A stretch of 54,229 nucleotides of DNA from Bacteroidia bacterium (GTDB lineage Bacteria; Bacteroidota; Bacteroidia; Cytophagales; Flammeovirgaceae): contig JAUIAB010000021.1 of the NCBI GenBank assembly GCA_030425505.1, positions 1 to 54,229 of the forward strand. Reading direction: 5' to 3'. Shown one piece after another: positions 1-54,229 of this stretch. The position numbers and the translations under genes were made by a program. Positions within the stretch are counted from its first letter, which is position 1, and every line of letters starts with the position of its first letter. The notes below the pieces were generated by a model, which saw only the letters and a program-made list of their open reading frames with translations, was not told the DNA's origin and searched no databases.

Positions 1-463
1 ATATGCTTCCATCTGCATCTGTTTCAATATCGGTAGGGTTGTCAAACTCTCCATCGCCTGTCCCATTAGATCCGAACTTTAGGATGAATACTCCTGTACT
101 ATCAAATTTTTGTATTCTATCATTGCCAGTATCTGATACATAGATATTTCCAAATACATCTACTGCTACTCCTTCAGGGCTATTAAACTCTCCATCGCCA
201 GTTCCTTGAGAACCTATGCTTCTGACATGTGTTCCATTATCTCTAAATACTTGTATTCTGTTATTATCCGTATCAGCAACATAGATATTATCATAGATAT
301 CTACATTGATACCTTTAGGGTTATCAAACTCTCCATTGCTACTACCATATGACCCAATAGAACTACCTATCGAGTATTGAGCTTGGGAACTCTCTGAGAT
401 TAAACAAATAACTATTAGCAAATAGAAGAACTTTGCAAGAGTTGATCTTATATTCTGTGGCAT
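1..463 (-). CDS. NHL-repeat secreted protein, N-terminal part (runs off window edge)
   Basis: The minus strand is open from an ATG at 463 to the window edge, giving 154 residues with no stop. Residues 1-28 are a signal peptide ending in a hydrophobic stretch and SSQA. Three repeats follow, each with the pattern GEF-[DN]-x-P-x-G/D-I/V-x-V-D then N-I-Y-V-x-D-T-x-N-x-R-I-Q, which is the blade signature of NHL beta-propellers. The spacing is about 42-45 residues. Proteins of this kind are exported and bind partners or carbohydrate through the propeller; many in this phylum end in a T9SS tail, which cannot be seen here because the C-terminus lies outside. Substrate unknown. Confidence 0.85.
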   Translation of the reverse strand, partial: MPQNIRSTLAKFFYLLIVICLISESSQAQYSIGSSIGSYGSSNGEFDNPKGINVDIYDNIYVADTDNNRIQVFRDNGTHVRSIGSQGTGDGEFNSPEGVAVDVFGNIYVSDTGNDRIQKFDSTGVFILKFGSNGTGDGEFDNPTDIETDADGSI

Positions 464-594
464 GATTTAGTTATAATTAGTTACCCTTTAGTATACAGGA
501 GTTAAGACCTAACAGTTTGGTGTTTTGCGACTTATTATAGAAAGTATCATACGGATGTATGTTTTTTGCTAAGAAATGAGTTAAGCTTTGGTTT

Positions 595-2808
595 CTAAGA
601 AGGCTTAATAGTGGAGATTATTTTTTTAGCGGCAGAAACTGTTTTTACAATTGCTACGGAGCAATGTGCTTGTTCTGCCAGTTGAGATGCAAAGCTTCCA
701 ATAGTAGCTTTTTCTAATAATCCCACTTTAGTAGCACCTGTCACGATTAAATCTAAATCTTTTGATAAAGAAACTAACTCTTCGAGAGGATTATTAGAAG
801 TTAAAAGTCTAATATTATAAAGAGCAAGCCCTATGTGGGTCTCAATGGCTTCGGATATTACCTTCCCAGCATAGTCTTTTTGTTTTCTAGTATAATTTTC
901 AGGCAAAATGTGATAAAAATATAGTTTTCCTTTAAATGTTTCAGCAAGACTTCCTGCAAGGTTTATTATTAGGTCTAAGTTTAGAGTACTCCCAAGAGAT
1001 ATACCGATCTTACTAGGTTCAAACTTAGTCTCTATATTGTTGAGTTTTAAGAAAATAATATCTGTTTTAGCTTTGTGCAGAACCTCTTCCATGATAGTTG
1101 CAGAAGCTTTAGTATGTTGCCCTGAGTACCCCATTACTATAAGATTACAGCTTTCTTCTTCTGCAGCATGCACAATTCCATGAGAAAGGCTATGTGATGC
1201 TCTAATCACAGGTTTAACAGTTATTTTAAACTGTTCTGCTAGTTTTGTGATTTGTTCTATTCTTTCTAAAGCCTCTTTACTTTCTTCAGATAAAGCTGCA
1301 TAAAAATCTGTTTGCTCTGGGGTATTTACTACAGAAAGTGCAACCAACTCTCCCTGAGACTGCTGGAGTAATGCTTTAGAAGTTGTTAAAATGGGTTCAA
1401 GAGTCTTAGGGTTTGCTACAGGCACCAAAATTCTTATACCTCTTGATAAAAAAGAAGTTTTCTTTTCAGATAAAGTAATATTAACACCAGATCTAGATCT
1501 ATACTCACTTTTTTTAGAATAAAAATAATAAATGATTAATCCTATAATGCCTAATTGCAATCCAAATAAAAGTGATACATAATCTAGAGAAAATAATAGT
1601 AATGCATTTGTTATGAGAGTAATTTCAGGTAAGGATCTTTTAAAAATATTCTTTGGTTTTTGGTTAGGGTTTTTCCTATAAAACTTTCTAAGAGCAAGTG
1701 AAACTGGAAGTAAAGATATTAATAAGCAGAAATTAGCACTTTTTGCTATAAACTCTAGGTCGAAAAGAGATACAGCAATAAGGACAAAAATACCTCCAGA
1801 AAGTAAAGCAATTTGTGGAGTTTTATTTACCTCATGAATTTTACCTAATGAAGCAGGTAAAAACCGGTGTGTCCCCATTGTATAGATTTGCCTTCCCTGA
1901 GATAAAATAGTACTGTTCAGCGCACTGGCAGCAGCTAGCACTCCTCCTAAAGAAATTAGCAAAAAGCCAAACTTACCAAAGCTTTTACTAGCAACTAAGA
2001 CAAGGGGTGCATTGGAATTTGCCAGCTCTTTCCAGTCAATAACTGCAATGGATATTAATGCGATCAGTAGATAAAGAGTAAAGCTAATTATCATAGATAG
2101 CTTCATTGACTTGGGGACCGTTTTTTTAGGGTTTTTAATCTCATCCGTGTTATTGGCAATAAGTTGATACCCAAAAAATGAAATATATATTATTGAAATA
2201 GCTTCCCAAATTCCTCCTACACCTTTATCAAGGCTTGGCTTAATTAACTCTGTATTTACATTAAAAGAAGAAAACAAAATCAGTAATACCAGAATAGCAA
2301 TATTTCCCCAGGTCAATATAGACTGAATCTTATCAGAACCTCCAGTACCTTTAGCATTTAAAAGTGTAGATCCCAAAATAAGAATACAAGCAATTATCTT
2401 GATGCCAAAATCAGGCAAGTCATATCCTAAAATTTTAGAAAAATATTGAGAAAAACCAACTGCATACAAGGCGCAGGCAAAAACACTACCCAGGGCAAGA
2501 AACCATCCTGCTATGAACCCACCAAAGCTGCCTAGTATTTTGTAGGAGTAGGCATATCCGCCTCCTGAAACTGGTAAAAGCTTTGCTAAATCTGAATAAA
2601 GCAAAGTAGTTAAAAAAGCAAGGCTTCCGCATAATAAATAAGAAACCCATACTAAGGATCCAGCTGCATCAGCAGCCATACCAATTAGAACGTAAACGCC
2701 AGCTCCCATTAGAGCACCAACTCCTATTGTTGTTGCTCCAAATAAGCCTATAGTCCTCTCAAACTGGACTCGAATTAACTTTTTTCTAAAAATACTTTCT
2801 AAACTCAT
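595..2808 (-). CDS. APC-family amino acid permease fused to two universal stress (UspA) domains
   Basis: This 737-residue inner-membrane protein has about 12 hydrophobic segments in residues 15-435, opening with the APC-type motif GATTIGVGALMGAGVYVLIG, so it should be an amino acid or polyamine permease. Two cytoplasmic UspA domains follow, roughly 457-595 and 600-730. Each starts with a beta strand (RILVPVANP, KIGISLGST), and the second keeps a G-x2-G-x9-G-S/T-like nucleotide-binding motif around TGATKVGLLEKATIGS. The first is similar around VMGYSGQHTKASA. APC-USP fusions are known, and the USP part is thought to gate transport with nucleotide. It is divergent from the SiaB-like gene across 164 bp. 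Substrate cannot be told from sequence. Confidence 0.9.
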   Translation of the reverse strand: MSLESIFRKKLIRVQFERTIGLFGATTIGVGALMGAGVYVLIGMAADAAGSLVWVSYLLCGSLAFLTTLLYSDLAKLLPVSGGGYAYSYKILGSFGGFIAGWFLALGSVFACALYAVGFSQYFSKILGYDLPDFGIKIIACILILGSTLLNAKGTGGSDKIQSILTWGNIAILVLLILFSSFNVNTELIKPSLDKGVGGIWEAISIIYISFFGYQLIANNTDEIKNPKKTVPKSMKLSMIISFTLYLLIALISIAVIDWKELANSNAPLVLVASKSFGKFGFLLISLGGVLAAASALNSTILSQGRQIYTMGTHRFLPASLGKIHEVNKTPQIALLSGGIFVLIAVSLFDLEFIAKSANFCLLISLLPVSLALRKFYRKNPNQKPKNIFKRSLPEITLITNALLLFSLDYVSLLFGLQLGIIGLIIYYFYSKKSEYRSRSGVNITLSEKKTSFLSRGIRILVPVANPKTLEPILTTSKALLQQSQGELVALSVVNTPEQTDFYAALSEESKEALERIEQITKLAEQFKITVKPVIRASHSLSHGIVHAAEEESCNLIVMGYSGQHTKASATIMEEVLHKAKTDIIFLKLNNIETKFEPSKIGISLGSTLNLDLIINLAGSLAETFKGKLYFYHILPENYTRKQKDYAGKVISEAIETHIGLALYNIRLLTSNNPLEELVSLSKDLDLIVTGATKVGLLEKATIGSFASQLAEQAHCSVAIVKTVSAAKKIISTIKPS

Positions 2809-2972
2809 TAATTGCTCTTTGCTTATTTTAGTACAAACCTTAGGTAATTTTATCTACTGGTTTTTTATAAAAATAATAAGAGTTTTGACGATGATTTATA
2901 TTTAAGCTTGATTATATAAATAAATCATTAATTTAGAATCATTGATAAACGAATTAACTAAAAGAAAAAAGA

Positions 2973-3533
2973 ATGAACTTAAGTATTAACGTAGTTAGAT
3001 CTGTACTCAACCTATACAGTGAAATGTTGAATAACAATAGCTCATTGGTTTATATGGGCGAGTTTACCCATCAGATCACAAAGATGTTTACATCCATGGC
3101 TAACGAAGAGATGGAAAGAAATCACGAAGAAGCATCTACAAGAAGAAAAGTTTTTCATGTAATGGTTGAAACTTTACAAAATATGAATAAACACTCTAGT
3201 GATTACTCTGAAAAGTCGAGTGCAGGTAGTGGGTTATTCATTATTGGCAAAAAAGGAGATACGTATTATGTTATTACATCTAATAGGGTATCTAATGATA
3301 AAGTCGAGAACTTAAAAAAATCTATTGATAAGGTAAATGCTTCATCAAAAGAAGAACTTACCAGTATGTATAGAAAACAAATAAAAGAGGGGAAATTATC
3401 TGAGAAAAGTGGTGCAGGACTAGGGTTAATAGATATAGCAAGAAAGACAGGGCAACAGTTTGAGTATCAGTTTATTCCTTTTGATCAAGATAATTCTCTT
3501 TTTATCCTTAAAACAAATATTGTTGCACACTAG
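2973..3533 (+). CDS. SiaB-like protein kinase (DUF6272, HATPase fold)
   Basis: This is a 186-residue soluble protein of the SiaB family, known in Pseudomonas as the kinase that phosphorylates SiaC on threonine. An N-box-like motif (VETLQNMNKHS, near residues 62-72) and a glycine-rich ATP-lid motif (SGAGLGLIDIARK, near 145-157) mark an anti-sigma-factor/histidine-kinase type ATPase fold without a phosphoacceptor His domain. It is followed after 283 bp by a Cache/GAF membrane sensor on the same strand, so the sensor may feed this kinase. A second paralogue lies at 15667. The substrate is inferred to be a SiaC-like protein, two of which lie at 14.9-16.6 kb. Confidence 0.75.
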   Translation: MNLSINVVRSVLNLYSEMLNNNSSLVYMGEFTHQITKMFTSMANEEMERNHEEASTRRKVFHVMVETLQNMNKHSSDYSEKSSAGSGLFIIGKKGDTYYVITSNRVSNDKVENLKKSIDKVNASSKEELTSMYRKQIKEGKLSEKSGAGLGLIDIARKTGQQFEYQFIPFDQDNSLFILKTNIVAH

Positions 3534-3816
3534 AATAAAATTGATTTATGCAAAATATGGGAAGATTATGTAATAAATAGCTAGTAGTATTAAATAAAGA
3601 ACTTCAAGTAATGTAAAAAATATTTGGATGGTTAGGGCGTCAAAAAATTTGGCGTTATTGGAGAAAAAGTAATGCTATGGAAAGGAAAGAGGAAGAGCAT
3701 TCAAATTTTTTAAGATTTTTATTAGGCATAACTTAAATTTCAGAAAATATCTCATAAAAAGGTCTTTTATACTGATTTGAAAGATTTTTCGTGTGGCTAA
3801 ATAGACATTTGATAAT

Positions 3817-5847
3817 ATGAATTTTTTTAAATCACTTAACCTAAGAATCAAAACTAGTCTTAGGGTATTTCTTACTCTACTTATAACATTTGGGGTTATT
3901 AGTTTTATTCTTTACTCAGACCTGAAAAACACATTCATTACTAACTATGAGAAGCAGATGTTTGCTCATTTAGATGAGTATGCTAATCTCGTAGAAGTTG
4001 AGTATTTAAAAGAAGTAGATAACATTCAGTCATCCTTAAACTTGATACATAGACTACTAACAGAAACAATAAGTGTCAAAACAGGTGAGACAACTAGCCT
4101 CTCTATATTTGAACCTAACTCTCTATCGAAGAGCCAAGTTGAAGCCCCAGTATGGATAATTAATGATAGTACCCTCATATATGAAAACCAGCCAATCCTT
4201 GAAGACCTCAGTAAACTATCAGGTTACGAAATAACTATTTTCCAAAAAACAGAAGTAGGCTATGTAAGAATAGCAACTACCTTAAATTTCTCATCAGGGC
4301 AAAGTGCTCAATTTAGTGTTTTGGAAGATAATGCACCTCAACTAGAAAAACTACAACTGGGTCAAACATTCATTGGAACTACAGAAGAACTAAACCAAAA
4401 GTTTTTTTCTGCCTGTGATCCTATTTTTGAGAATGGTAATTTCATTGGCTTTTTGTGTCTTTCCAAAAGTGAACAGTCTTTTGACAAAATAGCTACATTT
4501 TTTAATAGAAGAAAAAATAATCGAAACTACACTCCTTATATCTTTTCATCTACAGATACCATACAAGTACATTCAACTAGAAAAGGGCAAATAGTTGGTA
4601 GACCGAAGTTTACGGATTATGCAAAGAGTACCAAAAGAGATCTTTATAGATACTTTGATGATAAAGAAGGGGATTTAAACTCAATGGTTCAGTTTTTTAG
4701 CTATTTTGAGCCATACGATATTTTTATTGCATTAGAAGTAAATGAAGAAAAAACTATTTCTATGCTATTATCAAGTCTAAGATGGGATATAATTTTTTAC
4801 ATGTGCTCAGCACTTATTATTAGTATCATCGTTGTTTTACTATCATTCAAAAGATTTGAAAATACAATTAACAAAGTCTTTGGTTATATAGATAAACTGG
4901 CTTCAGGGAAAGAAATTTCTATTATTTCGGCAAAAAGCAATGAATTAGCAAAAAATACCTTTGATGCTCTAAATAGACTTATTGTAAGACTTAATGAATA
5001 CTCTAAAGTAGCATTAAGTATAGGTAAAGGAAATTTCTCTGTTGATTTTGAGGTAGGTGATGAAGAAGATGTATTGGGTAATTCGTTAATGAGTATGAGA
5101 GATAACCTCAGGCACGCTAATGAAGAGGAATCAAAACGAAGGTGGGCGGCAGAAGGTAATGCTTTACTTTCAGAAACCATGAGAAATAATACCCAAGATT
5201 TGGGTTTAATGGTAGATCAATTGCTTTATAATCTAGTAAAGTATATTGAAGCAAGTCATGGAGCTATATTCATCGCCAGAGGTGTAGGTAAAGATGTAAA
5301 ACTAATTTTAGAGGCATCATATGCATACTCTAAAAAGAAAATATTAAAAAAAGAAGTATTAAAAGGAGAGGGGCTTATTGGGCAAGTTTATGTTGAAAAG
5401 GAAACAACATATATGAATGATATTCCTGAGGATTATGTGAATATTATTTCAGGAGTTGGAGTTAGCAGACCTAAAAGTGTATTAATAGTACCCTTATTGT
5501 TGAATAATGAAGTTTTTGGAGTCCTTGAGGTTGCATCTTTAAAAGAAATGCCGAATTACGTAATTTCTTTTGTAGAGGCAATTACTAGAGGACTTGCCGC
5601 AGCCATTTCCAATGCTCAATATAACGATCAAATAGTCAAATTATTAGAAGAGTCACAACAGATGACGGAAAGTCAAAAGCAAAAAGAAGAAAGAATGATA
5701 GAGACAATAAATGAACTTAATAAAGTATTAAAAGAAAAAGAAAAGTCTGAAAAAGAAAACCAGGAGGTAATCAAAACTTTGCAGGAAGATATTGAGGAAC
5801 TAGAAAAAGAAAAAAGAGAACTTCTATTAGATCAAATGGATCTTTAA
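3817..5847 (+). CDS. Membrane sensor: Cache_3/Cache_2, HAMP-like linker, GAF, C-terminal coiled coil
   Basis: This 676-residue protein has one TM helix at about 15-33, a large periplasmic region, and a second TM helix at about 325-346. The periplasmic part carries a Cache_3/Cache_2 signature (ITIFQKTEVGYVRIATTL, about residues 143-160). A HAMP-like region (about 347-425), a GAF domain (about 461-601) and a charged coiled coil (about 610-676) follow. No kinase, phosphatase, cyclase or methyl-accepting domain is present. In Pseudomonas, SiaA has Cache-HAMP followed by a PP2C phosphatase; here the phosphatase place is taken by GAF plus coiled coil. Its neighbour at 2973 is SiaB-like. Output by protein-protein contact is inferred. 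Confidence 0.8.
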   Translation: MNFFKSLNLRIKTSLRVFLTLLITFGVISFILYSDLKNTFITNYEKQMFAHLDEYANLVEVEYLKEVDNIQSSLNLIHRLLTETISVKTGETTSLSIFEPNSLSKSQVEAPVWIINDSTLIYENQPILEDLSKLSGYEITIFQKTEVGYVRIATTLNFSSGQSAQFSVLEDNAPQLEKLQLGQTFIGTTEELNQKFFSACDPIFENGNFIGFLCLSKSEQSFDKIATFFNRRKNNRNYTPYIFSSTDTIQVHSTRKGQIVGRPKFTDYAKSTKRDLYRYFDDKEGDLNSMVQFFSYFEPYDIFIALEVNEEKTISMLLSSLRWDIIFYMCSALIISIIVVLLSFKRFENTINKVFGYIDKLASGKEISIISAKSNELAKNTFDALNRLIVRLNEYSKVALSIGKGNFSVDFEVGDEEDVLGNSLMSMRDNLRHANEEESKRRWAAEGNALLSETMRNNTQDLGLMVDQLLYNLVKYIEASHGAIFIARGVGKDVKLILEASYAYSKKKILKKEVLKGEGLIGQVYVEKETTYMNDIPEDYVNIISGVGVSRPKSVLIVPLLLNNEVFGVLEVASLKEMPNYVISFVEAITRGLAAAISNAQYNDQIVKLLEESQQMTESQKQKEERMIETINELNKVLKEKEKSEKENQEVIKTLQEDIEELEKEKRELLLDQMDL

Positions 5848-5887
5848 GTTCATTATCGTCGTTAATCTACTCATATATCAAAATATT

Positions 5888-5913
5888 ATATTTACATAAC
5901 AATATTTACATAA
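5888..5913 (+). repeat. Tandem 12-bp direct repeat upstream of TerC-type gene
   Basis: ATATTTACATAA occurs at 5888-5899 and again at 5902-5913, a 14-bp period, ending 20 bp before the GTG start at 5934. Two tandem half-sites spaced like this could be a regulator site or part of the promoter; the AT-rich composition makes chance a real alternative. Confidence 0.4.
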
Positions 5914-5933
5914 AATTAAGAACTTCATAATAG

Positions 5934-6698
5934 GTGGCTGAATTAGCAACAACAGAAGGGTTAGTTAGTTTACTTACATTAACGTTTTTTGAAATAATCC
6001 TTGGGATTGATAATATCATATTTATATCCATAGTATGTGATAGGCTTCCTGATGATTATAGAGATACAGCAAGGAAAGTAGGTCTGTTTTTTGCTTTTGT
6101 AGCAAGAATTTTACTTCTTTTTGGGATTACCTGGTTGATAAAATTAGATCAACCTTTATTTACTTTAAATATATTAGAAAAACTCAGTATAGATCCTTCT
6201 TTTAGTGGGAAAGATATAATACTACTTATTGGAGGAATGTTTTTAATTGTAAAAACAACCTCTGAAATTCACGATAGGTTTAAAAATGAAAATAATGCTT
6301 CGCAAAATAAACAAACCATAAAAGGAGGCTTTGCTAAAGCAATAATTCAAATTGTTTTAATAGATGTTATTTTTTCTTTCGACTCTATTCTTACAGCAGT
6401 AGGCCTAGTAAAAGATAACATTATAATCATGATTATTGCTGTAGTTATAGCATTAATTATTATGTACTCTTTCTTAAAGTATATATCAAGTTTTGTTGAA
6501 AAAAACCCTCCAATTAGGATGCTTGCACTTGCATTTTTAGTTCTGATAGGGTTTCTATTAGTCGTAGAAGCATTTGGTCATGAAGTACCAAAAGGATATG
6601 TCTACTTTGCAATGATATTTTCTTTTTCCGTGGAGCTTTTAAATATGAGATTAAGAAAGAAGACACTTAAAGAAAACTTAACAGAAATAGAGGATTAA
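5934..6698 (+). CDS. TerC/Alx-family integral membrane protein (probable metal exporter)
   Basis: This 254-residue polytopic protein has about seven hydrophobic helices and the family motifs FFEIILGIDNIIFISI near residues 18-33 and IDVIFSFDSILTAVG near 142-156; the acidic residues in the paired GIDN and SFDS motifs are the likely metal site. Family members include the Mn2+ exporters MntP-independent Alx and TerC, some of which help metalate exported proteins. The start is GTG, as there is no in-frame ATG until well inside the first helices. It is convergent with prfA, 11 bp away. No terD/terZ genes are nearby, so tellurite resistance should not be assumed. Confidence 0.88.
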   Translation: MAELATTEGLVSLLTLTFFEIILGIDNIIFISIVCDRLPDDYRDTARKVGLFFAFVARILLLFGITWLIKLDQPLFTLNILEKLSIDPSFSGKDIILLIGGMFLIVKTTSEIHDRFKNENNASQNKQTIKGGFAKAIIQIVLIDVIFSFDSILTAVGLVKDNIIIMIIAVVIALIIMYSFLKYISSFVEKNPPIRMLALAFLVLIGFLLVVEAFGHEVPKGYVYFAMIFSFSVELLNMRLRKKTLKENLTEIED

Positions 6699-6709
6699 AT
6701 TTTCGGCAA

Positions 6710-7786
6710 TTAAACAGCCTCACTTCCTTCTTTTAACTTCTCAGCATTTTCTGCAATTCTTAGCTTTTCAATAAAATCTTCAATACTACCATCCATAATT
6801 GCAGGAAGGTTATATACAGTATGATTAATCCTATGATCAGTTACTCTACTTTGTGGGAAGTTATATGTTCTAATCTTGTCAGATCTATCACCACTACCGA
6901 CCATAGATTTTCTTGCAGCACCAACCTCTTCATTGTGTTTTTTTAACTCTACCTCATAAATTCTAGATCTAAGTACATTCAATGCTTTTTCAAAATTTTT
7001 GATTTGTGATTTTTGATCTTGGCACTGAGCTACAATACCAGTGGGGATATGTGTCAATCTTACCGCAGAATAAGTAGTATTAACAGACTGACCTCCAGGT
7101 CCAGATGAACAGTAGGTTTCTTTTTTTACATCACTCATATTAATTTCCACATCTACATCTTCCATCTCTGGGAGAACAGCAACGGAAGATGCTGAAGTAT
7201 GTACCCTTCCTTGTGTTTCAGTAGTAGGCACTCTTTGTACTCTATGAACACCCGATTCAAACTTCATTTTACCATATACATCTTCTCCAGAAATATTCAT
7301 GATTATTTCTTTATAACCTCCTGAAGTTCCTTCAGTATAATCAATCAAACTAACATTCCACTGCATTTTTTCAGCAAATCGCATGTACATTCTATACAAA
7401 TCTCCAGCAAAAATGGCAGCTTCATCTCCTCCGGCACCAGCCCTTATTTCCACAATTACATTTTTACTATCGTTGGGATCCTTAGGGATAAGCATTTTTT
7501 TCAAAACATCTTCATTTATCTCTTTTTTCTTCATGAAGTCTTCCAACTCTTCCTTAGCCATTTCTCTAAACTCAGGATCTTTTTCTGTAGATAGTAAGTT
7601 TTTAGTGTTCTCAATATTATCTAGAATATTTCTATAAGAATTGTATTGAAGCACAATCTTTTCCAGCTCTTTATATTCCTTATTAAGCCTAGCATATGCT
7701 TTCATATCAGAAACCACATTCGGTTGTACGAGCTGCTGGCTTACATTCTCAAACCTCTCTTTTATTTCTTCTAGTTTATCAATCAT
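6710..7786 (-). CDS. prfA: Peptide chain release factor 1
   Basis: This 358-residue protein is full length for RF1. It carries the stop-codon-reading P-x-T motif (PTT, residues 187-189, in RVPTTETQGR) and the GGQ tripeptide (231-233, in SSGPGGQSVNTT) that enters the peptidyl-transferase centre and promotes hydrolysis. The P-x-T motif rather than S-P-F identifies RF1, which recognises UAA and UAG. The start is ATG at 7786. It acts in the cytoplasm on the ribosome. It is transcribed alone or with the secreted gene at 7915-8793 (128 bp upstream). Confidence 0.98.
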   Translation of the reverse strand: MIDKLEEIKERFENVSQQLVQPNVVSDMKAYARLNKEYKELEKIVLQYNSYRNILDNIENTKNLLSTEKDPEFREMAKEELEDFMKKKEINEDVLKKMLIPKDPNDSKNVIVEIRAGAGGDEAAIFAGDLYRMYMRFAEKMQWNVSLIDYTEGTSGGYKEIIMNISGEDVYGKMKFESGVHRVQRVPTTETQGRVHTSASSVAVLPEMEDVDVEINMSDVKKETYCSSGPGGQSVNTTYSAVRLTHIPTGIVAQCQDQKSQIKNFEKALNVLRSRIYEVELKKHNEEVGAARKSMVGSGDRSDKIRTYNFPQSRVTDHRINHTVYNLPAIMDGSIEDFIEKLRIAENAEKLKEGSEAV

Positions 7787-7914
7787 CCCAGAATTATTTT
7801 TTTTATAAAAATCTTATTTTAATAGTTAAAAGCGAAGAGAAATAGTATAATAATTAAAGAAGATATTAATAATTGAACCTCATGTAATACTCTCCTAGGC
7901 TTTGTACTATTACT

Positions 7915-8793
7915 TTAGTGCCTTTTAACTTTAATAGTTTGCTTTCCTTTTTCGTCCCAGGCTCTTCTAACGTAAGAGTCTTTATCAGAAAAAGGATCTT
8001 TAGGGTAAACAATTTCTTTCTTTTCCTTTCTTCTATCCCTATCATAAAACTCCCTCCAAAGTCCAACTTTAGAATCTTCTTTATAAGCACCAACCTCCTT
8101 CAAGCGGCCACTTTTATAAAAGGCTAAATAAATTCCTTCTTTCAAGTTGTGCTGGAAAGGGACTATCTCTTTTAGCTTTTCCTGTTTGGAGTCATGATAA
8201 GAAATAGAAGATTCCTTCGGAAACCCTTTGTAGTAATACTTCTTATCCAGGAGCTGCATATCATCTCCATACTTTTCCCATCTTCCATGCTTTACTCCTT
8301 TATGGTAAATGCCATGAATAATTGTATCTCCATTGTAAAGCTTTAAATAAGTACCATGAAGAGGCATTCCATATTTAGGATCAATCTTAGTAGTTTTTAC
8401 TAGTTTTTTTTCTTTTTCATCAAAATAAGTCTTTTCATACACGTATGGGCTTGGACTTTGATATTCTCGTAAAACATAAAATTTTTCAATGATATCGTTT
8501 TTACCCTTTTTTGTTCTAATAAACCTCTTTTTGGAGCGTATTCCATAAAAAACGTTTTTCTTCCTCTTTTTTATCTTTTTCTGCTCTTTTTCCTTTTTCC
8601 TTTGTTCCTCTCCTGGATTAAGTTCTATAGAAGGACGCTCACCACCGTTTAGTTTCAAGATTAACTGGATAGAATCTTCATAGGCAGAGTAGGGGACAGC
8701 AGTAGTTTCATTGCCTTCTTGTGCAGAGCAATTTATGCTACTTATTATAAAGCTTAAAAGACCTATAGCAGAGATTATTATTATTTTCCTCAA
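7915..8793 (-). CDS. Exported MORN-like repeat protein (YwqK-type)
   Basis: This 292-residue protein begins with a signal peptide (residues 1-24, ending NCSA before QEG). The middle, about 65-110, is very rich in Lys/Arg/Glu. The C-terminal half, about 140-265, contains MORN-like repeats of the form G-x-x-x-G-x-W-x-x-Y and G-x-Y-x-x-F-Y-x-S-G-x-L-K-E (for example YHKGVKHGRWEKY, KEGIYLAFYKSGRLKE, KVGLWREFY). Such proteins are often labelled YwqK antitoxin, a name that says little about function; here export points to an envelope role. The start is TTG at 8793, chosen because it puts the basic n-region directly before the hydrophobic core. Confidence 0.75.
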   Translation of the reverse strand: MRKIIIISAIGLLSFIISSINCSAQEGNETTAVPYSAYEDSIQLILKLNGGERPSIELNPGEEQRKKEKEQKKIKKRKKNVFYGIRSKKRFIRTKKGKNDIIEKFYVLREYQSPSPYVYEKTYFDEKEKKLVKTTKIDPKYGMPLHGTYLKLYNGDTIIHGIYHKGVKHGRWEKYGDDMQLLDKKYYYKGFPKESSISYHDSKQEKLKEIVPFQHNLKEGIYLAFYKSGRLKEVGAYKEDSKVGLWREFYDRDRRKEKKEIVYPKDPFSDKDSYVRRAWDEKGKQTIKVKRH

Positions 8794-8919
8794 AGCGTAA
8801 TATTAGGTTTATGATTTTAACACCTTACTGATAATTACTGTTCCAATGCAATTATCCTAAAAAAAGTTTATAGATGTAATTATTAAAGTATAATAATTTG
8901 AGGAGAGGGTAAAAAAAGG

Positions 8920-8992
8920 TGGTGATGAGTGGGCTCGAACCACCGACTCACGGATTTTCAGTCCGATGCTCTACCAACTGAGCTACATCACC
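8920..8992 (-). tRNA. tRNA-Phe (anticodon GAA)
   Basis: The minus strand folds into a full 73-nt cloverleaf. The acceptor stem GGTGATG pairs with CATCACC, the D arm is GCTC/GAGC, the anticodon loop is CTGAAAA (GAA reads UUC/UUU), and the T arm is GGTGG-TTCGAGC-CCACT. The discriminator base is A. A complete CCA is not encoded, so it must be added after transcription. It is a single tRNA with no neighbours in a cluster. Confidence 0.97.
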
Positions 8993-9135
8993 ATCCTAGA
9001 AACGAGGAGCGAATTTAGAGAATAAAATTAATTCAAAAAAGAGTTTCACAGAGATTTATTTCTTTTCATTAACTATTTTAGTTAAAACAGGGTTTCTTAA
9101 AAATATATGAAAGCTTGTTCTACATAGAATAATTA

Positions 9136-9348
9136 ATGAAGAAAATCATTTTAAATATTAGCGAAATGAAATATCATTTTTTCATGGAACTAATCAAAAA
9201 CTTTGATTTCATTCATGTTGAAGAAGAAAAAAGTAATTCAAATAGTGCAACTGCTAGTAATATAAAGCAAGGATTTAAAGAACTTGAACTTTATAAGAAA
9301 GGCAAATTAAAAACTACTTCAGCTAAAGACTTTTTAAATGAGCTTTAG
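9136..9348 (+). CDS. Small antitoxin-like protein without a visible toxin
   Basis: This 70-residue protein opens with MKKIILNISEMKYHFFMELI and ends in KKGKLKTTSAKDFLNEL. That layout (short beta strand, helix, then a C-terminal Lys-rich stretch with A-K-D-F-L-N/D-E-L) matches a small antitoxin-like family common in Bacteroidota, usually followed directly by a RelE/ParE-type toxin gene. Here the next 358 bp contain no toxin-like frame on either strand, only a palindromic element, so it may be an orphan or a remnant of a toxin-antitoxin pair. The assignment rests on recalled family pattern, not on a catalytic motif. Confidence 0.6.
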   Translation: MKKIILNISEMKYHFFMELIKNFDFIHVEEEKSNSNSATASNIKQGFKELELYKKGKLKTTSAKDFLNEL

Positions 9349-9447
9349 CATATAGCTTTCTCCTAACTCTTACAATACAATGGTGATCGCTTTGCATAAA
9401 TGCTTACACTCGAATAAGTAATTTTGTGTGAATCAATTTTGCAAGAA

Positions 9448-9595
9448 GCAGGATTTGGAGGGCAGGTCGAATGTCCTGCGGGGTGTGGGATGGCACGTAG
9501 GGAGGAAGCTTAGAACATTCTTGATTTTTTGGTACTTTTTGATCAAGCAAAGAGTACAGAAAGAAAAAAAGCTTCAGAAAGATTATGCCATCCCA
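9448..9595. repeat. Nested palindromic intergenic element (REP/MITE-like)
   Basis: This lies in the 358-bp gene-free stretch 9349-9706. Three concentric inverted repeats are centred near 9540-9545: TGGGATGGCA (9486-9495) with TGCCATCCCA (9586-9595); GAAGCTT (9505-9511) with AAGCTTC (9569-9575); and the core hairpin GTACT.TTTG...CAAA.AGTAC (9532-9557). A separate hairpin, GCAGGA (9448-9453) with TCCTGC (9474-9479), flanks it on the left. The region is more GC-rich on the left than its neighbours. It looks like a palindromic repeat element rather than a gene. No second copy is visible in the window. Confidence 0.6.
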
Positions 9596-9706
9596 TTCTT
9601 AAGCGAAGCTTTGATCTATAGAGATTGAATTTGTTTGTGTAAAAAATAAATCAGTCTTAGGTTAGAGAGTTAAGAAACTATTAGATGAGTATACGAAATA
9701 AAAACC

Positions 9707-10162
9707 TCACGCAAACAACTGCTTAATGCCTTTCCAGAGTAATTTTTTTAGGTTAGTGTCTTTTTCAAGGTCAGTAAGAGCATCTGAGGTGAGGGTGTCA
9801 ATGTTATCAAACTTAGAAAGTTTATAAGGCTCAGAGTGCTTAGACAATAGTTTTTCAGAAAGCTTTTGATCAAAAAACAAAATTTTATCAGGGAGAAAAA
9901 ACTTTCTTAATGACTGAAAAGATAGATCGCCACTTTCTCCAAAATTATAAACAGCATACTCATTAAGAGTTAGCTTAACTGCTTCCATAATTTTGAGAAG
10001 TAATAAATATTCTCTTGATTTTAGAAAATCACCATCAGAATAATCAATAAGAATTAAGATATTTTCTTTATTGTGACCTAGATAAAAAATATCTTCTTCT
10101 GTAAAAGAATAGATATCATTTTTCTCAAATAGAAGAGGTAAAAAATTTGTATCTATGTTCAA
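9707..10162 (-). CDS. Conserved-looking hypothetical protein
   Basis: This 151-residue soluble protein has no signal peptide and is read from a TTG at 10162. Two halves can be seen: residues 30-75 with a strand-rich run (NILILIDYSD) and an amphipathic helix, and a C-terminus ending DTNLKKLLWKGIKQLFA. The W-x-x-I/L-K-Q-L-F ending recalls a small, poorly named Bacteroidota family that has been likened to a DNA polymerase III accessory (psi-like) subunit, but I cannot show this and would not transfer the function. It lies 31 bp downstream of the A-type Fe-S carrier on the same strand and could be in one transcript with it. Confidence 0.6.
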   Translation of the reverse strand: MNIDTNFLPLLFEKNDIYSFTEEDIFYLGHNKENILILIDYSDGDFLKSREYLLLLKIMEAVKLTLNEYAVYNFGESGDLSFQSLRKFFLPDKILFFDQKLSEKLLSKHSEPYKLSKFDNIDTLTSDALTDLEKDTNLKKLLWKGIKQLFA

Positions 10163-10193
10163 ACGAAGCTTTACTTTAATTAATTAGAATAAC

Positions 10194-10520
10194 TTAAACA
10201 GCAAAGCTTTCTCCGCAACCACAGGTTCGAGAGGCATTGGGGTTAATAAACTGAAAGCCTTTTCCATTTAAACCATCACTAAAATCGAGAGTAGTACCTA
10301 AAAGATAAAGGAGACTTTTTTTGTCGACCAAAACTTTAATTCCCTTATCTTCAAAAATTTTATCTTCTTCTTTTAAGGTATCATCAAAAGTAAGATCGTA
10401 CATAAGCCCTGAGCAACCGCCTCCTTTAACGCTAACTCTCACGTTATAACTTTCATCATGACCTTCTTCCGATCGAAGAGTAGAAAGTTTTTTATGTGCT
10501 TTATCTGTAATCTGAATCAT
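10194..10520 (-). CDS. A-type iron-sulfur carrier (IscA/SufA/ErpA family)
   Basis: The protein is 108 residues when started at the ATG at 10520; an upstream in-frame start at 10559 would add 13 residues not typical of the family. The three invariant cysteines are present: C36 in GGGCSG, and C100 and C102 in TCGCG near the C-terminus. These bind Fe or an Fe-S cluster in transit to apo-proteins. Which of IscA, SufA or ErpA it is cannot be settled, because no iscSU or sufBCD genes are in the window. Ferredoxin and ferredoxin reductase genes are divergent 168 bp away, a fitting neighbour for cluster biogenesis. Confidence 0.92.
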   Translation of the reverse strand: MIQITDKAHKKLSTLRSEEGHDESYNVRVSVKGGGCSGLMYDLTFDDTLKEEDKIFEDKGIKVLVDKKSLLYLLGTTLDFSDGLNGKGFQFINPNASRTCGCGESFAV

Positions 10521-10688
10521 AACCAACAAAATCTCAAAAGTACTCGAATCTAATAACAAAAACGCAAAAAAATAGTTGCTTCAATTAAAGGAAAATAGAG
10601 TATTTAAAGTTGGTTTGATATTTTTGTCAAAATATTAAGTAACAAATTAAAAATTGGCTGCAAATTTAAGCCAGTTAAAGTTCAGTAA

Positions 10689-11705
10689 ATGGAAAAAAAG
10701 GTAATAGAAACAGATATATTAATAATAGGAGCTGGTCCAGTAGGGATATTTACAGTATTTGAGGCAGGATTAATAAAGATAAAATGCCACCTGATAGATG
10801 CACTACCAATGCCTGGTGGTCAGTGTGCTGAGATATATCCTAAGAAACCAATATATGATATACCAGGATACCCTGAAATTCTTGCAGGTGACCTCATCGA
10901 TAATCTTTTGAAGCAGGTTGATCCATTCAAGCCAGGTTTCACCTTAGGAGAAAGAGCTGAGAACTTAAATAAGCTAGAGGATGGGAGATGGGAAGTAACA
11001 ACTAGTGGTGGTACAATACACAGAGCTCCAGTAATAGCTATTGCAGGAGGTTTGGGCTGCTTTGAGCCAAGGAAACCCCCCTTGGAAAACCTTATTGATT
11101 TTGAAAAAAGTGGCGTAGATTATATAATTAAAGACCCAGAAAAATATAGAGGAAAAAAAGTGGTCATAGCTGGAGGAGGAGATTCAGCATTAGATTGGTC
11201 GATATTGCTATCAGGAGTTGCGGAAAGAGTAGCTTTAGTTCACAGGAGAGAGCAATTTAGGGGAGCCTTAGACTCTGTAGAAAAAGTACATTCCTTAGCA
11301 ACCCAAGGAAAAATGGATATGTTTACAAATTGCCAGGTCTCATCAATTAACGGCAATGGGCATTTACAAAAAGTAACACTTACAAATAAAGAAAAAAGCC
11401 AAATTGATTTAGATGCAGACTATTTCATCCCACTATTTGGCTTGTCTCCAAAGTTAGGGCCTTTAGCAAACTGGGGCTTAAGTTTGGACTCTAACTCAAT
11501 AAATGTAGATCCATTAGATTATAGTACCAATGTAGAGGGTATTTATGCCATAGGGGATATTAATAATTATCCAGGAAAATTGAAGTTGATTCTGTGTGGT
11601 TTCCATGAAGCAACATTGATGGTACAATCAGCCTTTAAAAGAATATATCCAGATAAACATCTAAGCTTTAAATATACTACTGTAAACGGCGTTAATCCTT
11701 TTTAA
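10689..11705 (+). CDS. Ferredoxin/flavodoxin-NADP+ reductase, thioredoxin-reductase-like (YumC type)
   Basis: This 338-residue flavoprotein has an N-terminal FAD Rossmann motif (IIGAGPVG, residues 12-19), a second Rossmann motif for NADPH (VIAGGGDSALDW, about 160-171) and a C-terminal FAD motif (YAIGDINNYPGKLKL, about 285-299). It lacks the CxxC redox pair of thioredoxin reductase, where the region between the two nucleotide motifs has no such pair, which fits the type-2 ferredoxin reductases of Firmicutes and Bacteroidota. The ferredoxin gene starts 8 bp downstream, so the two almost surely form an electron-transfer pair in one operon. Confidence 0.92.
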   Translation: MEKKVIETDILIIGAGPVGIFTVFEAGLIKIKCHLIDALPMPGGQCAEIYPKKPIYDIPGYPEILAGDLIDNLLKQVDPFKPGFTLGERAENLNKLEDGRWEVTTSGGTIHRAPVIAIAGGLGCFEPRKPPLENLIDFEKSGVDYIIKDPEKYRGKKVVIAGGGDSALDWSILLSGVAERVALVHRREQFRGALDSVEKVHSLATQGKMDMFTNCQVSSINGNGHLQKVTLTNKEKSQIDLDADYFIPLFGLSPKLGPLANWGLSLDSNSINVDPLDYSTNVEGIYAIGDINNYPGKLKLILCGFHEATLMVQSAFKRIYPDKHLSFKYTTVNGVNPF

Positions 11706-11713
11706 ACAATAAA

Positions 11714-12049
11714 ATGGAAAATACAATCAATCTTATTGTAAAAGATAGGAAAGGAGAGCTACACAAAATACAAGCTCCTACAGATATGAATTTAAACCTG
11801 ATGGAAGTTTGTAAAGCAAATGAACTTCCTGTAAAGGGTACCTGTGGCGGTATTGCATCTTGTGCTAGTTGTCACATGTATATCCACTCTCAAAGTATAG
11901 AACTGCCAGAACCTAGTGAAGATGAGGAAGATATGCTAGATTCAGCATATTTCGTTCAGGAAAATAGCAGGCTGGGATGTCAAATTTATCCTTCTAATGA
12001 AATGGATGGTTTAGAATTTGAACTTGCCCCAGAGGATGAAAGTGAATAG
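11714..12049 (+). CDS. [2Fe-2S] ferredoxin, adrenodoxin type
   Basis: This 111-residue protein has the vertebrate/adrenodoxin-type ligand pattern C44-x5-C50-x2-C53 ... C89 (KGTCGGIASCASCHMY and RLGCQI). The C-terminal part is strongly acidic, as expected for docking on a reductase. The gene directly follows the NADPH-dependent reductase (8 bp gap), which is its likely electron donor. The final acceptor is not shown; Fe-S assembly, desaturases or P450-like enzymes are the usual customers. Confidence 0.95.
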   Translation: MENTINLIVKDRKGELHKIQAPTDMNLNLMEVCKANELPVKGTCGGIASCASCHMYIHSQSIELPEPSEDEEDMLDSAYFVQENSRLGCQIYPSNEMDGLEFELAPEDESE

Positions 12050-12054
12050 GCTCT

Positions 12055-12252
12055 CTAGCAATCTGAAGTAGGACATGGAAGCGACTTGCCAGATTTTATT
12101 TGCTTCATTTTCTTTTTGTGCATTCTACTAGCTTTCGTTGATTTGCAGGAACTAGAAAATACAGTAAGTGTTAAAAAGAGACCCACGATAACTGCGGTGG
12201 GAATTTTAGATGAAAAAAGAGAAAACCCTTTATATTTATTACTCAAACCCAT
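12055..12252 (-). CDS. Tiny putative lipoprotein coupled to phoH
   Basis: This 65-residue protein has a basic n-region, a hydrophobic helix (about residues 17-33) and a lipobox-like SSSC at residues 33-36. A short basic mature part follows (KSTKASRMHKKKMKQIKSG), ending in PCPTSDC with two cysteines. Its ATG overlaps the phoH stop codon by one base (TAATG), so translation is probably coupled. The 12-residue tail with a Cys pair could bind metal or form a disulfide. A small family with this build occurs in Bacteroidota as I recall it, but I know of no function. The strand opposite also has a short open frame, which I regard as a shadow. Confidence 0.6.
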   Translation of the reverse strand: MGLSNKYKGFSLFSSKIPTAVIVGLFLTLTVFSSSCKSTKASRMHKKKMKQIKSGKSLPCPTSDC

Positions 12253-13211
12253 TAAATCTTATTTGAAAAGTTAGTGTCCTTCTTATTATAAGCATTAATA
12301 ATACTTTTTACTAGTCGGTGACGAATAACATCTTTTGAAGATAACTTAATTATTCCTATACCAACCACATCTTCTAATACACTCAATGCTTCAATAAGGC
12401 CGGATGCTTGTCCTTTAGGCAAATCTATTTGAGAGTTATCCCCAGTGACAATCATTTTAGAATCAGGTCCCATTCTTGTCAGGAACATTTTCATTTGCAT
12501 AATAGTTGTATTTTGCGCTTCATCTAATAAAATGAATGCCTGATTTAAAGTCCTTCCTCTCATGTAAGCAAGAGGGGCAATTTCAATTACTCTGTTTTCC
12601 AGGTAATACTTGAGCTTTTCCGAAGGAATCATATCATCCAATGCATCATAAATAGGTCGTAAATAAGGATCTATTTTTTCCTTCAAGTCTCCAGGTAAAA
12701 AGCCTAAACTTTCACCTGCTTCGACAGCAGGTCTTGTGATAATTATCTTTTTTACTTGCTTATTTTTTAATGCTTTTACTGCCAGGGCAACGGATACATA
12801 TGTTTTTCCAGTACCCGCAGGACCAATAGCAAAATTCAAATCATTTTCAAGTACAGACTTTACTAAGAGCCTTTGATTTGCTGATTTCGCCCTTATGGCT
12901 ACACCTTTGGTACCATAAATTAATATTTCATTTTTTAGAGTAAAATCTTCCTTCGAGTCATTGACTTTCAAGTAGTCCTGAATAGTCTCAGCTTCAATTT
13001 TACCGTACTTGTTATAGTATTGAAGGAGATAATTTATGGTGTCATTTACTTGTAAAACATCAGTGCCACTCCCTTGAATCCTAATTTCATTGCCTCTTGA
13101 AATTATTTTGCTTTTAGGAAAAGCATCAGCTACTTGTTTTAAATTTGCATTTTCAACCCCTAAAAAATCAACTAAAGATATATTTTCGAGTTTAATTACT
13201 TTTTCTATCAA
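12252..13211 (-). CDS. PhoH-family ATPase (PhoH-like phosphate-starvation protein)
   Basis: The 319-residue protein has an N-terminal KH-like region (about 1-90), then a P-loop ATPase domain. Walker A is GPAGTGKT at residues 130-137, and a Walker B-like AFILLDEAQN is near 226-235. The family (YlaK/YbeZ-like) is linked to RNA metabolism and ribosome maturation; in many bacteria it is next to ybeY, which is not seen here. The start is TTG at 13211, the only plausible start before the conserved N-terminal region. The small lipoprotein gene follows with a TAATG overlap, and a SAM hydrolase gene is divergent 86 bp away. Confidence 0.93.
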   Translation of the reverse strand: MIEKVIKLENISLVDFLGVENANLKQVADAFPKSKIISRGNEIRIQGSGTDVLQVNDTINYLLQYYNKYGKIEAETIQDYLKVNDSKEDFTLKNEILIYGTKGVAIRAKSANQRLLVKSVLENDLNFAIGPAGTGKTYVSVALAVKALKNKQVKKIIITRPAVEAGESLGFLPGDLKEKIDPYLRPIYDALDDMIPSEKLKYYLENRVIEIAPLAYMRGRTLNQAFILLDEAQNTTIMQMKMFLTRMGPDSKMIVTGDNSQIDLPKGQASGLIEALSVLEDVVGIGIIKLSSKDVIRHRLVKSIINAYNKKDTNFSNKI

Positions 13212-13297
13212 CTTAAATTAAATTAACCTTGCTAAATTTTAGATAACGAATACAAAGAATTAAAAAATAAAAATAAATGATATTTCTCTAAAATGTA

Positions 13298-14062
13298 ATG
13301 CAAATTGTAACTCTTACATCAGATTTTGGCACAAAAGACCCATATTTAGGGATTTTAAAAGCAAAACTTTTAGATGCTAGAAAGGATATTAAAATTATTG
13401 ACTTAAGTAATGAAGTCAAACTAAACGATATTCTCTCTGGAGCGATGATTGTAAAGTTTGGCTATAAATCGTTCCCTAAAAAAACCATTCACTTGATAGC
13501 TGTCGGGTCTTCCTCAGCTGAGAGTAAGAACTATCTTATAGCAAAAAAATGTGACCAAATTTTTTTGATGCCTAACAACGGCTTAATTAGCATAATAAGT
13601 AATAAGTTTGATTTTATTGGTGAAATTCCATCCGTTAAGGTTAGATCTTTTCAGTCAGTGGAAATTTTTTCAAGCTATTTACGAAATGTGATTTTTGAAG
13701 TTGAGGATCTTGAGAAAAAATACAAGCAACTTGATAGTTTTATTGTGAAAAAAATACCGAACCCTCATTTTGCAGAAAGAAAAATAATAGCTAGCATAAT
13801 ATACATTGACCAACAGGGAAACCTCATATTAAATATAACCAAAGACAAGCTCTACGAGCACTCTTCTAAAAAAGAAATAGAAATAAAAATTGATTACGAG
13901 AAAATTACTTCAATAAGCAAGGATTACAGTGATGTACAACCAGGAGACTGTTTAGCTTTATTTAACTATTGTAATTTTCTTGAAATAGCTATTAATGAGG
14001 GTAATGCTTCCGAATTATTAGGAATGAAAATTAATAGTAAAATAGAAATTAGTCTTAACTAA
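13298..14062 (+). CDS. SAM hydrolase / hydroxide adenosyltransferase (DUF62)
   Basis: This 254-residue protein starts with the family hallmark TLTSDFGTKDPYLG (residues 5-18), where the Asp binds the ribose of S-adenosylmethionine. The family relates to SAM-dependent fluorinase and chlorinase, but the common members use water, splitting SAM to adenosine and methionine. The C-terminal beta domain is intact, with DYSDVQPGDCLALFNYCNFLEIAINEGNASELLG. The region between 55 and 150 is more divergent than in well-known members. Its physiological purpose is unsettled. The gene ends overlapping the convergent SirB1-like gene by 8 bp. Confidence 0.88.
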   Translation: MQIVTLTSDFGTKDPYLGILKAKLLDARKDIKIIDLSNEVKLNDILSGAMIVKFGYKSFPKKTIHLIAVGSSSAESKNYLIAKKCDQIFLMPNNGLISIISNKFDFIGEIPSVKVRSFQSVEIFSSYLRNVIFEVEDLEKKYKQLDSFIVKKIPNPHFAERKIIASIIYIDQQGNLILNITKDKLYEHSSKKEIEIKIDYEKITSISKDYSDVQPGDCLALFNYCNFLEIAINEGNASELLGMKINSKIEISLN

Positions 14063-14903
14063 TTTGTTCATTAAAATCTAATACTTCTAATAACTCTTGC
14101 AGATCTTTAATTTTGGAAGTGTTTTTTTTAAAGGAAAAAGCTTGAATTAAATTTAAAATTAACCTTCTCAAAATAGTAACATTGTCACAAGCTAAATAAT
14201 ACTCTCCTTTTAGAGGTATTTTAAGTTGTGTTAAATAATTATGAACATCCTGCTTGGAAAATATAAGACCTTTATTGAAAGCATTTATATAAAAACTAGC
14301 ATTTTCTTTCTCATAAATTAGTATGAAGAGATAAGGTAAATTGACACCACTTACAGGAAGTTTAAGCTTTCTAGCTATAATCATATATAAAGTGCACAAA
14401 CTGACGGGGTTTCCTAGTTTTTTTTCAATGACATCATTGATCATAGAGTTGGAGGGGTCATAAAAGTCAGAGGTATTGGACTTAAAACCAAGCTTGTCAA
14501 ATAAAACGCTATTGATTTTTTTGATTTGATCAAAGGAGTGAATATCTGTTTTAAACTCAACCCAAACCTCGTAGTAAATTTGTTCTATTTTCTTTTTTAG
14601 AGAAGACAAGCTAACATTAGGATAAATATAAGTTGATAAAATCCATAAGCCTTTAAGGATATCATCAGACTCTTTAGTAGACCATGATTTTAGCTTTTTT
14701 TTTAACTCTTTAAAGCGAAGACTATCTGTAATGCTTTGAATTATAGACTTAGCTTTATCACTTGCAGACTCAGTTGCATATTTTTCTAATAGTTCAATAG
14801 CTTCCTTTCCTGAAGATTTTAGCTCCTCAACTACTTGAGAAGATACCTCTTCATCAGTATCATCAACTAAAGAAATTAAAGCCTGAAGTTTTTTAATATC
14901 CAT
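14055..14903 (-). CDS. SirB1/Transglut_core2 family protein
   Basis: This 282-residue protein has an alpha-helical N-terminal part (about 1-95, HEAT-like) and a transglutaminase-like core with the family motif KLGNPVSLCTLYMIIARKL (about 158-176) followed by LPVSGVNLPYLFIL (about 177-190). In the SirB1 group the core is often non-catalytic and the enzyme activity, if any, is unknown. The Cys in SLCTLY sits where some members have Ser. The gene is followed after 9 bp upstream by the SiaC-like gene (stop at 14913), so the two are probably cotranscribed, with SiaC first. Confidence 0.8.
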   Translation of the reverse strand: MDIKKLQALISLVDDTDEEVSSQVVEELKSSGKEAIELLEKYATESASDKAKSIIQSITDSLRFKELKKKLKSWSTKESDDILKGLWILSTYIYPNVSLSSLKKKIEQIYYEVWVEFKTDIHSFDQIKKINSVLFDKLGFKSNTSDFYDPSNSMINDVIEKKLGNPVSLCTLYMIIARKLKLPVSGVNLPYLFILIYEKENASFYINAFNKGLIFSKQDVHNYLTQLKIPLKGEYYLACDNVTILRRLILNLIQAFSFKKNTSKIKDLQELLEVLDFNEQIS

Positions 14904-14912
14904 AAAAAGACA

Positions 14913-15287
14913 TTAAACCATGATAGTGTTCATATCAATTTTTGTTACATTCTTAAAATCCTTTCCTGACTCTAGCATGTCCTCATCATCTTCCTCATAA
15001 TACCAATTAATGGTGACTCTTTTTTCCTTTTTAATAAGCAATTCAAATTTTTTTAAGATCTCTACGATGCATTTTGATGAACTGGTATTAAAGTATTCTA
15101 ATTTAATATTAAGAGTAGTATCCTCTAGGGGGCTTTTAATATAACTTGCCAGCCAGTTAAAAACTGGTTTATAAAACTCTATAGAGTTTTCTGGAATAGA
15201 CCTGCCAGAAATTTCAAACTTTTTAGCTTGAGGACTAAAAAAAATTTTAGGGGTTTTTATTGTTTCATCAATAAATAAATCATGCAT
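14913..15287 (-). CDS. SiaC-like regulatory phosphoprotein (DUF1987), copy 1
   Basis: This 124-residue protein has the SiaC-family core: a beta hairpin with ISG-R-S-x-P-E-N (residues 26-34), a helix (SIEFYKPVFNWLASYI), and the motif LEYFNTSSSK at residues 63-72. T68 aligns with the threonine that SiaB phosphorylates in Pseudomonas SiaC. It ends in INWYYEEDDEDM and an acidic segment. In Pseudomonas, unphosphorylated SiaC switches on a diguanylate cyclase; no such enzyme is seen here. It is divergent from the siaB-siaC pair across 379 bp and probably heads a transcript with the SirB1-like gene. Confidence 0.85.
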   Translation of the reverse strand: MHDLFIDETIKTPKIFFSPQAKKFEISGRSIPENSIEFYKPVFNWLASYIKSPLEDTTLNIKLEYFNTSSSKCIVEILKKFELLIKKEKRVTINWYYEEDDEDMLESGKDFKNVTKIDMNTIMV

Positions 15288-15395
15288 AGTAGAAAAGAAT
15301 TACTATCAATCAATAAAATTAAGCTTAAAATTAGCTTTAATCCAAACCCTTTAGACAAAGAAAAATTTTCTTCTACTCTAGAAATAAGAGAAAAT

Positions 15396-15408
15396 TCCCA
15401 AATTGGGA
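15396..15408. promoter_or_regulatory. Short dyad in the siaC / siaB-siaC divergent region
   Basis: TCCCAA (15396-15401) and TTGGGA (15403-15408) form a dyad with a one-base centre, in the 379-bp region between the divergent SiaC-like gene and the SiaB-SiaC pair. It has higher GC than its surroundings. It could be an operator serving either side, but no regulator is known for it. The rest of 15288-15569 shows no gene. Confidence 0.3.
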
Positions 15409-15469
15409 CAGGTGGGAAAATTGAATAACATTTAAAATATTGATTTTCAGTTTTTTATGTTTTTGGTTC

Positions 15470-15477
15470 TAGCTTTG
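15470..15477 (+). promoter_or_regulatory. Possible Bacteroidota -7 element (TAnnTTTG)
   Basis: TAGCTTTG matches the Bacteroidota -7 consensus TAnnTTTG exactly. A TTG at 15440-15442 lies 27 bp upstream, farther than the usual spacing of about 20, so the -33 half is weak. A start near 15484 would give a transcript of about 124 nt ending at the hairpin at 15571-15607, or a leader reading into siaB at 15667. Confidence 0.25.
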
Positions 15478-15570
15478 TTTAATGTATCGCAGAAGTTGAA
15501 TTTTAAAAAATATTTTAATATAACTAATATAGATATTTAACGTTTTATAGATAGTGAACATAGGAGTTGT

Positions 15571-15607
15571 AAGTAGGAGTCATGCACTGCGTGGCTTTTA
15601 CTTTTTT
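15571..15607 (+). terminator. Strong intrinsic terminator-like hairpin upstream of siaB-siaC
   Basis: AAGTAGGAGTCATGC (15571-15585) pairs with GCGTGGCTTTTACTT (15589-15603) through 15 consecutive pairs, four of them G-U, around a 3-nt loop (ACT). The strand continues TTTT to 15607, so a full intrinsic terminator is formed on the plus strand. The nearest plus-strand gene upstream ends at 14062 and the gene between is on the minus strand, so nothing obvious needs terminating. It therefore looks like a leader attenuator for the gene at 15667 or the end of a small RNA. Confidence 0.65.
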
Positions 15608-15666
15608 CTATATATATAGTTTCTTATCTTTCCATAACTAATCATTACGACTTCTATAAAACGAGT

Positions 15667-16206
15667 ATGAAATTCTATAAACAGATTTTCCCCGAAACTC
15701 TACAACAAGAAAATCTTATAATTTATTACGATGGTGTTTTCGATAATGAAGCTTTGTCTAAGCTTCGAGAAGGTTTGAGGGAGGTCTTTAATGAAGACAA
15801 TAAAACCTTTGCTAAGATATTTGCTATAATAGTTGAGCTTTGCCAAAATATTTCAAGATATTCATGTGATCAAAATTTCTTTGGATACAAACAACTAAGT
15901 AATAGTGGTAATGGAATAATAGCGGTTTTAAAAAGTGGAAATCAATATAAAATAGCAACACAAAATATTGTAAAAGAAGCGGATAAAAATGAAATAAAAG
16001 AGCGGTGTGATTTGATTAATGAATCTCCATACGATGATTTACGTAACCTTAAAAAGAAGTTTAGAATAGAAAATGAAAACTCAAGTACTGGGAATATAGG
16101 TTTGGTACAAATTGCTATCAAGTCGCATGGTAAATTGGAGTACGAGTTTTATGAAATTAGTAAAGGATATTTGCTATTCAATTTGATTATCAAAACAAAC
16201 TTTTAA
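15667..16206 (+). CDS. SiaB-like protein kinase (DUF6272), copy 2
   Basis: This 179-residue protein is a second SiaB-type kinase. The N-box-like motif is FAIIVELCQNISRYS (about residues 52-66), and the lid motif is STGNIGLVQIAI (about 140-151), with GNIGL in place of the GLGL of the copy at 2973. It lacks an obvious phosphoacceptor and should transfer phosphate to a partner protein. The SiaC-like gene starts 18 bp downstream, the classic kinase-substrate gene pair. A terminator-like hairpin ends 60 bp before the ATG, so expression may be controlled by readthrough. Confidence 0.78.
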   Translation: MKFYKQIFPETLQQENLIIYYDGVFDNEALSKLREGLREVFNEDNKTFAKIFAIIVELCQNISRYSCDQNFFGYKQLSNSGNGIIAVLKSGNQYKIATQNIVKEADKNEIKERCDLINESPYDDLRNLKKKFRIENENSSTGNIGLVQIAIKSHGKLEYEFYEISKGYLLFNLIIKTNF

Positions 16207-16223
16207 GAATAAAAAATTAATAA

Positions 16224-16625
16224 GTGGAAGAGTTTAAAAAAATAGAAGACCTGGTAATAGAAGGCAAAAGTGACCTTTTTTTTACTCCTACAGTAAAGTT
16301 CTCTGCAAATAGTGGGGAGTGTATTATTTCGGGAGAATCTTATCCAGAGGAAGCAGCATCTTTTTATAAAAAACTATCTTCTTGGATAGAAGATTATTTA
16401 AATGTTAATGAGGGTATAAAACTAGACTTTAGACTATCGTATTTTAATACTAGTTCCTCAAGAGGAATTTTGGATATGCTATTCATTCTTAAAGAAAAAG
16501 AGAGAAAAGGGAAAAGTATTGAAATAAACTGGTATTTTTCTGATCCTGATGATAATGAAGTTTTACTAGAGGCAGAAGACTTTATGGACGATACAGGGTT
16601 AAAATTTAATATGATACAGTATTAA
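16224..16625 (+). CDS. SiaC-like regulatory phosphoprotein (DUF1987), copy 2
   Basis: This 133-residue protein has the same core as the protein at 14913. ISGESYPEEAASFY is followed by LSYFNTSSSRGILDML, with T76 in the position of the SiaB-phosphorylated threonine, then INWYFSDPDDNEVLLEAEDF. The start is GTG at 16224; no in-frame ATG is available before the conserved core. It sits 18 bp after the SiaB-like gene and should be its substrate. Output partner unknown: in Pseudomonas it is a diguanylate cyclase, but no GGDEF protein lies in this window and the phylum largely lacks c-di-GMP signalling. Confidence 0.85.
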   Translation: MEEFKKIEDLVIEGKSDLFFTPTVKFSANSGECIISGESYPEEAASFYKKLSSWIEDYLNVNEGIKLDFRLSYFNTSSSRGILDMLFILKEKERKGKSIEINWYFSDPDDNEVLLEAEDFMDDTGLKFNMIQY

Positions 16626-16666
16626 TTAGGTGACCTTTAAGTGGAGAATATCAAGCTTTGAAATAT

Positions 16667-17512
16667 ATGAACAATGAAAAAAGCTGGACTTTAGTAAAAG
16701 AATACCAAGACATAACCTATAAAAAATCTGACGGAATTGCTAGAATAGCATTTAACAGACCAGAAGTTAGAAATGCATTTAGGCCCAAAACGGTAGCAGA
16801 GCTTTATGAAGCTTTTTGGGATGCTAAAGAAGATACATCCATAGGAGTAGTGCTGCTTTCTGCTGAGGGACCTTCAAAAAAAGATGGGGGGTATTCATTT
16901 TGTAGTGGCGGAGATCAAAATACAAGAGGCAAACAAGGGTATGTTGATGATGATGGAATGCCAAGGCTCAATATACTGGAAGTTCAGCGCTTGATTCGGT
17001 TTATGCCTAAAGTAGTGATAGCTGTAGTGCCAGGTTGGGCAGTAGGGGGGGGGCATAGCCTTCATGTAGTTTGTGATCTGACTTTAGCTAGCAAAGAGCA
17101 TGCAATCTTTAAGCAAACAGATGCAGATGTTACAAGTTTTGATGCAGGGTATGGTTCTGCCTACTTAGCGAAAATGATAGGACAGAAAAAAGCAAGAGAA
17201 ATTTTCTTCTTGGGTAGAAATTACTCAGCTCAAGATGCATATGAGATGGGAATGGTTAATGCTGTAATCCCTCATGAAGAGTTAGAGCAGACCGCATATG
17301 AATGGGGGCAGGAAATATTAGCTAAATCTCCAACTTCAATTAAAATGCTAAAATTTGCTTTCAATGCTACAGATGATGGAATGGTAGGGCAGCAAATTTT
17401 TGCAGGTGAAGCTACCAGGTTAGCGTATATGACAGATGAGGCAAAAGAGGGCAGAAATGCTTTCTTAGAAAAGCGAAAACCTAATTTTAAAGATATTAAA
17501 TGGATTCCATAG
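16667..17512 (+). CDS. menB: 1,4-dihydroxy-2-naphthoyl-CoA synthase
   Basis: This 281-residue crotonase-fold enzyme carries out ring closure of o-succinylbenzoyl-CoA to 1,4-dihydroxy-2-naphthoyl-CoA in menaquinone synthesis. MenB-specific features are FCSGGDQNTRGKQGY (about residues 85-99), PGWAVGGGHSLHVVCDL (about 122-138) and DVTSFDAGYGSAYLA (about 153-167), plus the ending LEKRKPNFKDIKWIP. I chose ATG at 16667; a TTG at 16658 would add three residues. It is 41 bp after the SiaC-like gene and may share its transcript, but no other men genes are in the window. Confidence 0.96.
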   Translation: MNNEKSWTLVKEYQDITYKKSDGIARIAFNRPEVRNAFRPKTVAELYEAFWDAKEDTSIGVVLLSAEGPSKKDGGYSFCSGGDQNTRGKQGYVDDDGMPRLNILEVQRLIRFMPKVVIAVVPGWAVGGGHSLHVVCDLTLASKEHAIFKQTDADVTSFDAGYGSAYLAKMIGQKKAREIFFLGRNYSAQDAYEMGMVNAVIPHEELEQTAYEWGQEILAKSPTSIKMLKFAFNATDDGMVGQQIFAGEATRLAYMTDEAKEGRNAFLEKRKPNFKDIKWIP

Positions 17513-17614
17513 AATTATAGGTCATATATCAAAGTAGCTTTAATAATCAAATCTCTACATTATTATAGAAGAAGAACTTTTTAAAGAAGTGATTTCTTTC
17601 AAAAACTTAATTGG

Positions 17615-18493
17615 GTGAGTTCCATAAAAAAATATGAGTATGTAAAACTCACAGATACTTATGGCTCATTTAATATAAAAAAAATGGGAGATGTTTATGA
17701 TAAAAGAGGAGAAAACCCTGACGAACCTCATAGACATGATTTTTATACCATTTTATTTGTTGAAAGTGCTAAAGGGGAGCATACAGTCGATTTTAATACT
17801 TACGGTTTGGGCAACTTTCAGATATACTTTATCAGTCCAGGTCAGGTTCATCAACTAATAGAGAAGGCAAAACCTATTGGCTATGTAATTACCTTTTCAG
17901 AAATGTTTTTAGTGGAAAATAAAATTGATCAATGCTTTATTGATGATATCAACATATTTAGAAATTATGGAGAGTCGCCTCCACTTCAAATTGATCACCA
18001 ACAGTTTGATAAACTATTGAGCTATATTACTCAGATAGAAAAAGAAAATAAAGAGGATAGAAAATATAAATATCAAATAATTGGAGCTTGGCTTAAGCTC
18101 TTTTTGATAGAAGCTAATAGTTTCTGCACCCTCCGCGATCAATACCTCCCTAAAATTCATTCTGGAGAAGATTTAATGCGAAAATTCAGAGAACTAGTAG
18201 AAAAAAAATACCATAGATGGCATCAGGTTCAGCAATATGCTGATGGTCTTAATGTCACTGCAGATTATTTAAATAGAACCATAAAGTCTTTGATGGGAAC
18301 TACAGCTAAGAATTATTTGCAAAAGAAAATTTTAATAGAAGCAAAGCGACTTTTACTGTTTACTAGCCTTACTAGCAAAGAGATATCGTATCAGCTAGGC
18401 TTTACAGAGCCAGGTAATTTTAGTTTGTTTTTTAAAAGGATGACAAAACAAAGTCCTGGGCTTTTTAGAGACTCTCAAAATATCGGATTTTAA
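17615..18493 (+). CDS. AraC-family transcriptional regulator
   Basis: This 292-residue protein has an N-terminal cupin-like sensing domain (PHRHDFYTILFVE, about residues 31-43) and a C-terminal pair of helix-turn-helix motifs (about 195-290): YADGLNVTADYLNRTIKS and ISYQLGFTEPGNFSLFFKR, the second being the AraC signature. The start is GTG. It is followed by pirin and an NAD(P)H-dependent nitroreductase on the same strand, a set often found together in this phylum, so it probably controls them. The ligand is unknown. Confidence 0.92.
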   Translation: MSSIKKYEYVKLTDTYGSFNIKKMGDVYDKRGENPDEPHRHDFYTILFVESAKGEHTVDFNTYGLGNFQIYFISPGQVHQLIEKAKPIGYVITFSEMFLVENKIDQCFIDDINIFRNYGESPPLQIDHQQFDKLLSYITQIEKENKEDRKYKYQIIGAWLKLFLIEANSFCTLRDQYLPKIHSGEDLMRKFRELVEKKYHRWHQVQQYADGLNVTADYLNRTIKSLMGTTAKNYLQKKILIEAKRLLLFTSLTSKEISYQLGFTEPGNFSLFFKRMTKQSPGLFRDSQNIGF

Positions 18494-18571
18494 TAATATT
18501 TGGTCAGTTAATGATATTCTTTCACAAAGACTAGATCGCCACTTTTGCTTAAAGTAAATATCTAAAAAATA

Positions 18572-18663
18572 AAACAGACCATGTCTGATTTAAAATTGAG
18601 GCACACACGAAGCAATGATTAAGATGTGTGCCAAATAAACTGGCAGGTCGCAAATTTTAAAAA
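18572..18663 (+). repeat. 92-bp intergenic repeat, copy 1
   Basis: This element matches 21810-21902 with 4 mismatches in the first 60 bases and about 85% identity overall with one gap. It contains a small dyad CAGAC-CAT-GTCTG (18575-18587) and a larger one, GGCACACA (18600-18607) with TGTGTGCC (18625-18632), both perfect in this copy. It ends two bases before the pirin ATG (18665), so it may carry that gene's promoter or leader. Confidence 0.8.
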
Positions 18664-18664
18664 G

Positions 18665-19375
18665 ATGAAAAAGATACTACATAAAGCGGAAACAAGAGGT
18701 CATGCAAACCACGGTTGGTTAAATGCATATCATACATTTAGCTTTGCAAACTTCTACGATCCATCTAGAATGCATTTTGGTGTTTTAAGAGTTCTCAATG
18801 ATGATACTATAGCACCTGGTAAAGGATTCGGAACTCACCCACATGATAATATGGAGATCATTACCATACCTTTAAAAGGAGAATTAGAACATAAGGATAG
18901 TATGGGTAATACTTCAGTAATCAAACAAGGTGAAGTTCAGGTAATGAGCGCAGGAACAGGGATATTTCATAGTGAATACAATAAAAGAAAAGACAAAAGT
19001 TTAGAGCTATTACAGATTTGGGTTTTTCCTGATAAAAAGAATATCGAACCTAGATATGATCAAATAACATTGAATGAGGAAAAATTAAAAAATAATTTTC
19101 AGCAAATACTATCTCCAAATGCAGAAGATGATGGAGTCTGGATACATCAAAATGCATGGTTTCATCTTGGCGCTTTTGATACTAATGAGGAGGCAATCTA
19201 TAAATGGAAAGATAAGAATAATGGCATTTACGTATTTGTTATTGAGGGTGAGCTATCAGTTGTAGACCAAACACTAAGCAAAAGAGATGGTTTGGGTATT
19301 TGGGAAGAGAATGAAGTGTCTTTAAAATTCAAGTCTAGCTCAAGAGTATTGATAATGGAAGTTCCAATGCGCTGA
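18665..19375 (+). CDS. Pirin-family protein (cupin dioxygenase fold)
   Basis: This 236-residue bicupin starts at the ATG at 18665 with MKKILHKAETRG, the usual pirin N-terminus; an in-frame GTG at 18626 would place the start inside the 92-bp repeat and is rejected. The metal ligands are visible: H58 and H60 (GFGTHPHDNMEII), H102 and E104 (GIFHSEYN). Bacterial pirins act as quercetin 2,3-dioxygenases or redox sensors; substrate unknown here. It stands between an AraC regulator and a nitroreductase, which suggests a role in detoxifying aromatic or electrophilic compounds. Confidence 0.93.
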   Translation: MKKILHKAETRGHANHGWLNAYHTFSFANFYDPSRMHFGVLRVLNDDTIAPGKGFGTHPHDNMEIITIPLKGELEHKDSMGNTSVIKQGEVQVMSAGTGIFHSEYNKRKDKSLELLQIWVFPDKKNIEPRYDQITLNEEKLKNNFQQILSPNAEDDGVWIHQNAWFHLGAFDTNEEAIYKWKDKNNGIYVFVIEGELSVVDQTLSKRDGLGIWEENEVSLKFKSSSRVLIMEVPMR

Positions 19376-19459
19376 GTCGAACAACAATGCTCTTCATTAG
19401 TTAGAAGTTGATAAAGAGCAAACTCAATAGATTATTTAAAAGATTATAGCACGATTAAT

Positions 19460-20092
19460 ATGAAACTATTAGAAGCTTTAAAATGGAGATATGCTACAAA
19501 AAAGTTTGACTCTAGTAAGAAAGTAAATGATTCAGATATTATAAAAGTTAAAGAAGCAATTCACCTATCGGCATCTTCATATGGTTTGCAACCATATCAA
19601 GTTTTCATTATTACTAATGAGGATATACGAAAAAAACTAAAACTCCACTCTTGGAATCAGTCTCAAACAGTAGATGCTTCTCATCTATTTGTATTTTGTA
19701 ATTATAAAGAAGTAAGTCCACCTCTTGTAGATGCTTATATCAAACTCAGGTCATCCACTCAAAGTATAGATATAGAAAAACTGAAGGGATATGGAGACTT
19801 TATGAAGCTTAAGTTAAGTGAAAAATCGGAGGATCAGATAAAGAGCTGGACAGCTATGCAAGCCTACATTGCATTAAGTAATTTGCTTACATGTTGTGCG
19901 GAGTTAAAAATAGACGCTTGCCCCATGGAAGGCTTTGAACCAGAGAAATACGATGAGATTTTAGAGCTGCCCTCTAAAGGACTTTCTGCATGTGTTATTG
20001 CAGCAGTAGGGCATAGATCAGAAGAAGACCATACTCAATTTGCCAAAAAAGTTAGAAAATCAAATAAAAATTTATTCCAGGAAATAAAATAG
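19460..20092 (+). CDS. NAD(P)H-dependent nitroreductase (NfsB-like)
   Basis: This 210-residue flavoprotein starts KWRYATKKFD (residues 8-17), the FMN-phosphate binding R-x-A/S-x-(R/K)-x-F/Y motif of the nitroreductase family. The motif SASSYGLQPYQVFII (37-51) and the C-terminal ACPMEGFEPEKYDEIL (about 154-169) and HRSEEDHTQFAKKVR place it with NfsB-type enzymes that reduce quinones and nitroaromatics. It is the third gene of the AraC-pirin-nitroreductase set, 84 bp after pirin, so its expression is probably tied to that regulator. Confidence 0.9.
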   Translation: MKLLEALKWRYATKKFDSSKKVNDSDIIKVKEAIHLSASSYGLQPYQVFIITNEDIRKKLKLHSWNQSQTVDASHLFVFCNYKEVSPPLVDAYIKLRSSTQSIDIEKLKGYGDFMKLKLSEKSEDQIKSWTAMQAYIALSNLLTCCAELKIDACPMEGFEPEKYDEILELPSKGLSACVIAAVGHRSEEDHTQFAKKVRKSNKNLFQEIK

Positions 20093-20101
20093 AGGGAGAG
20101 A

Positions 20102-20125
20102 GTTTAACTCTGATAAGAGTTAAAC
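20102..20125. terminator. Hairpin between convergent nitroreductase and accA
   Basis: GTTTAACTC (20102-20110) pairs perfectly with GAGTTAAAC (20117-20125) around a 6-nt loop in the 34-bp gap between two convergent genes. There is no T-run on either side, so it is a weak or bidirectional terminator at best. Confidence 0.45.
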
Positions 20126-20126
20126 C

Positions 20127-21110
20127 CTAAACCCCTACATTAGCTTCTTCTTGCTTAAAATCTCCCATTTTACAAAACTTGTCAATCCTTGCATTAATGA
20201 GCTCATCTATGCTAAGTTGTGAGAGAGATTCAGCTTCTTTTAAAATTACTTTTTTTATTTCACTAGAAGCTTTTTGCAAATCCTTATCAGCTCCACCCAG
20301 AGGTTCTTTAATGATGCCATCTATTAGTTTAAAGCCTAACATATCATCGGCAGTTAATTTTAAAGCTTCAGCTGCTTGTTCCTTATAATCCCAACTTCTC
20401 CATAAGATGGAAGAACATGACTCAGGAGAAATAACAGAATACCAGGTATTTTCTAGCATTAGTACTCTATCGCCAATAGCAATACCCAGTGCACCTCCAG
20501 AAGCCCCTTCTCCAATCACAATACAAATAATAGGTACTTTCAAAGAAAACATTTCCTTCAAATTTCTGGCTATTGCTTCCCCTTGGCCTCTTTCTTCTGC
20601 TTCAATTCCTGGAAAAGCCCCAGGAGTATCAATAAGAGTTATGATTGGCTTATTGAATTTCTCAGCTGTTTTCATTAGACGAAGAGCTTTTCGGTATCCT
20701 TCAGGATTGGCCATCCCAAAGTTTCTCATCTGCCTCTGCTTGGTATTCCTACCTTTTTGCTGACCTATGAGCATAAACGTTTTTCCATCGATTTCACCAA
20801 GACCACCAACAATGGCTTTATCATCTCCGTACGATCTATCTCCATGCAACTCTATAAAACTAGAGGTCAGCTCATAAATGTAGTCTAAAGTATAAGGTCT
20901 ATTTGGGTGACGGGATAGTTGTACTCGTTGCCATCGAGTTAAATTTTTATAGGTGTCTTTTTTTAAGGTTTCAATTTTCTTTTCGAGATCTTTTATTGCC
21001 TTTGAAACATCAACATCATTTTTGTCAGCAAGCTCTTTCATATCGTTAAGCTTAGATTCAAGATCAACGATTGGTTTTTCAAAGTCAAGCACTGTGTTAT
21101 TATTATTCAT
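20127..21110 (-). CDS. accA: Acetyl-CoA carboxylase carboxyltransferase subunit alpha
   Basis: This 327-residue enzyme subunit transfers the carboxyl group from biotin to acetyl-CoA at the first step of fatty-acid synthesis, working with AccD. Motifs are [12 protein letters not shown] (about residues 67-78), the oxyanion region [11 protein letters not shown] (about 202-212) and [14 protein letters not shown] (about 228-241). The N-terminal coiled-coil ([16 protein letters not shown]) is typical. The length matches the family. It stands alone, with accD not in view, as is common in Bacteroidota. The opposite-strand frames here are shadows. Confidence 0.97.
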
Positions 21111-21213
21111 GAATCTAATTTTAATTTAGACTGTCAATAAAAAGTGTTGTTCAGTAAAAATACTATAAGAATATTTTAAAGGGCTAACTTTAGTTATAAT
21201 TATTGTATCAGTA

Positions 21214-21810
21214 ATGAATATATTAAATTATAATGAAGTAATAACATTAACCAATTTTATCCTCAGAACAAGAATGTATATTACTTCAGAATCTAGAATT
21301 TCTATTACTTCATTTATATGTGGTTTTGAAATTGGATCAAATAGTAATTATAGAATAAGCGAGCTAATAGAAAATCATTTAGAAAAGAACTATGAGTTAA
21401 AAAAGAGTTCTTCAGGGTGGCCAGATCAACTAAATGCCTATGCAAAGAAAAAGAAACTCAGATTTAGTATTGCATTCAAAAAAATACTGATAGAAATAAT
21501 AAGTGGTGATTTAAAAGGAAGAGCGAAAAGTCAGTTTTATGAGTTAATTAAAACAAAACTGAAAAATATGATTAATAAGCTGAAAGAAGGTTTTGAAATT
21601 AATCAGTTTTGGGCAGATGATTGGAGTTTTCTTGTAGATATTAGAAAAGCTTGGTTTAAAAATTTGTGGTCTGATGAAATTCTTCAAGTTTTTGAAAGGT
21701 TGGACAATGAGTTAAAAACTCCTTTTCAAGGAAAAACTGTAAAGCTTTCAGAGCACAACTCTAAAATGCTTATAAAGCTAAAAAATGAGTTTAACAATAG
21801 AATTGAATGA
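21214..21810 (+). CDS. Hypothetical protein of unknown family
   Basis: This 198-residue soluble protein is Lys-rich and mostly helical, with no signal peptide, TM helix or recognised motif. A Trp-rich stretch (FWADDWSFLVDIRKAWF, about residues 137-153) stands out. It sits between divergent accA and the transketolase N-half gene, 103 bp from accA. Its TGA stop (21808-21810) abuts the second copy of the 92-bp repeat. I cannot assign a function; its low similarity to anything I know and the adjoining repeat suggest an accessory gene. Confidence 0.6.
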   Translation: MNILNYNEVITLTNFILRTRMYITSESRISITSFICGFEIGSNSNYRISELIENHLEKNYELKKSSSGWPDQLNAYAKKKKLRFSIAFKKILIEIISGDLKGRAKSQFYELIKTKLKNMINKLKEGFEINQFWADDWSFLVDIRKAWFKNLWSDEILQVFERLDNELKTPFQGKTVKLSEHNSKMLIKLKNEFNNRIE

Positions 21811-21902
21811 AACAGACCATTTCTGGTTTAAAGTTGAGGCACACACGAAGCAATGATTAAGATGTGTACCACATAGGCTATGCAGGTTATAAATTTTAAA
21901 CA
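21810..21902 (+). repeat. 92-bp intergenic repeat, copy 2
   Basis: This is the partner of 18572-18663, in the same orientation and 3.2 kb away. Both internal dyads have decayed: CAGAC-CAT-TTCTG has one mismatch and GGCACACA...TGTGTACC has one. It begins at the stop codon of the gene at 21214 and ends about 90 bp upstream of the transketolase gene. Confidence 0.8.
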
Positions 21903-21992
21903 GACATAAAGCATATTAAAATACGAGAATTACTTTATCGTAAAGTAGTTTTGCTATTTTAGTGTGTTTGGAATTTTCAGAAAGTAAAGTCT

Positions 21993-22841
21993 ATGAAAAA
22001 AAAAGAATTACAAGAACTGCAAGGTATAGCATCGCAGGTGCGTAGAGATATTGTTAGAATGGTTAATAATGCTGGCAATGGTCACCCTGGAGGGGCTTTG
22101 GGTTGCGCAGACCTTTTAACATTACTGTACTTTAAAGTAATGGAGAGAAAAGAAAAGTTTGAAATGAATGGAGAAAATGAAGACCTGTTTTTTCTTTCTA
22201 ATGGTCATATCTCAGCAGTATGGTATAGTGTACTTGCTCGGTCTGGTTACTTTGATGTAGAAGAGTTGAAAACACATCGAAAAATAGATTCAAGACTTCA
22301 AGGGCATCCAACCCCTTATGAAGAGCTGGAAGGAGTAAGGATGGCTTCTGGTTCTTTAGGTCAGGGGCTATCTGTTGCAATCGGAGCAGCTCTTACTAAG
22401 AAATTAAACAAAGAAAATAAGGTAGTGTATGTTTTGATGGGAGATGGGGAACAACAAGAAGGTCAAATATGGGAAGCAGCAATGTTCGCTGCACATCACA
22501 AAGTAGATAATTTAATAGCATTCATAGATCACAATAAGCAACAAATAGATGGATCAACGGATGAAGTAATGTCTGTAGAAAGTCTTAAAGATAAGTATGA
22601 GTCTTTTGGCTGGAATGTATTTGAGTGTGACGGTAATAACATGGAAAAATTATATTCTACAATTATCCTGGCAAAAAAAGAGGTTGGAAATCAGAAGCCA
22701 CTAATGATTTTAATGAAAACAGAAATGGGATATGGGGTAGATTATATGATGGGAACGCATAAGTGGCACGGAGTAGCTCCTAATGATGAAGAAACCAAAA
22801 AGGCTTTAGAGCAGTTAGAAGAAACACTAGGAGACTTTTAG
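21993..22841 (+). CDS. Transketolase, N-terminal (thiamine pyrophosphate-binding) half
   Basis: This 282-residue protein is the first half of a split transketolase, moving two-carbon units in the pentose phosphate pathway. It has GNGHPGGALGCADLL (about residues 29-43), SGSLGQGLSVAIGAAL (about 119-134) and the TPP/Mg motif GDGEQQEGQIWEAA followed by FIDHNKQQIDG (about 150-188). The length suits the N-terminal subunit. The C-terminal half (pyrimidine-binding domain) is usually next door, but the next gene is aminopeptidase P and no second half lies in the window. It may be elsewhere in the genome. Confidence 0.94.
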   Translation: MKKKELQELQGIASQVRRDIVRMVNNAGNGHPGGALGCADLLTLLYFKVMERKEKFEMNGENEDLFFLSNGHISAVWYSVLARSGYFDVEELKTHRKIDSRLQGHPTPYEELEGVRMASGSLGQGLSVAIGAALTKKLNKENKVVYVLMGDGEQQEGQIWEAAMFAAHHKVDNLIAFIDHNKQQIDGSTDEVMSVESLKDKYESFGWNVFECDGNNMEKLYSTIILAKKEVGNQKPLMILMKTEMGYGVDYMMGTHKWHGVAPNDEETKKALEQLEETLGDF

Positions 22842-22986
22842 GCTCTTATACAGAAGAAAAAGGCTTTACTTGATGTAATGAAAAATTTTATAGAGCGCGT
22901 TTTTAATGCGTTTTGTTACTCTTTAAGTATACCAATATCCTTTTTTGAAGTTAAATTGGTATAAGTGTCAAAGTAATTAAGAACAA

Positions 22987-24606
22987 ATGCAAGAGTTAAA
23001 AAAGATATTAGTAGTATTTATTGCTTCCTTTTTAATTTACAGTGAAGCGATTGCTAAAAAACCAGATCAAGAGGATGGTTATTTATCAGCTGAATTCCAT
23101 AAAGAAAGGAGGGAAAAGTTGAAGAGTATGCTCCCTGATAACTCTGTGGCTGTCTTTTTTACAAATCCAATACGAAATAGATCTAATGATGTTGACTATG
23201 TATATCACCAAGACCCAAACTTCTACTATTTAACGGGCTATAAAGAGCCGCATGCAGTGCTAATGCTTTTTTCTGAAAAGAAAGACTTTTCGGGTGCAAA
23301 AAATGTAGATGAAGTTTTTTTTGCTTTGCCCAAAGATCCTTTAAAAGAACTCTGGACAGGCAAAAGGTTGGGTGTTGAAGGAGTAAAAGAAAATCTAAAA
23401 ATAGATTGTGTTTTACCTAATGATCAGTTTAAAGATTTTGAAATTGATTACGCTAGTTTCGATAAGGTCTTTTTTATCAATTTTAAAAATGATGTAAGAG
23501 ATGACCTAAACGATCTGAATGATTTATACAACCTGATTAATTCTTTTAGAGAAAAGGCAAATATTCCAGAATATTATATATCTAAAAAAGAAGAATTATA
23601 CTCCCTTATCAAGGCTACAGATGTAAAAAATAGTGCGGCAGTAGCTAGAATTATTGGTTCAGAGCTTAATGCAAACCCTGTTTTAAAAACAGATGGTATA
23701 CTCATTAGCTACATTAAAAGTGATAATTTAAAAAAGAGAGAGGAATTGAAAAAATCAGTTCCTGAATTAAATATCGATGGGTATAGCTTGGAGAAATACA
23801 TGGCGAGTTTGAGAGAAGTAAAAACGGAAAAAGAACTTGAGTTACTCAAAAAAGCAATAAAAATATCTTGTATAGGTCAGATTGAAACGATGAAAGCGAT
23901 GCACTCTGAAATGTCTGAGGCAGAAGTGCAGGGCTTGCATGAGTTTGTTTTCAAAAAGTATGGAGCTGAATTTGAAGGCTACCCATCTATCGTAGGTGCT
24001 GGAAATAACGGGTGCATATTGCATTACATTACCAATGATAAGCCTAAAATTGGTAATAATTTGATTCTGATGGACTTAGGAGCTCAATACAGAGGGTATA
24101 CTGCCGATGTTACCAGGACAATCCCCGCTAATGGAAAGTTTACAAAAGAGCAGAAAGCTATATATGAACTCGTATTAAAAGCACAAAATGAAGCTATTGG
24201 TCAGTGTATAGTAGGCAATAGTTTTTGGTCTACAAACGTTGTTGCTAAGCAAGTAATTAATGAAGGGCTGGCTAAACTTGGAATAATTAAAGAGGGAGAA
24301 TCCCATAACTACTTTCCTCATGGCACATCTCACTACATTGGCTTGGATGTTCATGATGCAGGTACTTATGGCTCATTTAAAGCAGGAAATATCATTACGG
24401 TTGAACCTGGTATATATATTCCTGATGGTAGTCCTTGTGATAAAAAATGGTGGGGAATAGCTGTGAGAATAGAAGACGATATTTTGATAACAGATAAAAA
24501 GCCTGTTAATATTTCTGCACTTGCACCAAGAAAAGTAAGCGAAATAGAAAAGCTAATGAAAGAAAAGAGTGCATTAGATGACTTTGTTCTTCCTAAATTA
24601 GATTGA
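22987..24606 (+). CDS. Exported Xaa-Pro aminopeptidase (M24B, aminopeptidase P)
   Basis: This 539-residue enzyme removes N-terminal residues before proline. A signal peptide (about 1-23, ending SEAIA) suggests periplasmic location. The N-terminal creatinase-like domain (about 35-250) precedes the pita-bread fold, in which the five metal ligands are all present: D363 and D374 (MDLGAQYRGYTADVTRT), H449 (HGTSHYIGLDVHD), E473 (VEPGIYIP) and E496 (RIEDDI). The spacing between the two glutamates is the same as in the E. coli enzyme. The VWA gene follows after 16 bp and may be cotranscribed. Confidence 0.93.
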   Translation: MQELKKILVVFIASFLIYSEAIAKKPDQEDGYLSAEFHKERREKLKSMLPDNSVAVFFTNPIRNRSNDVDYVYHQDPNFYYLTGYKEPHAVLMLFSEKKDFSGAKNVDEVFFALPKDPLKELWTGKRLGVEGVKENLKIDCVLPNDQFKDFEIDYASFDKVFFINFKNDVRDDLNDLNDLYNLINSFREKANIPEYYISKKEELYSLIKATDVKNSAAVARIIGSELNANPVLKTDGILISYIKSDNLKKREELKKSVPELNIDGYSLEKYMASLREVKTEKELELLKKAIKISCIGQIETMKAMHSEMSEAEVQGLHEFVFKKYGAEFEGYPSIVGAGNNGCILHYITNDKPKIGNNLILMDLGAQYRGYTADVTRTIPANGKFTKEQKAIYELVLKAQNEAIGQCIVGNSFWSTNVVAKQVINEGLAKLGIIKEGESHNYFPHGTSHYIGLDVHDAGTYGSFKAGNIITVEPGIYIPDGSPCDKKWWGIAVRIEDDILITDKKPVNISALAPRKVSEIEKLMKEKSALDDFVLPKLD

Positions 24607-24622
24607 TTTTACTTGAAAACAT

Positions 24623-25399
24623 ATGCGTGAATTAACTAAACTCAAAGAAAAAGCTCCTCAGTTAATTGAAGCTTCATCCATTGTTGAAAAAATTCTTCGT
24701 AGCCATGATATGGTTGATCATGAAGCACATGTAGCTCTTTGTCTTGATGTTTCAGGTACTATGCAATCATTATTTCATTCGGGTCAAATACAATCATTTG
24801 CTGAGCGAGTAATGGCATTAAGTAGTCAGTTTGACGAAAATGCCACTATAGATGTTTTTCTTTTTGGAGAAACAGCCTGCTACGCAGGTGAAATGAACTT
24901 AGAGAACTTTCAGGATTTTATTAATGGTGCTAGAAAAAAATTTATTTCTGCTGGAGGAACCTATTATAGTAAAGCTATTAAAAGAGTTAGAGAACATTAT
25001 TTTTCGGCAGATGATTCTAAAGAAAAGAAAGAAGTAATTAAAGCTGACCGGCCAGTATATGTAATGTTTGTTTCTGATGGAACCACTGTGGACGAAGAAG
25101 AAACTGTCAAACAACTTATTCACTCATCCTATGAGCCAATCTTTTGGCAGTTTATGGCAATAGGTAAGGGAGAAGATGATGCTCAAAAAAACATTTTTGG
25201 CTGGTTTGAGAAATTCTTTTTAAAAGATTTTTCGTTCTTAAAAAAACTAGACTCCATGGAAAAAAGAAAAGTAGATAATGTCGGTTTTTTTAATGTTCAA
25301 AACCCTAATAAAGCTGATGATCAAGAACTATTTGATAAAATGCTTGAGGAGTATCCTCTGTGGTATAAAGAAGCTATATCAGAAAAAATGTTAAGTTAA
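24623..25399 (+). CDS. VWA-domain protein (TerF/TerY-like)
   Basis: This 258-residue soluble protein has a von Willebrand A domain with a MIDAS metal site D42-x-S44-x-T46 (CLDVSGTMQS), a TSP-like Thr in SAGGTYYSKAI (about 113-123), and VMFVSDGTTVDEE (about 151-163). The second half is a helical cap. The closest relatives I recognise are cytoplasmic VWA proteins of TerF/TerY type, which work with TerD-like proteins in stress systems; none of those is nearby. It likely forms an operon with aminopeptidase P. Partner unknown. Confidence 0.75.
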   Translation: MRELTKLKEKAPQLIEASSIVEKILRSHDMVDHEAHVALCLDVSGTMQSLFHSGQIQSFAERVMALSSQFDENATIDVFLFGETACYAGEMNLENFQDFINGARKKFISAGGTYYSKAIKRVREHYFSADDSKEKKEVIKADRPVYVMFVSDGTTVDEEETVKQLIHSSYEPIFWQFMAIGKGEDDAQKNIFGWFEKFFLKDFSFLKKLDSMEKRKVDNVGFFNVQNPNKADDQELFDKMLEEYPLWYKEAISEKMLS

Positions 25400-25490
25400 A
25401 AATTTCTTAACCTACATTATTCATGAGGAGCTCCTTTATTCTAAATCAATTGCTTTCTAATAAGAAAGTTACCTGTTCCATTAAATAAGC

Positions 25491-25505
25491 CCCGAACTAT
25501 TCGGG
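25491..25505 (-). terminator. Hairpin directly after the PhnP-like gene
   Basis: CCCGAA (25491-25496) and TTCGGG (25500-25505) pair around CTA. On the minus strand the hairpin follows the stop codon at once and is trailed by GCTTATTT, so it is a plausible terminator for the minus-strand gene, short in U-tract. Confidence 0.5.
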
Positions 25506-26267
25506 TTAAAGCTCTACTTCTAATCCATCGTAGCTTAAAAAAACATTTTTTGGAAGTTCTTTGCTCACTTCAGCATGTAAGCCAAGTTTGAAGCTGATGT
25601 GCGTTAAATATGCCTTTTCGGGTTGAACGGTTTGTACTACCTCTAACGCTTGAGCTAGAGTGAAATGAGATATATGATCTTCTTTTTGAAGAGCATTTAA
25701 TACTAAAACTTTGCTCCCTTTTATCTTCTCCAACTCACTTTGAGAAATGTAATTTGCATCGGTAATATAAGTGAAATCATTAATCCTATATCCAAATACA
25801 GGTAGTTTATAATGTAAAACTTCTATAGGGGTGATTTTTGTCTTTTGAATAAAGAAAGGTTGACTTTCAATAGGAAAAGTATCTATGTTTAAAACTCCTG
25901 GGTACTTCTTTTTAGCAAAAATGTACTCGAATTCATTTTCGAGTTGATTTAGAACTCGCTGTTGAGCGTAAATAGGTATACTCTTTTTTTGTTTAAAATA
26001 AAAGCTTCTAAGGTCATCCATCCCAGCTGTGTGATCTTTATGCTCGTGAGTAAATAAAACGGCATCCACTTTTTCAGGCTTAGCTCTTAACATTTGTTGT
26101 CTGAAATCTGGACCAGTATCAATGATAATATTTAGGCTATCAACAGAAACTAGGATAGAAGATCTAAGCCTTTTATCCCTAAAATCAAGAGACTTGCTTA
26201 CTTTGGAATTATTACCAATTATAGGAACCCCTTGCGAAGTTCCAGTTCCCAAAAATGTTATTTTCAT
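25506..26267 (-). CDS. Metallo-beta-lactamase fold hydrolase (PhnP-like)
   Basis: This 253-residue protein opens with FLGTGTSQGVPIIG (residues 5-18) and has the zinc motif THEHKDHTAGMDDLR (73-87), where H74, H76, D78 and H79 are ligands. A further acidic/His ligand pair is in YITDANYI and AYLTHISFKLGLH near the C-terminus. The pattern with GTSQGVP and the HTAGMDDL tail is that of PhnP and related cyclic-phosphate phosphodiesterases. The natural substrate is not known. It is the last gene of a minus-strand set with the 72-residue protein and KdsC. Confidence 0.88.
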   Translation of the reverse strand: MKITFLGTGTSQGVPIIGNNSKVSKSLDFRDKRLRSSILVSVDSLNIIIDTGPDFRQQMLRAKPEKVDAVLFTHEHKDHTAGMDDLRSFYFKQKKSIPIYAQQRVLNQLENEFEYIFAKKKYPGVLNIDTFPIESQPFFIQKTKITPIEVLHYKLPVFGYRINDFTYITDANYISQSELEKIKGSKVLVLNALQKEDHISHFTLAQALEVVQTVQPEKAYLTHISFKLGLHAEVSKELPKNVFLSYDGLEVEL

Positions 26268-26392
26268 TATTTATTTTGAAATAAAAACACACTAATTAAA
26301 GTTTTACTATTAGGGCTTTAATTATTGATTATTAGATATTTATGATTTTTGAATTCATTAAGAAAGTTTTCAGTTGTTTTTTTTAAGAAGAT

Positions 26393-26611
26393 TTAAGGTG
26401 CACTTAGATTAGATAGTCGAATAATTTCAGTTAAAATTTCAGTTAAGGCATCAACTTTACTTTCCATAGAGAAAAATTTATTAACAATTACAACTCTTTT
26501 ATCCTGAACAATGCAGTACCCTGAACTAAAATTTCCTTTTTCATACCTAACAGCATAGTTTAACTCGTTTAATTCCTTTTCTAGTTTGTGAAGAGTCTTT
26601 TTATTTTTCAT
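26393..26611 (-). CDS. Small conserved hypothetical protein
   Basis: This 72-residue soluble protein has the pattern LNELNYAVRYEKGNFSSGYC, then VVIVNKFFSMESKVDALTEIL. I recall this pattern (short beta hairpin with a conserved G-x-C, then a V-V-I/V-N-K/R-F-F-x-x-E motif) from small proteins in Bacteroidota, often near KdsC or Maf-like genes, but no function is known. It lies 55 bp downstream of kdsC on the same strand. Confidence 0.65.
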   Translation of the reverse strand: MKNKKTLHKLEKELNELNYAVRYEKGNFSSGYCIVQDKRVVIVNKFFSMESKVDALTEILTEIIRLSNLSAP

Positions 26612-26666
26612 TAGGAATTTTTTGAATTATAAAAACTAAGGTTTTTTGCATAATGATACTTCTAAT

Positions 26667-27161
26667 TTATATAATCGAAATGTTTAGTTTATCTAAAATA
26701 AGCTCGCCAATTTCCCTTACTACTCCCTTTCCTCCTTTTGCATTAGCTACATAATCAACTTCTTTTTTGATATGCTCTGATGCATCAGCAGGGCAGGCAG
26801 AAAAGCCACATTTTTTAATCAGCTCTATATCAGGAATATCATCTCCCACATAAGCCATATTTTCTAACGTAAGATTATACTGCTTTACAATTTCTAGAGC
26901 GATTTCTATTTTGTTTTTCACTTTTAGGAAATTGAAATGGAAACCCAGTTCAGCAGCTCTTGTTTCTACAGCTTTGGAAGCTCTTCCTGAAATTGCTCCA
27001 ACGTATAATCCAGCATTTATAAGTCTTTTGATGATATACCCATCTTTAACATTAAAAGACTTAAGCTCATTACCATGAGAATCTAGTAAAAAAGTACCAT
27101 CTGTAATTACCCCATCAACATCAAATGCAAAGACTTTTATTTTCTCAATATTAAAACTCAT
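26667..27161 (-). CDS. kdsC: 3-deoxy-D-manno-octulosonate 8-phosphate phosphatase
   Basis: This 164-residue HAD hydrolase without a cap domain removes phosphate from KDO-8-P in the making of LPS inner core. The catalytic aspartates are D14 and D16 in FAFDVDGVITDG. The KdsC-typical run VKDGYIIKRLINAGLYVGAISGR comes next (the Ser/Gly-R motif II), then GDDIPDIELIKKCGFSACPADA (motif IV, acidic pair). The length fits the family. It begins a short minus-strand group with the 72-residue protein and the PhnP-like hydrolase. A coiled-coil gene and zapA are divergent 95 bp away. Confidence 0.93.
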   Translation of the reverse strand: MSFNIEKIKVFAFDVDGVITDGTFLLDSHGNELKSFNVKDGYIIKRLINAGLYVGAISGRASKAVETRAAELGFHFNFLKVKNKIEIALEIVKQYNLTLENMAYVGDDIPDIELIKKCGFSACPADASEHIKKEVDYVANAKGGKGVVREIGELILDKLNISII

Positions 27162-27256
27162 ATATCAATTAAATTACTATAATTGTTAAAGTCATATAAA
27201 ACTGATTAAATTTAAAGCTACAAACTAATTAAATAATCATTTTACAATTCTGTGAG

Positions 27257-27604
27257 ATGAAGCAAAAAGAAACCAACTCCTACGTAAAAAGCGTTGAGCA
27301 TAGTGTAAGTGCTCTTGCTAGAAACTTTTTGAAAACTAAAGAAGAGCTTCAAAAATTAAAAACTGAAAATCAGGAGCTTAAAGAAAAGTTAAAAAGAAAT
27401 AAACATGCATCGCCGCTCTTTCATTATAAATCAAAACTTGCTAATATTGTAAGTAATAGAGTAAATGACGAGGAAGCTAAAGAAGGGGTAATCAGTGTAA
27501 TTGAGAAATATATTGAAAAAATAGATTTCTGCATTGAGGCGATTCGAAATTCATCTAATGAATCGATCAATGGCTTTGGACATAGAAATAAAGATAAGAG
27601 ATAA
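27257..27604 (+). CDS. Coiled-coil protein upstream of zapA
   Basis: This 115-residue soluble protein is dominated by a coiled coil (about residues 25-50, KEELQKLKTENQELKEKL) followed by a helical region. The C-terminal 35 bp overlap the start of zapA in another frame, so the two are probably translationally coupled. In Bacteroidota a short coiled-coil protein often precedes zapA and may be ZapB-like in build, but sequence alone cannot prove a divisome role. Confidence 0.6.
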   Translation: MKQKETNSYVKSVEHSVSALARNFLKTKEELQKLKTENQELKEKLKRNKHASPLFHYKSKLANIVSNRVNDEEAKEGVISVIEKYIEKIDFCIEAIRNSSNESINGFGHRNKDKR

Positions 27605-27833
27605 AATTTTTTCTCTTAGAGTTTCTCCTGAAGAAAAGGAGTCAATATTAAAGGCAGCATCTCTTTTGAATTCAAAAGTAGAATCTTTTGAAAAGGGTGC
27701 AACAAGAAATAAAGAAGATCTTCTAATTATGGTTGCTTTTGACATGGCAGTAGATTATGTTAAGCTTCAGAAAGAGCAAGATGAAATTATAGAAGGTCTT
27801 AAAGAGATAGAGAAAATTGCACAAACCCAATAA
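27570..27833 (+). CDS. zapA: Cell division protein ZapA
   Basis: This is an 87-residue protein from the ATG at 27570: MALDIEIKIRDKIFSLRVSP is the usual ZapA opening beta strand pair. An ATG at 27558 would add four residues and is possible; a TTG at 27534 is not needed. The helix LLIMVAFDMAVDYVKLQKEQ (about 53-72) forms the dimer coiled coil. ZapA bundles FtsZ filaments at midcell. Overlap with the coiled-coil gene and a 47-bp gap to RNase Y give the order coiled coil-zapA-rny typical of the phylum. Confidence 0.9.
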   Translation: MALDIEIKIRDKIFSLRVSPEEKESILKAASLLNSKVESFEKGATRNKEDLLIMVAFDMAVDYVKLQKEQDEIIEGLKEIEKIAQTQ

Positions 27834-27880
27834 CTTCCTTGCCATATAAGCTCAATTTAAATTTTTAAAGAGTTAATAAA

Positions 27881-29455
27881 ATGGAAGTATATATTTTCCC
27901 AGTAATCGCATTAATCATTGGAGTAATAATAGGAAGGGTTTTGTCTAATAGACTTAGCAAGCAGAAAGAATCTGATGCAGAAAAAAAAGCTGAAATTTTG
28001 CTGAAACAAGCTGAATTAAAAGCAGAAACATTAAAAAAAGATAAACTTCTAGAGGCAAAAGAAAAATTTCTCAAAAAGAAATCCGAACTAGATGAAGAAA
28101 TAAGTAATAGGAGAAATCAAATAGCCATAAAAGAAAGTAAGCTACGAGAAGCAGAAAGCCAACTTAAGAAAAAAGAAAGTGAAGCATCAAAGAGCAGAGA
28201 AAAGCTTAAGAGGGAAATTTCTGAAATGGAAGAAATAAAGAAAGAATTAAGTATTCAAAGGTCTAATGTTGATAGAAAATTAGAAGAGTCCGAAAAGGTA
28301 TTAAGCCAGCAAATTCAAAAATTGGAAAAAATAGCATCACTTAAAGCAGAGGATGCAAGAAAAGAATTAATCGAGACTCTTAAAGACGAGGCTAAAACCA
28401 AAGCTTCAAGCCATATAAAAGATATCATAGCAGAAGCGAAAATTACTGCCACAAAAGAAGCAAAGAAGCTTATCATTACAGCTATTCAAAGAACTGCAGC
28501 TGAACATGCCATTGAAAACTGTGTTTCTGTATTCAACCTTGATAATGATGAGCTCAAAGGAAAAATTATTGGAAGAGAGGGAAGAAACATAAGAGCCATA
28601 GAAGCTTCTACGGGGGTTGAAATAGTAGTAGATGATACTCCTGAGGCAATAATAATATCTGGTTTTGACCCTGTAAGAAGGGAAGTCGCTCGAATCTCTC
28701 TGCAAAGACTTGTAGGCGATGGAAGAATTCACCCAGCCAGAATTGAAGAAGTAGTAGCTAAGACAATAAAAGATATTAATGAAGAAATTATAGAATTAGG
28801 AGAAAGAACGGTAATAGACCTTGGAATACATGGTTTGCACCCTGAGTTGATAAAAATGATTGGAAGGATGCGATTCCGATCCTCTTATGGACAAAACCTC
28901 TTGCAACACTCAAGAGAAGTAGCTAAACTTTGTGCCTCTCTATCATCAGACCTTGGCTTAAATTCAAAGAAAGCAAAGAGAGCAGGTCTACTTCATGACA
29001 TTGGTAAAGTGTGGCCTGAGGAATCTGAAACACCACATGCTCTTCTCGGGATGCAGCTGGCAGAGAAATACGGGGAAGATCCTGAAATATGCAATGCAAT
29101 AGGAGCACACCATGATGAAATAGAAATGACATCTTTGATTTCTCCAATAGTGCAGGCATGTGATGCTATATCAGGCTCTAGACCTGGAGCGAGAAGAGAA
29201 GTGATGGAGTCATACATTAAGAGGTTGAAAAACTTGGAAGACTTGGCATTAAGTTTCAAAGGAGTAAATAAGTGCTTTGCCATGCAAGCTGGTAGAGAGC
29301 TGAGGATAATGGTAGATGCAGAAAGCGTATCAGATGATAGTGCAGCACAGCTATCTTTCGATATATCTCAAAAGATAGAGCAGGAGATGCAATATCCTGG
29401 GCAAATAAAAGTTACTGTTATAAGAGAAATGAGATCTGTAAACTTTGCTAAATAA
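27881..29455 (+). CDS. rny: Ribonuclease Y
   Basis: This 524-residue membrane-anchored endoribonuclease starts mRNA decay. It has an N-terminal TM helix (about residues 3-21), a long Lys/Glu-rich coiled coil (about 25-190), a KH RNA-binding domain (about 215-280, with [16 protein letters not shown]) and an HD domain with the metal motif LLHDIGK (about residues 370-376) and a further GAHHDE (about 407-412). The ending [16 protein letters not shown] is family-typical. Length and layout are complete. Confidence 0.97.
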
Positions 29456-29474
29456 AGTTTACTTGCAAGGTTAA

Positions 29475-30464
29475 CTAAGAGTACTCTAGCAAAAGTGTAC
29501 TCTTTATTTCTTCTAAGATAGCGAATACATCATTAGGTGTTAAGGCTTCTACAAGCTTAGTCCTGAAAGGTTTGAAGTTAGTAATCCCTTTAAAGTAGGC
29601 AGTATAATGCCTTCTCATTTCAAAGATTCCTTTTCTATCACCTTTCCAGTCAATAGAGAAGCTCAAGTGCTTCTTGCAAGTATTTACTCTTTCTGCAATG
29701 GAAGGGAGAGGTAGTTTTTTACTAGAACCTAAATATTCCTTTATTTCATTAAAAATCCACGGATACCCAATGGCAGCTCTTCCGATCATAATTCCGTCGA
29801 TCCCATATCTATTCTTATATTCAAGCGCTTTTTCTGGTGAGTCAATATCCCCATTTCCAAATATAGGAATATGAATATCAGAGTTATTTTTAACATCAGC
29901 AATATAACTCCAGTCAGCAACACCCTTATACATTTGCTTTCGGGTTCTTCCATGAATGGTTAACGCCTGTATGCCTACATCTTGTAGTCTTTTTGCAACT
30001 TCCACTATCTTTATAGAGTTCTCATCCCACCCAAGTCTTGTTTTTACAGTTACTGGGATAGTACAGTTTTTGACAATCTCTTCTGTCATTTTCTGCATTT
30101 TAGGAAGATCTAGAAGAATGCCTGCCCCAGCTCCTTTACAAGCTACTTTTTTTACAGGACAGCCATAATTTATATCTAATATCTCAGGCTTAGCAGCTTC
30201 AGCAATACTTGCTGCTTCCCTCATAGATTCTATTTTATCCCCAAAAATTTGGATACCAATGGGTCTTTCATAATCATAAATATCTAGCTTTTTTAAACTT
30301 TTTGTAGCATCTCTTATTAACCCTTCAGCTGAGATAAACTCTGTATACATTACATCAGCTCCATTTTCTTTGCAAACAGCTCTAAATGGAGGATCACTTA
30401 CATCTTCCATGGGAGCAAGCAAAAGAGGGAAATCTCCTAAGTTTAAATTGCCTATTTTTACCAC
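29475..30464 (-). CDS. dusB: tRNA-dihydrouridine synthase (DusB)
   Basis: This 329-residue FMN enzyme reduces uridine in tRNA D-loops. Motifs are LAPMEDVSDPPFRAVC (about residues 16-31), DINYGCPVKKVACKGAGAG (catalytic Cys in GCP, about 97-115), VKTRLGWDE (about 138-146), TIHGRTRKQMYKG (about 164-176) and IFGNGDIDSPEKA with IDGIMIGRAAIGYPWIF. The start is GTG at 30464. It converges with rny and has a hairpin across its last codons. The C-terminal helical domain shows the DusB layout. Confidence 0.95.
   Translation of the reverse strand: MVKIGNLNLGDFPLLLAPMEDVSDPPFRAVCKENGADVMYTEFISAEGLIRDATKSLKKLDIYDYERPIGIQIFGDKIESMREAASIAEAAKPEILDINYGCPVKKVACKGAGAGILLDLPKMQKMTEEIVKNCTIPVTVKTRLGWDENSIKIVEVAKRLQDVGIQALTIHGRTRKQMYKGVADWSYIADVKNNSDIHIPIFGNGDIDSPEKALEYKNRYGIDGIMIGRAAIGYPWIFNEIKEYLGSSKKLPLPSIAERVNTCKKHLSFSIDWKGDRKGIFEMRRHYTAYFKGITNFKPFRTKLVEALTPNDVFAILEEIKSTLLLEYS
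29479..29502. terminator. Possible hairpin over the dusB 3' end
   Basis: GAGTAC (29479-29484) and GTACTC (29497-29502) are complementary across a 12-nt loop, followed by TTTATTTC on the plus strand just after rny. It overlaps the final dusB codons. It could stop rny transcripts, but the stem is only 6 bp. Confidence 0.3.
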
Positions 30465-30545
30465 TGGTTATTTTTTTGCTTTGCAAAGTTCTTTTAGAAA
30501 AGAATAAAATAAAAACTTAAAAGTAACAGTGCTCTAAATTATACT

Positions 30546-31496
30546 ATGATCGAAGAAGAAAAATTGGAGTTAGCTAGAGAGAATGATCCTTGGAAAGACC
30601 TTTTAATACTTTTATTATTTGGACTTGCTGGATTTTTCGTTGCACAGTTCTTAGCATATATTATAGTTCTTCCATTATTTGACTTCAAAGCCTATGAGTT
30701 AGCGAAAGTGATGAGTAGTTCTGAGTTTGGTTCAGAGAATAGAAATGCATTTTTGTTGATGCAAGCAGTAAGTAGTACCACATTATTCCTAATTACACCG
30801 CTCGCTTACATTTACTTATACGAAAGAAAAAAACTAAAAAACTATGGCTTCAAAAAGACCTCGAATAATGACATAAGAATTTTAGGATTGACGCTTATTC
30901 TAGTAGTCTGTTACATGCCGCTGAGTAGGTATTTAGTTTATCTCAATGAGACTATTACATTCCCAGAGCCACTTAAAGATCTTGAGATTCTTTTGCGAAG
31001 TACAGAAGATCAACTAAGAAAACTCACAGAGTTTTTAATAGATTTTGAATCAACAGGGCAATTTTTAATTGGGATAGTAATAATAGCTCTAATACCAGGG
31101 ATAGGAGAGGAGCTATTTTTTAGAGGCTTGATACAAAATAAACTGCTCAAGTCAATAAAGAATGTGCATATAAGTATTTGGCTATGTGCATTTCTGTTTA
31201 GTGCTTTCCACCTTCAGTTTTATGGCTTGATTCCAAGAATGTTTTTAGGGGCCTTATTTGGGTATTTATATTACTGGACAAAAAATATAGCTGTCCCAAT
31301 ATTTGCTCATTTTGTAAATAATGCATTTACATTACTAATGGTTTATATTTATAGCTTGGGTATCACAGATGTAGATTTAGAGTCAAAGCCAGACTTTATG
31401 ATAGAATTTGCTATAATATCTATTTTGATAGTAGTTATTTTACTTTATATTATTCGAAAAGAAGTAAAAACATCGATTCTTAAGCATAACACGTAG
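30546..31496 (+). CDS. CPBP-family intramembrane metalloprotease
   Basis: This 316-residue multi-pass membrane protein has about eight hydrophobic helices. It carries the ABI/CPBP motifs EELFFRG (about residues 187-193), FSAFHLQFYG (about 219-228) and AHFVNN (about 257-262), whose Glu and His residues coordinate the catalytic metal in glutamic-type intramembrane proteases (Rce1-like). The natural substrate is unknown. It is followed after 15 bp by cdsA, an order often seen in Bacteroidota, which implies a membrane biogenesis link. Confidence 0.9.
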   Translation: MIEEEKLELARENDPWKDLLILLLFGLAGFFVAQFLAYIIVLPLFDFKAYELAKVMSSSEFGSENRNAFLLMQAVSSTTLFLITPLAYIYLYERKKLKNYGFKKTSNNDIRILGLTLILVVCYMPLSRYLVYLNETITFPEPLKDLEILLRSTEDQLRKLTEFLIDFESTGQFLIGIVIIALIPGIGEELFFRGLIQNKLLKSIKNVHISIWLCAFLFSAFHLQFYGLIPRMFLGALFGYLYYWTKNIAVPIFAHFVNNAFTLLMVYIYSLGITDVDLESKPDFMIEFAIISILIVVILLYIIRKEVKTSILKHNT

Positions 31497-31511
31497 TAAA
31501 TACTAAATAAT

Positions 31512-32336
31512 TTGATTGCAAATAGTTTAACGGAGATACAAAAAAGAATAATAAGTGGTCTTTTGGGAGGAGGAATAATAGCATTTGCTGTTTGGTGGAG
31601 TATGTGGAGTTATTATTTAATATTTGCATCTATTTGTGTGTTTTCTATCCTAGAGTTTTACAAACTTTTGGGTTTAGATGGTAATTTACCCTCAAAAACT
31701 ATTGGGACTATTAATGGACTCATATTATTTACGTTATCGTTTTTAATTGAAAGTGGAATAATAGACTCGAAGTACTACTTTATCATATTTATAAGTATAT
31801 CGGCTGTCTTTTTAATCAAGCTGTATAAAAAAAAGGATGAGGAACCTTTCAAAAATATAGCATATACAATATTGGGGGTTGTATATATAGCATTACCTTT
31901 TTCATTGCTAAACTTTTCTGTTTTTACCGAGACCAGATATAACTGGGATATTATTATGAGTTTACTAATCTTACTTTGGGCTAGTGATTCTGGTGCATAC
32001 TTCTTTGGAAGAATATTTGGTAAAAGAAAATTATTTGAAAGAATATCTCCGAAGAAGACCTGGGAAGGAAGCTTAGGAGGGGCTATAGTAGCACTTATGG
32101 CAAGTTATGTGATATCGCATTACTCCTATGTTTTAGATCTGTGGCAGTGGTTTACTGTAGCGGGAATAATAGTAGTAGCAGGCACCTATGGTGATTTGGT
32201 GGAGTCCTTGTTCAAAAGAAGTATACAGGTAAAAGACTCAGGTTCTATAATTCCTGGTCATGGAGGTTTTTTGGATCGCTTTGACGGGCTGTTAATTGTA
32301 TCACCCTTGATTGCTTCCTTTTTTAAGCTTTTTTAA
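31512..32336 (+). CDS. cdsA: Phosphatidate cytidylyltransferase
   Basis: This 274-residue, roughly eight-helix membrane enzyme makes CDP-diacylglycerol from phosphatidate and CTP, the branch point for phospholipids. The family signature is present: SPKKTWEGSLGGA (about residues 178-190) and SIIPGHGGFLDRFDGLL (about 246-262). The start is TTG at 31512 because no ATG occurs before the first helix. It sits 15 bp after the CPBP protease and overlaps the 3' end of the convergent ABC1 kinase gene by 14 bp. Confidence 0.95.
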   Translation: MIANSLTEIQKRIISGLLGGGIIAFAVWWSMWSYYLIFASICVFSILEFYKLLGLDGNLPSKTIGTINGLILFTLSFLIESGIIDSKYYFIIFISISAVFLIKLYKKKDEEPFKNIAYTILGVVYIALPFSLLNFSVFTETRYNWDIIMSLLILLWASDSGAYFFGRIFGKRKLFERISPKKTWEGSLGGAIVALMASYVISHYSYVLDLWQWFTVAGIIVVAGTYGDLVESLFKRSIQVKDSGSIIPGHGGFLDRFDGLLIVSPLIASFFKLF

Positions 32337-33675
32337 AGCTAGTTGTAATCACTGCTTTTAGATCATGTAAGATTGAATAAAGGCCGAAATAGGTTCTATT
32401 AAGGTAAAGTCCATGCTTTGAACCTCTTGGCTTCTTAGGCTTCTTTAGAGCTTTAATATTAGAAGAAGTACTACCAAACTCATATATCTCATTTACATAG
32501 CTGCTGTTTCCAAAATCAAAAGAATCACTGTGATGAGGTAATCCTAATAAAGAGGTTAATTTTTTGAAAAAGTCAAAAAGCACTTTCTTATCTTCTTCAC
32601 TATCTTCTTCGTGTATAAAATTCAACTTATAAAAGAGAGACTTTAGAAGAGAGTCATCATTTTGCACTTTAGGATCTAGAAGGTTAAAATAAGATGTATA
32701 AAAATCTTTAGGGATAATCTTGACACAACCAAAATCTATGATACCAACTGTCCCATTTTGGGAAACAAAAAAATTTCCAGGGTGAGGATCAGCATGAACT
32801 TTAAATAAATTATGGACTTGAAAATTATAAAAATCCCATAGAGCTTGCCCAACCTTATTTCTTTCTTGTTGCGAGGGTTTTGTCTGCAAAAAGTCTTTAA
32901 GGTGAAGCCCTTCTATCCAATCCATAGTAAGAACTTTACTACTTGAAAACTCTTTATAATACGTAGGAAAAAAAGTGTTGGGAATATCTTTACAAGCCAT
33001 GCTTATTTCTAAAGACTGTTTAAGTTCATTTTCATAATCAGTTTCTAAAAAGAGCATTTCTTTAACCTCTTCCATGTAATACGCTACTTCTTTGCTGTCT
33101 ATCTCTAAAACCCTGGAAGCAAATGGTTTAACCAAATTTAAGTCAGATTCAACGCTTTTAGCCACACCTGGGTATTGTACTTTTACAGCAAGCTTTTTTC
33201 CATTTAAAAACGCCTGATGTACCTGACCAATAGAGGCAGCATTAGAGGCATCTTTCTCAAAAGAATCAAATAGCTGTAATGGAGACTTTCCCAAACTCTT
33301 TTTAAATGTTTGTACAACCAAAGGATAGGAAAGTGGCGGTGCTGAGTACTGAGCCATTTGAAACCTTTCCGCATATTGATTTGGTAGTAAAGTTTTCTCC
33401 ATGCTCATCATTTGTGCTACTTTTAGAGCACTTCCTTTTAACTCACTTAATCCATCATAAATATCTTTGGCATTGTCATTGTGAAGCTCATCTTTAGAAA
33501 GGTTTGAATTTGAGAGCTTTTTAGCATAATGCTTAACATAGTTTCTCCCAACCTTGATCCCCGTTTTTAAGAACTTACTAGTTCTTTGGACTTTAGTTGA
33601 AGGGATACTTTTTTGGAGCTTTTGATCTGATTTTTTCAAAATAGTATTTTCAAGAATTTCCTTCCTTAAATACAC
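32323..33675 (-). CDS. ABC1/UbiB-family atypical kinase (AarF-like)
   Basis: This 450-residue protein has the ABC1 features in order: LKGSALKVAQMMSME (the KxGQ motif, here K-V-A-Q, about residues 78-92), NAASIGQVHQAFL (Ala-rich loop, about 143-155), AVKVQYPGV (Lys, about 163-171), HADPHPGNFF (catalytic loop, about 299-308) and GIIDFGCVK (metal Asp, about 316-324). In eukaryotic COQ8 the family supports quinone synthesis; in menaquinone-using Bacteroidota the role is unclear. The start is GTG. It overlaps cdsA by 14 bp at the 3' ends. Confidence 0.9.
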   Translation of the reverse strand: MYLRKEILENTILKKSDQKLQKSIPSTKVQRTSKFLKTGIKVGRNYVKHYAKKLSNSNLSKDELHNDNAKDIYDGLSELKGSALKVAQMMSMEKTLLPNQYAERFQMAQYSAPPLSYPLVVQTFKKSLGKSPLQLFDSFEKDASNAASIGQVHQAFLNGKKLAVKVQYPGVAKSVESDLNLVKPFASRVLEIDSKEVAYYMEEVKEMLFLETDYENELKQSLEISMACKDIPNTFFPTYYKEFSSSKVLTMDWIEGLHLKDFLQTKPSQQERNKVGQALWDFYNFQVHNLFKVHADPHPGNFFVSQNGTVGIIDFGCVKIIPKDFYTSYFNLLDPKVQNDDSLLKSLFYKLNFIHEEDSEEDKKVLFDFFKKLTSLLGLPHHSDSFDFGNSSYVNEIYEFGSTSSNIKALKKPKKPRGSKHGLYLNRTYFGLYSILHDLKAVITTSFKKA

Positions 33676-33970
33676 TATTAGTACTTAAAAAGTTTAATGA
33701 GTAATCATTGCATAAAAATGTAATATTTTCATTTTTTTATATAAGTAATTTCTTTGCATTAAAAATAAAATTATAATTATTAATATTAAATATAGTAATG
33801 AAAATAATTATAATAAAGTTATTTAATTTGTTTTTTATGGCTGTAAATTGTTTTAATTAATAAATTAACTTAATAATTAGTAGATGTATGTTTTTTGCAT
33901 CAAAAATAAATTTTTACAAAACTTATTTTAATTAACAACGTATCAGTGTATATAAATACATTTTTTACAC

Positions 33971-36900
33971 ATGAGAAAGTTTATATTAATTCTACCAGTA
34001 ATCTTACTTTTTATAGGAGGAGTAGGTAATAAGCATAAGCAAGAGCAGAAAAGTGAGAATTTATCTTTTCAAAACTCGAATACAACACCTTTTGAATCAT
34101 CGAATAATGCAATAATTGATTATAAAAATAAAGAAGAGCTTGATGTTTACTTATCATCATTACCAGAAGCAGATTATTCTCCTGATGGCGACTATGAAGA
34201 GGTGCCACCTAATTGGGTTTCAAGAGGTCCTGTTAATGTTGGGGGTAGGACAAGAGCTTTAGCAGTAGATATTAGAAATGATAATATTATTCTGGCAGGA
34301 AGTACTACAGGAGGGTTATGGAGGTCAGAGAATGGAGGAGATTCATGGGAAATGGTTTCTTCTATTAATGAAGGATTAGGTATTAGATGTTTAGCCCAAG
34401 ATCCAAGGCCTAATCATAAGGACACGTGGTATTATGGTACTGGTGAAAATATTGGATTAGCAGCAGCTTCTGGAATTATGGGTTTAAGTTATGGCTATAA
34501 AGGCAGTGGTATATATTATTCAAGAGATAATGGAGTTTCTTGGCAATCTTTTAGAAACGATCTTTTTAATAACCATACATACATCCATGATATTGGAGTC
34601 GATCCTAATAGCGGTAAACTTATTGTAGCTAGTGACTATGGAATTTCTGAAGTCTCAACAGATAATGAGAGGGCTTTGCTTGAAAGAAAAAAACCAGGTA
34701 ATATGTCTTATGTTGGAGATTTTAGGCACGTTACAACTGACGTAGAAGTATTAGAGACTGGAGAAGCTTTTGCATCTTTTGCTTATCCTGAAGGAGAAGA
34801 TTCTAAAAGAAATATATACTACAGAAATGCAGCAGGTGAATGGTCTGATATAACTCCAGATATATCTACTGGAGATAGATTTAATTTACCAAGCTATATT
34901 TCTAGAATTGAAATAGGTTCTTCAACAATAATAAGAAATAATAGGAAAGCTTATTTCTTTATGGAAGTAATAGAAGAAGAAGAAAACGATAGCTTTCATT
35001 TTTCTACAATGCTTTATGTATGTAATACAACTTATGATGAAGGGCAGCCAGAGTTTAGATGGGAGGATAGGAGTACAAACTTACCTAATGAAGATTTATT
35101 GGGAGGAAGTCAATATAAGCTTTGTGTAAAAGTTAAGCCAGACAATCCTAACTTCGTTTTACTAGGGGGAACACATTTAATGAGGTCTACAGATGGTTTT
35201 AGTACAGATAGAAATATATCTCAGCTAAACAACGGAAGAAGAGGATCTCTTCATGTGGATATACATTCTGTTGTTTTTTCTTCCAGAAATAATTCTAAGG
35301 TTTTTGTTGGATGTGATGGAGGTGTGTATAAAACTCAAAATATTAGTAGCAGAGTAGTAGGAGATAATGGTTTAGTTTGGGAAAATTTGAATGATGGATA
35401 TGTTACTGCTCAACCTTACAGTATTACCTTTCCAGAAAGTACTAGAAGCTCGATGATTGCAGTTGGGCTGCAGGATAATGGTACTCAAATGTCTTTTGAA
35501 GAGAGTTCTGAATACTTGTGGAATAGAGTAGCGTGGGCAGATGGATTACATAGCGAATTTAGTAATAATGGTCATTATTTACTTTCTAGTAATCAGTCAG
35601 GGTCAATAACGGTACATGGTATTAATAATGCAACTGAAGAAATTATAAATGAAAGAACTATTAGAACTGGTTTTTCTTGGGGAACAGGAGCCTTCTTTCA
35701 GCTAGATCCAAATATAGAAGGAATGACCTATATAGCAGATAGTACTAGTAGAATTAGAAGATACAATAATATATTTAGAGAAGACAGGTTTACTAATTTG
35801 CCAGAACTTAATTTAGGAGGGAGTAAAATTTATACTCTGGAAATATCTAAAAGACCTGCTAATATATTATATGTAGGCCTTGAAAGTAATAAGGTTTTTA
35901 AAGTTGCTAATGCTAATACTAGAAACCCTGAAATTACAGATATTACAGAATATGATATGCCAAAAATGCGAGGAAGTGTATCTTGTATAAAGACAGATCC
36001 TTTAAATGCAGATAGGGTATTTGTTACTTATAAAAGCCCAAATAGTAGAAATATTTTTTATTCAAAAGATGGTGGTGATAACTGGCATGATATAACTGGA
36101 AATTTAATTCAAAATATTGATGGTGGAAATTTGATTTCACCCTCTATTAGATGGATAGAGGTTCATAGACTTGATAGTAGACCAGGCTACGTAAAAATCT
36201 TACTAGCAACGGATAATGGTCTTTTCTCTACTGAAGACTTAACATTAACAGATGATGAGGAATTAGCTATTCAGCACACTATAAGTTGGTCTAGAGAAGC
36301 AGGCAGCCTAATAGGTTCTAAAACGGTTACTAGAGTTGAATCTAGAGCTATAGATGGAAAAGTAATAGCAAGTGTTTATGGAAGTGGAGTGGTAAGTGCT
36401 TATATGGGAAGAGATAATCAACCTCCAGTTCAAACTCAATCATTAGGAGAAATAACATTGGTTTCTGGCTCAGGCTTGAATATAGACTTATCCAATTACT
36501 TTTCAGATAATGATAATGATCCAATTAGCTTTTCTGGTTTAAATAATGCATTTGATGAAAGAGTAGCCAGCTATAGCATAAACAGAGATCAATTGAGTAT
36601 AACTCCGACAGGTGTTGGTACAACTTATTTAACTGTTTGTGCGACAACCCCAGATAGAATGATAGCTGAAGGAGCGTTAAAAATTAATGTAATTTCTAGT
36701 TTGGGTTTACTATATGGGCAAGCAGAAAGTTCTATGGAATTTTATGCATCTTCAATAAATAGAATTCCAGGACAGGGAGATGAGATAATTGAGTTACAAG
36801 ATAATTTTGAAATTCCAAATGGGGCTACCTGGAGAGTAAATAAGTTTAAAGTTTACGGTAAAAGAGAAATGAGATCGGTTTCTCCTGAGCGTGTGAGAAT

Positions 36901-38449
36901 TTCACTTGAAAAGCAAGAAGGAGATGGAAGAGTGGAGGTTTTTTCTGAAAATTATAGCGAAGAAGATCGCAACTTTAGCATTCTTACTGGAGCTGAAAAC
37001 AAGATGGACTTTCATTTGAGCTTCGATAGACCATTAGAGTTAGGAAGTGGTCATTATTGGTTAAGAGTTACTCCGGTTATTTTAGAAAGCAATAGAAAAT
37101 GGCTTTGGCAAGGAGAGAGTAGTGGAGGAACAGCCCTGGAGAATAGAAACGGTAGAACAGTAGCGACGAGAAGAAACTTAAAGTTTGAAGTTTTAGGAGA
37201 TCTAGCAGGTAATACTTATAACTCTCCATCTGAACTTGTAGCCAATCAGTTAGATGAAAACTCTACACGCCTTACTTGGGATCTGCCAGTTCAGGAAAGA
37301 AACGTTGAACCCTTGGGGGTTTTAGTTGAAAGAGCACTTTTGCATGGTGATATTAGTTTCAGGTCATTGGTTATTCTTCCTTATGGAACAGAAGAGTTCA
37401 CAGACTATTCAAATCTAGAGCCAGGTGAAGTATATAGGTATAGGATCAAAGTAGTTGGGCAAAGACCAGACTCTAGATATACAAATGAATCCAGGGTACA
37501 CTTTAAAGGATTACCTATTTCACCAGATGGTTTTAGAATACTATCTATGACTAGTACCACAGCAATTATTAACTGGGAATCAATAATTAGACCTAGCTGG
37601 CAAGAAGCTCATGAAGGATATAAAGTATATAGGTCACTGTATTCTGGGAGTAGATTTGAGCTAATCGGCGAAGTAGATCCTAATCTATGGGTTTATGCAG
37701 ATAATAGAGTGCCACAAGAAGGCACAAGATACTTTTACAAAATATCAACTTACAATGAGATAGGAGAGTCTTTTTCAAATACGGTTAATAGAATGTCTCA
37801 ACTATACAAGCCAACACATTTGACAGCTACAAAGAGTTCAAACGATGTGATCTTAGTATGGGAAGATAATAGTAGAAAAGAGACTAATTATAAAGTTTTA
37901 AGAGCACCAACAAGAGAAGCAGCTCACTCAGGAAATTGGGAAGAAATAGCTGTGCTTGATGCAGATGCAGAAAGGTTTGTGGATAAAAAAGTTCTAATGG
38001 GTATACATCAAGATGACTTTCATTACAGAGTAATTGCATATAACAAGAAAGTAGAATCGGAGCCTAGCCATATATCAAAAGCTAGGCAAAATAATGGAAT
38101 AGTTGGAGGGAAGTCAGGCAATAAAAGAATGGGAGATAAATCTCTAGCAGAGAATGATCTTAAACCCGACCATCATAATCTAGAGATGAATATATTTCCT
38201 GATCCAGTTATTAGTAAGCTCAATCTTAAAGTTAATAGGAAGGATGGGGAGAAGGGAAATGTGCATCCTAATGAGCATGTAATATGGGAGTTATTTGATC
38301 TTAAAGGAAATATGATATCTGGAAATACAGAACTAATGATAAATGATGCTTTAGAAGTAGATATATCATCAGCAAAAACTGGGAGTTATATTTTTGTACT
38401 AAGAACAGGGGATCATACCACATATGAAAAGATGATCGTAAAGAAATAA
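33971..38449 (+). CDS. Giant secreted propeller / fibronectin III protein with T9SS sorting tail
   Basis: This 1492-residue protein starts with a signal peptide (about 1-18). A sortilin/VPS10-like beta-propeller region (about 85-800) carries Asp-box motifs SENGGDSW, SRDNGVSW and SKDGGDNW. Next come an Ig/cadherin-like domain (about 815-905, LSNYFSDNDNDPISF), a beta-rich domain (about 910-1075) and three fibronectin III-like modules (about 1078-1360). The C-terminal 80 residues (MNIFPDPVISKLNLKV ... GSYIFVLRTGDHTTYEKMIVKK split) form a type A T9SS sorting tail. It is exported to the cell surface or medium; likely roles are adhesion or glycan/protein binding. No catalytic residues recognised. 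Confidence 0.9.
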   Translation: MRKFILILPVILLFIGGVGNKHKQEQKSENLSFQNSNTTPFESSNNAIIDYKNKEELDVYLSSLPEADYSPDGDYEEVPPNWVSRGPVNVGGRTRALAVDIRNDNIILAGSTTGGLWRSENGGDSWEMVSSINEGLGIRCLAQDPRPNHKDTWYYGTGENIGLAAASGIMGLSYGYKGSGIYYSRDNGVSWQSFRNDLFNNHTYIHDIGVDPNSGKLIVASDYGISEVSTDNERALLERKKPGNMSYVGDFRHVTTDVEVLETGEAFASFAYPEGEDSKRNIYYRNAAGEWSDITPDISTGDRFNLPSYISRIEIGSSTIIRNNRKAYFFMEVIEEEENDSFHFSTMLYVCNTTYDEGQPEFRWEDRSTNLPNEDLLGGSQYKLCVKVKPDNPNFVLLGGTHLMRSTDGFSTDRNISQLNNGRRGSLHVDIHSVVFSSRNNSKVFVGCDGGVYKTQNISSRVVGDNGLVWENLNDGYVTAQPYSITFPESTRSSMIAVGLQDNGTQMSFEESSEYLWNRVAWADGLHSEFSNNGHYLLSSNQSGSITVHGINNATEEIINERTIRTGFSWGTGAFFQLDPNIEGMTYIADSTSRIRRYNNIFREDRFTNLPELNLGGSKIYTLEISKRPANILYVGLESNKVFKVANANTRNPEITDITEYDMPKMRGSVSCIKTDPLNADRVFVTYKSPNSRNIFYSKDGGDNWHDITGNLIQNIDGGNLISPSIRWIEVHRLDSRPGYVKILLATDNGLFSTEDLTLTDDEELAIQHTISWSREAGSLIGSKTVTRVESRAIDGKVIASVYGSGVVSAYMGRDNQPPVQTQSLGEITLVSGSGLNIDLSNYFSDNDNDPISFSGLNNAFDERVASYSINRDQLSITPTGVGTTYLTVCATTPDRMIAEGALKINVISSLGLLYGQAESSMEFYASSINRIPGQGDEIIELQDNFEIPNGATWRVNKFKVYGKREMRSVSPERVRISLEKQEGDGRVEVFSENYSEEDRNFSILTGAENKMDFHLSFDRPLELGSGHYWLRVTPVILESNRKWLWQGESSGGTALENRNGRTVATRRNLKFEVLGDLAGNTYNSPSELVANQLDENSTRLTWDLPVQERNVEPLGVLVERALLHGDISFRSLVILPYGTEEFTDYSNLEPGEVYRYRIKVVGQRPDSRYTNESRVHFKGLPISPDGFRILSMTSTTAIINWESIIRPSWQEAHEGYKVYRSLYSGSRFELIGEVDPNLWVYADNRVPQEGTRYFYKISTYNEIGESFSNTVNRMSQLYKPTHLTATKSSNDVILVWEDNSRKETNYKVLRAPTREAAHSGNWEEIAVLDADAERFVDKKVLMGIHQDDFHYRVIAYNKKVESEPSHISKARQNNGIVGGKSGNKRMGDKSLAENDLKPDHHNLEMNIFPDPVISKLNLKVNRKDGEKGNVHPNEHVIWELFDLKGNMISGNTELMINDALEVDISSAKTGSYIFVLRTGDHTTYEKMIVKK

Positions 38450-38468
38450 AACGATTTTAAGCGAAAAT

Positions 38469-38497
38469 AAAACCCAAACTATCATAGTTTGGGTTTT
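38469..38497 (+). terminator. Intrinsic terminator after the giant T9SS gene
   Basis: AAAACCCAAACTA (38469-38481) and TAGTTTGGGTTTT (38485-38497) form a perfect 13-bp stem with a 3-nt loop, 20 bp after the stop codon. The T-run is inside the stem's 3' arm, so it may work in both directions. Confidence 0.8.
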
Positions 38498-38662
38498 ATC
38501 AATTTTGAAAATTGAGTGAACTATATTCCACAGAAGTGTAGAGCTGTATTCATAGTGTTTTATAAAAAAAATAAACGTATCTCATAACCTATATGCATTA
38601 TCTACTTTTTCTAATATGGCACTTATCTTGACATAAACTATGTGTTAAATAGTTGTTAGTTT

Positions 38663-39265
38663 ATGGTATCAATATCAAAAAATAAGGTTAACAGTGATCA
38701 GGTTATAAATGATCTTCTTAAAAAAAGATGGAGTCCAAGAGCATTTTCTGATAAAAAAATTCCTCAGGAAAAATTACTTAAAGTATTTAAATCAGGTAGC
38801 CAAGTAGCTTCTAGCTATAATGAACAACCTTGGGCATTTATTTTGGCTACAAAAGGAGATTCTTCTTATGAAAAATTATACGATTGTTTAGTTGAGTTTA
38901 ATAAAAAGTGGGTGACTACTGGACATTATCTTGTAGCTGCTTTTTCAAAGAAGTACTTTGGTAACAAAGAAAAAGGAATAAATCTTCATAGATTTTATGA
39001 TACTGGAGCGTTTATGTCTGTAGCATCTTTGCAAGCTACTGCTCTAGATCTATATGTTCATCAAATGGCAGGTTTTTCAAGAGATAAAATTTCGTCTAAT
39101 TTTCATATTCCAGCGGAATATGAACCAATTACTATGTTTGTAATTGGCGAGATAGGAGATAAAAATATATTACCCGAAAATTTAAAAAAATCAGAAAATT
39201 CAACTTCTCCAAGAAAAGAGATAGATGAGTTTTTATTTAAAGATGAATGGGGAAAATCATTTTAG
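38663..39265 (+). CDS. Nitroreductase-family flavoprotein
   Basis: This 200-residue protein has the FMN-binding start KKRWSPRAFSDKKIP (about residues 20-34, R-W/x-S-P-R-A/x-F), ASSYNEQPWAFILA (about 49-62), a mid-helix HRFYDTGAFMSVASLQATAL (about 109-128) and the end EYEPITMFVIGEIGD. It belongs to the nitroreductase superfamily but is a different subfamily from the gene at 19460. Reduction of quinones or unsaturated compounds is likely; substrate unknown. A small protein gene follows 37 bp later. Confidence 0.88.
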   Translation: MVSISKNKVNSDQVINDLLKKRWSPRAFSDKKIPQEKLLKVFKSGSQVASSYNEQPWAFILATKGDSSYEKLYDCLVEFNKKWVTTGHYLVAAFSKKYFGNKEKGINLHRFYDTGAFMSVASLQATALDLYVHQMAGFSRDKISSNFHIPAEYEPITMFVIGEIGDKNILPENLKKSENSTSPRKEIDEFLFKDEWGKSF

Positions 39266-39302
39266 AGAAGGTTTAACTTGTAAATAAAAAACAATAACAG
39301 AT

Positions 39303-39632
39303 ATGGAAAAAAATAATTTGTATTCGACATTAGTAGAAGCTACAAGAAAATTAAAAGATAAAGGTTATAAATATGATTTCAGTGTTTCAAAAGATGGGTT
39401 CTTAGAAATACTAGGAGAAGGTACCCTCGGAAAAATCTCTCCAAGCCAGACAAAGCTTGTAGAATTTCATCGTTTTGAAGGAATGTCTAACCCTAGCGAT
39501 ATGTCAATAATATATGCCTTAGAAACAAGCAAAGGCTTGAAAGGAACAATTATAGACTCTTATGGGAGTGATGGCTCAAAAAGGATTTCTGACTTTGTGA
39601 ATGAAGTAAAACAACAGGCATTAGACAATTAA
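39303..39632 (+). CDS. Small conserved protein, often mislabelled phosphoribosylpyrophosphate synthetase
   Basis: This 109-residue soluble protein has the pattern EFHRFEGMSNPSDMSIIYALETSKG near residues 54-77 (shown in parts: VEFHRFEGMSNPSDMS and IIYALETSKGLKGTII). That matches a short Bacteroidota family with Y/H-R-F-E-G-M-S-N-P-x-D-x-S and V/I-x-Y-A. No PRPP synthetase motifs are present, so that label should not be used. Function unknown. It follows the nitroreductase with a 37-bp gap and may share its transcript. Confidence 0.7.
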   Translation: MEKNNLYSTLVEATRKLKDKGYKYDFSVSKDGFLEILGEGTLGKISPSQTKLVEFHRFEGMSNPSDMSIIYALETSKGLKGTIIDSYGSDGSKRISDFVNEVKQQALDN

Positions 39633-39675
39633 GCTAGATGGTTGATTATTAAAAGCTCAAAAAGAGGTTATTATC

Positions 39676-40329
39676 TTAGCTTTTACACCCAAAACCTTTT
39701 CCTTCTAAAAGGAATTTTACAAACTCAAATGAAGAGTCTAAAAAGTTTCTACCCACAACATCAAAAGATAGATTTACTGACTTTTCTACAAATTCATCGG
39801 ATTTCTCAAAAGAAGATGATGTATCGTAAATCCAATGTCTTACTATTAGCAACATTTGCCATTCAAAAATCTTATAATACTTGTCTGATACAAGTTTTCT
39901 TTCAGCTATTTCTCCTGTATTAAGACCTTCTTTTAAAAGGGTATTTAAATAACTGCGAAAAGCAATTTTAGCTTTTTTAAGAAAGGAAGGGAGAAAGTGA
40001 TTGTGTGATAGCTTATAGCAAAGTTGATAGAAACTTCTATTTTTCTTTAACACTTCAAATAGAGTAAAATAAAAAGACAAAATCTTTTCTTGTATACAAT
40101 AATCACTATATTCAGGCTCATTATTCGAGCCTTCAATAGCTTTTTCAATAGCACTCTTCCATATCTCTTGTTCAACCTCCTCTAAAGCACCAAACTCTTC
40201 AGTAAAAGGTTTTTCTTCAATACCTATCTCTTTTATAAAGTCATAAATTGAATCAGGACGGCTTTCTTTTTCTACAAGAAAGTCTATATAGCCATTGATA
40301 ATCTTTTCTTTTAATGTCTTACTCTCCAT
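39676..40329 (-). CDS. TetR-like protein (TetR_C_25 / COQ9-like group)
   Basis: This 217-residue all-helical protein has an N-terminal HTH-like region (residues 8-50: IINGYIDFLVEKESRPDS, then FIKEIGIEEKPFTEEFGALE) that follows the TetR pattern with a weakened recognition helix. The rest is a helical ligand-type domain. In Bacteroidota this group (S/D-R-P-x-S-V/I-x-x-F-x-K-E-L/I-G-I) is often beside ABC1 kinases; one such kinase lies about 6 kb away here. The group resembles COQ9-type TetR folds that bind lipids rather than DNA. DNA binding is therefore not assured. Confidence 0.7.
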   Translation of the reverse strand: MESKTLKEKIINGYIDFLVEKESRPDSIYDFIKEIGIEEKPFTEEFGALEEVEQEIWKSAIEKAIEGSNNEPEYSDYCIQEKILSFYFTLFEVLKKNRSFYQLCYKLSHNHFLPSFLKKAKIAFRSYLNTLLKEGLNTGEIAERKLVSDKYYKIFEWQMLLIVRHWIYDTSSSFEKSDEFVEKSVNLSFDVVGRNFLDSSFEFVKFLLEGKGFGCKS

Positions 40330-40470
40330 AAAGCCACATTTTTAAATAATGCAATCCTTAAATCAAACTGTCTAAATCATGAATAGTTTGAAAAAACCTT
40401 GTATTTAGATTTACAATCTAAAAGTAAAATTGCTTGTTTTGTAGATCTTATTAAGATAGATAGAATAAAT

Positions 40471-42402
40471 ATGATCAAAGTTACACTTCCAGATGGCTCA
40501 ACAAGAGACTATGCAGAGCAGGTTTCTTCGTATGATGTAGCATTAAGTATCAGTGAAGGGCTGGCTAGGAATGTACTAGCAGCTGAAATAGATGGAGAGA
40601 TTTGGGATGCAAATAGACCGATTAGTAGAAACGTCACCTTAAAGCTACTCACATGGAAAGATGATGGGGGAAAATTAGCTTTTTGGCATTCTTCAGCTCA
40701 TTTGTTAGCGGAGGCATTGGAAGCTCTATACCCTGGGGTAAAACTTGGAATAGGTCCTCCCATAGAAAATGGTTTTTATTATGATATAGACTTTGGAGAT
40801 CATGTGTTTTCTTCAGATGACTTTCCCAAAGTAGAGAAAAAAATGAATGAATTAGCCAGAGAAAAAAATGAATATATAAGAGAAGAAGTTTCTAAAAGTG
40901 ACGCAATAAAGTACTTTGAGAATAAAGAAGATCCATACAAACTAGAACTAATAGAAGGGTTGAATGATGGTGAAATTACATTTTACAAGCAAGGAAACTT
41001 TGTAGATCTATGTAAGGGGCCTCATATTCCTCATACTGGCTTTATCAAAGCCATAAAACTTCTCAATGTTGCAGGAGCATACTGGAGAGGAGATGAGAAA
41101 AATAAAATGCTTACTAGAATATATGGAATTACTTTTCCTAAAGATAAAGAGCTTAAAGAGTATCTTCAGAAACTAGAGGAGGCTAAGAAAAGAGACCATA
41201 GAAAATTAGGGAAAGAATTAGAACTATTTACCTTTTCTCAAAATGTAGGAATGGGGTTGCCACTATGGCTACCAAAAGGAGCTGTTCTGCGTGAGCGTTT
41301 AGAAAACTTCTTAAAGCAAGCTCAGTTAAAAGCAGGCTACGAGCCTGTTGTTACTCCACATATAGGAAGCAAAAAGCTATATGTAACATCAGGTCATTAC
41401 GAAAAATATGGAAAAGATTCCTTTCAGCCTATTAAAACTCCAGATGAAGATGAGGAGTTTTTGTTAAAACCAATGAACTGTCCACATCATTGTGAGATTT
41501 ATAAGTCATTACCAAGATCCTATAGGGATTTGCCTTTGAGGCTCGCTGAATTTGGAACAGTTTATAGGTATGAGCAAAGTGGAGAACTTCATGGACTTAC
41601 AAGAGTTAGAGGATTTACGCAAGATGATGCTCATATATTTTGCAGACCAGATCAGGTAAAAGAAGAGTTTGCTAAGGTTATAGATCTAGTACTTTATGTT
41701 TTTAAAGCATTAGGCTTTCAAGATTATACTGCTCAGGTGTCATTACGAGATCCGGAAAAACCTGAAAAGTATATTGGCGATACTCAATTATGGGATAAAG
41801 CAGAGCAGGAAATTAAAGAAGTAGCAGAAGAAAAAGAGTTAAATACTATAATTGAATATGGGGAAGCGGCATTTTATGGACCAAAGCTTGACTTTATGGT
41901 AAAAGATGCTCTAGGAAGAAGATGGCAATTAGGAACTATACAGGTTGACTACCAACTTCCTGAAAGGTTTGAGTTAGAGTATGTAGGAAGTGATAGTCAA
42001 AAGCATAGACCTGTAATGATCCATAGAGCACCCTTTGGGTCATTAGAAAGATTTATAGCAATATTGATAGAGCATACAGGAGGGCAGTTTCCCCTGTGGT
42101 TATCTCCAGACCAATACATCATTTTACCAATATCTGAAAAATATCATGATTATGCGGTGGAGATAGATAACAGACTCAAGCAAGAAGGTTTTAGAGGACA
42201 GACAGATTTTAGAGCAGAAAAAATTGGCAAAAAAATAAGAGACTCTGAAGTTCAAAAGCTACCAATAATGTTGATTATTGGAGAAAAAGAAGCAGAAAGT
42301 GAGGCGGTTTCGGTAAGAAAAAAAGGAGAAGGAGACCTAGGAAGTATGAATGTTAATGAGTTTATCAGCTATTTGAAAACAGAATGCGAGGTAAATGCGT
42401 AG
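40471..42402 (+). CDS. thrS: Threonyl-tRNA synthetase
   Basis: This 643-residue enzyme starts at ATG 40471 with [13 protein letters not shown], the usual TGS-domain opening; an upstream TTG at 40399 would add 24 atypical residues. Layout: TGS (1-60), editing domain with [11 protein letters not shown] (about 72-82), catalytic core with [10 protein letters not shown] (zinc ligands Cys and His) and [14 protein letters not shown], and a C-terminal anticodon-binding domain (about 535-643). The length is full. It overlaps the next gene by 8 bp (ATGCGTAG). No infC-rpmI-rplT follow, unlike the common arrangement. Confidence 0.98.
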
Positions 42403-43009
42403 TTCAATAGCCAATAGCATAAAAATAGGATTACTCCAAGTATTTAGTTTATGCATAATAAACTATGCTATTGCTCAAGAGAGCTTTTACCAAGAGTTAG
42501 CAGACTCGGCAATAACATTGACGCACACTAAAGTTCAATATGATCCTGAATATTATACTTTAGACTATCCCAATGGTGATGTTCCGTCAGATAAAGGGGT
42601 ATGTACAGATGTGATTGTTAGAGCCTACAGAAAGTTGGGAATTGATTTGCAAAAAGAAATTCATGAAGATATGAAAGCTAATTTTGAAAAATATCCTAAA
42701 AACTGGGGGCTTTCAAGTACAGATAGAAATATTGATCACAGAAGAGTACCCAACCTGATGGAGTTTTTCAAACGGAAAGGGAAATCTTTGAAAATAACTA
42801 AAGAACCACATGAATATAAACCTGGGGATATTATCTGTTGGGAATTAGGAAATGGATTAACCCATATTGGAATATTGGTTGATAAAAAATCGAAAAATAG
42901 TAAAAGAAATTTGGTGGTTCATAATATTGGCTTAGGTCAGGTTTTAGAGGATTGTCTGTTTGATTATAAAATTATTGGGCATTTTAGGTACAATAAGTTA
43001 GAACTATAA
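42395..43009 (+). CDS. Exported DUF1287 protein
   Basis: This 204-residue protein has a signal peptide (about 1-28, hydrophobic core [16 protein letters not shown]) and the DUF1287 core: [20 protein letters not shown], then [18 protein letters not shown] (about 68-85), [16 protein letters not shown] and [19 protein letters not shown] (about 145-163). The Cys (VCTD) and His (LTHIGI) positions are those of an NlpC/P60-like hydrolase, so a cell-wall peptidase role is possible but unproven. The start lies inside the end of thrS (8-bp overlap), so it is probably cotranslated. Confidence 0.88.
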
Positions 43010-43073
43010 ACTTAAAATTTACCAGAATTTTTTAGTTTTGAAATTGCTCGAAGTAAAATTGATATAAAAAGCT

Positions 43074-44453
43074 ATGGCTAAAAGAGGAAATTTTTCTAGT
43101 AAAATAGGATTTGTAGCAGCAGCAGCAGGTTCTGCTGTGGGTTTAGGCAATATTTGGAAGTTTCCTTTTGAAGTAGGAAAGGGTGGGGGAGCAGCCTTCT
43201 TGGTAATGTACCTCATTTTCTGCTTTATATTCTGCTTCCCAGTATTAGTTACAGAGTTAGCAATAGGGAGAAAAACGGGTAAGAACCCTGATGGGGCATT
43301 TAAAAGCTTAGGGTTTCGAAATTGGTCATTTGTTGGAAAGCTAGGTGTCATTACAGGAGTTTTAATACTTTCTTTTTACAATGTAGTTGCTGGTTGGGCA
43401 TTTGGGTACTTTGTGGAAATAGTTTGTGGCAACTTTGAAATAGGCGGGCAATTTACCGATTTTATAAAAGACGTAGTTAAAGTAGGGGGTTATGGACTAA
43501 TATTTATGGCAGCAACAGCTTTAATAGTTTCAAGAGGAGTGAGTAGTGGTATCGAAAGAGCAGCTAAAATATTAATGCCTGTCTTGATCATAATTATTGT
43601 ATCATTAATAGTGTATTCTTTAACACTTCCTAATGCAATGAAGGGAATTGAGTTTTACCTAATTCCTAATTTTTCAGCAATTACACCTGAAGTTGTTTAT
43701 ACAGCACTGAGTCATGCCTTTTTCTCCCTTTCACTAGGTATGGGAGCTTTGATTACCTATGGAAGTTATGTTTCAAAAAGTGAAAATTTAATTACATCAG
43801 CAGCACTAATTACCCTTGCTGATATTGGAATAGCATTTATTGCTGGCTTAATGATGTTTCCATTCGTTTTCTCTCAGGGTATAGCACCAGACGGTGGAGC
43901 TGGGTTAATTTTTATAACACTACCAGGTGTATTTGAATCATTAGGGTCGGTAACTGGAGTAATAGTTGGGGGGCTTTTCTTTTTACTATTATCATTTGCT
44001 GCATTGACTTCAACAGTATCACTTTTGGAAGTGCCTGTTTCCTACACAGTAGATGAGCATAATATCCCTCGAAAGAAAGCAACTTGGTTAGTAGCCTTAG
44101 TTATTTATATAATTGGAATACCTTCCCTTCTTTCTAATGGAGCTTCTGGCTTCTTTTCAAGCTTTATTTCCTACTTTGGAAGTGATGCGCCGAAAAGTTT
44201 TATGACAGTAGTAGAAGATTTTTCAATAAATACATTTCTTCCTTTAGGAGGTCTTCTTATGTCTATCTTTGTGGCTTATGTCTGGAAAAAAGAAAATTTA
44301 AACAAAGAATTAGAAACAGGGGCGCCTAATTTTAAAGGTTCATTTGTAGAAAAATATATTGACGTTGCAATCAGGTACATCTGCCCAATCTTTCTGGGAG
44401 CACTGTTTATTTTAACAGTCCTTGAAAAGTTTTTTTCAGTATCTATTTTTTAA
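43074..44453 (+). CDS. Sodium-dependent transporter (NSS/SNF family)
   Basis: This 459-residue, about 12-helix LeuT-fold transporter starts with IGFVAAAAGSAVGLGNIWKF (about residues 11-30), the unwound TM1 with the sodium and substrate site, and has ELAIGRKTGKNPDGAF (about 62-77). It imports amino acids or related compounds using the Na+ gradient. The substrate cannot be read from sequence. The next two genes are a P-loop protein (72 bp on) and an isoaspartyl peptidase, so an amino-acid or dipeptide catabolic set is plausible. Confidence 0.93.
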   Translation: MAKRGNFSSKIGFVAAAAGSAVGLGNIWKFPFEVGKGGGAAFLVMYLIFCFIFCFPVLVTELAIGRKTGKNPDGAFKSLGFRNWSFVGKLGVITGVLILSFYNVVAGWAFGYFVEIVCGNFEIGGQFTDFIKDVVKVGGYGLIFMAATALIVSRGVSSGIERAAKILMPVLIIIIVSLIVYSLTLPNAMKGIEFYLIPNFSAITPEVVYTALSHAFFSLSLGMGALITYGSYVSKSENLITSAALITLADIGIAFIAGLMMFPFVFSQGIAPDGGAGLIFITLPGVFESLGSVTGVIVGGLFFLLLSFAALTSTVSLLEVPVSYTVDEHNIPRKKATWLVALVIYIIGIPSLLSNGASGFFSSFISYFGSDAPKSFMTVVEDFSINTFLPLGGLLMSIFVAYVWKKENLNKELETGAPNFKGSFVEKYIDVAIRYICPIFLGALFILTVLEKFFSVSIF

Positions 44454-44471
44454 GTAGACATAGAAAAAAAC

Positions 44472-44525
44472 CTTCCTTAAAAACAAAATAAAGAGTTCTT
44501 TTGTGCAAGAATTTTATTAAGGAAG
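44472..44525 (+). promoter_or_regulatory. Leader hairpin that would cover the start of the P-loop gene
   Basis: CTTCCTTAA (44472-44480) is perfectly complementary to TTAAGGAAG (44517-44525), which is the ribosome-binding-like stretch ending one base before the ATG at 44526. Inside lies a second stem around AGTTCTT...AAGAATT. A fold of this kind would hide the start region. Bacteroidota rarely rely on Shine-Dalgarno pairing, which weakens but does not remove the case. Confidence 0.45.
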
Positions 44526-45566
44526 ATGAAAAAACTAAGCAAAGGTTTTATAATACCGAGTGCAGCATTTACAATCTCGGCAAAAACGATTAAGGGTTAT
44601 TTAGAGATAGAAAAAAAGCCTGAAATTGGAGATTTAGTTTATGGACAAATCACGAGAATAAGCCAGCATAACTCATTGGAAAATGCGCAGGGAAGAATTC
44701 ATAATATCCATAAAGGATCATATGCTGTTTTTGTTTATGGAAACAGGTATGCACCTGATTATTATGAGGGTCTAATACCTAAAAAACACGAAGCCGAAGT
44801 GGATTTAATGGCTAGATCAGGGTTAGTAGGGAAGGTAATAGCTAAAAGTACTAAAATAGCAGATCCGTCAAGGGTTCAAGTTTTAGGATATGTTTGTGAT
44901 AAAGATGGGAATCTTATTAATACAAAAAAACATTCATTAATAGACCCAAAAAATAAAGAAAAAAAATTCCCTAGGGCAAAGCTTATTTTAGTAGTTGGAA
45001 CTGCAATGAACTCTGGAAAAAGTGCTGCTGCAGCATCTTGCTGTTGGGCATTGGCGGCAATGGGAAAAAATGTAAGAGCATCAAAAGTTACAGGTACAGC
45101 AAGCCTAAAAGATATTCTACATATGAACGATGCTGGAGCAACTCATTATGCAGACTTCTCTTTTTTAGGATACCCTTCTACCTACATGTTAGGGAGTGAA
45201 GAAATGCTACAGGTATTCAATTATTTAGATCTGAAATACGCTAATAACAAAGATAACTATTGGGTAGTAGAGTTAGCTGATGGAATTAATCAGAGAGAAA
45301 CAGCTCAGCTATTAAAATCTGAAGATGTTAGAAAAAGAATCCACAAATTAATATTTTGTGCTGCAGATGCCTTCGGAGCAATAGGGGGGTTAGAAGTTTT
45401 AAAAACAAGCTTTAAGCTAAAACCAGATATCATTTCAGGTGTATGCTCAAGTTCGCCACTTCATATAAAAGAACTAAAGGCATTTACAAATACTCCTGTA
45501 TTTAATAGTATGAATGTTGATGCGACAACTCTTTATAAAATGCTAACGGTCAAAAAAACAAATTAG
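44526..45566 (+). CDS. Uncharacterised P-loop NTPase
   Basis: This 346-residue soluble protein has an unrecognised N-terminal domain (about 1-130) with GDLVYGQITRIS (36-47) and YGNRYAPDYYEGLIP (about 71-85), then a P-loop domain with Walker A G158TAMNSGKS166 (VVGTAMNSGKSAAAAS) and a possible Walker B VVELADGINQRE (about 248-259). The P-loop part resembles dethiobiotin synthetase/MobB-type ATPases. It is not DUF1611 by its N-terminus. Between an NSS transporter and an isoaspartyl peptidase, it may work on amino acids or peptides. Function unknown. Confidence 0.65.
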   Translation: MKKLSKGFIIPSAAFTISAKTIKGYLEIEKKPEIGDLVYGQITRISQHNSLENAQGRIHNIHKGSYAVFVYGNRYAPDYYEGLIPKKHEAEVDLMARSGLVGKVIAKSTKIADPSRVQVLGYVCDKDGNLINTKKHSLIDPKNKEKKFPRAKLILVVGTAMNSGKSAAAASCCWALAAMGKNVRASKVTGTASLKDILHMNDAGATHYADFSFLGYPSTYMLGSEEMLQVFNYLDLKYANNKDNYWVVELADGINQRETAQLLKSEDVRKRIHKLIFCAADAFGAIGGLEVLKTSFKLKPDIISGVCSSSPLHIKELKAFTNTPVFNSMNVDATTLYKMLTVKKTN

Positions 45567-45577
45567 ACGTAAAGAAA

Positions 45578-46510
45578 GTGGAGGTTAAAAATTTTGCAAT
45601 AGCAATACATGGAGGAGCTGGCACGGTTTCCAAAAGCTCGATGTCCAAATGGAAAGAAAGAGCATATAAAGAAGTACTTAGAAGGGCGGTAACTGTAGGG
45701 TCTATAATATTACAAAAAGGGGGTAGAGCCTTAGATGCAGTTATGGAAGCTGTTATGATAATGGAAGATAGCTCTCTTTTCAATGCAGGAAGAGGTTCAG
45801 TTTTTACTGCAGATGGAAAGCATGAGATGGATGCTGCAATAATGAATGGAAGAAACCTTAAGGCAGGTTCTGTTGCAGGAGTTACAGATGTCAAGAATCC
45901 TATTCTACTGGCTAGAATGGTGATGAAAAAGTCAAAACATGTTCTTCTAACAGGGGAAGGAGCACTAAACTTTGCTAAAGAACAAGATTTAGAGTTAAAG
46001 CCTAAAGAGTACTTTTTTGATCAGAGTAGATACAACCAGTGGTTAAGAGCAAAAGAAAAAAATAAAGTTGCTCTAGATCATGATGAAGCATCAAATAATA
46101 AGTTTGGAACAGTTGGTGCCGTTGCGTTAGATAAAAAAGGTAATCTTGCTGCAGCCACATCTACAGGAGGTATGGTAAATAAAAAGTACGGGCGAGTAGG
46201 GGATAGCCCTATTATAGGAGCAGGAACATATGCTAATAATGCGACTTGTGCAGTATCTTGTACAGGTCATGGAGAATATTTTTTGAGATACTGTGTTGCG
46301 CATGAAGTTTCATCTCTTATAAAATATGCTAATAAAACACTAGAAGATGCTTCAGAGTTGATAATAAACGGCGTTCTAAAAAGTGCTGGAGGAAGAGGAG
46401 GTCTTATTGCTATTGATACTCTAGGAAATGTAGCTATGCCTTTTAATACTTCTGGTATGTATCGAGCATATAAGATATCTTTAGAAAAAGAATTTATAAG
46501 CATTTATTAG
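45578..46510 (+). CDS. Isoaspartyl peptidase / type III L-asparaginase (Ntn hydrolase)
   Basis: This 310-residue protein is an N-terminal-nucleophile enzyme that self-cleaves at G177-T178 (NNKFGTVGAVALD), exposing T178 as the catalytic residue. Other marks are IHGGAG (10-15), GRGSVF (71-76) and GRVGDSPIIGAGTYANN (about 207-223). It hydrolyses isoaspartyl dipeptides and asparagine. There is no signal peptide, so it should be cytoplasmic, unlike many exported members. The start is GTG. It starts 11 bp after the P-loop gene and 8 bp before the AI-2E gene. Confidence 0.93.
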   Translation: MEVKNFAIAIHGGAGTVSKSSMSKWKERAYKEVLRRAVTVGSIILQKGGRALDAVMEAVMIMEDSSLFNAGRGSVFTADGKHEMDAAIMNGRNLKAGSVAGVTDVKNPILLARMVMKKSKHVLLTGEGALNFAKEQDLELKPKEYFFDQSRYNQWLRAKEKNKVALDHDEASNNKFGTVGAVALDKKGNLAAATSTGGMVNKKYGRVGDSPIIGAGTYANNATCAVSCTGHGEYFLRYCVAHEVSSLIKYANKTLEDASELIINGVLKSAGGRGGLIAIDTLGNVAMPFNTSGMYRAYKISLEKEFISIY

Positions 46511-46518
46511 AAAAAAAA

Positions 46519-47643
46519 GTGGGAGAAAAAGAAAAAATCAGTTTTTCAATACAAAAAACTGCTTATGTAGTTTTAATATTTTGGGGATTAGGCTTACTTA
46601 TTTATTTTGGAAAAGCTGTTCTAGTACCACTTGCATTTGCATTTCTTGTTTCATTTATATTATATCCTATCTGTACTTTTTTAGAAAAAAAGAATATTAA
46701 TAGGCGAAGTGCAGTGTTTCTTAGTATGATGTCAATAATCTTATTGACTTTAGGGTTATTATATTTTTTCTCTAGCCAGGTAGTAAATATTATTCAAGAA
46801 CTTAGTGACTTTAGCGAAAAGCTTCAAGAGACCTTAAACTCTACTATAAGCTTTTTAAACAACAGAATTTCGATATTACCCAATATTAATAAAGAGGAGT
46901 TACAGAAAACAAGCGAAAACTGGTTGTCTAATAAGTCTGATGCAATAGCAAAAGCAGTATTTAGTAATGCATCAACTTTAATTACAAATATTTCTTTAAG
47001 CATTATTTATGCCTTTCTCATTCTTCTATATAGGAAAGGGTTAAAAGATGCTACAATGAGTTTTGTGAGTAGTAGCAAAAAGAAAGTTTATAATAATATG
47101 ATAGCCTGCATGCAAAAAGTAGGGCAAAAATACCTTACTGGCATGGTTACTCTTATTATTATACTAGGCTTATTAAATAGTCTGGGTTTATTAATATTAG
47201 GAATTGAAAACGCTTTCTTTTTTGGCTATTTGGCAGCAACATTAGCGATTGTTCCATATGTTGGTACTTTAGTTGGAGCAGCCATACCGGCGTTATATGC
47301 ATTTTTAAACTATGACTCACTTTGGTACCCCGTCGGGGTAATTTTAATATTTTGGTTTATACAAATACTAGAAGCAAACTTTTTAAGCCCTTTTATTGTA
47401 GGTTCCAATTTAAGCTTAAATGCTCTTGTAGCTATCTTGGCATTAATTATTGGTGGAGCAGTTTGGGGAGTAGCAGGAATGATTTTGGCACTACCTTATA
47501 CTGCTATATTTAAGGTTTTTTGCGAACATTATAAAGAGCTAACATCCATAAGCCTTCTACTAAAAGATGATTTATATGATAGCGATAGCACTAAGTTTAA
47601 TATAAAAGACAAATTGCTAAGCATCTTTAGTAAAAAAAGCTAA
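46519..47643 (+). CDS. AI-2E family transporter (PF01594)
   Basis: This 374-residue membrane protein has N-terminal helices (about 10-50, FWGLGLLIYFGKAVLVPLAF), a coiled middle segment, and C-terminal helices with the family motifs VPYVGTLVGAAIPALYAFL (about 247-265) and SPFIVGSNLSLNALVAIL (about 288-305). Family members export various small molecules or Na+/H+; the AI-2 name comes from one member. The start is GTG. It overlaps the BrkB gene by one base (TAATG), so the pair should be made together. Confidence 0.9.
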   Translation: MGEKEKISFSIQKTAYVVLIFWGLGLLIYFGKAVLVPLAFAFLVSFILYPICTFLEKKNINRRSAVFLSMMSIILLTLGLLYFFSSQVVNIIQELSDFSEKLQETLNSTISFLNNRISILPNINKEELQKTSENWLSNKSDAIAKAVFSNASTLITNISLSIIYAFLILLYRKGLKDATMSFVSSSKKKVYNNMIACMQKVGQKYLTGMVTLIIILGLLNSLGLLILGIENAFFFGYLAATLAIVPYVGTLVGAAIPALYAFLNYDSLWYPVGVILIFWFIQILEANFLSPFIVGSNLSLNALVAILALIIGGAVWGVAGMILALPYTAIFKVFCEHYKELTSISLLLKDDLYDSDSTKFNIKDKLLSIFSKKS

Positions 47644-48527
47644 TGAACTATTGGAAAGTCACTAAAAAAACCGTTAAAAAATTCATTGAAGATAAACCAA
47701 TGAATTACAGTTCTTCTATAGCTTTTTATACTATTTTTTCTCTTCCAGCTATATTAATAATCATAATAAATATAGCTGGGTCAATTTATGATGATGAAAC
47801 CGTCAGATCAAGCTTAATTTCACAAATCCATAGCTTATTTGGGGAGAATAGTGCAAATACAATTGAGAAAATTTTAACTAATGCTGTAGAATTTGGGTCT
47901 GATACTTTTGCAAAAGTTATTGGTATAGCAACTCTGGTATTTAGTGCTACAACGGTATTCATAGCTCTTCAAGATAGTCTAAATCACATTTGGGGAATAA
48001 AGCCAAAGCCAAAAAAAGGATATATAAAATTTGCAATTGATCGATTACTTTCTTTAGCAATGGTAATCAGTATAGGTTTTCTTTTGTTAGTTTCATTAAT
48101 TGTTGATACCGTAGTTTCTTTATTTAAAGATTTTCTTACAAATTTTTTAAGTGATGGAGCTTACTTTATGGTTTCGATACTCAATTTTTTATTTTTAGGA
48201 ATAATAATAACTGTAATTTTTGCAATGCTTTTTAAAATTTTACCTGATGCAAAAATACGATGGAAAAATGTTTGGATAGGAGCTTTTGTTACCACACTAT
48301 TATTCTTAGGAGGTAAATTTTTAATAGGATTCTATTTAGGAAATAGCACATTAAGTAATGCCTATGGTGCAGCAGGATCATTAGTTTTACTACTAGTGTG
48401 GGTATACTTCTCTTCAGTAATTCTACTTTTTGGAGCAGAATTCACCTTTGTATATTCTAAAGAAAAAGGCGATCAGATAGAGCCCGCTAAGCATGCAGTA
48501 ATCGTAGAGCAAGTAGAAAAAAATTGA
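47643..48527 (+). CDS. YihY/BrkB-family membrane protein
   Basis: This 294-residue, six-helix membrane protein has the family opening NYSSSIAFYTIFSLPAILII (about residues 21-40), then IWGIKPKPKKGYIKFAIDRL and NAYGAAGSLVLLLVWVYFSS (about 240-259) with LLFGAEFTFVYSKEKGD. The function of the family is unsettled; it is not RNase BN despite old annotations. Its start overlaps the AI-2E stop by one base, and a DUF748-type gene begins two bases after its stop. Confidence 0.92.
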   Translation: MNYWKVTKKTVKKFIEDKPMNYSSSIAFYTIFSLPAILIIIINIAGSIYDDETVRSSLISQIHSLFGENSANTIEKILTNAVEFGSDTFAKVIGIATLVFSATTVFIALQDSLNHIWGIKPKPKKGYIKFAIDRLLSLAMVISIGFLLLVSLIVDTVVSLFKDFLTNFLSDGAYFMVSILNFLFLGIIITVIFAMLFKILPDAKIRWKNVWIGAFVTTLLFLGGKFLIGFYLGNSTLSNAYGAAGSLVLLLVWVYFSSVILLFGAEFTFVYSKEKGDQIEPAKHAVIVEQVEKN

Positions 48528-48528
48528 A

Positions 48529-49605
48529 ATGAAAAAAAAATATAAAATTTTATTAGGCATTATTATAATTCTAATAGGCTTTAGAATTTATCTGCCATAC
48601 TGGGTGAAAGATTATGTTAATAAAGTACTAGATGAGATTCCTGGACATCAAGGATCTATTCAAGGCGTAGGTATTAGTTTGCTAAGAGGAGCATATAGAA
48701 TTGATAGTCTAATAATAGAAAAAACAGATGGAAATATTCCTGTACCATTTTTAAATATTGAAAAAATTGATTTGTCAGTTCACTGGGGAGCATTATTTGA
48801 CGGAGAAATCGTTGGTGAAGTAATATTATTTAACCCCATAGTTAATTTTGTAGTAAATAAATCGAAAGAAAATACTTCCAATTCGCTTCAAGTTGGAAAA
48901 GAAGCAGATTGGACTGAACCTCTAAAAAAACTTATTCCATTACAGATTAACCTCTTTACTATAAATAATGGAGAAGCTTATTTTAAAGATTATACCGTAG
49001 ATCCAATTATAGATCTAGACCTTAAATTAATTAATTTAAATGCAAAAAACCTATCTAATACAGAAGAACAAAGTGGACTACCATCAACAATTAATGCTTC
49101 AGCTACATCCATAGGTAATGGCAAATTAAATATAGTGTGTAAGGCGAATGTTTTAAGAAAAATACCAGACCTTGATTTAAACTTAAAATTTGAAGAAGTA
49201 TACTTACCTTCTTTGAATAAGTTTACAGAAAAGTATGCAAAGCTTGATTTTGAAAAAGGAACTTTCAATTTATATACTGAAATAATAATAAACGATGGAA
49301 TTTTAGAAGGATATGTAAAACCAATCTTGAATGGAGTTAAAGTTTTCAATCTTAAGAAAGATAGTGATAATGGAGTTTTAAAACTTTTATGGGAAGGATT
49401 AGCAGGGGCAGTTATGGAAATTTTTGAAAATCAACCTAAAGATCAATTTGCAACACAGGTGCCTTTAGAAGGTAACCTGAATGATCCTGATATAGAAATT
49501 TGGACTACAATAACAAATACATTGAAGAATGCATTCGTAGAAGCATTTAAAAAAGATATTGATGGGTCAATATCTTTTGATGATTTAAAGACAAAGAAAA
49601 AATAG
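48529..49605 (+). CDS. DUF748/AsmA-like envelope protein, copy 1
   Basis: This 358-residue protein has one N-terminal TM helix (about 5-22) and a long beta-rich periplasmic part. The run PGHQGSIQGVGISLLRGAYRID (as PGHQGSIQGVGISLLRG, about 39-55) is typical of DUF748/AsmA-like proteins, which form lipid-conducting bridges or groove-like tunnels between membranes. It lies directly after BrkB and is convergent with another AsmA-like gene (49620). A lipid transport role is inferred from family, not shown. Confidence 0.8.
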   Translation: MKKKYKILLGIIIILIGFRIYLPYWVKDYVNKVLDEIPGHQGSIQGVGISLLRGAYRIDSLIIEKTDGNIPVPFLNIEKIDLSVHWGALFDGEIVGEVILFNPIVNFVVNKSKENTSNSLQVGKEADWTEPLKKLIPLQINLFTINNGEAYFKDYTVDPIIDLDLKLINLNAKNLSNTEEQSGLPSTINASATSIGNGKLNIVCKANVLRKIPDLDLNLKFEEVYLPSLNKFTEKYAKLDFEKGTFNLYTEIIINDGILEGYVKPILNGVKVFNLKKDSDNGVLKLLWEGLAGAVMEIFENQPKDQFATQVPLEGNLNDPDIEIWTTITNTLKNAFVEAFKKDIDGSISFDDLKTKKK

Positions 49606-49619
49606 CTATAAGGATTTAT

Positions 49620-51206
49620 CTAGTCATAATCTATTCTAGTAAAAGGTTTTTTAATGCCTGTACTAGATTTGAAACCTGAAAGAGTTGATTCCCACCAATA
49701 ATTGAATAAAGATTTTCTTTGGTTTCTTTCAAAAGAAATTTTACCAACTCTAAACATCTGAGAGTTTCCTTTTAAGTTTGCATCTTTTATTAAAATATTG
49801 GAGAATAGTGTTTTTATTTTTTTGCCTAAACCTTCACTTTTCTTAGTGTCTTTATCAATAGCGGCTATTTTTAAATTTTCATACTCTAACTCCATAGTTC
49901 CCGTAGAGTGAGCAGAGTTATACGAAAAATCCATTTTCATTTTCTTAATATTCCCATTTTTTATTTTCATTAAGGCTACATACACAAGCATAGGGTTAAA
50001 AGCTTGCATATCTGTATGGCTTAAAGTAGCATGAGCCTCGTAAGTAAAATTTTTATTATGAGGTAAAGGAAAAGTAAAAGTAGCGCTTAAAGGATACTTT
50101 CCCATAATATTAGTCTTAGCATCTAATGTAGCAATATAATTAGTCTTTGCTTCACAAGAATCTATATTACTTATATTATATGCTGTAGCATAAAGATGAT
50201 TGAAATTAATTTCCCCTGGTCCAAATGATTCTTTTACAAATTCTTGATATTTTATGTAAAAGTCTTTACACCTAACTGTATCAATAGAAAAAGGGAGTTT
50301 TATCTTTTGCATAAACTCATGTGGCATTAATTTTTTCCCATTTTTAAAAGGCAAGCGTTTATCTCTAAAAAACAAAGCATTTAAAGAGCTAATATTTATA
50401 TTAGAAATGTTTAGTACGGAATCACTTAAGAGCTTTTGGTAATTAATACCAGCAACTTCTATTTTATTCAAATCTGCCTTTATCCAGTCAATTTCTTTAT
50501 TTAAAACTCTACTTAACCTATATTTTTTATATTTAGATCTCACCAAAATACTATCGCATATCAAGCTTTCTTTTTTTGTGTCTAGTAGAGTGTTTTTTAT
50601 TGAGGTCATATGATATTGCGGCGCAGCAATTTTTGTATTATTTAATTTTAAAATAAGATCACTTTCTTCTAGCTTTATCTTATCTGTTATTGAAATGGCA
50701 TGAGCAAGAATAAAAAAGTTAGTTTTGGAACTTAAAGTATTTTTTTTATACGATTCAAACTTTCCATTAGTAACCTGTATTTTGTCAAAAAAGATCTTTG
50801 GAATTTTATTACTCGTTTTCTTTTTGCGTAACTCTTTCTGCTCACCTTTTTCGATTGATTTTTTGAAACTCAAATGAATAGAATCTGCAGCTAAAGAACC
50901 TACATATAAATCTTTTGAAAAAAGATATTTGATTATATTAATTTCAGAGACACTGATACTATCTGAATCAATTGTTACTGAGTCTTCACCTGAAAGAAAA
51001 GATAAACTCAAGCTTTTAAATGAAATACTGCGCTGTAGAATACTAACATCAATTTTATCACAACTAAAATTTTCAATATCAAGCTGGCTCATTTTTTTTG
51101 AAATTTTATATTCAATAAAAAAGCTAGCTAAATGAAGTAAAACCAATATTAATAAACTTGCTAAAGCAACTACAAATACTATTCTCTTTAATTTTTTAGA
51201 ATTCAC
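49620..51206 (-). CDS. AsmA-like envelope protein, copy 2
   Basis: This 528-residue protein has an N-terminal TM helix (about residues 9-31, RIVFVVALASLLILVLLHLA) and a beta-rich periplasmic remainder without Cys pairs. The fold looks AsmA/DUF748-like: long repeated strands such as FKSLSLSFLSGEDSVTI and LKNIEVAG-type strands. No catalytic motif is seen. The start is GTG. It faces the DUF748 gene tail to tail across 14 bp, so two proteins of like build lie together. Assignment to the AsmA superfamily is by overall pattern and is moderate. Confidence 0.65.
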   Translation of the reverse strand: MNSKKLKRIVFVVALASLLILVLLHLASFFIEYKISKKMSQLDIENFSCDKIDVSILQRSISFKSLSLSFLSGEDSVTIDSDSISVSEINIIKYLFSKDLYVGSLAADSIHLSFKKSIEKGEQKELRKKKTSNKIPKIFFDKIQVTNGKFESYKKNTLSSKTNFFILAHAISITDKIKLEESDLILKLNNTKIAAPQYHMTSIKNTLLDTKKESLICDSILVRSKYKKYRLSRVLNKEIDWIKADLNKIEVAGINYQKLLSDSVLNISNINISSLNALFFRDKRLPFKNGKKLMPHEFMQKIKLPFSIDTVRCKDFYIKYQEFVKESFGPGEINFNHLYATAYNISNIDSCEAKTNYIATLDAKTNIMGKYPLSATFTFPLPHNKNFTYEAHATLSHTDMQAFNPMLVYVALMKIKNGNIKKMKMDFSYNSAHSTGTMELEYENLKIAAIDKDTKKSEGLGKKIKTLFSNILIKDANLKGNSQMFRVGKISFERNQRKSLFNYWWESTLSGFKSSTGIKKPFTRIDYD

Positions 51207-51359
51207 TAACGCATTAATTTAAGATTTTGTAAGATAAGACCTTATACATTATGGAAGTATAGTTTTTTCAAGCATTTAGAAACATTGTGTAAAAATGTTT
51301 TTTTGATGCTATACTAATGGAAAGCAACTTGCTTTTTTGTCTAAATAACTGAATTTTAG

Positions 51360-51377
51360 TTAATTTGATCAAATTAA
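51360..51377. promoter_or_regulatory. Perfect 18-bp palindrome before the lipoprotein gene
   Basis: TTAATTTGATCAAATTAA is its own reverse complement and ends 14 bp before the ATG at 51392. It fits a dimeric regulator's operator or a tight hairpin. Perfect 18-bp dyads are expected now and then by chance in AT-rich DNA, so the placement rather than the dyad is the argument. Confidence 0.4.
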
Positions 51378-51391
51378 ATAACCAAATAACT

Positions 51392-52300
51392 ATGAAATTA
51401 ATAACAAGAAACCATCTAATTGGATTATTATCTCTATTGATAATTTCCAGCTGTAACCTTAATGATTTAGAAGAAATTAATCCTACAGGTGAACAAAACT
51501 ACCTTAACTACCCTAATTGTAGGCTTGCGACAATAACTGCACCCTATGATATTATAGAAGGTACATTTGCTGATTATAACTTTATCTATGAGAGAGGAAA
51601 ATTAACTAGGATAGCAGATCTGGATAGAGGGTTTACAGTTGCTGAATACTCTTACAGGCGCACGAGGTCTGGTGGAGAGAAAGTAACTGTAAATTATTCA
51701 GATGCTTTTTCAGGTACATCAGTATTCACTTATAGCGAAGATAGACGACTAATAAACTATTCTCATTGGGAAAATAGAAATGTGGGAGGTGAACAAGTAC
51801 AAGAGAATAAAGAAGATTACACATACATTTACCATCAAGAAGGTGCTTTGATCAATATAATGCAATGGAATGACCAAGGGTATCATTTATTTGATGTTTT
51901 AACAGACAGTTACGGTAATGTTATTGAGTTGCGAGAGAAAGATCTTAGCGAAAACCCAGTAATGCCATACAAATACATATACCAAATAACATATAATACA
52001 AGCAGCTGGAATCCTTTTTACAATCAGGCAATAGAAAATTGCTATACTAGACCTATTGCAGATAGAGCATTAATTGCAGTTCCTGATTCTTACAATATGA
52101 ATCTGGTAGCAGAAGTGAAAAAATTAAACCGATGGGGAATAAATTTAGAAACTATCTATTTTGAAAATGATACCGATGAGAATATAGATAGTTTCCCAAC
52201 AAGGATATTTGATACAGAAAATAGATCACAAATACCGGAGATATACAATGCATTTGAGATGCTATTAGAATACCAAAACTGTGAGTATGATATAGATTAG
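51392..52300 (+). CDS. Lipoprotein of unknown function
   Basis: This is a 302-residue protein from the ATG at 51392; a TTG at 51365 would add nine residues. The signal peptide has a lipobox ending IISSC, so it should be lipid-modified and sit in the outer or inner membrane. The mature part is rich in Tyr, Asn and aromatic-acidic patches (for example YNFIYERGKLTRIADLDRG, YIYHQEGALINIMQW) with repeated short strand pairs, similar in feel to YD-repeat or DUF4595-type lipoproteins. I cannot name a family. The 18-bp palindrome stands just upstream and a terminator downstream. Confidence 0.7.
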   Translation: MKLITRNHLIGLLSLLIISSCNLNDLEEINPTGEQNYLNYPNCRLATITAPYDIIEGTFADYNFIYERGKLTRIADLDRGFTVAEYSYRRTRSGGEKVTVNYSDAFSGTSVFTYSEDRRLINYSHWENRNVGGEQVQENKEDYTYIYHQEGALINIMQWNDQGYHLFDVLTDSYGNVIELREKDLSENPVMPYKYIYQITYNTSSWNPFYNQAIENCYTRPIADRALIAVPDSYNMNLVAEVKKLNRWGINLETIYFENDTDENIDSFPTRIFDTENRSQIPEIYNAFEMLLEYQNCEYDID

Positions 52301-52333
52301 CCAGTCATTTATTTCTGTAATGCTTTTTTATAA

Positions 52334-52367
52334 GGGGCAATCCATAAGGATTAGCCTCTTTTTTTGT
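52334..52367 (+). terminator. Intrinsic terminator after the lipoprotein gene
   Basis: GGGGC-AATCC (52334-52343) pairs with GGATT-A-GCCTC (52348-52358) with one bulged base and one G-U pair, followed by a run of T to about 52365. It stops transcription from the lipoprotein gene before the ABC-F gene. Confidence 0.8.
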
Positions 52368-52413
52368 TTTTAAGAAAATTGTACCACAACAATATTGTAA
52401 ATTTGTTCATTGA

Positions 52414-54060
<1,647 letters not shown>

Positions 54061-54076
54061 GTTTTAGATGATAGTT

Positions 54077-54102
54077 AAAAAAAGCTCTTATAAGCTTTTT
54101 TT
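54077..54102 (+). terminator. Intrinsic terminator after the ABC-F gene
   Basis: AAAAAAAGCT (54077-54086) and AGCTTTTTTT (54093-54102) form a 10-bp stem around a 6-nt loop, ending in a T-run, 16 bp after the stop codon. The arms are mutually complementary so it can also stop leftward transcription. Confidence 0.8.
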
Positions 54103-54175
54103 CCTGAGTTTGACACGATTTTGGGATAAGATACTGGTATTGAGTCATTTAAAAAACGGCTTTCGATATACAATA

Positions 54176-54229
54176 TTATTGTAAATATTTGATTATCTGA
54201 TCTTTAGCAAAAAGATCTGGTAGAGGCTT
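54176..54229 (-). CDS. Possible C-terminal end of a gene running off the window
   Basis: On the minus strand a frame enters from the window edge, gives 17 residues (KPLPDLFAKDQIIKYLQ) and stops at TAA (54176-54178). It is too short to identify, and it may not be coding. No other feature is seen in 54103-54229. Confidence 0.3.
   Translation of the reverse strand, partial: KPLPDLFAKDQIIKYLQ

Follow-up and report, generated by a model that had tools for sequence, protein, structure and literature searches.

What is the short palindromic repeat that occurs twice in the window (the whole 54,229-nt stretch of DNA analysed here), each time ahead of a plus-strand gene? The initial annotation offered two answers, a mobile palindromic element with one decaying copy or a shared regulatory module, and added that an occurrence of only two copies in the genome, both kept at the same genes in relatives, would favor a regulatory duplication. 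We followed the repeat through the window, the rest of the genome and related bacteria.

Anatomy of the two copies

Both copies are real and were correctly located, but the extent of 92 bp first assigned to them was too short: the element starts 3 nt earlier, at an ATG, and measures 96-97 nt. Copy 1 (18569..18664, plus strand, 96 nt) runs from a decayed left ATG (ATA at 18569-18571) to the last base before the ATG of a pirin gene, and was matched by Model R1 at 18569-18669 (E=1.0e-28). Copy 2 (21807..21903, plus strand, 97 nt), matched at 21807-21905 (E=1.8e-26), has an intact left ATG at 21807-21809 and a right end without an ATG. The copies share a 70-nt ungapped match with 91% identity, and a 30-mer core common to both occurs twice in the window and in none of 100 dinucleotide-preserving shuffles. 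The four changes reported for the first 60 bases were confirmed on recounting, with exactly 4 within the first 61 (positions 12, 17, 24 and 59).

The two dyads are also as described, perfect in copy 1 and with one change each in copy 2. The left-end hairpin CAGAC-CAT-GTCTG of copy 1 (18575..18587, plus; helix 1 of our pairing analysis) corresponds to a version with one mismatch, CAGACCATTTCTG, in copy 2 (21813..21825, plus). The central hairpin (helix 3) is GGCACACA ... TGTGTGCC in copy 1 (18600..18632, plus, arms 18600-18607 and 18625-18632), where it appears in both DNA and RNA folds, and GGCACACA ... TGTGTACC, with one change, in copy 2 (21838..21870, plus). The folds show a clear hairpin at the left end and a central one, and give no separate hairpin to the right end, which is A/T-rich (18650..18664 in copy 1, plus; family consensus TCACAAATTTTAAACAG).

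The proposed position just upstream of genes holds exactly for copy 1, since the pirin gene (18665..19375, plus; Pfam Pirin E=3.8e-35, Pirin_C_2 E=5.1e-25) opens with the bases directly after it (ATG, 18665-18667). Copy 2, however, ends at 21903, 89 nt before the ATG (21993) of a transketolase N-terminal subunit gene (21993..22841, plus; Pfam Transketolase_N E=1.3e-54). At its other end, the left ATGA overlaps the stop codon (21808-21810) of an open reading frame of unknown family (21214..21810, plus), which matched no Pfam family at E≤0.01.

Copy number, age and start-codon junctions of the family

With 150 of 2380 candidates scored, we found at least 114 copies of the 97-nt element at E≤2.6e-7 in this 2.95-Mb Bacteroidota genome. 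A regulatory duplication confined to two sites is ruled out by this number, and the mobile branch of the initial annotation is supported by the dispersal of the copies, by tandem copies and by a subfamily (B) of 16 copies that have diagnostic indels in common. Mean identity to the consensus is 88.8% in 109 of the 114 copies (5 short ones were left out), which makes the whole family old; the idea of one decaying copy is an understatement. G>A and C>T changes predominate among the substitutions (520/1118), and the decay of the copies looks neutral. The left ATG is intact in 78 of the 109 readable copies. The left 28 nt are better kept than the interior (at G/C positions, 0.92 compared with 0.77-0.82 inside), and the same contrast in 10 copies away from start codons is what would be expected if mobility constrains the ends. 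Two half elements on opposite strands of contig C12 (10909 and 16309) proved to be truncated copies; each lies beside an ordinary gene, and the stretch that separates them contains housekeeping genes.

The main feature of the family, absent from the initial annotation, is an exact junction with start codons. Accepting any ATG, GTG or TTG that opens 50 codons, 85 of the 114 copies are directly followed by the start codon (83 ATG, 2 GTG) of a frame of ≥50 codons in the same orientation, and only one of the 114 has a divergent start at its left end. Under a wider rule the remainder comprises 4 internal tandem units, 9 copies in which a start lies 4-16 nt downstream or falls within a truncated end, and 16 copies with no start codon nearby, which count against a start-codon target. 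As background, gene starts (defined simply as the longest ATG ORF of ≥100 codons) made up 52 of the 171 ATGAA sites in 194 kb that are non-coding or at a start, and the excess at element junctions over these 52 start and 119 non-start sites is significant (Fisher p=1.7e-13). A second control, with random junctions placed after ATGAA, gave 8/113; it masks most gene starts and its p-value was set aside. If copies preferred ATGAA and were purged from coding DNA, about 30% of them would be expected at starts compared with the 75% observed, a discrepancy that counts against the reading we favor below.

Codon 2 begins with AA in 65 of the 85 targeted genes, compared with 52 of the 161 genes in the background set (p=4.5e-11). 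All ten downstream proteins chosen for their recognisable families align to the family profiles from residues 1-8, which indicates that the right-hand ATG is native to the gene. The left ATGAAA is constant and the right side depends on the gene: right-hand ATGAGA, ATGGAA, ATGTAT and GTG usually face a left ATGAAA, so there is no clean target-site duplication, a further point against the reading we favor. Subfamily B has start-codon insertions of its own (11 of its 16 copies).

In an alignment of 8 elements and consensi that spans two orders (a Cytophagales family and a Bacteroidales MAG), the termini are conserved and the interiors variable, a pattern seen across genera that also supports mobility. 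In the latter, a Salinivirgaceae MAG with 17 matches at E≤1, we examined the 6 at E≤5e-7, and 6/6 lie directly against start codons; one of them formed part of the model and had led to that genome. In two genomes of the genus Flexithrix, elements are shared by descent at 78% and 83% identity, with hairpin pairing or reading frame lost. An order-wide model search, scoring 10 candidates per genome, gave hits at E≤1e-4 in 3 of 390 genomes. The left-end pattern was found in 4 of 395 genomes across the phylum, with 62 matches in the source genome and elsewhere only 4 single places, none of which resembles the element. In the genome-contig collection the exact core had no match and the right end had four, two accompanied by the left end (Flexithrix dorotheae and the Salinivirgaceae MAG) and two without it. 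The right end also matched three viral contigs, none with the left end, and plasmids and phages contained no match to the element. A single attempt to find an in-genus empty site for one element (L239) returned paralogues only, with no clear one-to-one orthologue; no direct empty site was found, which counts against the mobile reading.

Regulatory and transposon alternatives

A shared cis-regulatory leader, in which a 17-codon mini-ORF (consensus MKQTMSDLKLRHTRSND, then stop) and the hairpins would place about 85 genes in a translational or attenuation regulon, would account for a single orientation directly before start codons and for a left ATG that opens a short frame. Diverged elements encode similar short peptides, MKRSIAEFKLSHTKSYN (L063) and MQQAITDLLLRLTKSND (L239), each ending in a stop, including a Ser AGC/TCT switch, and in one gene fusion a histidine-kinase gene (C39:46104-46123) opens with the element's first codons, MKQTMSD. 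However, codon-position bias is absent among the copies and subfamily B has spread despite a frame-shifting 1-nt deletion, two results that also led us to reject a conserved micropeptide, to which L239 and L063 had pointed. The left ATG is gone in 31/109 readable copies, and frame length differs between species in the conserved Flexithrix-genus pair. Covariation is weak: in pair counts on 104 matches (100 loci out of the 106 retrieved, window copies excluded), doubly changed cells numbered 23, marginally above the 17.5 in shuffles and exceeded on one measure by a version slid by +1, with 32, and RNAalifold gave 1 doubly changed pair of 13. Rfam returned nothing at E≤0.1 for 18300-22200, where a single match at E=0.2 lay off the element. 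In addition, copies away from starts are equally conserved at the left end, and by inspection the targeted genes looked functionally unrelated. We therefore regard a regulatory leader as unlikely.

A DDE-type MITE that duplicates a 3-bp ATG target, its autonomous parent lost, is in our view quite improbable. Most copies are indeed flanked on both sides by ATG, and the family is small in unit size and numerous. It also appears to lack an autonomous member: no longer copy was found among 79 of the 81 left-end matches (78 lie inside the 114 short copies and one is the gene fusion; the two others, C6:9822 and C18:84440, were left out). By eye, however, the consensus termini are not mutual inverted repeats (left AAACAGACC, right read inwards CTGTTTAAA), and a target duplication, of at most 3 bp (ATG), is contradicted by two copies in which a GTG gene lies opposite the left ATG (C5:18387 and C21:218215) and is ambiguous at the other copies.

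Movement of a REP/REPIN family by a RAYT transposase, the link raised by the initial annotation, seems very improbable, even though the element is palindromic, dispersed and largely extragenic. The genome has three Y1-type genes at E≤0.1, one of them IS200-like and two putatively RAYT-like by motif. None of their three ~3-kb loci contains a copy of the element (best match 13 nt), and beside each gene lies a different palindrome of its own, as judged by eye. The GT[AG]G tetranucleotide, canonical at the 5' hairpin foot of REPs according to PMC6006769, is absent from the consensus, where the end hairpin is preceded by ATGAAA and followed by TTTCAT, though the same source describes atypical structures for Bacteroidetes subclass 2.6. 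The search for a mobilising enzyme covered Y1 transposases only and yielded no candidate, which, like the failure to find an autonomous copy, counts against the mobile reading.

Proposed insertion at start codons and comparison with known systems

The element is probably an old, non-autonomous mobile element whose preferred target contains the start codon. A small, MITE-like unit of 97 nt with conserved termini would move by transposition into ATGAA on the strand of a gene, the start codon lying within the target, so that a new copy inserts between the gene's own leader and its ATG. The element-borne left-end ATG would capture the native leader. The native ATG(AA) would be kept intact at the right end, behind the A/T-rich TCACAAATTTTAAACAG, which may provide a new region for initiation. 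The encoded protein would thus stay unaltered, and insertion could be tolerated even by housekeeping genes. Within this reading, about one third of our confidence goes to an IS200/IS605-like chemistry that is strand-specific and places the element next to a fixed pentanucleotide (TTCAT, read on the opposite strand); it is the most economical chemistry because the left ATGAAA is constant and the right side differs from gene to gene. Alternatively, ATG may be duplicated as a 3-bp target.

It is also conceivable, although we consider it doubtful, that the element is inserted by machinery able to recognise translation starts themselves, beyond the pentamer ATGAA, for example where transcription-translation has opened the DNA at a gene's 5' end or through an mRNA- or ribosome-linked intermediate. 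Such recognition would account for the 75% of copies found at starts, compared with about 30% of the available non-coding ATGAA sites, and also for the use of ATGAGA, ATGGAA, ATGACA and GTG starts. If true, it would amount to a gene-sparing "start-codon homing", with the host leader borrowed for the element's ATG.

Descriptions of small bacterial repeats usually place them between genes. For an element, a base-exact end at start codons, among them those of fabD, pfkA, gltX, rimM and mnmA, would be a safe-harbor strategy, and the 5' leader would have been rewired in one way in about 3% of genes (an estimate from 85 genes and the gene count typical of 2.95 Mb). The family may also offer a natural experiment on translation start in Bacteroidota genes whose leader has been captured by another ATG.

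We found no description of such an element in the open-licence PMC literature. According to PMC6006769, IS200/IS605-type non-autonomous elements and REP/REPINs are short, with subterminal hairpins and a strand-specific target, and insert beside a fixed tetra- or pentanucleotide without clear duplication, a description that the present element seems to fit in part. Unlike them, the present element targets the start-codon region and has neither a GT[AG]G foot nor a linked Y1 gene sharing its repeat. Rickettsia palindromic elements, as described in PMC10969869, are also palindromic, about 100-150 bp long, tolerated in protein-coding genes and provided with a short ORF, but they insert in frame inside ORFs, whereas ours stops ahead of the ORF and does not alter the protein, with one fusion excepted (C39:46104). 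The same source places Correia elements and other MITEs mostly immediately upstream of genes, as here; the present element differs in its base-exact junction and in ends that are not terminal inverted repeats. Finally, the TAACTGA heptamer arrays of Beggiatoaceae, Cyanobacteria and some Bacteroidetes, described in PMC4679880, share one orientation and a position mostly within a few nucleotides upstream of starts, but are direct repeats of a heptamer without the 97-nt unit, hairpins or left ATG that characterise this family.

A large repeat family in the genome

Both copies of the repeat reported in the initial annotation are real and lie where it placed them, at 18569-18664, ending at the pirin ATG, and at 21807-21903. 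A recount confirmed four changes between them in the first 61 bases. By sequence comparison, both dyads pair perfectly in copy 1, and each has a single change in copy 2. Neither copy matches an Rfam family. The Pfam Pirin match starts at residue 10 of the pirin. The number of copies is much larger than two: a BLAST search of the 2.95-Mb genome gave at least 43 matches (best 40 of 115 candidates scored), a pattern search gave 45, and a sequence-only model built from an alignment of 27 copies gave at least 116, with at least 114 at E<=2.6e-7. Since the best 150 of 2380 candidates were scored, 114 is a lower bound. This count favours the mobile palindrome that had been proposed and refutes the alternative of a two-copy regulatory duplication.

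Some copies are arranged in tandem (C19:84239-84433, C21:190165-190456 and C39:30359-30546; C, contigs of this genome). Two copies 8.5 kb apart (C38:3085-3185 and C38:11601-11701) have the same flanks and the same downstream gene start, which reflects either duplication of the locus or an effect of the assembly. At C12:10909-10971 the element's right half precedes a short frame, MKRIFY*, which looks like a broken gene start. Separately, a 47-nt unit occurs three times in the window (27-355) at 141-nt spacing, 70-74% alike, probably within a repeat-domain protein gene.

The main-family consensus is ATGAAACAGACCATGTCTGATTTAAAATTGAGGCACACACGAAGCAATGATTAAGATGTGTGCCAAACAAACTAGGCAGGTCACAAATTTTAAACAG, followed by the ATGAA of the next gene. 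It has one hairpin at the left (CAGAC-CAT-GTCTG) and one at the centre (GGCACACA/TGTGTGCC), along with a long A/T stem in which TTTAAAATT pairs with AATTTTAAA. As single-stranded DNA it folds better than at least 196 of 200 shuffles. The RNA fold of copy 1 beats 197/200 shuffles on the plus strand and 200/200 on the minus strand; that of copy 2 had no advantage over 200 shuffles on the plus strand. Covariation across copies is marginal and is exceeded by one slid control, and no codon-position bias was detected among copies in the mini-ORF opened by the left ATG.

Junctions with start codons

We examined flanks of about 0.8 kb to either side of every copy, reading the two window copies from the window itself, and scored a junction where an open frame of 50 codons or more had its start codon between -5 and +3 relative to the end of the model. 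Such junctions were found in 85 of 114 copies (83 ATG, 2 GTG). The other 29 comprise four internal tandem units, nine with a displaced start (4-16 nt downstream or within a truncated end) and 16 without a start nearby. Background ATGAA sites in 194 kb fell at 52 gene starts, at 119 other positions in non-coding DNA and at 694 within genes, so that copies are in excess at starts (Fisher p=1.7e-13). Codon 2 begins with AA in 65/85 targeted genes versus 52/161 background genes (p=4.5e-11). Together, these excesses indicate that both the pentamer and some start-site property matter. True start-site targeting beyond an ATGAA preference seems to us unlikely. Ten downstream proteins chosen for their recognisable families (FabD, Asd, RimM, CinA-like, RpiB, MnmA, GltX, PfkA, Gmd and thioredoxin reductase) show alignments to curated families that begin at residues 1-8, and the right-hand start is thus the native one.

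The left-end ATG is intact in 78 of 109 readable copies and is kept even where the right-hand start codon is lacking. Before genes starting ATGAGA, ATGGAA, ATGTAT or GTG, ATGAAA mostly persists on the left, and one copy, at C25:51336, is bordered by ATGAGA at either end. An element-borne ATG, or a duplication of at most 3 bp, therefore fits better than a 5-bp duplication. A left-end search of this genome gave three matches outside the 114 copies. One of them is a PAS/HisKA kinase gene (C39:46104-46123, minus strand) that opens, in frame, with the initial 21 nt of the element (MKQTMSD...), and it is likely that a deletion fused the mini-ORF to this host gene.

Relatives and candidate enzymes

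Matches at E<=0.001 were found in three of 38 relatives, this genome counted among them. Flexithrix dorotheae (contig identical in sequence to NZ_KB903443) and a second genome of its genus have two elements in common by descent, 78% and 83% identical and before the same genes. In a Salinivirgaceae MAG (order Bacteroidales), where the element was first detected through a right-end scan, there were 17 matches at E<=1 and six at E<=5e-7. All six, one of which was itself part of the search model, end at an ATG that opens a frame of 113 codons or more, and so does a seventh element, in the second genome of the Flexithrix genus. Aligned elements across relatives have both ends in common and differ in their interiors. 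The order-wide model search gave matches in at least 3 of 390 genomes. The left-end search of the phylum sample found true left ends in 1 of 395, the other three genome hits being due to chance and the Salinivirgaceae genome not among the hits. The family is rare in the sampled genomes of order and phylum.

A RAYT-type transposase, which the initial annotation had suggested seeking, was not found beside the element: the genome has three Y1-type genes, one above the Pfam cut-off, and no copies were found near any of them. By eye, each adjoins another, different palindrome. One RAYT-like gene (C20:28808-29068) has such a palindrome on both flanks, ACCTAACAGG...CCTGTTAGGT, probably a separate REP family of this genome. 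Another RAYT-like ORF (C19:13476-13661) is flanked immediately by the end of a large ORF on one side and by a second ORF on the other; judged by eye from the translations, these resemble a Cas9 C-terminus and cas1, respectively.

Mobile element or regulatory leader

Copies average 88.8% identity to the consensus, with G>A and C>T making up 520 of 1118 substitutions. Sixteen copies share indels (subfamily B), outside which there is little variant linkage (44/981 pairs at p<0.01, the top pairs mostly within B). G/C positions at nt 5-32 are retained at 0.92 versus 0.77-0.82 in the interior, and as this contrast is similar in 79 start copies (0.13) and 10 non-start copies (0.11), the neighbouring gene does not explain the left-end conservation. 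A shared regulatory leader placed before genes would account for the position of the copies, but leaves unexplained their decay, the frameshifted subfamily and the constraint on the ends of non-start copies. A mobile element is instead the reading suggested by ends that are conserved around variable interiors, by the subfamilies and tandem copies, and by a decay that looks neutral. That the element abuts start codons suggests an insertion target containing ATG.

Literature searches of open-licence PMC papers showed no such element. The chemistry may be like that of IS200/IS605 elements, which insert 3' to a short target. The left flank is constant and the right one depends on the gene, and read on the opposite strand this would resemble such an insertion, with TTCAT as the target. 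On the other hand, the right end has no hairpin of its own, and no enzyme for the element emerged among the Y1-type genes.
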